From the NCBI GenBank assembly GCA_937981575.1, contig CALJNR010000047.1, forward strand, positions 1-34,971: a stretch of DNA of 34,971 nt, given 5' to 3'. The notes under the pieces are model-generated. The model saw nothing but the letters and a program-made list of their open reading frames with translations. It did no database searches and had not been told where the DNA came from. The stretch's first letter is position 1. Each line of letters opens with the position of its first letter. The position numbers and the translations under genes were made by a program. Shown here in pieces: positions 1-34,971 of the stretch. This stretch comes from an uncultured Clostridia bacterium (GTDB lineage: Bacteria > Bacillota > Clostridia > Lachnospirales > Cellulosilyticaceae).

Positions 1-2
1 CA

Positions 3-32
3 AAAGGTTATGTAGTAGAAAAATTAGCTTAG
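3..32 (+). CDS. Possible 3' tail of an upstream gene (partial)
   Basis: One frame reads KGYVVEKLA and stops at TAG (30-32), 29 bases before a strong terminator hairpin. That is where the last codons of a gene entering from the left would be expected. Nine codons are too few to identify it. Confidence 0.3.
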   Translation, partial: KGYVVEKLA

Positions 33-61
33 AGTATAGTCGAGAGCTTAGGTGCCTAAAA

Positions 62-110
62 AAAATATAGAAATATAGGCTTGTTTGCTGTGCCTATATT
101 TCTATATTTT
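62..110 (+). terminator. Perfect 19-bp terminator hairpin
   Basis: Positions 62-80 pair perfectly with 92-110 around an 11-base loop. The 3' arm ends in TATATTTT. It most likely ends the transcript of the gene whose tail lies at the window start. Confidence 0.7.
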
Positions 111-120
111 AAAGAGGAGA

Positions 121-222
121 TTTTCGTAGGAAAGTTCGCCCAAGCTGGCAAGAGACCAAACTTTCCTATCTCACATGCGCGTACGCTTTTTGCACGCTCT
201 CTTGTAAAATAATTTTTTTACC
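121..222 (+). other. Structured leader region of unknown function
   Basis: This stretch is locally GC-richer than its flanks and self-complementary. TAGGAAAGTT (127-136) pairs with AACTTTCCTA (159-168). CAAGAGA near 149 can pair with TCTCTTG near 199. A GCGTACGC/GCACGC segment lies between, and a T7 run follows at about 213-219. Hairpin plus U-run could be a terminator or attenuator of a structured leader RNA, or a dispersed intergenic repeat. I recognise no known riboswitch consensus (no T-box, S-box or cobalamin box). Confidence 0.4.
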
Positions 223-245
223 TTCTGCCGGAGAAATAAGAGAGC

Positions 246-298
246 CTCATTGACGTTATATTGGTATTATTATATAATACCAATATAACGTCAATGAG
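246..298. repeat. 53-bp palindrome, 25-bp perfect arms
   Basis: Arms 246-270 and 274-298 are exact inverse complements around a 3-base centre. No T-run follows on either side, so a classical terminator is unlikely. The inner part has TTGGTATTA and TAATACCAA half sites, resembling operators of GntR-type regulators. It lies 120 bases before the activase start, so an operator for the regulator at 3704 is plausible. The arms are far longer than an operator needs, so a cruciform or small repeat element is an alternative. Confidence 0.6.
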
Positions 299-419
299 TA
301 ATTCTAATAGCTAGGCAGTTTGAGGAACGCTTAGTTTAAATAAATCTCAATGATACTGCGATTTCTCTAGAGCTATGCCATTAATGCATAACAATGAGTT
401 AAGAAGGGGGGAACAGCTG

Positions 420-1289
420 TTGGAACTAAAGGTTTTTCAAAAAGGGTTTAATTATTCGCAGGACGGAGACGGAAACCGACTTGTTTATCACCTTCAGGGC
501 TGTAATATACATTGCCCTTGGTGTGCTAATCCTGAAGGCATTGCAATAGACGGGATATTAATGGTGCAGAAGGATTATCTTATAGATGCGATTTGCCCAC
601 TTGGTGCTATTACTCATAAAGCGCTGAACAGACAGCTGTGCAAAACATGCCTTACCTATGACTGTGTGCAAAAGCATAGAACAAAAGGGATCAGACGCTC
701 ATATGAAACATATTCAGTTGATGAGCTTGTGGAGGAAGCTAAGCGAAGTGAAATACTTTTTTATGATGGCGGCGGGGTGACCCTCAGCGGCGGGGAGGCA
801 ACTGTTCAGTTCGAAGGAGTAAAAATGCTCCTTAGCAAGCTTAAAGCAAAAGGGATTCATACAGCTATTGAAACGAATGGAACCCATTCCAACCTTTCGG
901 AACTTTTTGGTGTCATTGACTTACTGATGATAGACTTTAAACATTATGATGATAATATGCATCAAAAGGTGACGGGAATATCTAATAAGATTATCATTCG
1001 AAATATAGAAAAGGCTCTTAATAATCACCCAAGAGTACATATACGCGTTCCGCTTATTGGAGGGTTTAATACGGACGAAAAAGATGCCGCAGGGTTTGCA
1101 GCTTTCTTCAAAAAGTATTCAAGCCAAAAGGCTGTGTTTGAATTTCTGCCTTATCACGAATATGGCAAAGCCAAGTGGGAGCAGTGCGGCTTAAATTATA
1201 AAGTCACAAACGGGGCCGTTGATGAAGGCACTATAGCTTTGTTTGAACACCTATTTATAGCAAACAACCTATCTGTTATTCACACTTAA
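420..1289 (+). CDS. Glycyl radical enzyme activating enzyme (radical SAM)
   Basis: This [4Fe-4S]/SAM enzyme should abstract a hydrogen from the catalytic glycine of the GRE encoded next door. The radical SAM cysteines are C28, C32 and C35 in GCNIHCPWC. TLSGGEATVQ is the SAM-binding GGE-type motif, and MIDFKHYD is a conserved activase motif further on. Between them C59, C74, C77 and C82 form a reduced ferredoxin-like insert able to hold about one auxiliary cluster, against two in glycerol-dehydratase activases. I chose the TTG at 420 because AAGGGGGG lies about 10 bases upstream and family homology begins at LKVFQKGF. In-frame ATGs at 375 and 384 lack an RBS. The GRE gene follows after 14 bases. 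Confidence 0.9.
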   Translation: MELKVFQKGFNYSQDGDGNRLVYHLQGCNIHCPWCANPEGIAIDGILMVQKDYLIDAICPLGAITHKALNRQLCKTCLTYDCVQKHRTKGIRRSYETYSVDELVEEAKRSEILFYDGGGVTLSGGEATVQFEGVKMLLSKLKAKGIHTAIETNGTHSNLSELFGVIDLLMIDFKHYDDNMHQKVTGISNKIIIRNIEKALNNHPRVHIRVPLIGGFNTDEKDAAGFAAFFKKYSSQKAVFEFLPYHEYGKAKWEQCGLNYKVTNGAVDEGTIALFEHLFIANNLSVIHT

Positions 1290-1303
1290 AGGAGGAGATA
1301 AAA

Positions 1304-3691
1304 ATGAGTATAGAAGTGCTTTATAGTGCAGAGGAGCTGCACAAGATGGCTTTGGAACTTTTTAAGGAAGAACGAGGCAGTGACAGGCTGGACGGTTGGT
1401 TTATTGCAAAAGAAATTGCCAGGGAATGTGATGAAAAATACAGTCATTTACCACCTAGCTTAAAAGCAGCAAGTACCCTTAAGGAGATTGTCAGCAGTAT
1501 ACCGCTTAGCATTTCAGAACATGCTGTTTTTGCCGGTACACAAAGAGATGCTTTTGCCAGGTCCTATGCACTGATTAACCCTTCATTTAAGGTTGATTCG
1601 TTTACAGGTTACTGCAATCCTGCAGGTGTTTTTGATGATATTCTGCCAAATGAAACGATTACGAAAGAACGTATTGAAAAACTTCGTACCTATACAGAGG
1701 AAACACCTTATGTTCAAAAATTAAAGACTGTTTACAAAGAAATAGAAACACGTACATCAGAAGCCCTCTTTTTCGTTGAGCAGGTGACAGGCCATGTTGT
1801 GCCTGACTTTAGAGCAGTGCTTAGGGATGGGATAGAAGGGCTTAGAACAAAGATTGCTGATAAACTTAAAAGAGAGTCAGATCCCGATAAAACACATTAT
1901 TATAAAGCGATGGAGATGACTTTGGATGCTGCTTTCATATTGGCAGACCGCTATAAGAAGCTTGCAAGAAATCAGCAAAAAACGGCAAGCCCCAGCAGAA
2001 AGGTGCAGCTCATCTTCATAGAAGAAACGTTGCATCATGTCCCTTGTAAAGGGGCGCGGAATCTTCATGAAGCTATCCAAATGTTTATGCTGTTATGGCA
2101 GGTCATGTGCCTTGAACAGTCCCCTAACCCCTTTGCGTTTTCAGTAGGCAATGCGGATAGAATTTTTGAACCTTATCGCATGCAGGAACATCTAAATCGT
2201 GAACTGAGTGCAGCACTTTTTAAGCATTTTTTAGTATTTTTCAATGTAGGAGACAGAAGCTGGGCTATTTCTCAAAATATCATGGTCGGCGGACGGGGAT
2301 ATAACGGCAGTGACCTGACAAGTGAGTCAACCTATGCACTTTTAGATGCCTTTTATGAGCTTAATCTTCCGCAGCCTATTTTATCTGTAAAACTCCATAG
2401 CAAAACACCGGATGCTCTATATAGAGCTTTGGGCAAGTTTTTCTTTACGGAAGGCATGCTTACCCCATCTATTTTTAATGATGACTCGCTTTTTAAAGTA
2501 CTTGAAAAGGCTGGAGTTGATCAAAGCGACCTTGAAGACTATGGCATAGCAGGATGCCAGGAGCCGCTTATTATGGGCAAAGATAATGGGAATACAACAA
2601 ACAGCTGGCTGAATCTAGGAAAGATCCTGGAACTGGCACTTAATGATGGCGTTTCTTTACTTACTAAAAGAAAGATCGGGGTAAGCCGCAAAGAAATAAA
2701 TGCAGCATATGATGATCCTAAAGAAGTGCTTGCCCACATCAGAGAAATATTTTATCAGCATCTGGATATTTATATGGAGGAAATGGTACAAGCTGCCAAT
2801 GAAGCGTGTAAGGCCCTTTCGCTTTTACCAGTTCCTTTTTTATCTCTGTTTATGGGAGGGATTGAAAGCGGCGTGGATATGCGGGATACGCATAGGCAGG
2901 GAACCAAGTATAATGGGAGCGGGTGCCTTATTCATGGACTTTCAGTCACAGCAGATGCTTTTGCAGCCATTGATTGTCTCCTAAGAGAAAGACCGGAGGA
3001 CGCTGAACACTTAGCGGAGCTGCTGCGTACAAACTTTGAGCAGGATGAAATACTTTGGCAGTATCTGCAGAGCTGTCCGAAGTATGGCAACAATATTGAC
3101 AGCGTAGATGAAGAGATAAAGAATCTTGCAATAGAAGTATGCCGCAGAGTTAAGGATAAAAAAAACTATTTAGGCAATGCGTTCAGACCGGATTTTAGCA
3201 CCCCGTCTACTCATCTTCTCTATGGTTACTGGGGAGGAGCAACGCCAGACGGCAGAAAGGCACGAGAAATGCTGGGGTATGGAATAGATCCATTATATGG
3301 AGCAGCTGAGATGGGACTAGGCTTTAGAATGCTTTCTGCTATGAAACTTCCCTATGAAGTAATGAACGGCGGCTATGCATCTCACTTTGGGATTAATCCT
3401 GGTTATTTTTCAGGCAAGACGGTTGAAGATAAGGGACTTGAGTTTAAAAATAAAGTTGTAAAACCTCTTTTTTTCAATGAAAAACACCAGGGGGCAGCGC
3501 CATTTTATCTTTACGTTAATGTAACGACTCCAGAAATTTTGCGCAAGGTTTTAGAAGATCCTAAAAGATACGCCCCTAGCGGTGTTTATATCATGCGCAT
3601 CCATGGAACATTTGTAAATTTCCTTGACTTATCTCTTGAAATTCAACAAGATATAATCAAAAGGCTTGATCTAAAGTCTACAACGTTTTAG
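1304..3691 (+). CDS. Glycyl radical enzyme, eliminase/dehydratase-like, substrate unknown
   Basis: A 795-residue member of the pyruvate formate-lyase/dehydratase superfamily. The PFL-like barrel spans about residues 30-640 and the glycine-radical domain about 670-790. The thiyl-radical Cys is C418 in GCQEP, followed at +2 by E420, the general-base position of 1,2-eliminating GREs, which usually read GCVEP. PFL itself has two adjacent cysteines, so this is not PFL. The glycyl radical residue is G768 in RIHGTFVNF, where most families have R-V-(S/A)-G-Y/F. The RBS AAGGAGGAG lies 7 bases before ATG. Neighbours (activase, sugar-type regulator, sedoheptulokinase-like kinase) point to a carbohydrate or polyol substrate. 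Family assignment is secure; the reaction is inference. Confidence 0.9.
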   Translation: MSIEVLYSAEELHKMALELFKEERGSDRLDGWFIAKEIARECDEKYSHLPPSLKAASTLKEIVSSIPLSISEHAVFAGTQRDAFARSYALINPSFKVDSFTGYCNPAGVFDDILPNETITKERIEKLRTYTEETPYVQKLKTVYKEIETRTSEALFFVEQVTGHVVPDFRAVLRDGIEGLRTKIADKLKRESDPDKTHYYKAMEMTLDAAFILADRYKKLARNQQKTASPSRKVQLIFIEETLHHVPCKGARNLHEAIQMFMLLWQVMCLEQSPNPFAFSVGNADRIFEPYRMQEHLNRELSAALFKHFLVFFNVGDRSWAISQNIMVGGRGYNGSDLTSESTYALLDAFYELNLPQPILSVKLHSKTPDALYRALGKFFFTEGMLTPSIFNDDSLFKVLEKAGVDQSDLEDYGIAGCQEPLIMGKDNGNTTNSWLNLGKILELALNDGVSLLTKRKIGVSRKEINAAYDDPKEVLAHIREIFYQHLDIYMEEMVQAANEACKALSLLPVPFLSLFMGGIESGVDMRDTHRQGTKYNGSGCLIHGLSVTADAFAAIDCLLRERPEDAEHLAELLRTNFEQDEILWQYLQSCPKYGNNIDSVDEEIKNLAIEVCRRVKDKKNYLGNAFRPDFSTPSTHLLYGYWGGATPDGRKAREMLGYGIDPLYGAAEMGLGFRMLSAMKLPYEVMNGGYASHFGINPGYFSGKTVEDKGLEFKNKVVKPLFFNEKHQGAAPFYLYVNVTTPEILRKVLEDPKRYAPSGVYIMRIHGTFVNFLDLSLEIQQDIIKRLDLKSTTF

Positions 3692-3703
3692 AAGGAGTTC
3701 ATG

Positions 3704-4735
3704 ATGGAAAATGACAGACTTTATTTATCACTTAAAAACAGGCTGTGTGCGATGATTTACACAGGTATTTATAAAGAGGGGGAGAATATTCCACCGGAGC
3801 GGGTACTGGCAGAGCGTTTAGAGCTAAGCAGGGTAACTGTGCGTAAAGCCCTGGATTTGCTTGAGAAGGACCAAATTATTGAGAGAGTACAGGGAAGTGG
3901 GACCCAAATTAAGTTGAGAAAAAAGGGCTATAGGGGCAACTTAGATCTTATAGCCCTTGTGGCACCAGCTCAAAACCCCTTTTTTGCAGCTTTTATTGAT
4001 TCTTTTCAAAAAGAAGCCAATCAGCATGATTCATTAGTGCTTTTTATGCAAAATCCAGCTGAAGAAAGAATAGAAGACAGTCTTTTTAAGCTGTTCCAAA
4101 AAAACATACGTAATGTAGTCATATGGCTGGAAAGCCTGCAGATTGATAAAGAAAAAATCAGAAGGCTCCGAGGTCTGGGGATGAATATTGTCTTTTTTGA
4201 TATTAGTGTTCCTTCACCGTATGGTGACTGTGTGGCGCTTGATAATGAAGATGCAGTGGATGCGCTTTACAAGTTTGTTAAGGAGCAGGGAATCCATAAA
4301 ATTTACTATATTGGATGGGACAATCACAACCTCTCAAGTGTCAGAGAAAGAGAAGAAACTTATAAAAAACTTAGTCAAAATAAATATCACATATTTCATA
4401 TGAACTGGGATAATAAAGGAAGGCTGACGGAATCAATCGAACAGTTTATTAGTGTTTGTGGTTTCAAAGATGACACGCAGCAAGCCGTCATATGCGGTGA
4501 TGGCGAGCTGGGCATTGCGCTTAAGAAAGCGCTCATTATGCAGAGGCTTGAAGGCATAACTGTAGTATCAGTAGATGATTATCCTGAAGCAAAAGAACTG
4601 GGACTAAGTGTTTACAAGCAATGCTTTCCAAAACTTGCGAAACAGGTATATTGCTGCCTTGCAGAGCAAAATAATGGAGATGCGGATTGGAAAGCTTTGG
4701 TTTATAAAGTTAAAGGAGAATTCATAAGGCGGTGA
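3704..4735 (+). CDS. GntR/LacI-type (AraR-like) transcriptional regulator
   Basis: An N-terminal GntR winged helix-turn-helix (about residues 1-70, with the PPERVLAERLELSRVTVRKA recognition region) is fused to a LacI/periplasmic-binding-protein-like sensor domain (about 78-343). The latter starts LIALVAPAQNPFFAAFIDSF and contains FFDISVPSPYGDCVALDN and VVSVDDYPEA. This architecture, as in AraR, usually gives sugar-responsive repressors. GAAGGAG at 3691-3697 overlaps the GRE stop codon. Two ATGs follow at 3701 and 3704, and the second has the better spacing. The gene sits inside the GRE operon, so local control is likely. The 53-bp palindrome at 246-298 is a candidate target. The effector is unknown, perhaps the GRE substrate or its phosphate. 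Confidence 0.88.
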   Translation: MENDRLYLSLKNRLCAMIYTGIYKEGENIPPERVLAERLELSRVTVRKALDLLEKDQIIERVQGSGTQIKLRKKGYRGNLDLIALVAPAQNPFFAAFIDSFQKEANQHDSLVLFMQNPAEERIEDSLFKLFQKNIRNVVIWLESLQIDKEKIRRLRGLGMNIVFFDISVPSPYGDCVALDNEDAVDALYKFVKEQGIHKIYYIGWDNHNLSSVREREETYKKLSQNKYHIFHMNWDNKGRLTESIEQFISVCGFKDDTQQAVICGDGELGIALKKALIMQRLEGITVVSVDDYPEAKELGLSVYKQCFPKLAKQVYCCLAEQNNGDADWKALVYKVKGEFIRR

Positions 4736-4738
4736 AAA

Positions 4739-6127
4739 ATGGATAAAAAGCTATCGCTGGGAATAGATATTGGAACGACAACCCTTTGTATGCTGCTTTT
4801 AGATGGGGAAAATGGAGAACTTCTAGAGACTATTACACAGCAGAATGAAGCATTCATAAAAGGAAAAGCATCTTTTGAAAAGCTGCAGGATGTTTCTGTT
4901 ATTGAGGCGCAGGTTAATGATATGCTGATGGGGATTTTGAAAAAATATCCTGTCATTTCATGCATTGGCGTAACAGGTCAGATGCATGGAATTGTTTATA
5001 TCGATGAAAAAGGGCAGGCGGTAAGTCCTCTTTATACGTGGCAGGATGAAAGGGGTAATTTACTCTATAAAAACGGCTTAAGCTATGCAGCCTATTTGGG
5101 AGAGATAGCCGGTTATAAGCTTTCAACAGGTTTTGGAGCTGTAACGCATTTTTATAATCAGGCAAATCAGCTGATTCCAAGTACAGCTAAATATTTATGT
5201 ACGGTTATGGACTATATAGCAATGCGCCTTGCAGGTGAAAAAGCTCCCCTTATGCATCCGTCAAATGCTGCCAGCATTGGAGCATTTGATCTCAAAAAGA
5301 ACCAATTTGATCTTGCCGCATTAGAAAAAGCGGGAATAGATGTTTCTTTCTTTCCAAAATTATTGGAAGATAGGGCAGTACATGAAAAAAATAAGAATGG
5401 TCAGATTGTTGCAGCTGCTATTGGAGATAACCAGGCAAGTTTTATAGGTTCTGTTAAAGGCGGGGGCCTAGGACTCCTTGTTAATATTGGTACGTCTAGT
5501 CAAGTTTCTGTTTATACGTCATGTTTCGAAGAAGTTCCAGGATTGGAGACACGGCCCCTTATCAATAAAAGTTTTATTTTAGTGGGATCTCCTTTATGCG
5601 GGGGACGAGCTTATGCCCTTTTAGAAGCCTTCTTTAGAGAAATTGCAGAACTTGTGACTGAGCAAGAACTTCCGAAGCTTTATCCGCTAATGGCCCGCCT
5701 AACAGAGGGATTTTCGGAAATAACAGATCCACTGGAAATCTTGCCGCAGTTCTCAGGAACCCGGGAGCAGCCAGACTTAAGAGGAGAAATTAGAAATATA
5801 AGTACTGAAAACTTTACAGCAAAGCATTTTGCCATAGGCATGCTGCAAGGAATAGCACGGGAAGTTTATGACCTTTATCTAGCGGCTAAGCCTTATTTAA
5901 AAGAACGCCCAGTTCGGCTGATAGGATCAGGGAATGCTGTAAGGATGAATAAAGCTTTGCAGCAGATGATTTTCAAGCTTTTTGACATTCCCTTATGTAT
6001 TCCAGTCCATAAGGAAGAAGCAAGCTATGGCGCAGCACTGTTCGCACTCATTGAGGCAGGTTTTTTTAGTACATTAGAAGAAGCTCAAAAGCTTATTAGA
6101 TATACTTGTGATTTAGATCAGACCTAG
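4739..6127 (+). CDS. FGGY carbohydrate kinase, sedoheptulokinase-like
   Basis: A 462-residue FGGY kinase expected to phosphorylate a sugar or polyol with ATP. The N-terminal phosphate motif is GIDIGTTT (8-15). GQMHG (80-84), then TWQDERG and a later STGFGAVTHFY stretch, resemble sedoheptulokinase (SHPK) more than xylulokinase or glycerol kinase. D230 in IGDNQAS fits the catalytic Asp of the family. LVNIGTSSQVSVY and LIGSGNAVRMNKALQQ are the C-domain nucleotide motifs. ATG starts 3 bases after the regulator stop, indicating translational coupling. The SHPK likeness is my pattern reading. A ketose (possibly heptulose) substrate is inference; xylulose or ribulose remain possible. Confidence 0.87.
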   Translation: MDKKLSLGIDIGTTTLCMLLLDGENGELLETITQQNEAFIKGKASFEKLQDVSVIEAQVNDMLMGILKKYPVISCIGVTGQMHGIVYIDEKGQAVSPLYTWQDERGNLLYKNGLSYAAYLGEIAGYKLSTGFGAVTHFYNQANQLIPSTAKYLCTVMDYIAMRLAGEKAPLMHPSNAASIGAFDLKKNQFDLAALEKAGIDVSFFPKLLEDRAVHEKNKNGQIVAAAIGDNQASFIGSVKGGGLGLLVNIGTSSQVSVYTSCFEEVPGLETRPLINKSFILVGSPLCGGRAYALLEAFFREIAELVTEQELPKLYPLMARLTEGFSEITDPLEILPQFSGTREQPDLRGEIRNISTENFTAKHFAIGMLQGIAREVYDLYLAAKPYLKERPVRLIGSGNAVRMNKALQQMIFKLFDIPLCIPVHKEEASYGAALFALIEAGFFSTLEEAQKLIRYTCDLDQT

Positions 6128-6315
6128 ACTATCAAGGGAGTAGTTTGATTCTATAAGCAGTGGCAATAGGAATTATAAATAAGTGTCATAAAATACCCAG
6201 CCTAAACAGTGATTAGGTCACAGTTAAATATAAATACCATGAGTATAATAAAGATGCAGCTAGATTAAGTAACGAACTTAGCGGCGGCAAATTTATTAAT
6301 ACTTGAGGTGATAGT

Positions 6316-6906
6316 GTGAATAACAATATGTTTAGCAATCTTAAAAACAACAAGTTTTTATTTTTAGTAACATTAGCTTATTTTATTTTAGGATTTATCA
6401 CTATACATTTTGCTCTTCTAGGTATTTTATGTATGATACTGCCCTTTGTCCTATTATTTAAAAACCAACGAAAAACTTGGTGTCAGGGGTATTGCCCAAG
6501 AGCGAACCTTTATACCAGAACAGGAAAATTTACATCCAAGTATTCTATGAAAACACCAAAGTTTTTTGTTAAAGGCTATATGAAGTGGATTATTTTCGGC
6601 TATTTTGTGCTTAGCTTGTTTTTTATTACAATGACAACAGTTAAAGTTGCAGCAGGGGATGTTGCGCCTATGAATTATCTAAGATTTTTAATTGTTTTTC
6701 CGCTGCCAAAAGCTATGCCGCAGCTATTCAGTTACGGAGGAGCTGCGCCATGGATAACGCATCTTGCTTATCGGTTTTACTCAATGATGATGACAACCAC
6801 TCTGCTGGGACTAGGCCTTGCTCTCATTTATAAGCCAAGAACGTGGTGCACAATTTGTCCGATTGCAACACTTTCAGATGGGTATATTAAAAAGGCGAAA
6901 GGATAG
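6316..6906 (+). CDS. Membrane 4Fe-4S protein (NapH/Fer4_5-like)
   Basis: A 196-residue integral membrane protein. Hydrophobic spans lie near 14-48, 88-108, 115-140 and 153-172. Two CX(2-3)CP motifs, WCQGYCPR (C56, C60) and WCTICP (C178, C181), are of the kind seen in NapH/NosR/YccM-type membrane polyferredoxins, though the usual soluble ferredoxin domain is absent. It probably holds a cluster or passes electrons at the membrane. The start is GTG, with GAGGTG 5 bases upstream. It lies 188 bases after the kinase with no terminator seen between, so read-through from the GRE operon is possible, but a functional link is unproven. Confidence 0.7.
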   Translation: MNNNMFSNLKNNKFLFLVTLAYFILGFITIHFALLGILCMILPFVLLFKNQRKTWCQGYCPRANLYTRTGKFTSKYSMKTPKFFVKGYMKWIIFGYFVLSLFFITMTTVKVAAGDVAPMNYLRFLIVFPLPKAMPQLFSYGGAAPWITHLAYRFYSMMMTTTLLGLGLALIYKPRTWCTICPIATLSDGYIKKAKG

Positions 6907-7062
6907 GGCTGAGTGGGGCGGAATATGCAGCAATGAATAGGAGATAAACAGAATACAAAATAAGAGATAAGCGATAAACTTCATCAGCATTCAAGGAGCA
7001 GGACCAAGATAGAAAGCAAAAAAGAGAAATCATTTGATAGAGCTATAAGGAGGATAAAACGG

Positions 7063-8145
7063 ATGGCAAAATTATATGGCAGGGAAATGTCAAAACAGGA
7101 GCTGCTGAAAAAGGTAGGAAACATGGCTCAGGTAGCTTCAATCACGCCTTATGAAATGAGCGAAGGTAGAGCGAGGGGCATCAAAGCCTTTGATGTTTCA
7201 GCAGGAGAAATGAGTTTTACAGTGCTTGAGAGCAAATGTCTGGATCTATTAAATATGAAATATAAAGGCATCAACCTAGGCTTCTTGTCTAAGCCGGGAC
7301 TTGCTGCGCCGGAATATTTTAACCCTATTGCAGGGGAGTTTTTACGTTATTTCCAAGGGGGTATGCTTTATACCTGCGGGCTTTCCAATATAGGCGTTCC
7401 TTGTGTAGATGAAGGGGAAGACCATAGTCTTCATGGCCGAATTGCCCATACGCCCGCTGAAAAGGTAAGTGTATTTTCAGCTTGGGACGGAGAAGATTAT
7501 GTGATGAAAATATCCGGAGAAATGAGAGAAGCGGCACACTTTAAAGAAAATTTAGTCCTCAAAAGAGAGATTGAAACAAAGTTAGGTGCAAAGTATGTGA
7601 GGATTCGAGATGTGGTTGTTAATGAAGGACAGGAAGAACAGCCCGTTATGCTTTTATATCATTTCAATTTTGGGTATCCGCTTTTAGATGAAGGGACAAG
7701 GATCATTGTCCCACAAAATAAAATCCTGCCTAGAACAGAAATAGCTAAGGAAAATATCACTGAGTTTGAAAAAATAAGCGGACCTATCGATCAGTTTAAA
7801 GAGCATGTTTTTTATATCGAAAGTGCATCGAATGAAAAGGGAGACACTTATGCAGCACTTATTAATGATCAATTAGGCCTTGGGGTGTATGTCAAATATA
7901 ATCTATCTGAGCTCCCTATTTTGGTTGAATGGAAATCGATGGCCTCTGGAGATTACGCCTTAGGCTTAGAACCAGGAACCCATTACTTAGAGGGCAGAGA
8001 TGAGGAAAGAAAAAAAGGAACGCTTAAGACTTTAGCCCCTTTTGGGCAATTAACTTTTAATTTGGAAATCGGCGTATTAGATGGTAAAAATGAGATTGAT
8101 ATGTTTGTGAGGAAGTTGGAGAAATTAAGGAACTTAAATAAGTAA
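7063..8145 (+). CDS. DUF4432 aldose 1-epimerase-like protein
   Basis: A 360-residue protein of the galactose-mutarotase-like beta-sandwich superfamily, DUF4432 branch. Recognisable parts are LESKCLDLLNMKYKGINLG, HSLHGRIAHTPAE (likely sugar-site histidines), LYHFNFGYPLLDEGTR and near the C-terminus LGLEPGTHYLEGRDEERKKG. Members are found beside sugar-catabolic genes and are thought to interconvert anomers or bind acyclic-prone sugars. Few are characterised. AAGGAGG (7047-7053) lies 9 bases before ATG. Proximity to the GRE/kinase genes suggests a role in presenting the same sugar, which is an inference. Confidence 0.8.
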   Translation: MAKLYGREMSKQELLKKVGNMAQVASITPYEMSEGRARGIKAFDVSAGEMSFTVLESKCLDLLNMKYKGINLGFLSKPGLAAPEYFNPIAGEFLRYFQGGMLYTCGLSNIGVPCVDEGEDHSLHGRIAHTPAEKVSVFSAWDGEDYVMKISGEMREAAHFKENLVLKREIETKLGAKYVRIRDVVVNEGQEEQPVMLLYHFNFGYPLLDEGTRIIVPQNKILPRTEIAKENITEFEKISGPIDQFKEHVFYIESASNEKGDTYAALINDQLGLGVYVKYNLSELPILVEWKSMASGDYALGLEPGTHYLEGRDEERKKGTLKTLAPFGQLTFNLEIGVLDGKNEIDMFVRKLEKLRNLNK

Positions 8146-8285
8146 TTTTTTAAAATGATATGTTGTAAATATTTAGGCCTGAAGCTCATTTTTCCAATGA
8201 CTGTATAAAAAATATATATTAGGAAGATGTTCTTGTTTTTTATCAAAGTATAAACCATAACATAATTCATACCCCGTAAAACGAC

Positions 8286-8321
8286 TTCACTCTTAAATAC
8301 TGCTGAGTATTTAAGAGTGAA
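8286..8321. repeat. 16-bp perfect hairpin before the GGDEF gene
   Basis: Positions 8286-8301 pair perfectly with 8306-8321 across the four-base loop GCTG. An A-run, not a T-run, follows on the plus strand, so it is a weak candidate as terminator for the DUF4432 gene. It lies about 50 bases upstream of the putative promoter of the next gene and could be a regulatory palindrome. Confidence 0.5.
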
Positions 8322-8367
8322 AAAGGTATCTAGATTTATTCTAAATAGCATGAAGATAAACAGACTA

Positions 8368-8396
8368 TTTAATAGTAATAGATTTTAATATATAAT
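8368..8396 (+). promoter_or_regulatory. Putative sigma-A promoter of the GGDEF gene
   Basis: TATAAT at 8391-8396 is preceded by TTTAAT at 8368-8373 with a 17-base spacer. The -10 is perfect; the -35 is a partial match. Confidence 0.45.
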
Positions 8397-8438
8397 ATAG
8401 AAAAGACTGGAAACTATTAAGCTGGGGGTTGTTTATAA

Positions 8439-9563
8439 ATGAGGGGTATTAAGAAGGATGGCATAACCTTTTTGGGGGAGTTTACGGATAAAGACCTTGA
8501 GAGAGAATTTTTCAATAATGATATGAAGCGCTATGAGAAATGCGTGGGCCCCATCGCAATGATATACGGGACAATATATATGATGTTTCTCATAGCAGAT
8601 TACTTTGCTATTGAAAGCGCCTTAGGGTTTCAACGGATAGTAATAATTAGGGGACTATTTCTAATGGTATCGGCGCTGATATATGTAGCTGCTAAAAAAA
8701 TTAATAATTATACTCAGCTGGCTTACTTAATAACAGCCTATGAAGGTTTGGCTGTTATGGGTTTCTTAGGCATAATAGATCAATATGAATCTCTTACATT
8801 ATTATCATTTTTTAGTGTAGTCGCTATAACCTTAGCAATCTATGTTATACCTAATAAGCTTAGCTATGCACAAGTCATTTCTATTTTTCTCAGCCTGTCT
8901 TTTTTTATATTTTATGCTAACCGCATAACAGGAATGGATACCTTTATGTTTTTAAAACTTGCTTCATACAGTTTTATCATAATTACCTACTGTAATATAG
9001 GAGCGTATCTGACTCATTTTTATAAAAGAAAGCATTTTGCAGAAAATAGAGAACTTCTAAGAATATCTATTACAGATTCACTGACTGGACTGTATAACAG
9101 AGCTAAATTTAATGAGGAATTTAATAGATGGGCTACCTATTGCAATGACCATGAGATTCCTCTTGCACTGGTTGTACTTGATATAGATGACTTTAAAAGG
9201 GTTAATGATAGCTACGGACATCTTGTAGGGGATCAGGTTATACAAAATATAGCATTAATCACGAAAAAGACAATTCGCAGTATGGATATTGCAGCTAGAT
9301 GGGGAGGCGAAGAATTTGTAATACTTTTTCCTAATACAGATATACATCAGGCTAGAGAAATCATGGAGAGCATGCGGATTTGTATCCAAAACAATGAGTG
9401 TGGCACGGTAGACAGAATGACTTGTAGTTTTGGTCTGGCAAGTCTGAAAAAAAATGAAAGTCCAGAATCCTTGCTTCAAAGAGCGGATAAACTTCTTTAC
9501 GATGCTAAGGCGTATGGTAAAAATGTTGTTATATGTGAACTGGAAGAATCGCATGATTTATAA
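8439..9563 (+). CDS. Membrane diguanylate cyclase (GGDEF)
   Basis: Makes the second messenger c-di-GMP from two GTP. The N-terminal half has about six hydrophobic helices (roughly residues 40-195) with no recognisable ligand domain. The GGDEF domain occupies about 210-370: DSLTGLYNR at its start, VVLDIDDFKRVNDSYGH, and the active site GGEEF at 289-293. RSMD five residues upstream is the RxxD inhibitory I-site, so product feedback is expected. ATG follows GGGGG by 10 bases, a weak RBS. The gene is monocistronic, with its own promoter and a terminator at 9680. What the sensor half detects is unknown. Confidence 0.92.
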   Translation: MRGIKKDGITFLGEFTDKDLEREFFNNDMKRYEKCVGPIAMIYGTIYMMFLIADYFAIESALGFQRIVIIRGLFLMVSALIYVAAKKINNYTQLAYLITAYEGLAVMGFLGIIDQYESLTLLSFFSVVAITLAIYVIPNKLSYAQVISIFLSLSFFIFYANRITGMDTFMFLKLASYSFIIITYCNIGAYLTHFYKRKHFAENRELLRISITDSLTGLYNRAKFNEEFNRWATYCNDHEIPLALVVLDIDDFKRVNDSYGHLVGDQVIQNIALITKKTIRSMDIAARWGGEEFVILFPNTDIHQAREIMESMRICIQNNECGTVDRMTCSFGLASLKKNESPESLLQRADKLLYDAKAYGKNVVICELEESHDL

Positions 9564-9931
9564 GCATTTAATATAGGAAGTATTGTAAGCAATAAAGATA
9601 AAGCTTTTAAAAATCGCCTAAAGAGTAAATGAGCATTAGCAATTAAACGAAATGCGAAGTATAGCAAAATTTAAATATACCGGATAAGGCCATTTATACC
9701 TTATCCGGATTTATTTTGACCCTGTGTTTTTTATATTTGATTTTCATAAAAGTTGGCAAGTCTTATAAGGTGTCATTTTATTCCGAGCGAGTATAATAAA
9801 CAGTTAGAAGCAGACACTAAAAGAGGAGTGTTATGTTGATATACAAGTGATAACTAAAAGTAATTTAAAATATCTTTTTTGTGTTTAACATAAAAGCAAA
9901 TCAAAAATATGGAAGGATAAAAGGAGATAAA
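9564..9931 (+). other. Intergenic region between GGDEF gene and selO
   Basis: It holds the GGDEF terminator (9680-9718) and a TATAAT at 9792-9797, likely the -10 of selO although no good -35 is visible at 17 bases. A five-codon reading frame, MLIYK then stop, lies at 9833-9850 with AGAGGAG 4 bases upstream, a possible leader peptide. No other gene is seen. Confidence 0.5.
9680..9718 (+). terminator. Intrinsic terminator after GGDEF gene
   Basis: CCGGATAAGG (9680-9689) pairs perfectly with CCTTATCCGG (9699-9708) over a 9-base loop, followed by ATTTATTTTG. Confidence 0.8.
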
Positions 9932-11407
9932 ATGACACAGAAAACCTTAGTAATAAACGCAGGATGGCATTTAGATAATAGTTATGCCCAGCTTCCGGAA
10001 AAATTTTTTACACTTCAAAATCCTACCCCTGTTCATTCACCAAAATTAGCTGTCTTTAATGATTCTTTAGCAGCTTCTTTAGGATTTAACGCAAAAACGT
10101 TAAAAACTGATGAAGGGACTATGATATTTGCCGGGAATAAGGTGCCGGAAGGGGCAGTTCCACTTGCTCAAGCTTATGCTGGTCATCAGTTTGGTTATTT
10201 TACAATGCTGGGAGATGGACGTGCAGTGCTCCTGGGAGAGCAGATTACCCCTAGAGGTGAACGGTTTGATATCCAGCTGAAGGGTTCAGGAATAACACCC
10301 TATTCCAGGCGGGGTGATGGGAGAGCAGCCCTTGGCCCAATGCTTCGTGAGTATATTATCAGCGAGGCGATGCATGCACTAGGTATTGAGACAACCAGAA
10401 GTTTAGCAGTAGTCACAACGGGTGAAGCCGTCTATAGAGAAAAAGAGGAGCCAGGGGCGGTTATGACCCGTGTGGCATCAAGCCATTTGCGTGTTGGCAC
10501 TTTTGAATATGCAGCAAAATGGGGCGAGCTGAAAGAACTTGAAGAACTAGCTGATTACACATTGCAAAGACATTTTGGTGAATCTGATGTAGATGAAAAT
10601 CCCTACCTTTTCCTGCTGAAGGAGATCGTTAGCCGTCAAGCTTCACTCATTGCCAAATGGCAGCTGGTTGGTTTTATTCATGGGGTAATGAATACTGACA
10701 ATATGGCACTTAGTGGAGAGACTATTGATTATGGTCCTTGCGCTTTTATGGATACGTATGATCCAAAGACAGTATTTAGTTCAATAGATACCCAGGGACG
10801 GTATGTTTATGAGAACCAGCCAAAGATTGCTGTATGGAATCTTGCTAGGTTTGCTGAAACACTGCTGCCACTCTTGCATGATGATGAAGACCGAGCTGTG
10901 AAATTAGCACAAGATGCCATCTCTAGGTTCACAGATTTATACCGCAGCCATTATGCAGCAGGCATGAGATCAAAGCTAGGCCTATTTAATAATGAAAAAG
11001 AGGATGAAGCGCTTATTGAAAGACTTCTTAGTTTGATGCACAAATATCAAGCTGATTACACGAATACCTTCCGAGCCCTGACATTTGATAAGATAGAAGG
11101 AACCCCTTTATTTGATGCCTCAGAATTTAAGGAATGGTATAAATTATGGCAGGAGAGGCTAGGCAGACAGCAGGAAGATGAAGATACATCCCATCAGCTG
11201 ATGCGAAGCAGCAATCCAGCAGTTATCCCCCGCAATCATCGGGTAGAGGAAGCACTGAATGCAGCGGTAAAGGGGGAGGATTATAGTGTAATGGAGCGTC
11301 TCCTTAAGGCGCTTTCAGATCCTTACGCCCATTCATTTGAGCAGGATGAATATGCACAGCCGCCAGCACCATCAAATTGCCGTTACCAAACCTTCTGCGG
11401 AACTTAA
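9932..11407 (+). CDS. selO: Protein adenylyltransferase SelO (YdiU)
   Basis: A pseudokinase-fold enzyme that transfers AMP from ATP to Ser/Thr/Tyr of target proteins; in E. coli it is linked to redox homeostasis. Family landmarks in order: [50 protein letters not shown] (nucleotide-binding loop), [27 protein letters not shown] with DYGP (catalytic and metal residues). The extreme C-terminus YQTFCGT keeps the single redox Cys found in many bacterial members. Length is 491 residues, as usual. The start is ATG 9932, 5 bases after AAGGAG. An in-frame GTG at 9881 has no RBS and adds 17 unconserved residues. Confidence 0.95.
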
Positions 11408-11423
11408 GATAAACAATAAAAAC

Positions 11424-11466
11424 AATCAGCCGGCTGCTTAATTCTTTTGTAAGCAGTCGACTGATT
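11424..11466. terminator. Bidirectional terminator hairpin
   Basis: Positions 11424-11440 pair with 11450-11466 (17 positions, two imperfect) over a 9-base loop. The minus-strand flank is T-rich. It lies just after selO, between convergent genes. Confidence 0.6.
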
Positions 11467-11470
11467 ATAA

Positions 11471-11747
11471 ATACCCTATTCGCTTCAATGCCGTTAATAT
11501 TAAAATTACATATTCATTCCCTTCAATTGTAAACATCATACTTCATACGTACAAACGGTAAAAATGAAACTTACAACTATCTAATATTTAATAATCCATT
11601 ATACACTTATATTTAATACCTTTAATACTTTTAATACTTTTTAATAGTGTTTGATTTAACATATTTTGAATATAAAAAAAACCCAACTTCACAACTAACT
11701 ACTGAATACCAAAAACTTGATAAAACTGTAATAAGCGAATAGGGTAT
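11471..11747. repeat. 15-bp inverted repeats bounding a 247-bp AT-rich segment
   Basis: ATACCCTATTCGCTT at 11471-11485 is the exact inverse complement of 11733-11747. The enclosed segment has no convincing ORF. The layout looks like a MITE-like remnant, but no target-site duplication is evident. Confidence 0.4.
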
Positions 11748-11826
11748 ACGGGAAGCGTTATAAGCTGCTTCCATAGACTTATTATAACATAACATATTAA
11801 AAATGAAAAGGGAAAATATTCTTTTT

Positions 11827-12957
11827 TTATGATTTTTCATAAATTATTGTTCTGTTTTTACCAGTACGCTTGGCACTGTAAAGGGCATGATCCGCAAAAG
11901 CAAAAAGGGTTTGTTTATCTACTGCCTCGGAAAGTTCGCAGACACCAATGCTGACACTGAATCTTTCACTATCTATGGAATTAATGGAGATGTTATTGAA
12001 GGCTATTCTAATCCTTTCGGCGGCTTCAAAGGCTTTAATCTGATCTTTATCTGTAAATATAATAGCAAATTCCTCACCACCATATCTTGCAGCATAGTCA
12101 TCGCTTCGAATATTGCTTTTAATAACTTTAGCTAAAGATTTAATCACATCATCTCCAACACTATGTCCATAGGTATCATTTACCCTTTTAAAGTTATCAA
12201 TATCCAGCACGGCCAGGCTAAGCGGAAAATTAAAGCGCCTGCTTTGTTCAATTAAGCTTTCAAGATGTTCATAGAAAGTTTTATGATTATAAAGTTCTGT
12301 TACAGGTTCTATTTTTGAGTTAAGTTCCATGACGAAGTTTTTAAGAGCTAATTCCTGCTCGTTTTCATACATTGAGACAAAAGACTGTAATATTTCTTGA
12401 GACCTGTTAACAAAAGAATAAACCAGAAGTACAGCTGAAATCATAAAAGCGATATTAGTACATAGATCAGTAAGTGAATGATTGACTTTCTCTATAGGTT
12501 TAGTTGGCAGATAAAGAAATACTATTGCAAAATAAGCTGCTAAGTTAAGTGCTAAAGCAAAAAGTGTAATTTTTTTGTTTCCATAATAGACCGAAAGCAT
12601 AATAGGAAAAATAAAAACCACATAAATAATTGAAACAGCATAGTGAATATAAACTAAATTACATACAAGAAGGGTCCCGGCGATGATAATTAAATATTTT
12701 GGTGCTTCTTTAAACTTATTCTTAATAAGAGGATAGCACAATTCAGTTATTGAAAATAATAACATATTTAATAGCAGTGGTTTAAGAACATAAGATTTAA
12801 AATACAGAAAGTTACCATCGCCTCGTGGTATGGCAACCAGGAAAAAGATAATGATTTCAGTAACAAATGAAATGAGTACAATATGCCAAAAGGTATTTAA
12901 AATTTTTCTGTTCCATTTGTCAAACTCCACCACATCAGAAATGTTTCTATAGATCAT
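11827..12957 (-). CDS. Membrane diguanylate cyclase (GGDEF), second copy
   Basis: Same architecture as the cyclase at 8439: about six transmembrane helices in the first 200 residues, then a GGDEF domain (about 210-375) with LAVLDIDNFKRVNDTYGHSV, active site GGEEF at residues 293-297 and I-site RSDD five residues before. Active c-di-GMP synthesis with product inhibition is expected. The N-terminal halves of the two proteins differ clearly, so they likely sense different signals. I chose ATG at 12957 because AAGGTGATC lies just upstream at good distance; the GTG at 12966 would sit inside that Shine-Dalgarno. It converges on selO and is monocistronic. Confidence 0.92.
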   Translation of the reverse strand: MIYRNISDVVEFDKWNRKILNTFWHIVLISFVTEIIIFFLVAIPRGDGNFLYFKSYVLKPLLLNMLLFSITELCYPLIKNKFKEAPKYLIIIAGTLLVCNLVYIHYAVSIIYVVFIFPIMLSVYYGNKKITLFALALNLAAYFAIVFLYLPTKPIEKVNHSLTDLCTNIAFMISAVLLVYSFVNRSQEILQSFVSMYENEQELALKNFVMELNSKIEPVTELYNHKTFYEHLESLIEQSRRFNFPLSLAVLDIDNFKRVNDTYGHSVGDDVIKSLAKVIKSNIRSDDYAARYGGEEFAIIFTDKDQIKAFEAAERIRIAFNNISINSIDSERFSVSIGVCELSEAVDKQTLFAFADHALYSAKRTGKNRTIIYEKS

Positions 12958-13370
12958 CAAGATCACCTTCTTTGCTCGGAAATATAAAAAGCAGCAGATA
13001 TTTAGATCAATAAATCATGAGCTGTATAATAACGTGTTAAAAATATTTTATTTAATTGTAGTATATCAAGTTTTGGAAAAAGCGTAAACACTTCATTCTA
13101 CAGAATGCGTTAAAATCTATCGTGACATAAAACAGTTGGTGTGAGCAGCTGCAAAGCTTAAGCAACACATATTATCCGCTTAGTAAAGTAACGGATAAAG
13201 TTAAAGTTGGAAGCCTTATTTACTTAGTGTTAAGTAGAATAAAGAAATTGTTAAATAAAAATTAGATTTAGCAGACAAGAAAATAGTAATGAGTGGGTTA
13301 AAATATTAAAATATGCGGGGGAAATAAAGCTTGGGTTTTTACTAGGATGTTCATTTATAGGCAGTATTTC

Positions 13371-13399
13371 AAAAAAATAAATGCCCATATTGAGGGCAT
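13371..13399 (-). terminator. Intrinsic terminator (minus strand)
   Basis: On the minus strand ATGCCC (13399-13394) pairs with GGGCAT (13386-13381), followed by TTATTTTTTT (13380-13371). It is the second of two stops after the gene at 13447. Confidence 0.75.
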
Positions 13400-13405
13400 A
13401 AGAAA

Positions 13406-13434
13406 TGCTCGGTATGAGAGTAAATAACCGAGCA
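13406..13434 (-). terminator. First terminator after the membrane protein gene
   Basis: TGCTCGGT (minus, 13434-13427) pairs with ACCGAGCA (13413-13406), followed by TTTCTT on the minus strand. Confidence 0.6.
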
Positions 13435-13446
13435 AGTTTAGAAATT

Positions 13447-13959
13447 TTACTGATGAGTTTCCATAAAAATATCTCCGCCTTTTTTCATATCAGAACCATT
13501 TAAATAATGATTCGCAGCGATGGATAAAGAAGTAAAAAGAATCACTGATGTCAGACATACACCAACGCTGAATATTTTGAGCTGTTTTTTGGATAAGATA
13601 TAATTATTCTTAATAAAAAAGCTGATAATAGAAATCATAAAGCCGAGCGGAATTAGATAAGACGCATAAACGGGACTTTCTTTGAAATGAGAAATGCCTC
13701 CGCTGATCATGCCTATACCAATTGCAAGGGTAAGAGAAACAGTTACTAGTTTTAGAATTTTTAGAAGTGAAATCTGTTTGTGGTCAATAACAAATTCATT
13801 AATAAATGTTCCGGTACTAAACATAAATAAACCTAGAGCAAGTATAATAGAATATCTGATCGGATTAAAAGGCATTAATACTATACCGCTTGAAGTCATA
13901 CCAATTCCTAAAAAGTAAATAACATAAACAAGATACATAGATAACATTTTCTTTAACAT
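13447..13959 (-). CDS. Hypothetical five-helix membrane protein
   Basis: A 170-residue, strongly hydrophobic protein with about five predicted helices (roughly 7-29, 36-56, 68-90, 101-120 and 128-150). The C-terminus is short and soluble and reads GSDMKKGGDIFMETHQ. I recognise no family. ATG 13959 is preceded by GAGGGG at about 9 bases. An upstream GTG/ATG extension to 14001 lacks an RBS. It is monocistronic, divergent from the TetR operon, and ends in tandem terminators. No function is assigned. Confidence 0.65.
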   Translation of the reverse strand: MLKKMLSMYLVYVIYFLGIGMTSSGIVLMPFNPIRYSIILALGLFMFSTGTFINEFVIDHKQISLLKILKLVTVSLTLAIGIGMISGGISHFKESPVYASYLIPLGFMISIISFFIKNNYILSKKQLKIFSVGVCLTSVILFTSLSIAANHYLNGSDMKKGGDIFMETHQ

Positions 13960-14128
13960 TGTTTCAGCCCCTCTTAATTTGGATGTAAAAAACCTCCCCA
14001 TCAGACTAATACACGAATATGGAGATTACATGGATTTTTAGTTGTAAAACATATTATTTTTTTTGCGACTTGGCGCTAAATGCATAGAAATAGAAAAAAC
14101 CTGTTTAAACAAATCAGGTATTATAGCC

Positions 14129-14157
14129 TTGCATAAGAGTTAGTTATAATTTATAAT
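14129..14157 (+). promoter_or_regulatory. Promoter of the TetR operon
   Basis: TTGCAT (14129-14134), a 17-base spacer and TATAAT (14152-14157). A second TATAAT lies at 14145-14150. Confidence 0.65.
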
Positions 14158-14165
14158 GTAACTAG

Positions 14166-14177
14166 TGTTATATAACA
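14166..14177. promoter_or_regulatory. Candidate TetR operator
   Basis: TGTTATATAACA is a perfect 12-bp palindrome placed just downstream of the -10 and before the RBS. It is well placed for autorepression by the adjacent TetR protein. Confidence 0.45.
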
Positions 14178-14200
14178 GTTGTATTGATAAGGAGTACACT

Positions 14201-14770
14201 ATGCCGCCAAAAACAATATACGACAAAGATGATATTATAGAAGCCGCTTTCAATATAGCTAAGGAAGAAGGCTTTAAGGGGATTACAGCACGCAGTGTTG
14301 CAAAGTATCTTGGATGTTCTGTAGCCCCTATTTACGTTAATTTTGAGACAATAGAGGATTTGACAGAAGCTGTCATAAAACGTGTTTTTGATCTCTCACA
14401 ACACCTGTTTGCCAGAGAAGATGGAGATAATGTATTTGATAATATTGGAAAAGCAAGTCTTGCTTTTGCGAGGGAATATCCTGTTCTTTTTCGCGAACTT
14501 ATTATGCAGCCTAACCCCTATATGGACTCTTATGAAACACTTGAAAATGTTTTGCTTGAAGCTATAGCAGATGAAGAAGAGATGAGGGACTGGACGGTAG
14601 AAGAAAAAAGGCGCCTACTGCTAAAGATGCGTATCTTTCAGACAGGATTATCCGTCTTGGGTGCTAATGGACATTTGCCAAAATGGGCAGATGATGAAGA
14701 ACTACTGATGGAAATAGGAGAAGAACTGCTGCTTATTCATAAAATGAACAGGGAGGAGAAGACGCAATGA
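14201..14770 (+). CDS. TetR/AcrR family repressor
   Basis: A 189-residue regulator. The N-terminal TetR HTH is about residues 8-55, with DDIIEAAFNIAKEEGFKGIT then ARSVAKYLGCSVAPIYVNF (recognition helix, ending in the usual YxxF). The C-terminal helical ligand domain is not family-assignable. ATG 14201 is chosen for AAGGAG 6 bases upstream; an in-frame start at 14165 lies inside the promoter region. The stop overlaps the next start by 4 bases (ATGA), so it is translationally coupled to the oxidoreductase it probably controls. Confidence 0.88.
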   Translation: MPPKTIYDKDDIIEAAFNIAKEEGFKGITARSVAKYLGCSVAPIYVNFETIEDLTEAVIKRVFDLSQHLFAREDGDNVFDNIGKASLAFAREYPVLFRELIMQPNPYMDSYETLENVLLEAIADEEEMRDWTVEEKRRLLLKMRIFQTGLSVLGANGHLPKWADDEELLMEIGEELLLIHKMNREEKTQ

Positions 14771-16257
14771 AAAAGATAGTGATTATTGGAGGAGGAATAG
14801 CTGGGCTTAGTGCAGGCATTTTTGCTCAAAAGAATGGCTTTGAAAGTATTATTTTAGAAAAACATCATACTTTAGGTGGTGAATGTACTGGATGGAACCG
14901 GCAAGGCTATCATATTGATGGATGTATTCATTGGCTTGTAGGAACCAAAGAAGGAACGCCCATGCATACGCTTTGGACTCAGGTAGGAGCTCTTGAGGGG
15001 ACAGAAGTTTTTCACCCGGAGACTTTCTTAAGCTTCGAATATGAAGGGAATGCAGTTCATCTTTGCCGGGATTTGGAGAGGCTAAGGAGCAGCTGGCTTA
15101 GGCTCGCGCCACAGGATAAAGAGGCCGTAGAAGATTTTTATCAGACAGTTAAAGCGCTGCAAGCTTTTAATATGCCTGTTGATAAACCTATATCTATGAT
15201 GACGCTTTTTGAAAAAATAAAGCTTATTAGCTCGATGAAAGAGGCTGGGGCGATTATGGATAAGTATGGGAAGATCAGCTTAAAGACTTATGCAAGGCGG
15301 TTTAAGCATCCGGTGCTCAGGGAGTTACTCGCAAATTTCCTGCCAGAAGGATACAGCGCGTCTTCGATATTCTTTGCCTTGGCAAGCTTTACGAAGGGAG
15401 ATGCGTCCATTCCTTACGGGGGATCAAAAGCGATGGCTATGAGGATGGAGGATAAATACCGCAGCCTAGGGGGAACCGTTATTGCTTCCAGCGAAGTTGT
15501 TAAATTGAACATCAAAGATAAACAAGTAGACTGTTTAGTCACTAAAGATGGAAAAAAGTATCAAGCTGATTATTATATTGCTGCCTGCGACGCTCATAGG
15601 CTTTATGAGCACCTGCTAGAAGGCAGATACTCGGACTCCGCCTTTAAAAAACGCTTCAGTAATTCTATCGACTACCCATTAGCTTCTAACATCTATATTG
15701 CTTTAGCCTATGAAGGAGAGCTGGATAATCTGCCTCGCAGCCTCCGTTTTCAGGTTACCCCTTTTAAGATTCATCATGAAGAGATTCATTACTTAACGAT
15801 TAATCATTATCAATATGAAAAGACGTTTGCACCAGAGGGACATAGCGTCATAACGTGTGCGATTAATCAGTTTTATTCAGATTATGAGGCATGGGACCAA
15901 TTATCACAAGATATGCAGGCTTACCAGCAGGAAAAGGTAAGAATCGGATCAGAGGTACTGCGAGCTGTTGAAATGAGATTTCCTTATATGAAGGGCAAAG
16001 TTAAAGTGCTTGATGTGGCTACACCAAAAACTTACGAGAGATACTGCAACGCTTACCGCGGGGCTTTCATGGGTTTTCTGCCTACAATCAAGGGAAAGAT
16101 GATGGCACATTCAGGACACATTAAAGGGGTAAAGAATCTGTTCTTAAGCGGGCAGTGGCTGCAGCCGCCAGGCGGACTTCCTGTAGCAGTTATAACAGGC
16201 AGAGATACAATTATGTGGCTATGTAAAAAAGAAAAAAAGCCGTTCACCTATTATTAA
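14767..16257 (+). CDS. CrtI/phytoene-desaturase-like FAD oxidoreductase
   Basis: A 496-residue FAD-dependent amine-oxidase/CrtI-superfamily protein. The dinucleotide fold is at the N-terminus (IIGGGIAGLSAGIFAQKNGF, then LEKHHTLGGECTGW). The C-terminal FAD motif reads NLFLSGQWLQPPGGLPVAVI. Such proteins desaturate, isomerise or oxidise hydrophobic substrates (carotenoids, retinoids). No other carotenoid gene is nearby, so the true substrate is unknown. The middle (HEEIHYLTINHYQYEKTFAP) resembles clostridial NAD(P)/FAD oxidoreductases annotated only by superfamily. It is the second gene of the TetR operon. Confidence 0.82.
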   Translation: MKKIVIIGGGIAGLSAGIFAQKNGFESIILEKHHTLGGECTGWNRQGYHIDGCIHWLVGTKEGTPMHTLWTQVGALEGTEVFHPETFLSFEYEGNAVHLCRDLERLRSSWLRLAPQDKEAVEDFYQTVKALQAFNMPVDKPISMMTLFEKIKLISSMKEAGAIMDKYGKISLKTYARRFKHPVLRELLANFLPEGYSASSIFFALASFTKGDASIPYGGSKAMAMRMEDKYRSLGGTVIASSEVVKLNIKDKQVDCLVTKDGKKYQADYYIAACDAHRLYEHLLEGRYSDSAFKKRFSNSIDYPLASNIYIALAYEGELDNLPRSLRFQVTPFKIHHEEIHYLTINHYQYEKTFAPEGHSVITCAINQFYSDYEAWDQLSQDMQAYQQEKVRIGSEVLRAVEMRFPYMKGKVKVLDVATPKTYERYCNAYRGAFMGFLPTIKGKMMAHSGHIKGVKNLFLSGQWLQPPGGLPVAVITGRDTIMWLCKKEKKPFTYY

Positions 16258-16309
16258 TTTTTGTATTGGAGATAATCGCTAAAAGCAGAAATGAAGGGGG
16301 ATGATGATC

Positions 16310-17002
16310 ATGAAAATTACTGCTATTTACGGTACTCAGCGAAAATCATGTACATATAACATTGCAAAAGGATTTATAGAAAGGCTGAAAGAGCAGGATG
16401 AAGTAACGGAGTTTTTTCTGCCTAAAGATGCTCCGCATTTTTGCAGGGGATGTTTTAAATGTTTTGAAGATCATACAAAATGTCCTGACTATAAGTCTAT
16501 AGGACCAATACTTGATGCTATAGTTAAGTCAGATTTAGTGCTATTTACTTCACCTGTCTATGTTTATCATGCAACAGGGCAGATGAAGGCTTTTCTTGAT
16601 CATTTCGGGTTTCAATGGATGGCTCACCAGCCTAATAGAAACATGTTTAATAAGCAGGCTTTAATTATCTCGGCAGCGGCAGGGGCTGGAACAAAATCAA
16701 CGATTAAAGATATTAAAGATAGTTTGGATTTTTGGGGGATAGCTAAAGTGTACAGCTATGGAAAAAATGTGGCAGCAGCTGAATGGGGGGGGATAAGTGA
16801 TAATATAAAGTTATCTATCGAGAAAGAAACAGATAAACTGGCCTTAAAGATAAAATTGCAGAGCGAAAATGTACAACCATCAATTAAGGTTAAGGGATTG
16901 TTTTATGTGATGCGTTTTATGCATAAAAAGTTTGCATTTAATCCGCTGGATGTAGCGTACTGGAAAACCCATGGATGGCTGGATGATAAAAGACCCTGGT
17001 AA
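16310..17002 (+). CDS. Flavodoxin-like NADPH-dependent FMN reductase with Cys cluster
   Basis: A 230-residue flavodoxin-fold protein starting KITAIYGTQRKSCTYNIAKG (FMN phosphate loop), with FTSPVYVYHATGQMKAFLDH as the second FMN region. CRGCFKCFEDHTKC is a CX2CX2CX6C motif of the iron-sulfur flavoprotein (Isf) type, so an Fe-S cluster is possible. A C-terminal stretch of about 50 residues goes beyond the fold. Of three clustered ATGs (16301, 16304, 16310) the last has the right spacing to GAAGGGGG. It is probably the last gene of the TetR operon and an electron-transfer partner of the FAD enzyme (inference). Confidence 0.8.
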   Translation: MKITAIYGTQRKSCTYNIAKGFIERLKEQDEVTEFFLPKDAPHFCRGCFKCFEDHTKCPDYKSIGPILDAIVKSDLVLFTSPVYVYHATGQMKAFLDHFGFQWMAHQPNRNMFNKQALIISAAAGAGTKSTIKDIKDSLDFWGIAKVYSYGKNVAAAEWGGISDNIKLSIEKETDKLALKIKLQSENVQPSIKVKGLFYVMRFMHKKFAFNPLDVAYWKTHGWLDDKRPW

Positions 17003-17197
17003 TCACTAGTTAATATGTAGAAAACAACATGGTTTAGGGTAATGAACCCTATGCATTGATTAGCCTAAAATGGAGATGTTTCAATCATTTCAGCTATCAG
17101 AAGTACAGTAATAAAAAAGAGATAGAAATGGAATTTACACTAGGTTTAATTAAAAAGGGAAATAGCTGAGACTAAAAAAATGTTGAGGGCTAGGGGG

Positions 17198-17228
17198 AGA
17201 GGCGGTTGCTATAACCACCTCTTTTTTT
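17198..17228 (+). terminator. Intrinsic terminator of the TetR/FAD/flavodoxin operon
   Basis: AGAGGCGGTT (17198-17207) pairs with AACCACCTCT (17213-17222), one mismatch, 5-base loop, followed by a T6 run. Confidence 0.82.
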
Positions 17229-17240
17229 GCCAAAGAAGTA

Positions 17241-17269
17241 TTGATATGAAATGAAAATAGGCATTTATA
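17241..17269 (+). promoter_or_regulatory. Putative promoter of the DUF1657/CLC operon
   Basis: TTGATA (17241-17246), 17 bases, TTTATA (17264-17269). It lies directly after the preceding terminator. Confidence 0.5.
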
Positions 17270-17323
17270 CATCTTTTTATGAAATTTGGCAAAGCTAATC
17301 TCTGTAGGAAAGAGGTGATTAAG

Positions 17324-17530
17324 ATGAGCATTCAAAATGATTTAGAAAGGGCAGCTGCATACTGTGAAGCCATAAAGGGAAGTTATGCACTAATGGCTCA
17401 TTCAACGGAAGAGAAAGAGGCCAAACAGGTATTCAATTCAATGAAAACTGACATGGAAAATCATATTAAATTTCTTAATAATAGAATGGAATATCTTAAG
17501 CAAAATAATGATTTGATTAAGAATAAATAA
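17324..17530 (+). CDS. Small helical protein, DUF1657-like
   Basis: A 68-residue, all-helical hydrophilic protein. The pattern LERAAAYCEAIKGSYALMAH followed by EEKEAKQVFNSMKTDMENHI resembles DUF1657 proteins (also about 68 residues, with a conserved AKQ-x-F/Y core), which occur in spore formers. ATG 17324 is chosen because GAAAGAGGTGAT lies 5 bases upstream; the in-frame ATG at 17279 has no RBS. It precedes the CLC gene by 85 bases with no terminator, so they are likely co-transcribed. Family assignment is tentative. Confidence 0.6.
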   Translation: MSIQNDLERAAAYCEAIKGSYALMAHSTEEKEAKQVFNSMKTDMENHIKFLNNRMEYLKQNNDLIKNK

Positions 17531-17615
17531 GCTGAATTTAAAAATAGCAGCGTATGATAGATCTCAATATGCTCTTATCCAGACAAGTTATTATACAGCA
17601 TCGAGGAGACTTGTG

Positions 17616-18935
17616 ATGAAAAATAAAATAAATAAAGCTTTTAGGCAAGCTGAAGGCACAAAATATTTAGCATTTGCATTAACGCTTATGAAATGGATAT
17701 TTTGGGGAAGTATTATTGGGATAGTAGTGGGATCAACATCAGCTTTACTTCTAAGTGTCAACGATTTTCTTACTCAAGTAAGAGAGAAAAATCCTTCCAC
17801 ACTGCTTCTTCTCCCGGTTGGGGGGATAGTAATAGGCTATTTATATCAGTATCATGGAAATAACTCACGGAAAGGAAATGACTTAATTATAGAGCATATT
17901 CATCACGGACAGGGACAGATTCCTCTAAGAATGGGGCCTATAGTATTTATATCTACATTTATTACACATTTATTAGGTGGTTCAACAGGAAGAGAAGGGG
18001 CTGCTATTCAGATGGGAACAAGTATAGCAGAAGCAGTCAATAGAATTTTTAAAGTAGATAAGATAGATCGAAGAATTTTAATTATGAGCGGGATAAGTGG
18101 TGGGTTTGGTTCAGCATTTGGCACTCCTTTGGCAGGAACAATTTTTGGCATGGAGATCATCTCTTTAGGCAAGATGAAATACGAGGCATTTATTCCTTGT
18201 TTTGTTTCAAGCTTAGTAGGGCATCTAGTATCAGAAGCTTGGGGAGTTGAACATGAACATCATATTATAAAAAGTATTCCGGAGCTGACCGGATTGACCT
18301 TTATAAAGGTTATCGCTACAGCGATTATTTTTAGTTTTGCAAGTGTCTTATACAGCCAAATAAGGCATGGTATAAAGATGTTTTCAGAGAAGTATATGAA
18401 AAACCTAATGATACGAGCTGCAGTTGGAGGGCTCATAATTATAGCTTTGACTTATCTATTAGGAACAAGAGACTACCTTGGCCGAGGATTGCCTATCATT
18501 AATGAAGCCTTTGAAGGACATGTTTCTCCTCTTGCATTTTTAAATAAGATTATTTTTACTGCAGTTACAATGGGAACTGGTTTTCGGGGCGGAGAAGTTA
18601 TTCCTCTCTTTTTTGTAGGATCAACTTTAGGAAATGCCTTGTCAGCTTTAGTAGACTTGCCAACGTCATTTCTTGCTGCATTAGGGCTTATTGCCGTATT
18701 CAGCGGGGCTTCAAATGCACCAATAGCCTGCTTTATTTTTAGTGTTGAATCGTTTGAAGGGAAAGGAATTATTTTTTTCTTTATGGTTTGTCTCATTAGC
18801 TATATATTTTCTGGGCATCATGGCATCTATGCTGCGCAAAAAATATATGAACCTAAAAGCAGATTACTAAGTCTTCCGGAAGGTGAAACGATTAGTAAAA
18901 TTGAACAGAAAAAAGAGAATTTCAAAACACCCTGA
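17616..18935 (+). CDS. CLC-family anion channel/antiporter, CLC-F-like
   Basis: A 439-residue polytopic CLC protein. GREGA at 125-129 carries the gating glutamate E127, which in antiporters couples H+. KGNDLIIEHI (from K86) stands where chloride CLCs have GSGIPE, so the usual chloride-coordinating Ser is missing. GTGFRGGEVIPLFFVG is the third ion-pathway segment. These features, plus PLRMGP and THLLGGSTGREG, resemble the fluoride/proton antiporter (CLC-F) clade. Fluoride export is therefore my preferred function, but no fluoride riboswitch is seen upstream. ATG 17616 is favoured over GTG 17613 by its 7-base spacing from GAGGAG. The terminator stem begins inside the last codons. Confidence 0.88.
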   Translation: MKNKINKAFRQAEGTKYLAFALTLMKWIFWGSIIGIVVGSTSALLLSVNDFLTQVREKNPSTLLLLPVGGIVIGYLYQYHGNNSRKGNDLIIEHIHHGQGQIPLRMGPIVFISTFITHLLGGSTGREGAAIQMGTSIAEAVNRIFKVDKIDRRILIMSGISGGFGSAFGTPLAGTIFGMEIISLGKMKYEAFIPCFVSSLVGHLVSEAWGVEHEHHIIKSIPELTGLTFIKVIATAIIFSFASVLYSQIRHGIKMFSEKYMKNLMIRAAVGGLIIIALTYLLGTRDYLGRGLPIINEAFEGHVSPLAFLNKIIFTAVTMGTGFRGGEVIPLFFVGSTLGNALSALVDLPTSFLAALGLIAVFSGASNAPIACFIFSVESFEGKGIIFFFMVCLISYIFSGHHGIYAAQKIYEPKSRLLSLPEGETISKIEQKKENFKTP

Positions 18936-18955
18936 AGTCTCCCAAGGGTGTTTTG
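18923..18955 (+). terminator. Terminator overlapping the CLC stop codon
   Basis: CAAAACACCCT (18923-18933) pairs perfectly with AGGGTGTTTTG (18945-18955). The loop contains the rest of the stop codon and the stem ends in TTTT. Confidence 0.75.
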
Positions 18956-19163
18956 ACTAATGATATAAGTATATTTCCGTGGTAAATAAAAAGATTACTA
19001 AGGAATTAATAAGTTGAAAATAAATGAGATAGGATATAAAATTAAACTATACATCAGAAAGCTATATTTTATAGATTATATAGACAACTATAGTTTAGTT
19101 GGAACTAACATTTCTCTATAAAATAAGCAGCATTAAGTCTTAAATAATAGAAGGAAAAGTGAA

Positions 19164-19760
19164 ATGGGAAAATTCGATATTAATAGTTTTAAGTGGATTT
19201 ATGAGCCCAAAAAAAGTATTGTTACATCAGACAAAATAGTCATTGTGACAGAACCCAACACAGACTTCTGGCAGCGCACTTACTATGGATTTAGAAATGA
19301 TAATGCCCCGGCACTGTTAACAGAAACAATAGAAGAAGAGTTTTCCTTTACAGTTAAAGCAGAGTTTAACTCAAAGACAATGTATGACCAATGTGGTGTT
19401 ATTATCTATCAAGATAGTGAAAACTGGTTTAAAGCTTCTATTGAATATGAAAATAATCTCTATCAGAGGCTGGGAAGCGTAGTAACTAACAGAGGTTACT
19501 CAGATTGGGCGACAACAGATATTGATTCAAATATTAAATCAATGCATTACCGCTTAAGCCGAAGAGGAAGTGATTACTGCATTGAGAACTCTAGTGACGG
19601 TATTACCTTTAAGCAAATGCGAATTTTTCATTTGTTTGAAGGTGGGGGGAGCATACGATTTGGTGTTTATGCATGCAGTCCTATGGAGTCAAGTTTTGAT
19701 GCCATTTTTACAAAGATGAATATCTCGGAATGTATGTGGGGATCCCATACTGCGGAATAA
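19164..19760 (+). CDS. DUF1349 concanavalin-A-like protein
   Basis: A 198-residue protein of the DUF1349 family (LamG/concanavalin-like sandwich). Landmarks are TDFWQRTYYGFRND, FTVKAEFNSKTMYDQCGVII, DSENWFKASIEYE and later SDWATTDI and FGVYACSP. There is no signal peptide, so it acts in the cytoplasm. The biochemical role of the family is not established; the fold suggests carbohydrate binding. The RBS is AAGGAAA, 9 bases before ATG. It stands alone, 135 bases before the methyltransferase gene. Confidence 0.82.
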   Translation: MGKFDINSFKWIYEPKKSIVTSDKIVIVTEPNTDFWQRTYYGFRNDNAPALLTETIEEEFSFTVKAEFNSKTMYDQCGVIIYQDSENWFKASIEYENNLYQRLGSVVTNRGYSDWATTDIDSNIKSMHYRLSRRGSDYCIENSSDGITFKQMRIFHLFEGGGSIRFGVYACSPMESSFDAIFTKMNISECMWGSHTAE

Positions 19761-19895
19761 ATCAAATATTTATTAATAAAAGATACAAAAGCATAGAATA
19801 ATGAATTAATCTAAAACAAACACTATCAAAAGAAGTATATAAAAAAACAAGTGCTAAAAATCACAAGACGTGTAAGAAAAATCTAAGGAGAAATA

Positions 19896-21383
19896 ATGAT
19901 CAGAGACATTTATGACTGTATATTAAATGGCCAGGATGTAAGAAAAAATTTAATAGAATTAAGAAAAGAACTAAAAGAAGAGTCGAATAAAAATGCTTTT
20001 ACATACTTTTTGGCTGGAGATTATTCACACTTCTATAAGCTGTTAAAATCAGAAGATGCTAAAGTGCGTAAAAATGCTGCTTTAATCATGGGAGAACTTG
20101 CGGTTCCAGAATTTATGACTAAACTCTACGAAGCTTATGTCAAAGAAGATAAACTCTTTGTAAAAAGCGATTATCTTACAGCAATTCGCCATTATGATTA
20201 CCACTCACTGATACAAAAATTTAAAGAAAGACTAAGTATATTAACAAACAATGTTTTTGAAGAAACAAGTCTTAAGCATATTCGAGAAGAGATACGCATT
20301 TTAACTGAAATGCTGATTGAATCAGAAAAACCTGCCATGCACAGATTTACAGGGTATAAAGAAGAGTCAGATATCATTCTTCTGACCAATAGAGATCATA
20401 GCAAGGTTACTTTAGATCAGGTTCATAATAGCAGGGCTAAAACATTTGGGGCGGGTATTATCATAAGGACGAAAGATCTTGGCGAAATCATACCCATTAG
20501 GACTTACTCAGAACTTCTCTTTCGTTTAAATGAAGTAAGCAGTATAGAGGACTCATCCACACTAGGAGCTGAGGCCATTTATAAAGGGAGATTATTAGAT
20601 TTTCTAAGTGCAAGGCATGAAGGAGATCCGCCCTATTATTTTAGAATAGAAATAAAAAGCAAAATGCCGCTTGATAAAAAAAGTATGTTTGCCAAAAAGA
20701 TGGCTGCAGAGCTTGAACGTCTATCAGAGAGAAAACTCATTAACTCAACTTCTAATTATGAATTTGAACTAAGGCTTATAGAAAATAGAGAAGGCAGATT
20801 TAATGTACTTATTAAGCTGTATACGCTTAAGGATCAGCGGTTTAAATACCGTAAAAATACGATTGCGGCTAGTATAAACCCCGTTAATGCCGCACTTACT
20901 GCTATGCTTTCAAAATCCTATCTCAAAGAAGGGGCCGATGTACTAGATCCTTTCTGCGGGGTTGGAACGATGCTTATTGAGCGTAATAAAATTGTACCAG
21001 CTAAAATGATGTACGGCGTTGATATATTTGGAGAGGCAATTGAAAAAGCAAGAGAGAATGCAGAAGCAGATCAAAAAGAAATCTATTTTATCAATCGTGA
21101 CTTTTTTGATTTTACCCATGAGTATTTATTTGATGAAATATTTACGAATATGCCGACTGCCGGGGGACGAAAAACAGAAGAAGAGATAGAAATGCTTTAT
21201 ATGAGATTTTTCAATAGAGCTTTGGAGTTATTAAAAGACGAGGCTGTTATTGTACTTTATACAAGAAATAATGCTTTGGTTAAAAAAGGAATTAGAAATA
21301 AAAAAGAATATAGTATAATAGAAGAATATGAGCTTTCTAAAAAAGAGCAGACCTATGTCGTTATTCTTCAAGTAAAAAGGTAG
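19896..21383 (+). CDS. HEAT-like plus RlmL/Trm14-type SAM methyltransferase
   Basis: 495 residues in three parts. An all-helical N-terminus (about 1-150, KVRKNAALIMGELAVPEFMT) resembles HEAT/armadillo repeats. A middle region (about 150-310) could be a degenerate THUMP-like RNA-binding module. The C-terminal Rossmann methyltransferase (about 315-495) has motif I DPFCGVGTM (D351 onward) and acidic loop YGVDIF. The motif IV loop reads NMPTAGG (N418-T421) where N2-guanine and N6-adenine enzymes have NPPY/F. RNA guanine methylation is the family's usual reaction, but the altered loop makes target and activity uncertain. The RBS AAGGAG lies 6 bases before ATG. Confidence 0.8.
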   Translation: MIRDIYDCILNGQDVRKNLIELRKELKEESNKNAFTYFLAGDYSHFYKLLKSEDAKVRKNAALIMGELAVPEFMTKLYEAYVKEDKLFVKSDYLTAIRHYDYHSLIQKFKERLSILTNNVFEETSLKHIREEIRILTEMLIESEKPAMHRFTGYKEESDIILLTNRDHSKVTLDQVHNSRAKTFGAGIIIRTKDLGEIIPIRTYSELLFRLNEVSSIEDSSTLGAEAIYKGRLLDFLSARHEGDPPYYFRIEIKSKMPLDKKSMFAKKMAAELERLSERKLINSTSNYEFELRLIENREGRFNVLIKLYTLKDQRFKYRKNTIAASINPVNAALTAMLSKSYLKEGADVLDPFCGVGTMLIERNKIVPAKMMYGVDIFGEAIEKARENAEADQKEIYFINRDFFDFTHEYLFDEIFTNMPTAGGRKTEEEIEMLYMRFFNRALELLKDEAVIVLYTRNNALVKKGIRNKKEYSIIEEYELSKKEQTYVVILQVKR

Positions 21384-21447
21384 CAGTGATTTATTTAGTA
21401 GACTATAATAACATAACTTCTAAAAAAAGAAGCTATTTAATAAGTAG

Positions 21448-21502
21448 AGACAAACATCCCCTGATTTCAGCGAAATAAGCTGAAATCAGGGGATGTTTGT
21501 CT
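21448..21502. terminator. 24-bp perfect hairpin, probable terminator
   Basis: 21448-21471 pairs perfectly with 21479-21502 over GAAATAA. It follows the methyltransferase gene by 64 bases and lacks a strong T-run. Terminator is the likeliest role; an attenuator before the glycan operon is possible. Confidence 0.6.
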
Positions 21503-21623
21503 GTGGAATTTTAGCGAATAAATCACCTAATGTTATCATATATTATTTTAACTAAAGGATAAGGAAGAGACGCCTCAAGTAAAATGATTAAAGAGCAATC
21601 CACTAAGAAAGAAGGGGAACATT

Positions 21624-22496
21624 TTGGATCCAATACAAGATAATATAGAAGCAAATGATCATACACTCATTCATACGTTATTGTTCTTGGTAAGAGAAAA
21701 CAACATGAAGGAGGACCTGGAAGTTGCATCAAAGTGCCTAAGATCACTAGAAAAAAGCGCTTACAAGACAGTTGTTGTGTATAATCAAGGATGTTTTACA
21801 AACGATCAGCTTAAAAGTTTTTTGGATTTGTTTGGTTTAAAATGCATTGTAATAGGAAATGGAAATAATGCAGGGACTGTTATTGGACGACAAAGTTGTT
21901 TTGAATGGATAGAGGAGCATTATCAGAATGCAAGGTTTATCAGTGAACTGCATTTAGATATGGTTTTCACCAATGATTGGGAAAAACCACTGATTCATTA
22001 TTTAGATACTCATGATGAGCCTATTATAAGCTGTGGAATTATTGATAAGGATGGCTATATGAACTTTTTAGAAAAACGTGCTGAGCATTTTCAGGGAGAC
22101 CTAAGTATTACGGATGACTTTCTAATGCAGCTTAGGTGTGACCGAGTTGTACATGGATTTACGAATCCATGTATTCATGTTGCTGAGATTTTAAAGTGTA
22201 CCGGTGGATACAATCCTAAGTTTTTGAAAGGAAAACAGTGTTTTGAAGATGACAGCATGCTGCTTGGCTACTATTATTACTATGGGACAAGAGCCAGCTG
22301 GTATCCGAAGGTTAACTATAATTCAGTTGTTTATCATGCGGTGGCAGGACAGAGATTAGGCATGATGGACAGTGTACTTATTAACTATGAAGGCTTAGTG
22401 AGACAGTATGGCGCAATGGGACTTAAGCATCTTAGCGAGCTTCACAAAAGTTTATGGCATATTCGCTACTTTAAAGAGCAGTATGAGAGAATGTAA
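21624..22496 (+). CDS. Glycosyltransferase, GT-A (family 2-like)
   Basis: A 290-residue cytoplasmic protein. VVVYNQGCF and IGNGNNAGTVIGRQ near the N-terminus fit a nucleotide-sugar-binding Rossmann half. ISELHLDMVF (D112) is placed like the metal-binding acidic motif. GGYNPKFLKGKQCFEDDSML resembles the acceptor-side E-D-D motif of GT2 enzymes. No transmembrane segment is seen. The start codon is TTG with GAAGGGGA 5-6 bases upstream. It leads the capEFG genes (41 bases before capE), so it may transfer the L-FucNAc they supply. Donor and acceptor are inference. Confidence 0.72.
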   Translation: MDPIQDNIEANDHTLIHTLLFLVRENNMKEDLEVASKCLRSLEKSAYKTVVVYNQGCFTNDQLKSFLDLFGLKCIVIGNGNNAGTVIGRQSCFEWIEEHYQNARFISELHLDMVFTNDWEKPLIHYLDTHDEPIISCGIIDKDGYMNFLEKRAEHFQGDLSITDDFLMQLRCDRVVHGFTNPCIHVAEILKCTGGYNPKFLKGKQCFEDDSMLLGYYYYYGTRASWYPKVNYNSVVYHAVAGQRLGMMDSVLINYEGLVRQYGAMGLKHLSELHKSLWHIRYFKEQYERM

Positions 22497-22537
22497 TTTG
22501 CTCTGTAACATACCGTATCAGAAGAGGAGAATGCACT

Positions 22538-23569
22538 ATGTTTAAGAATAAAACCTTGATGATTACTGGGGGTACAGGTTCTTTTGGAAATGCTGTACTG
22601 GAGCGTTTTTTAAATACCGATATTGGAGAAATACGCATTTTTTCCCGGGATGAAAAAAAACAAGATGATATGCGTCATACATACAGCAGTGATAAAATCA
22701 AATATTACATAGGAGATGTTAGAGACTTAAGCAGTATTGAAAATGCCATGCATGGGGTAGATTATGTCTTTCAGTCCGCAGCACTTAAACAGGTGCCTTC
22801 TTGTGAATTTTTTCCACTTGAGGCCGTCAAGACTAATGTCATAGGAACGGATAATGTTCTGACAGCATGTATTAAAACAGGCGTTAAAAAAGTTATTTGT
22901 CTTTCAACGGACAAAGCAGCCTATCCGGTTAATGCCATGGGAACGTCTAAGGCAATGATGGAAAAAGTATTTGTAGCCAAGTCAAGAACAGTGGCGGAAG
23001 AGAAAACCCTCATTTGCGGCACCCGTTATGGGAATGTCATGTGCTCACGAGGTTCAGTTATTCCACTATTTATTGAGCAGATTAAGGCCGGGCAGCCACT
23101 GACAGTTACTGATCCAAATATGACACGGTTTATTATGAGTCTTGAGGAGGCTGTAGAGTTAGTTATATTTGCTTTTGAACATGCCCGTACAGGAGATATT
23201 ATGGTACAAAAGGCACCGGCCTGTACGATCGGGGTGCTTGCACAAGCAGTGAAAGAATTGTTTCATGCGGATAATCCGATTAAGGAAATCGGTATTCGGC
23301 ATGGAGAAAAAATGTATGAAACCCTTTTAACTAAAGAGGAATGGGCTCATGCGGTTGACATGGGAAATTTCTATAGAGTTCCGGCAGATCAGAGAGATCT
23401 TTATTATGATAAATACTTTAAAGGCAGCTGTACCCATTATGAACCTATTTTGGAGCTTAATTCCAATAATGCGACTCTTTTAACACTAAATGAGGTAAAG
23501 AAGAGACTGTTATCTCTTAAATACATTACAGACGAACTTATGGCCTGGCAGAATAGGCAAGTGAATTAG
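22538..23569 (+). CDS. capE: UDP-GlcNAc 4,6-dehydratase/5-epimerase CapE (FnlA/WbjB)
   Basis: First enzyme of UDP-N-acetyl-L-fucosamine synthesis; it converts UDP-GlcNAc to 4-keto-6-deoxy sugars with epimerisation. It is an SDR fold of 343 residues, matching S. aureus CapE in length. TGGTGSFGNAV is the NADP loop. SRDEKKQDDMRHTYSSDKIK, SAALKQVPSCEFFPLEAVKT and ICLSTDKAAYPVNAMGTSKA are family signatures. The catalytic motif is M-x-x-x-K (AMGTSK) in place of the usual YxxxK, a hallmark of this branch. GTRYGNVMCSRGSVIPLF follows. GAGGAG precedes ATG; capF begins 14 bases after the stop. Confidence 0.95.
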   Translation: MFKNKTLMITGGTGSFGNAVLERFLNTDIGEIRIFSRDEKKQDDMRHTYSSDKIKYYIGDVRDLSSIENAMHGVDYVFQSAALKQVPSCEFFPLEAVKTNVIGTDNVLTACIKTGVKKVICLSTDKAAYPVNAMGTSKAMMEKVFVAKSRTVAEEKTLICGTRYGNVMCSRGSVIPLFIEQIKAGQPLTVTDPNMTRFIMSLEEAVELVIFAFEHARTGDIMVQKAPACTIGVLAQAVKELFHADNPIKEIGIRHGEKMYETLLTKEEWAHAVDMGNFYRVPADQRDLYYDKYFKGSCTHYEPILELNSNNATLLTLNEVKKRLLSLKYITDELMAWQNRQVN

Positions 23570-23583
23570 AGGGGGATTGCCAG

Positions 23584-24693
23584 ATGAAGGTGCTTATAAC
23601 AGGAGCTGGAGGATTTATTGGCAAAAACTTAGCTGCAGAGCTCAAAAACCGAGGATATGACCATCTTTTGGAATATGATATGCATACTGAAGAACAGGTT
23701 TTAGAGGCATATGTACGTGAATGTGATTTTGTATTTCATTTAGCCGGAGTGAATAGGCCTAAAGAAGAGGAGGACTTTTTTAAGGGCAATGTTGAGTTTA
23801 CAGCCAGGCTTCTTGATCTGCTTAAAAAATATCAAAATAGAGCTCCTGTAGTCTTTGCTTCTTCTGTTCAAGCCGCGCTTAATAACCCATACGGGATAAG
23901 TAAAAGAAAAGGCGAAGAGTTGTTAGCTGCTTATACGAATGAAACAGGGGCGAAAACTTTTGCTTACCGCCTTGCCAATGTCTTTGGGAAATGGTGCAGA
24001 CCTAATTATAACAGTGCAGTAGCAACTTTCTGCCATAATATAGCAAGGAATTTACCTATTCATATATCGAACGAAAATGCAGAAGTTAGGCTCATTTATA
24101 TTGACGATATACTTGAAGCATTTATTAATACAATGGAAGGAAAAGAGTATCATACGGAAAGATATTATGAAATTAATCCGGTCTATCAAATAGCCCTTGG
24201 GGAATTGACTTGGCTTATCCGAATTTTTAAAAAGAGCAGGGGAGACCTTAGTATTCCTAATATGTCAGATGAATTTACAAAAAAGCTCTATAGTACGTAC
24301 TTAAGTTATCTGCCGGAAGATCAACTAAGTTATCCACTTGAGATGAAAAAAGACCCGCGAGGCTCTTTTACTGAATTTATCCGTACGCCTGATCGAGGAC
24401 AAATATCAGTTAATATATCAAAGCCTGGTATCATAAAAGGAAATCATTGGCATCATACCAAAAATGAGAAGTTTTTAGTAGTAAGCGGAAGAGGCTTGGT
24501 GCAGCTTCGGAAACTCGGCAGCGATCAAGTGATCACGCATAAGGTAAGCGGAGAAAAACTAGAAGTTATTGACATCCCCCCTGGATATGCTCACAACATA
24601 ATCAATGAAGGGGAGTCAGACATGGTCACTCTTATTTGGGCTGATAGTCCATTTGACCCCAAAAATCCAGATACTTATTACTTGGAAGTATAA
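23584..24693 (+). CDS. capF: Bifunctional reductase/epimerase CapF (FnlB/WbjC)
   Basis: Second enzyme of the L-FucNAc route: C3 epimerisation and C4 reduction to UDP-6-deoxy-L-talosamine-type product. The N-terminal SDR domain (about 1-245) has TGAGGFIGKNLA and the catalytic pair Y103/K107 in NPYGISK. The C-terminal cupin (about 255-369) has KGNHWHHTKNEKFLVVSGRG and PPGYAHNI, whose histidines match the Zn site of S. aureus CapF. At 369 residues it is full length. GAGGGGG is the RBS. It lies between capE and capG. Confidence 0.95.
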   Translation: MKVLITGAGGFIGKNLAAELKNRGYDHLLEYDMHTEEQVLEAYVRECDFVFHLAGVNRPKEEEDFFKGNVEFTARLLDLLKKYQNRAPVVFASSVQAALNNPYGISKRKGEELLAAYTNETGAKTFAYRLANVFGKWCRPNYNSAVATFCHNIARNLPIHISNENAEVRLIYIDDILEAFINTMEGKEYHTERYYEINPVYQIALGELTWLIRIFKKSRGDLSIPNMSDEFTKKLYSTYLSYLPEDQLSYPLEMKKDPRGSFTEFIRTPDRGQISVNISKPGIIKGNHWHHTKNEKFLVVSGRGLVQLRKLGSDQVITHKVSGEKLEVIDIPPGYAHNIINEGESDMVTLIWADSPFDPKNPDTYYLEV

Positions 24694-24712
24694 AGGCAGA
24701 AAGGAGAACGCC

Positions 24713-25834
24713 ATGGAGAAAATGAAAGTTATGACCATACTGGGAACACGACCCGAGATTATTCGCCTTTCTGCCTGTATTAAGGCTTTTGATAAGTACT
24801 TTGATCATATTCTTGTGCACACTGGTCAAAATTGGGACTATACACTAAATGAAGTATTTTTTAAAGATTTAGAACTAAGGGCACCTGATTATTATCTGAA
24901 TAGTGCAGGTAAAGACTTAGGAGAAACATTAGGCAATATCATTTCAAAATCATATGAAATTATAGTGAAAGAAAATCCAGAAGCTCTGCTCATTCTAGGA
25001 GATACAAACTCAGCACTCTCAGCTATTTCGGCTAAAAGATTAAAGGTTCCCATTTTTCATATGGAAGCAGGGAATAGATGTTGGGATTGGAACGTACCAG
25101 AAATGATCAACAGAAAGATCGTTGATCATATTGCGGATATTAATCTGCCGTATACCGAGCACTCGCGCAGATATTTAATAGCGGAGGGCATAGACGGGAA
25201 AACGATATTTGTGACGGGCTCTCCAATGACAGAGGTTCTTTCACATTATCTAACAAAAATTAATGCGAGCGACGTTGTAAGACGGCTTGGTCTGGAAAAA
25301 GGCAGCTATTTTTTAGTTTCTGCTCATCGGGAGGAAAATATCGATAATAAGCAACACTTTATGACTCTTATGACTTCTATTAATAGTATTGCAGACAAAT
25401 ATCAAAGGCCAGTGATTTACTCAACGCACCCTAGAACCATGAAAATGATAGAAACAAGACAGTTTAAATTCCATCCTTTGGTAAGAAATTTGAAGCCTTT
25501 TGGTTTTATAGATTATAATAAACTGCAGTTAGATGCTTACTGCGTTCTGTCGGACAGCGGCACCTTGTCAGAAGAAAGTGCGATACTAAGATTTCCGGCA
25601 GTACTTATCAGAACTTCTACTGAAAGGCCGGAAGTGCTTGATAAAGGAAGCGCTGTTATTGGGGGGATAAATCCTAAGGAAATAGAACAAAGCATTGAGC
25701 TTGCAACGGCGTATAAAGAAATTGCGGAGCATAGTATACCAGCAGATTACACAGATTTAAATGTTTCAATAAAAGTGACTAATATTATTCAAAGCTATGC
25801 AAAGATTGTAAATATGATCACATGGAGAAAATAG
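24713..25834 (+). CDS. capG: UDP-N-acetylhexosamine 2-epimerase CapG (FnlC/WbjD)
   Basis: The last step, C2 epimerisation to UDP-L-FucNAc, by a WecB-type non-hydrolysing 2-epimerase of 373 residues. Motifs in order are LGTRPEIIRLSACIK, HTGQNWDYTLNEVFFKDL, HMEAGNRCWDWNVPEMINRK, VSAHREENID, YSTHPRT and LSDSGTLSEES (UDP-binding). NRCWDWNVPEMINRK instead of the WecB NLxSPWPEExNR pattern is typical of the CapG/FnlC branch. The true start is ATG 24713 (RBS AAGGAG at 24701); the frame extends back to 24605 inside capF but without an RBS. A terminator follows. Confidence 0.95.
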   Translation: MEKMKVMTILGTRPEIIRLSACIKAFDKYFDHILVHTGQNWDYTLNEVFFKDLELRAPDYYLNSAGKDLGETLGNIISKSYEIIVKENPEALLILGDTNSALSAISAKRLKVPIFHMEAGNRCWDWNVPEMINRKIVDHIADINLPYTEHSRRYLIAEGIDGKTIFVTGSPMTEVLSHYLTKINASDVVRRLGLEKGSYFLVSAHREENIDNKQHFMTLMTSINSIADKYQRPVIYSTHPRTMKMIETRQFKFHPLVRNLKPFGFIDYNKLQLDAYCVLSDSGTLSEESAILRFPAVLIRTSTERPEVLDKGSAVIGGINPKEIEQSIELATAYKEIAEHSIPADYTDLNVSIKVTNIIQSYAKIVNMITWRK

Positions 25835-25848
25835 AGAATTAAAGACCG

Positions 25849-25876
25849 AGGTGTACATTCAATGTACACCTTTTTA
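25849..25876 (+). terminator. Terminator of the capEFG operon
   Basis: AGGTGTACA (25849-25857) pairs with TGTACACCT (25863-25871), 5-base loop, then TTTTT. Confidence 0.85.
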
Positions 25877-26180
25877 CATGCCAACATACATAATACAAGA
25901 TAAAAAGGCTATTAGGAAAACGAACTATTTGTATTAAAACGGAATAGTTTGATTAATTAACCAGACCAGTCTTTTTGGTGTCTTATGAGGTATAGTAAAG
26001 CAACTAAGGAATTTATTACTAAGGCTTTAGGCAGATATCCCAAACTTCTGGATAATATTGTTTTCACGGATGAAGCAGATCAGATTTTAAGTAGATGGAA
26101 GATATTAAGAAATTAGACACGAATCTACAGCGGCGGAATAAAATATAGTGTAACCCCCTGAGGGGCATAAGGAGGGAGCC
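25877..26180 (+). other. Intergenic region before the second glycan operon
   Basis: After the capG terminator it holds an AACTATT/AATAGTT inverted pair (25923-25929 and 25943-25949) and a 43-codon frame (separate entry). The leader of the dehydratase gene ends with CCCCCTGAGGGG and AAGGAGG. Promoter signals are unclear. Confidence 0.4.
25985..26116 (+). CDS. Small ORF of 43 codons, possibly a gene remnant
   Basis: It reads MRYSKATKEFITKALGRYPK and ends SRWKILRN. The composition is protein-like (amphipathic, DEADQ stretch), but no Shine-Dalgarno precedes the ATG and I recognise no family. It may be the 3' remnant of a lost gene or chance. Confidence 0.2.
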   Translation: MRYSKATKEFITKALGRYPKLLDNIVFTDEADQILSRWKILRN

Positions 26181-27185
26181 ATGTTTGAGAATAAGGTAAT
26201 ATTAATTACCGGGGGAACGGGATCTTGGGGATATGAACTCACACGGCAGCTTTTGAAAATGAGGCCTAAAGAAATACGTATTTTTTCAAGAGGAGAATTT
26301 GCCCAGGTTAATATGCAGAGAAAATTTGAATCTGAATTTTTAAGGTTTATTATAGGCGATGTACGGGACGAAAAAGCTTTAGAAGAAGCACTTCAAGGAG
26401 TTGATTATGTTTTTCATCTGGCAGCGCTTAAACATGTGCATGTGTGTGAGATGCAGCCACATGAAGCTGTTAAAACTAACATAATGGGAACTGCAAATTT
26501 AATTCGTGCAAGTATAAAAAATAACGTGAAGAAGGTAATAGATGTATCTACAGATAAAGCCGTTGCACCGCTTAATTTATACGGTATGACTAAAGGGGTC
26601 GCAGAAAAGATGATTGTTCAGGCTAATCATCTTCAAGGGGACACACAATTTGTATGTATAAGGGCCGGGAATGTATTAGGATCTAATGGCAGTGTCGTAC
26701 CTTTATTTATTGATCAGATTAAGAAATACAATAAGATCATGCTGACACACAAAGAAATGACAAGATATTTTCTAACTATCCCTGAAGCTATTACGCTGCT
26801 ATTTGAAGCTGCAGAGCGTAGTATTGGTGGGGAGATTTTTGTCATGAAGATGCCAGCATGCAGAATTATAGATTTGGCTGAAGTTATTATTAAACTATAT
26901 GGCAATTCAGAGACCCAAATAGAAGAAATTGGTATGAGGGCAGGAGAAAAACTTCATGAAGAACTCATATCTGTTTATGAATTAGGAAATGTTTATGAAT
27001 ACGACAACAATTATTACCTGATTATACCAAATGTTGTAAATGAGACGATCCGAAGGTATTATAATGATTTTAAAGAAATGATAAAAATGCAGATAACAGA
27101 GGCCTCATTAAAAGATAGCTTAATGAGTGAAGAAGAGATTAGATGGATGCTTCAAAAGGGAAGCTTTATCTTAAGTGAAGAATAG
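26181..27185 (+). CDS. UDP-GlcNAc 4,6-dehydratase (PseB/CapD-like)
   Basis: A 334-residue extended SDR of the soluble CapD/PseB group, about 40% alike to capE by eye but distinct. TGGTGSWGYELTRQLL is the NADP loop. IGDVRDEKALEEALQGVDYV, LAALKHVHVCEMQPHEAVKT and the catalytic LYGMTK carry a Tyr and Lys, unlike the AMGTSK of CapE. It should form a UDP-4-keto-6-deoxy-HexNAc. The next genes, aminotransferase and acetyltransferase, fit a 4-amino-4,6-dideoxy product, so either PseB-type (5-inverting) or PglF-like retaining chemistry is possible. AAGGAGG lies 5 bases before ATG. Confidence 0.85.
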   Translation: MFENKVILITGGTGSWGYELTRQLLKMRPKEIRIFSRGEFAQVNMQRKFESEFLRFIIGDVRDEKALEEALQGVDYVFHLAALKHVHVCEMQPHEAVKTNIMGTANLIRASIKNNVKKVIDVSTDKAVAPLNLYGMTKGVAEKMIVQANHLQGDTQFVCIRAGNVLGSNGSVVPLFIDQIKKYNKIMLTHKEMTRYFLTIPEAITLLFEAAERSIGGEIFVMKMPACRIIDLAEVIIKLYGNSETQIEEIGMRAGEKLHEELISVYELGNVYEYDNNYYLIIPNVVNETIRRYYNDFKEMIKMQITEASLKDSLMSEEEIRWMLQKGSFILSEE

Positions 27186-27195
27186 GGGGAGAAAG

Positions 27196-28389
27196 ATGAG
27201 GCAAATTCTTTTTTCTCCACCGGATATTAAGGATGAAGATAGAGAGGCAGTAGCCGCAGTACTAAAAAGCGGATGGATTACAACTGGACCAAAGACAAAG
27301 GAATTTGAAGGAGAGATAGCAAAGTACTGCAACGTTCAGAGGGCTGTATGTTTAAATTCTGCAACGGCAGGATTAGAACTTATATTAAGAGTATTGGGGA
27401 TTGGTCCTGGGGATGAGGTTATTACTTCTGCTTATACGTATACGGCAACAGCCAGTGTCATATGCCACGTTGGGGCCACTCCGGTTCTGGTAGACGTTGA
27501 GCCAGCAAGTTATCACTTAAGCATAGAAAAGCTGAGTCATGCCATAACAGAGAAGACAAAGGCAGTCATTACTGTGGATATAGGCGGGGTTATGTGTGAT
27601 TATGACAAGATATTTGAAGCTGTAGAGCATAAAAAAAACAGGTTTAAAGTTTCATCCTCGCTTCAGGAGACTTTAGGAAGAATAGCGGTTATAGCAGATG
27701 CGGCGCATTCGTTTGGCGCCAGTTATAAAGGTATTAGAAGCGGAAAGGCCGCAGATTTTACAAGTTTTTCCTTCCACGCGGTAAAAAACTTAACGACGGG
27801 AGAAGGAGGGGCTGTTACATGGCACTTAGGGGAGCAGGTGGACGATGAAAGTATCTACAAACAGTTCATGCTTCTTTCGCTACATGGACAAAGCAAAGAT
27901 GCTTTAACGAAGATGCAGATGGGTGCGTGGGAATATGATGTTATAATGCCTGCTTACAAATGTAATATGACAGATATTGCAGCAGCTCTAGGACTTAGTC
28001 AGCTTAATAGATATTCAAAGATACTTGCTTACAGAGAAAAATTGGTTCAGCTATATGACCAGTATCTTAAGGATTTGCCTCTTGTTACACTAAAACATAG
28101 GGATGGAGAAAAAACTTCCAGCTGCCATCTCTACTTGGTAAGTTTAAATGGTAAAGAGGAAAAAGATAGAAATAAGATTATAGAAGCATTAGCTAAAAAG
28201 GGGATAGCTTCCAATGTCCACTATAAACCGCTTCCTATGCATAGTGCTTATCAAAAGATGGGTTTTCATATTAATGATTTTAAAGAAGCTTATGCAATGT
28301 ATAAGAAAGAAGTGACATTACCTCTTCATACGATGCTTACGGAAGAGGATATTATTTATATAGCAGATGCGCTGAAAAGCCTGATATAG
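27196..28389 (+). CDS. DegT/DnrJ/EryC1 sugar aminotransferase
   Basis: A PLP-dependent aminotransferase of 397 residues, expected to aminate C4 of the keto sugar made by the preceding gene (PseC/PglE/WecE-like). Signatures are SGWITTGPKTKEFE, LNSATAGLELILR, DEVITSAYTYTATASV, ADAAHSFGA and the PLP lysine K197 in SFHAVKNLTTGEGG. There is an insertion at about 145-165 (EHKKNRFKVSSSLQETLG), not usual in PseC. ATG 27196 has GGGGGAG upstream; the frame opens at 27175 inside the dehydratase gene. It lies 10 bases after that gene's stop. Confidence 0.9.
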   Translation: MRQILFSPPDIKDEDREAVAAVLKSGWITTGPKTKEFEGEIAKYCNVQRAVCLNSATAGLELILRVLGIGPGDEVITSAYTYTATASVICHVGATPVLVDVEPASYHLSIEKLSHAITEKTKAVITVDIGGVMCDYDKIFEAVEHKKNRFKVSSSLQETLGRIAVIADAAHSFGASYKGIRSGKAADFTSFSFHAVKNLTTGEGGAVTWHLGEQVDDESIYKQFMLLSLHGQSKDALTKMQMGAWEYDVIMPAYKCNMTDIAAALGLSQLNRYSKILAYREKLVQLYDQYLKDLPLVTLKHRDGEKTSSCHLYLVSLNGKEEKDRNKIIEALAKKGIASNVHYKPLPMHSAYQKMGFHINDFKEAYAMYKKEVTLPLHTMLTEEDIIYIADALKSLI

Positions 28390-28456
28390 AGCAGCTAAAA
28401 TAAAGCAGCTGCGTAAACAGAGCGGATAGCAGACCATAGGAAAGGAAGAGTGCAGT

Positions 28457-29173
28457 ATGGAGATTATTATAAAGCCTACTCCGTGGGATGACGCCTATTT
28501 TAATCTAAAAACAGGAAGAGTGACATTAGCAGATGAGATGACCCCTTTAGACATACAAAATCTTCAGACGATAAGCAAGACATTTGATTTGGTAGTTATC
28601 GATAATAGTAAGTGCAGCATGGGAAATGACCACATGCTTTCTAAACTAAAAAACAGCTATTTATGTGATATTCAAGTACGGTTTAAACTTAAGTGCAATA
28701 AAGTAAGATCAGAAAAATCGTCCTATATTAAAATCAGTAATCATGTAAAAGCTCTTCAAGATATATTGAACATTTCTGCAAGTTCTTTTCAATATTCAAG
28801 ATTCAAGGTGGATCCCTATTTAGACTCCAACAAATCTCAAAAGGTTTATTTGAAATGGTGCCAAAGTGCTTTTGATAAATCAGATAAATACTTTGCTGTT
28901 TGTGAAAAAGAAGGAAGTATAGAGGGATATGCTCTATTTCATATTGACAAGGCTTTGGTGATTGAACTTATTGCTGTAGAGGAGAAGAAACAAGGAGAAG
29001 GTATTGGGAGTGCGATTATGAATCAGCTTATTTGCTATTGTCAGGAAAAAAATATTGATGAAATAAGGGTAGGGACTCAGGCAGAAAATAAAAATGCCGT
29101 GAGATTTTATCAAAAAAAAGGATTTAGTTTAGATGAAGTGCATACCATTTATCATTATTGGCCCAATAAATAA
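28457..29173 (+). CDS. WecD-like GNAT N-acetyltransferase
   Basis: A 238-residue GNAT protein. The N-terminal PWDDAYFNLKTGRV matches the W-D-x-x-F-x-x-K entry of WecD (dTDP-fucosamine N-acetyltransferase). The acetyl-CoA loop reads EKKQGEGIGSAIM (about residue 176), followed by VGTQAENKNAVRFYQKKGF near the C-terminus, typical of WecD. It should acetylate the new 4-amino group using acetyl-CoA, giving a 2,4-diacetamido sugar. It is the last gene of the operon; its stop codon lies in the 5' arm of a long hairpin. Confidence 0.82.
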   Translation: MEIIIKPTPWDDAYFNLKTGRVTLADEMTPLDIQNLQTISKTFDLVVIDNSKCSMGNDHMLSKLKNSYLCDIQVRFKLKCNKVRSEKSSYIKISNHVKALQDILNISASSFQYSRFKVDPYLDSNKSQKVYLKWCQSAFDKSDKYFAVCEKEGSIEGYALFHIDKALVIELIAVEEKKQGEGIGSAIMNQLICYCQEKNIDEIRVGTQAENKNAVRFYQKKGFSLDEVHTIYHYWPNK

Positions 29174-29224
29174 GTTATAGATGCCTGCCCTTTGTATGAA
29201 AGGGCAGGCATCTATAACTTATTT
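29168..29224. terminator. 26-bp perfect bidirectional terminator
   Basis: 29168-29193 pairs perfectly with 29199-29224 over the loop GTATG. The hairpin overlaps the stop of the acetyltransferase and sits between convergent genes. AT-rich outer bases provide U-rich tails on both strands. Confidence 0.8.
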
Positions 29225-29273
29225 GAGGAAATCGTTTGTTATGTGTATTAAATGATGCGACTTTTAAATACCT

Positions 29274-29987
29274 CTAAATCAGAAGATATTCTTTTAAAAT
29301 CTCTTGCCAGTTGCCTAAAACTTGTTGATCCTGAAAAACTTGAGCAACATGATATCTATAATTTGGCCAAGTATTGCGATTATGAAGAATAACTATAAAC
29401 ATTGGATCAAGGATCGTTTCATGAGCGAAATATTCCATGTAGCCATGGGCAAGAGGCGGATAATACATCGCGTAAGAGAGATAGTCTTTGACATCAAAAA
29501 CTTCGGTGAAAAAGGGTGGAGACTGGCAGTAATAATTATTAATGATCCCCGTATTTGTGTTGAAAATATACCCATTTTTATAAATTAATAAGGGTTTATC
29601 TGATTGAACTTTGTGATCATGCAGAAACTGTATGAACTTTGGATGATACATATCATCGCTGTCTAGATTGGATAAATACAGCTGATCAGCATTTAGAATA
29701 TAGTTTTCAATCAAAGACTTTTTATCAGACGTAAAAACAATATTTGAAGGTAGAGGAGGATATTTCAGGAGTTCTTTTTGAATAATATCCGTGCTGTCAG
29801 GATGGAAAGTCAGAAGACATAAAAACTCTTGATTCGTTTGAAACTCTAAGCTCTTGCGTGTAAAGCGATTGAAAATTTCCATTCTGTAGGCAATCCATTT
29901 TTCAGTTAATGAATCGGTAATATGATATTCTTGTGATAATCCGATATCTGAGTTGAATCGCGAAACGATTATATAGCGTGTTATCAT
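29274..29987 (-). CDS. Putative rhamnosyltransferase-like glycosyltransferase
   Basis: A 237-residue cytoplasmic GT-A protein. It opens MITRYIIVSRFNSDIGLSQE. WIAYRMEIFNRFTRKSLEFQ is followed by LCLLTF, the pattern of putative rhamnosyltransferases (PF11316-like). LDSDDM at 108-113 is the metal/nucleotide-sugar motif. HVAQVFQDQQVL near the C-terminus fits the family. ATG 29987 has AGGAGG 7 bases upstream; an in-frame start at 30029 lies within the upstream gene. It lies 10 bases after the related minus-strand gene, same operon. Donor sugar not known. Confidence 0.72.
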   Translation of the reverse strand: MITRYIIVSRFNSDIGLSQEYHITDSLTEKWIAYRMEIFNRFTRKSLEFQTNQEFLCLLTFHPDSTDIIQKELLKYPPLPSNIVFTSDKKSLIENYILNADQLYLSNLDSDDMYHPKFIQFLHDHKVQSDKPLLIYKNGYIFNTNTGIINNYYCQSPPFFTEVFDVKDYLSYAMYYPPLAHGYMEYFAHETILDPMFIVILHNRNTWPNYRYHVAQVFQDQQVLGNWQEILKEYLLI

Positions 29988-29997
29988 CGTATGCCTC

Positions 29998-30759
29998 CTA
30001 AAGCAGTTTGATAAATTCTTTAAGTTCATCCTTAGTATTATTGTTTAAAGTATTTAGGTTTAAATCTGAATTTTGCCCTGAAAGCAGTAGATAAGATATG
30101 TCCCTGAGTACAATTTTAGGAAAGTTTTTGAAAGTAGACGGGGTAAAGGGGTGAAACTGTTCATAGATTGTTAAATATCTTTGGTATTCACGTTTGCTGC
30201 ATAAGTAAGCCATCCCATTAAAAATAGGGAGGTTTTTCTGGGAAAGCTGACCAGTGTTTAGATTCAGCATTGCGCCTTTATCAAACAGAATGACTTTCTC
30301 GTTGCCAGAGAAAGGATACTGATGAAGGTATTCTATCAAGTGAAGGCTATAGATAAAGAATGGATCCCATTTGATGAGCAGGATATTTTCAGTATCAGAC
30401 AATATAAGAGATGAAATATAATTTTTAGCGGACAGATTTAAAGGAATGTAATGACAGGGAGCAATTTGTATATGATTAGGGATTAAGCCATAGTTAAGTA
30501 GAAAAAAATGAAAAAGTGTTTCAGCTTCATGAGGATATTCAATAAAGCATTTAAAATTCGTATTGGTTTGATGAATAAGACTTGGCAGTATGAAGTACTT
30601 TAATAAATAAAATTTTGGTTCAAGTGTCTCCAACTGTTTTTCAAAATGGTTGTAAGTCTTAGGATCTGCAGAGATTTGCTGCATAATATGCGTAAGTTCA
30701 TTGGTCATAGTGACCTGAAATGGCATGCGGACAATAATATGTTTATTCAGCCTACTCAT
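29998..30759 (-). CDS. Glycosyltransferase-like protein with degenerate active site
   Basis: 253 residues, distantly related to the downstream gene. KFYLLKYFILPSLIHQTNTN and FKCFIEY match the opening of the same rhamnosyltransferase-like family. Where LDSDDM is expected the protein reads IKWDPFFI, so the DxD-type motif is lost apart from one Asp. GAMLNLNTGQ parallels GYIFNTNTGI of its neighbour. It may be inactive, a partner subunit, or use a metal-independent mechanism. The start codon follows AGAAAGG with almost no spacing, so translation initiation looks weak or the start is uncertain. Confidence 0.62.
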   Translation of the reverse strand: MSRLNKHIIVRMPFQVTMTNELTHIMQQISADPKTYNHFEKQLETLEPKFYLLKYFILPSLIHQTNTNFKCFIEYPHEAETLFHFFLLNYGLIPNHIQIAPCHYIPLNLSAKNYISSLILSDTENILLIKWDPFFIYSLHLIEYLHQYPFSGNEKVILFDKGAMLNLNTGQLSQKNLPIFNGMAYLCSKREYQRYLTIYEQFHPFTPSTFKNFPKIVLRDISYLLLSGQNSDLNLNTLNNNTKDELKEFIKLL

Positions 30760-30849
30760 CCTTTCTAATTTTCTCAGACATGGCGTACTGGCTTTGATGT
30801 CTAAGGCTTAGTCTTTATATAATATGCCTTAATAAAGGAAAAGTGAGGA

Positions 30850-30878
30850 TTGATTTGTAAATAATAATATGATATATT
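30850..30878 (+). promoter_or_regulatory. Promoter of the Mn riboswitch/UPF0016 transcript
   Basis: TTGATT (30850-30855), a 17-base spacer and TATATT (30873-30878). The aptamer begins about 18 bases later, so transcription would start just before it. Confidence 0.65.
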
Positions 30879-30895
30879 AAATGAGTTATAATTTT

Positions 30896-31004
30896 CTCTA
30901 AAAGGGAGTAGCTATACAGCAAATGCATAAATAGGGTCAACATAATGGAGAAATCCTGGTCCTATTTGCTTTAAAATAATTTTTAAAGGAGCGAGACTTT
31001 TAGA
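30896..31004 (+). ncRNA. yybP-ykoY manganese riboswitch
   Basis: The conserved yybP-ykoY elements appear in order: GGGAGTAGC (30904-30912), GTCAACATA (30936-30944) and GCGAGAC (30991-30997). P1 is TCTAAAAG (30897-30904) with CTTTTAGA (30997-31004). Another helix pairs GCAAAT (30919-30924) with ATTTGC (30964-30969). The class binds Mn2+ at the docked L1/L3 loops and often controls Mn2+ exporters and UPF0016 genes, as here. The 3' side of P1 is also part of the terminator stem, so Mn2+ binding should block termination and turn the gene on. Confidence 0.88.
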
Positions 31005-31050
31005 TTGGTATGTTTATCGGCATACTAATCTATGGGTCTGCTCTTTTTTT
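30989..31050 (+). terminator. Riboswitch expression-platform terminator
   Basis: GAGCGAGAC (30989-30997) pairs with GTCTGCTC (31036-31043), one bulge. The inner TAGATTGGTATG (31001-31012) pairs with CATACTAATCTA (31021-31032), one G-U. A T7 run follows (31044-31050). It overlaps P1 of the aptamer, so the two folds exclude each other. Confidence 0.85.
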
Positions 31051-31235
31051 ACGCACCCGCCTATTAAGCATACAGGAAATGGTTATATATTTTTCAAAGG
31101 GATATTATGTCATGTATCTTTTGAAATATAGAGCAACAACCTATATAAATAGGCATAGGGCTGAAAATATTAATTACACACTTACATAAAGGGTGATTAC
31201 AAAATATTTAATCAAAAGATAATGGAGGGAATGAG

Positions 31236-32360
31236 ATGTATGAAGAGTATATCAGAGCGTTATTTTTAATTTTTATGGCTGAGATGGGGGACAAAACACA
31301 AATTTTAGCAATAGCATTTGCTACAAGATATAAAGTAAGCAAAGTGCTCTTAGGGATTTTTATTGGTTCTTTTTTGAATCATGGATTAGCGGTTTTATTA
31401 GGAGCTTATCTTTCTAAGTTTATTCCGATTCAGAACATTCAAATTATAGCTGGCTTCTCTTTTATAGCTTTTGCGCTTTGGACTTTGAGAGTAGAAGAGG
31501 ATGAAGAAGAGGATGAAAAGAAAAAAGGAAACTTTGGGGCTGTACTTACTGTAGCAGTAGCTTTTTTTATTGGAGAATTAGGGGACAAGACGCAGCTTAC
31601 AACAATCATGCTGGCAGCAGGGGCAAGTTTTCCCTTTATAGTACTTTTAGGGACAGTTTCAGGGATGGTTATAACTGGAGGTTTAGGGATTATTGTAGGC
31701 AGCAAGCTTGGAGATAAAATTCCTGAGTTTGCAATTAAAATAGTTTCGGCTTCTATATTTATGTTTTTTGGAGTGACTAAGCTGTATGCTTCACTACCAG
31801 CCGCTTATTTAAATACAGTCACCATAACACTTTTTATTCTTTTGTTAGCAGGGATAACTGTTGTAATGTTAAAACCAGTACTTCGAATGAGAAAACAGGG
31901 TAAACTTTCAGCTTTTAAGCAGACAGCCAAAGAACTTTATGAATTTTATCATCAAATGAATACTCAGGTTGAAGAAATCTGCCTGGGAGAACATAAATGT
32001 GGGGCCTGTCAAAAAGATAACTGTATTATTGGTTATACCAAAACACTGATTGAAAAGGCAAAAGAAGGAGAGGAATATCTCCAAAAGGATTATTTATCAG
32101 ATCTTCAAAAAAGTTTAAGTAAGGCTTATGACAGAAATAGAATTCTAGAGGGGCTCGCAATAACTTTAAAATTTATTACCCAGTACCATGGCAGGGAGGA
32201 AGATTTAGAAGCGGCTAATCAAATCAGAAAAAACCTAGAAATTTTAATTTTTAGGCAAAGTATTAAAGATGTTAAAAATATTAATGCCTATATGAATGAA
32301 TTAGAGGGGATTGATGCTTTAGGCGCAGGTCAATTAGCTAAAAGGATGCAAACTATCTAA
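31236..32360 (+). CDS. UPF0016/TMEM165-family Mn2+ exporter with C-terminal extension
   Basis: 374 residues. Two homologous halves each carry the cation motif: EMGDKTQ (E16) and ELGDKTQ (E114), separated by the acidic loop EEDEEEDEKKK, giving six or seven helices to about residue 210. The family (MneA, Gdt1, TMEM165) moves Mn2+ or Ca2+ against H+, and Mn2+ fits the riboswitch upstream. Usual bacterial members end near 190-220 residues. Here a soluble helical tail (about 212-374) is added, with a CX5CX2CX4C cluster (C249, C255, C258, C263) able to bind a metal. GGAGGGA lies 5 bases before ATG. Confidence 0.88.
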   Translation: MYEEYIRALFLIFMAEMGDKTQILAIAFATRYKVSKVLLGIFIGSFLNHGLAVLLGAYLSKFIPIQNIQIIAGFSFIAFALWTLRVEEDEEEDEKKKGNFGAVLTVAVAFFIGELGDKTQLTTIMLAAGASFPFIVLLGTVSGMVITGGLGIIVGSKLGDKIPEFAIKIVSASIFMFFGVTKLYASLPAAYLNTVTITLFILLLAGITVVMLKPVLRMRKQGKLSAFKQTAKELYEFYHQMNTQVEEICLGEHKCGACQKDNCIIGYTKTLIEKAKEGEEYLQKDYLSDLQKSLSKAYDRNRILEGLAITLKFITQYHGREEDLEAANQIRKNLEILIFRQSIKDVKNINAYMNELEGIDALGAGQLAKRMQTI

Positions 32361-32688
32361 AAGAAGTAATCAGAAAAGTTCTTTAGTCTTTACAAAGTAA
32401 TTTGAAAAAGATTAAAGAACTTTTTGAGTTTATGAAATGAAACAGCAAGTATAAATATTGGAATTAATTAGGTTATAAGGATTTTTTTACATGGATAATT
32501 GATAAACTGAGAATAATTAAATTTAAGATAAAACAGAAGAATATGCTCAGAAAGGCTTAATTTTAGGGATGTGCAGTTATGTCACTTATAGCAATTGCCA
32601 TAACTCTTTTTCTTTAACTTTACTTAGCAGGGCATATACCTCTATACTCAAAGTACAACAGTTGTTCAACAAAGAGAGGTTGTTGAGA
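32361..32688 (+). other. Intergenic region before mtlR
   Basis: After the terminator (32374-32425) this is AT-rich leader. Several weak TTGATA/TATAAA-like matches exist but none is convincing as a promoter. An in-frame extension of mtlR reaches 32569 without an RBS or conserved residues. Confidence 0.4.
32374..32425 (+). terminator. Terminator of the UPF0016 gene
   Basis: 32374-32390 pairs with 32408-32424 (17 bp, one G-U), 17-base loop, with a T5 run at the end of the 3' arm. Confidence 0.75.
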
Positions 32689-34797
32689 ATGAAGTTAACT
32701 TCACGAATTAAAAAAATAATATCCCTTTTGTTAGAGGAAACCAATTATATAACGGTTCAGCTTGTAGCTGAAAAAACTGATATAAGTTCAAGAACGGTCA
32801 TTCGTGAACTTACGTTAGTAGAAAATTGGCTGAGTGAAAAAGGTATATTATTGGAAAAGAAAAAAGGGACAGGAATCAGACTAAACTTAGATTCTGCCGA
32901 AAGAGAAAGACTAAAAGAATCTCTCAGAGAAGAAAAAGCAGACCTTATTTATTCACCAGAGCAAAGACTAGTAATGCTTAAAGCAGAGCTGCTCAAAAAA
33001 GTTGAAATTACAAAACTATATACTTTAACAAGACTCTTTGGCGTGACGGAAGGAACGATAAGTGCTGACCTGGATAAGCTGGAAGATTGGCTTTTAAAGT
33101 ACCATTTGCTTCTTAATAGAAAGCCAGGACTTGGCATCTATATTGAAGGAGATGAAATGTCTTTTAGAAGTGCTATTATTTCGCTTATTTATGAGCAGTT
33201 TCATGAGGCAGATCTCATCAATCTTATTATTAACAAAGAAAAAACAGTAGATCAGCTGAGTCTGATCCAAAATAACATTCATAAGGTCATCCTGGACTTT
33301 GTAGATATGAGCAGTATTGATTTAGGCAAAAATCTTCTTGCTTATATCGAAGACAATATGGGCTATCAAATAGCAGATAATTCTTTTGTAGCACTTATTA
33401 TAAGACTTAGTGTAACGATGAAAAGATGTGAACAAGGTATTTATATTAAAGAGATACCAGAACAAAGAACAGCAGCCAAAAACGAAAAGATATTTTCTTT
33501 AGTTAAAGACTGGTTTTTAGTTCACAAAGCCTTTCTTACTTACGAAATACCAGAAGATGAACTTTTTTATCTTTCGATTCATATTCGGGGGGCTAAGCTT
33601 AGAGAGACTCTTTCTTATAATCAAATTTCTATGACGGAAGATTATAAAACGATCAAGCTTGCAAAAGAAATTATCTATACAGCTGAAAAAGAAACCGGGA
33701 TTTATTTAGAAGATAATGAAAAATTGTTGATAGGCCTTGTAAGACATTTAAGACCGGCTATTTACAGAATGAAGATGCATTTAGACATTATGAATCCTCT
33801 GCTTGAAGATATTAAGCAAATGTATCCCAAACTCTTTGAGGCTACACGAAAATGTGCGCAGGTTATTGAAAAGAAAGAGAACGTGCAGGTTCCAGAAGAT
33901 GAAATAGCTTATTTAGCAACACATATTGGTGCAGCCATCAAAAATGAAAGGCGCAATGTACGTAAAGTGTACCGCGCAGTAGTAGCCTGTACAAATGGCA
34001 TCGGAGCTTCGCAGCTATTAGTTACAGAAATTGAAAAAGAATTTCCAAGCATAAAGGTAGTAGATGTTATATCAACCATTGATATAAAGACCCTTAAGTT
34101 AGCTGAAAACGATGTTGATTTGGTTGTTTCTACAGTTCCTATTCCTAGTTGCGATCTTCCTACTATAGTGGTTAATACCATTTTAGGAAAAAAAGATAAA
34201 GAAAAAATAAAGAACGTTCTGGAAAGTGTTTTAACAGAAGATACTTCTGATAAAAAAATCAAAACCATCCATTTTAGAGAAAAACTCAAAGCCTTAAAAC
34301 TGTATAGTGATTTAATGCTTCAACTTATGGATAACTTTTCGGTTATCGACAACGTACAGCTGCAAAATGTTGATGAACTGATTCAGTTTGCAAGCTCAAG
34401 AGTTGCAAAAACAAAAGAGAGCCGAACTGAACTTGAACATGCATTTAAAGACAGGGAAGAAAAAGGCTCAACGATTCTAGGCAAAAAGGGGATGATGCTT
34501 CTGCACTGCAGATCCAGTGCGGTCAGCGAACTTTATGTGATAATCATAAGGCTTAGTGGAATGATTCATATTCATAATACAAGAGGCGAATTATCAGAAG
34601 TCGATATGATCATTGTTATGGTTGCACCACTGGAGATTACAACCCATGCTTTAGAAATTTTAAGTGAAATTACCAGAAAAATTATCACAAGTGATTTTGC
34701 AGTAACTTTAAAAAATGGTACAAGAGAAGAAGTTTATATGGGAATAAGCACTATTTTAGATCAATTTATTCAAAACACAGCAATAATTTCAAAATAA
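32689..34797 (+). CDS. mtlR: PTS-regulated transcriptional activator MtlR
   Basis: A 702-residue BglG/MtlR-type activator. Domains in order: two helix-turn-helix modules (about 1-150; VQLVAEKTDISSRTVIREL and TRLFGVTEGTISADL), PRD1 (about 190-275), PRD2 (about 300-410, HLRPAIYRMKMH), an EIIB-like domain with phospho-acceptor C434 in ACTNGIGASQ, and a C-terminal EIIA-like domain with H606 in LLHCRSSAVSE. Phosphorylation by HPr and EIIA/EIIB of the mannitol PTS sets its activity. ATG 32689 lies 9 bases after AGAGAGG. The gene directly downstream encodes a mannitol PTS permease, confirming the assignment. Confidence 0.92.
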   Translation: MKLTSRIKKIISLLLEETNYITVQLVAEKTDISSRTVIRELTLVENWLSEKGILLEKKKGTGIRLNLDSAERERLKESLREEKADLIYSPEQRLVMLKAELLKKVEITKLYTLTRLFGVTEGTISADLDKLEDWLLKYHLLLNRKPGLGIYIEGDEMSFRSAIISLIYEQFHEADLINLIINKEKTVDQLSLIQNNIHKVILDFVDMSSIDLGKNLLAYIEDNMGYQIADNSFVALIIRLSVTMKRCEQGIYIKEIPEQRTAAKNEKIFSLVKDWFLVHKAFLTYEIPEDELFYLSIHIRGAKLRETLSYNQISMTEDYKTIKLAKEIIYTAEKETGIYLEDNEKLLIGLVRHLRPAIYRMKMHLDIMNPLLEDIKQMYPKLFEATRKCAQVIEKKENVQVPEDEIAYLATHIGAAIKNERRNVRKVYRAVVACTNGIGASQLLVTEIEKEFPSIKVVDVISTIDIKTLKLAENDVDLVVSTVPIPSCDLPTIVVNTILGKKDKEKIKNVLESVLTEDTSDKKIKTIHFREKLKALKLYSDLMLQLMDNFSVIDNVQLQNVDELIQFASSRVAKTKESRTELEHAFKDREEKGSTILGKKGMMLLHCRSSAVSELYVIIIRLSGMIHIHNTRGELSEVDMIIVMVAPLEITTHALEILSEITRKIITSDFAVTLKNGTREEVYMGISTILDQFIQNTAIISK

Positions 34798-34843
34798 TAA
34801 ATAGATAAATAGAAATCATTAATGAATATGAGGAGGGTTATTT

Positions 34844-34971
34844 ATGGAAAGTTCAAAATTACATGGGAACGTTCAAAGGTTCGGAAGATTTTTAAGCGGA
34901 ATGGTTATGCCAAATATCGGAGCATTCATTGCCTGGGGACTTATTACAGCATTATTTATACCAACAGGCTG
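34844..34971 (+). CDS. mtlA: PTS mannitol transporter EIICB, 5' end (partial)
   Basis: Only the first 42 codons are in the window. The frame after ATG 34844 (RBS GAGGAGGG) reads [20 protein letters not shown] followed by [13 protein letters not shown], the characteristic N-terminus of the mannitol-specific EIIC membrane domain. It follows mtlR by 46 bases with no terminator, so co-transcription is likely. The rest, including EIIB, lies outside. Confidence 0.9.

Follow-up and report, generated by a model that had tools for sequence, protein, structure and literature searches.

A clostridial operon pairs a PFL-like radical enzyme, whose glycyl loop is non-canonical, with an FGGY kinase: a tentative entry route for a free sugar

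The closest known sugar-acting glycyl radical enzymes (GREs) that we found are YbiW and PflD, whose pathway was published in 2024 (JACS, via PMC12441222). According to PMC12441222, they cleave 1,5-anhydrohexitol 6-phosphates to 1-deoxyfructose 6-phosphate and act after phosphorylation by the PTS. The titles of PDB entries 8id7 and 8id0 name 1,5-anhydrohexitol 6-phosphates as bound by these enzymes, and in K-12 the fructose-6-phosphate aldolase (FSA) genes fsaA and fsaB lie near ybiW and pflD, respectively. An earlier note on the DNA studied here had listed the known GRE clusters; YbiW and PflD have to be added to that list. A second point of reference is the aminoacyl radical enzymes, described in PMC11528403 as PFL-like proteins that break the GRE fingerprint and in which Ala, Ser, or Thr takes the place of the glycine.

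The window, by which we mean the whole stretch of 34,971 nucleotides analyzed from an uncultured Clostridia bacterium, contains four same-strand ORFs in one operon, which encode a radical SAM activase, a GRE, a regulator, and an FGGY kinase with gaps of 14, 9, and 3 bases (Table 1). This agrees with the earlier note, which had described the four genes as contiguous; its ORFs, family assignments, and GCQEP and RIHGT motifs were all confirmed. The activase may start at TTG 420, which sits behind a GGGGGG stretch and gives 289 aa, as in the relative at locus L022, or at ATG 375, which gives 304 aa (ORF 375-1289). Relatives with GREs 56-71% identical to that of the window carry the same gene set, so it is no chance arrangement. 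It is also wider than 420..6127, as it includes a palindrome and promoter-like site at 246-298 and a DUF4432 gene at 7063-8145. The DUF4432 gene lies directly 3' of the kinase gene in the two closest relatives (L022 and L023, 77-78% identity), and its product is likely an accessory protein, a sugar mutarotase. In three plasmid neighborhoods, relatives of this protein stand in generic sugar operons, which give no further clue.

Table 1. Features of the operon and its flanks, with positions in the window.
Feature	Position	Strand	Basis
Perfect 25-base inverted repeat, core TTGGTATTATTATATAATACCAA at 261-283	246..298	.	Overlaps TTGACG-N17-TATAAT (250-278)
Radical SAM GRE activase	420..1289	+	PF04055; TIGR02494 204.6 bits, cut-off 174.35; CxxxCxxC motif is CNIHCPWC
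PFL-like radical enzyme (GRE), 795 aa	1304..3691	+	PF02901 356.6 bits over 24.3; GCQEP motif with Cys418 as the predicted thiyl residue
Glycyl loop RIHGTF (R765-F770), non-canonical, with the radical predicted at Gly768	3596..3613	+	Loop comparison with homologues and references
Regulator, 344 aa: GntR-type DNA-binding domain and LacI/periplasmic-binding-type sensor	3701..4735	+	PF00392 59.1 bits; PF00532 24.3 bits over 22.2
FGGY sugar kinase of 462 aa, predicted to act on a fructose-like ketose	4739..6127	+	FGGY_N and FGGY_C
DUF4432 aldose-epimerase-like protein	7063..8145	+	PF14486 327.7 bits

Like the YbiW and PflD systems, the window operon combines a GRE and its activase in what appears to be sugar catabolism, retains the Cys and Glu, and would end at a sugar phosphate. 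It differs from them in the glycyl loop, which is canonical in YbiW and PflD but RIHGT here, and in sequence (21.0% and 23.6% identity, respectively). Moreover, phosphorylation by the PTS precedes the GRE in the YbiW/PflD pathway, whereas the window has a dedicated FGGY kinase, and the FSA genes linked to ybiW and pflD in K-12 have no counterpart in the window operon.

The GRE reaches no NCBIfam cut-off; its best equivalog is NF043068 (198 of 1100), and its score with the subfamily model TIGR01774 is 249.6 of 678.2. Choline, hydroxyproline, sulfopropanediol, arylacetate, and PFL functions were ruled out on these cut-offs. Identity to 11 reference GREs is 21-26%, with a propanediol-type GRE at 25.5%. 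In a tree with the reference GREs, the family forms its own clade (support 100/100) on a long stem and does not group with YbiW or PflD, although the forks that link it to other GREs are weak and the branches long. These comparisons support a position outside the characterized GRE subfamilies tested, as the earlier note had proposed. Counting the window's own protein, at least 120 recorded homologues reach 61% identity or more.

All 120 homologues listed, again counting the window's own, carry both the GCQEP motif and an R[IV]HGTF loop, and Cys418 as well as Gly768, which aligns with the radical glycine of GREs, are invariant in the 23 members compared. The sequence RIHGT breaks the published GRE fingerprint RVXG[FWY]. 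A strict loop pattern was set aside as it misses 4 of 11 reference GREs too; with the looser R[VIT]xG[YF], 11 of 11 reference GREs match and none of 12 family members does. Pfam Gly_radical (PF01228) was not detected at E values up to 10 in any of the three family members tried, and was detected in six of six other GREs at 96-128 bits. As neither the fingerprint nor PF01228 is matched, we place the protein among the PFL-like radical enzymes, note its loop as non-canonical, and do not call it a typical GRE. Compared with the aminoacyl radical enzymes, it keeps the glycine, and it is the neighboring residues that differ (I for V, H for x, and T for the aromatic residue).

Of the diol dehydratase residues, the Cys, the Glu (Glu420), and His164 are retained in 12 of 12 aligned members, whereas H281 is replaced by F/Y, S282 by A, and D447 by T in the same 12; we take all of these to be functional residues of the glycerol/diol dehydratases. 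With H281, S282, and D447 replaced, a reaction of even the dehydratase type is less than certain. The window also departs from the glycerol and 1,2-propanediol dehydratase GREs (1r8w, 5i2a, and 9rco) in the lost fingerprint and in its surroundings, as a domain search of the first eight ORFs of the window found none of the microcompartment type. Cys104, Cys269, Arg318, and Arg628 are further invariant residues (23/23). The predicted GRE structure has a poorly modeled core (mean pLDDT 72.2, with residues 416-418 and 766-795 below 50), and we therefore claim no pocket geometry. A likeness to the YbiW pocket seen by eye at two positions was dropped, as the alignment gives no support at D447, where YbiW has Gly.

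The pairing of GRE and kinase is conserved and real, as the idea in the earlier note requires. The kinase gene lies within two genes of the GRE gene in 22 of 26 loci; among the other loci, L036 and L045 break off at the GRE, and L038 and L039 carry xylulokinase-type kinases, about 5 kb from the GRE in L038 (TIGR01312 399.3 bits) and overlapping the GRE end in L039 (460.7 bits over 380.25). In a class draw of 391 genomes, the kinase family is present in 14 of 14 GRE-bearing genomes and 21 of 377 others (p 1e-16), a comparison made with a profile derived from the kinases of GRE loci, a choice that favors them. The activase adjoins the GRE in 24 of 26 loci, and the contigs of the other two (L035 and L037) start inside the GRE. 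Most loci also have a regulator close by, though not always of the same type (ROK in nine of the 26 loci, AraC in six, and GntR/LacI in five). A GRE within a characterized subfamily, or homologues consistently without the kinase and regulator, had been named at the outset as findings that would speak against the idea; we found neither.

Several sources name the kinase family sedoheptulokinase, a database annotation that we did not accept as proof of function. The best NCBIfam score is that for xylulokinase (TIGR01312), 109.7 of the 380.25 bits that the cut-off demands. In VIA-align and in a profile search, no single FGGY specificity stood out, and the matches listed held no sedoheptulokinase chain, which excludes nothing. 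FGGY xylulokinases (TIGR01312; 5vm1) share the fold and the GQMHG motif with the window kinase, and the motif also occurs at L039, where a true member of TIGR01312 takes the place of the kinase; the window kinase differs from them in its low score and in its 21% identity to 5vm1. GH32 and GH172 are fructoside-type activities. Kinase relatives without a GRE adjoin GH172 genes in four of 20 loci (all from one bacterial family) and GH32 genes in two; the other 14 have no confirmed fructosidase context. From these six neighborhoods and the xylulokinase-type replacement, we infer that the kinase substrate is a fructose-like ketose. A heptulose, one of the substrates that the earlier note considered and for which a database name is the main basis, fares poorly by the same evidence. 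A ketoheptose pathway with a sedoheptulokinase would suit the name and the transaldolase-type gene beside the kinase in L033 and L041, but the informative GRE-less contexts are of fructosidase type and the best-scoring model is xylulokinase, and we consider it very improbable.

The kinase might also come first. The FGGY family includes polyol kinases, and no PTS domain was found among the first eight window ORFs, so that the kinase could phosphorylate a 1,5-anhydrohexitol or polyol in place of the PTS. The GRE would then act on the 6-phosphate like YbiW and PflD, which work after PTS phosphorylation (PMC12441222). This order is distinctly unlikely, given that GH32 or GH172 genes beside the GRE-less relatives (6/20) point to a ketose substrate and that a xylulokinase-type enzyme can replace the window-type kinase.

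Our preferred reading, held at somewhat short of an even chance, is a two-step sugar operon: radical C-O cleavage of a free sugar-derived substrate would give a fructose-like ketose, and the FGGY kinase would phosphorylate this product, which would then enter glycolysis. The activase would generate the radical at Gly768, and Cys418 would pass it to the substrate. Roles as base and acid have been proposed for the Glu and His of GRE dehydratases, and Glu420 and His164 may act likewise in the elimination. The regulator would repress the operon until the sugar appears. We count against this explanation the missing FSA gene in the window operon, the replaced H281, S282, and D447, the 14 of 20 GRE-less kinase loci with no confirmed fructosidase neighbor, and a YbiW-like GRE (52.9%) encoded in the same genome, by which 1,5-anhydroglucitol may already be served. 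The lead candidate for the substrate, in itself unlikely, is a free 1,5-anhydrohexitol, most likely 1,5-anhydromannitol, which would be ring-opened to 1-deoxyfructose and then 6-phosphorylated; this is the YbiW/PflD reaction without prior phosphorylation. Against it, the GRE is no closer to YbiW and PflD (21.0% and 23.6%) than to the propanediol-type GRE (25.5%), and a PMI-like isomerase has no evident role on a 1-deoxyketose.

Partner annotations at the GRE loci center on fructose and mannose, in keeping with the predicted kinase function. They include a PMI-like isomerase in 13 of 26 GRE loci versus none of 19 GRE-less kinase loci (p 1.6e-4), D-lyxose isomerase family members in L035 and L046, GH38 at three loci, and psicose 3-epimerase in the L040 cluster. 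The two isomerases, with the mutarotase-type genes at four loci, the transaldolase-type TalC in L033 and L041, and the four extra invariant Cys and Arg residues, would also fit a GRE that performs no elimination and makes an intact manno- or lyxo-configured aldose, which the PMI-like or D-lyxose isomerase turns into the ketose for the kinase. Routes to such an aldose would be epimerization, decarboxylation of a sugar acid, and cleavage with the sugar as leaving group. We know of no GRE epimerase or sugar-acid decarboxylase, the Glu and His of the eliminases are retained, and the window GRE has no PMI-like gene nearby, all of which makes this a rather improbable alternative.

In L033 and L041, a TalC gene separates the GRE gene from the kinase gene. 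Transaldolase and FSA types are told apart by a residue rule, and both proteins have the transaldolase-type Glu and Phe at the positions of FsaA Gln59 and Tyr131, which weakens the case for an FSA step, even though the L033 protein still passes the FSA model TIGR00875 (297.3 over 245.95). An FSA-type aldolase by residues is found in the L040/L047 cluster, together with polyol-type Zn-dehydrogenases and an SDR (assigned by eye); DeoC adjoins the activase in L038 (TIGR00126 252.1 over 117.3), and a mannitol PTS IIC gene is near the L022 operon. These genes, and the retained Cys, Glu, and His164, would be in keeping with a dehydratase of linear polyols (hexitols or pentitols), with a 1-deoxyketose, 3-deoxyketose, or 2-deoxyaldose as product, followed by the kinase and an FSA- or DeoC-type aldolase. 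DeoC and the FSA-type gene, however, each occur at one of 26 loci, the operon itself has no polyol dehydrogenase, and H281 and D447 are replaced, so we regard a polyol substrate as unlikely.

A search of the literature on glycyl radical enzymes returned no description of such an operon among the matches listed, which comprised titles and the starts of abstracts and left subscription papers mostly out of scope. It is conceivable, though we lean slightly against it, that this clostridial branch, scattered but recurrent and missed by fingerprint screens, uses its RIHGTF loop for new radical chemistry on a free sugar, the product of which goes to the FGGY kinase; ring opening, radical epimerization, and release of an intact hexose are the options for that reaction. 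If right, a deep and unassigned branch would be added to the PFL-like radical enzymes that escapes both the Gly_radical model (3/3 tried) and the published fingerprint, and the definition of a working glycyl radical site would shift. It would also add a new entry route into sugar metabolism and, should a free sugar indeed be the radical substrate, an anaerobic pathway without a described counterpart. The two-enzyme pathway would then be a concrete, testable proposal, with a choice of substrates that the kinase relatives, the partner isomerase, and the predicted operator would limit to sugars close to fructose and mannose, anhydro and deoxy derivatives included.

The site at 246-298 is predicted to be a promoter with a candidate operator for the operon's own regulator. 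A TTGGTAT-N9-ATACCAA core, in a palindrome that overlaps the TATAAT box, is present upstream in all five GRE loci with the regulator gene, and the palindrome is perfect in four of these and has one mismatch in L040. The core is absent at all 21 GRE loci without the regulator gene, two of which (L035 and L037) are missing their upstream DNA, and no other core site occurs in the records searched, which overlap in part and total about 1.05 Mb. The domain layout of the regulator is AraR-like, and AraR-type GntR/LacI regulators share with it a palindrome placed over a promoter-like site. The palindrome of the window is its own, TTGGTATTAT-N-ATATAATACCAA.

The window, one complete contig (C47) of a 3.56-Mb draft genome, carries four consecutive forward-strand ORFs (see table). 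The earlier note had described the activase, glycyl radical enzyme (GRE), regulator, and FGGY kinase genes as contiguous with gaps of 3 to 14 bases, and the measured gaps of 14, 9, and 3 bases bear this out. The activase starts at either an ATG or a TTG, the latter giving a protein of 289 aa, the length of the activase at L022, a related GRE locus. Activases of 14 of 24 relatives are far shorter (233 to 242 aa) than the window type (289 to 304 aa); judged by these lengths, the family may use activases both with and without an extra insert. Between the kinase and DUF4432 genes lies the ORF of a 196-aa protein of membrane type, which contains a CxxxC set and a CxxC set; it has no Pfam or NCBIfam matches and is not found at the equivalent place in L022 or L023, another related locus.

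Features of the window and of other loci, with their positions
Feature	Location	Position	Strand
Second perfect inverted repeat	window	62-110	
Perfect 25-base inverted repeat, overlapping TTGACG-N17-TATAAT	window	246-298	
Radical SAM activase	window	375 (ATG) or 420 (TTG)-1289	+
PFL-like enzyme (795 aa)	window	1304-3691	+
GntR/LacI-type regulator	window	3701-4735	+
FGGY kinase	window	4739-6127	+
196-aa membrane-type protein	window	6316-6906	
PRD/EIIA-type antiterminator	window, far end	32569-34797	
Antiterminator, similar by eye	L022	3-3263	
Second activase-GRE pair with GH88-type hydrolase	L043	2527-6579	
YbiW-like GRE	L110, window's genome	6947-9358	
Locus of second GRE of window's genome	L111, G000:C54	53000-67000	
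Locus of third GRE of window's genome	L112, G000:C131		

The nearest named homologue of the window GRE is from Cellulosilyticum sp. I15G10I2 (71% identity), and the host probably belongs near this genus. Ten NCBIfam models match the enzyme and none reaches its cut-off (highest scores TIGR01774, 249.6 of 678.2, and the hydroxyproline dehydratase model, 198 of 1100). Among PDB chains, glycerol dehydratase 1r8w scores highest, at 218.7 bits from one sequence and 278.5 from a profile, in contrast to 551 bits for Escherichia coli YbiW against the same chain. In a tree of 12 family members and 11 reference GREs, which were annotated or from the same genomes and form a smaller set than the full superfamily, a single branch, supported at 100/100, separates the family from all references, and its stem measures 5.3 changes per column; the forks joining the family to other GREs are weakly supported. 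Members share 58% to 76% identity, and the window GRE is 21% to 26% identical to the references, while YbiW is 34% to 53% identical to five others. The earlier placement of the enzyme outside the characterised subfamilies thus holds against these models and references. One PDB entry, 8iof, carries a misleading molecule name: the sequence search calls it benzylsuccinate synthase alpha subunit, and its title is N-methyl-cis-4-hydroxy-D-proline dehydratase.

The glycine loop sets the family apart. The pattern R[VIT]xG[YF] occurs in all 11 references and in none of the 12 members, whose loop is RIHGTF, preceded by a three-residue insertion; R[IV]HGTF and GCQEP are each present in 120 of the 120 homologues listed, the window's own included. 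Even with the E-value limit raised to 10, Pfam Gly_radical (PF01228) went unreported in three of three members, and it scores 108 to 128 bits on four of four references and 96 bits on two further divergent GREs of the window's genome. The part of PMC11528403 on GRE detection gives RVXG[FWY] as the fingerprint used, and its account of aminoacyl radical enzymes has the glycine not kept, whereas the window family keeps it. Because its loop departs from that fingerprint, we class the enzyme as a PFL-like radical enzyme whose loop is non-canonical.

With an E-value limit of 1e-120, matches to the GRE turned up in 14/391 class-draw genomes, 7/392 of the order draw, 8/95 from the order of genome G260, and 1/398 of the phylum draw, the last being the window's own; the family draw gave 4/24 (E up to 1e-150) and smaller draws 3/4, 2/16, 3/20, 1/6, and 3/11. 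The enzyme is therefore scattered rather than common. Pooled, the draws yielded 26 distinct loci.

An activase gene adjoins the GRE at 24 of these loci; at the other two (L035, L037) the contig starts within the GRE. Homologues mostly keep the kinase, whose consistent absence beside them would have spoken against the earlier note: a same-family kinase lies zero to two genes downstream at 22 of 26 loci, and in the class draw the kinase family occurs in 14/14 GRE genomes versus 21/377 others (p 1e-16), the latter count being, if anything, too low because the profile derives from kinases at GRE loci. At L036 and L045 the contig ends at the GRE, and the L036 genome has the kinase on a different contig. 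L038 lacks an adjacent kinase, the nearest noted being of xylulokinase type (399.3 bits, cut-off 380.25) and lying some 5 kb upstream, and at L039 a xylulokinase-type kinase overlaps the GRE stop (460.7 bits). The protein searches yielded 63 kinase contigs of at least 9 kb, of which 17 matched a listed GRE contig exactly in length (0.07 expected after jitter). The GRE-kinase module is real and conserved, and we found no description of it.

Other GREs have comparable surroundings. L111 encodes an unrelated GRE (22% to the window GRE) with an activase, near another FGGY kinase (TIGR01312, 316.5 of 380.25), a further GRE-FGGY pairing; it also has two ABC permeases and two Zn-dehydrogenases (both partly by eye) and a ureidoglycolate-lyase-like protein. 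At L112 a GRE lies amid a NanE-type epimerase, a ROK kinase, a Gfo/Idh/MocA oxidoreductase, and a true mannose-6-phosphate isomerase (PMI; 200.3 bits over 116.2), again combining GRE, sugar kinase, and PMI. At L043, the family GRE comes directly after a GH88-type hydrolase and a further GRE (736 aa, 23% identity) with its activase, placing two radical enzymes in tandem.

Where sources name the kinase, it is mostly a sedoheptulokinase or FGGY kinase; among NCBIfam models the xylulokinase one scores highest, at 109.7 bits against a cut-off of 380.25. GH172/DUF2961 and SGNH genes lie beside it at 4 of 20 GRE-less loci, all from one bacterial family (BLAST calls, one confirmed by Pfam), and GH32 genes at 2/20 (Pfam), which L096 resembles by eye; the context of the others is uninformative. 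GH32 enzymes liberate fructose, and the substrates of GH172 members are alpha-fructofuranosides or arabinofuranosides. These neighbours suggest that the kinase acts on a fructose-like ketose.

Most of the partner genes suit sugars related to fructose and mannose. In a count within 6 kb of the GRE, by BLAST to one reference each, a divergent PMI-like isomerase is present at 13/26 GRE loci versus 0/19 GRE-less kinase loci (p 1.6e-4); two that were tested scored 76.7 and 83.0 bits (mannose-6-phosphate isomerase cut-off, 116.2). The same count gave ROK (9 of 26), AraC (6), GntR/LacI-type (5), GH38 (3), and DUF4432 (3) genes. Other partners are D-lyxose isomerase family genes (L035, L046), TalC between GRE and kinase (L033, L041), and DeoC (L038). 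The L040/L047 cluster has two psicose 3-epimerases, an FSA-type aldolase, RpiB, and, by eye, polyol-type dehydrogenases and a ribose-type ABC transporter. At L038 and L040 the operon is near murB-, rapZ-, and whiA-like genes (named by eye).

The closest described chemistry is that of YbiW and PflD, which section 5.1 of PMC12441222 describes as cleaving 1,5-anhydroglucitol and 1,5-anhydromannitol 6-phosphates to 1-deoxyfructose 6-phosphate; PDB titles likewise pair these enzymes with 1,5-anhydrohexitol 6-phosphates. In that route PTS phosphorylation precedes the GRE, whereas the window GRE has a ketose-type kinase linked to it. In E. coli K-12, fsaA is near ybiW, and fsaB and gldA are near pflD. 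Because of the linked kinase and because the first eight window ORFs contain no PTS domain, we propose a radical-first order, in which the GRE would act on a free compound and the kinase would phosphorylate the fructose-like product. This order leaves the PMI-like isomerase unexplained, which would be better accounted for if the GRE yielded an intact manno- or lyxo-aldose, a reaction for which we know of no GRE precedent. In either case, the function given to the module is a prediction. The window's genome has a separate YbiW-like GRE (52.9%) at L110, accompanied by a divergent activase and, judged by eye, a regulator of DeoR type; BLAST against FsaA and FrwC gave no match across the 17 kb examined.

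The inverted repeat overlapping the promoter-like TTGACG-N17-TATAAT site is the predicted operator. A promoter scan alone performs at chance level. At the four other loci that have this regulator, the operon is likewise preceded by the palindrome core, which is perfect in L022, L023, and L039 and has one mismatch in L040; two of the four loci come from another bacterial family. None of the 21 GRE loci lacking the regulator shows the core, two of these loci missing the upstream DNA (association p 1.5e-5), and no further site occurs in about 1.05 Mb of records that overlap in part. A TTG-initial hexamer lies 17 bases before TATAAT at all five loci, the L040 match being weak and the L022 and L023 spacing taken from printed sequence. 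The second inverted repeat, near the contig start, has 19-base arms and an 11-base loop. At L022, the antiterminator resembling the window's is accompanied by a mannitol PTS IIC slightly behind the GRE operon.
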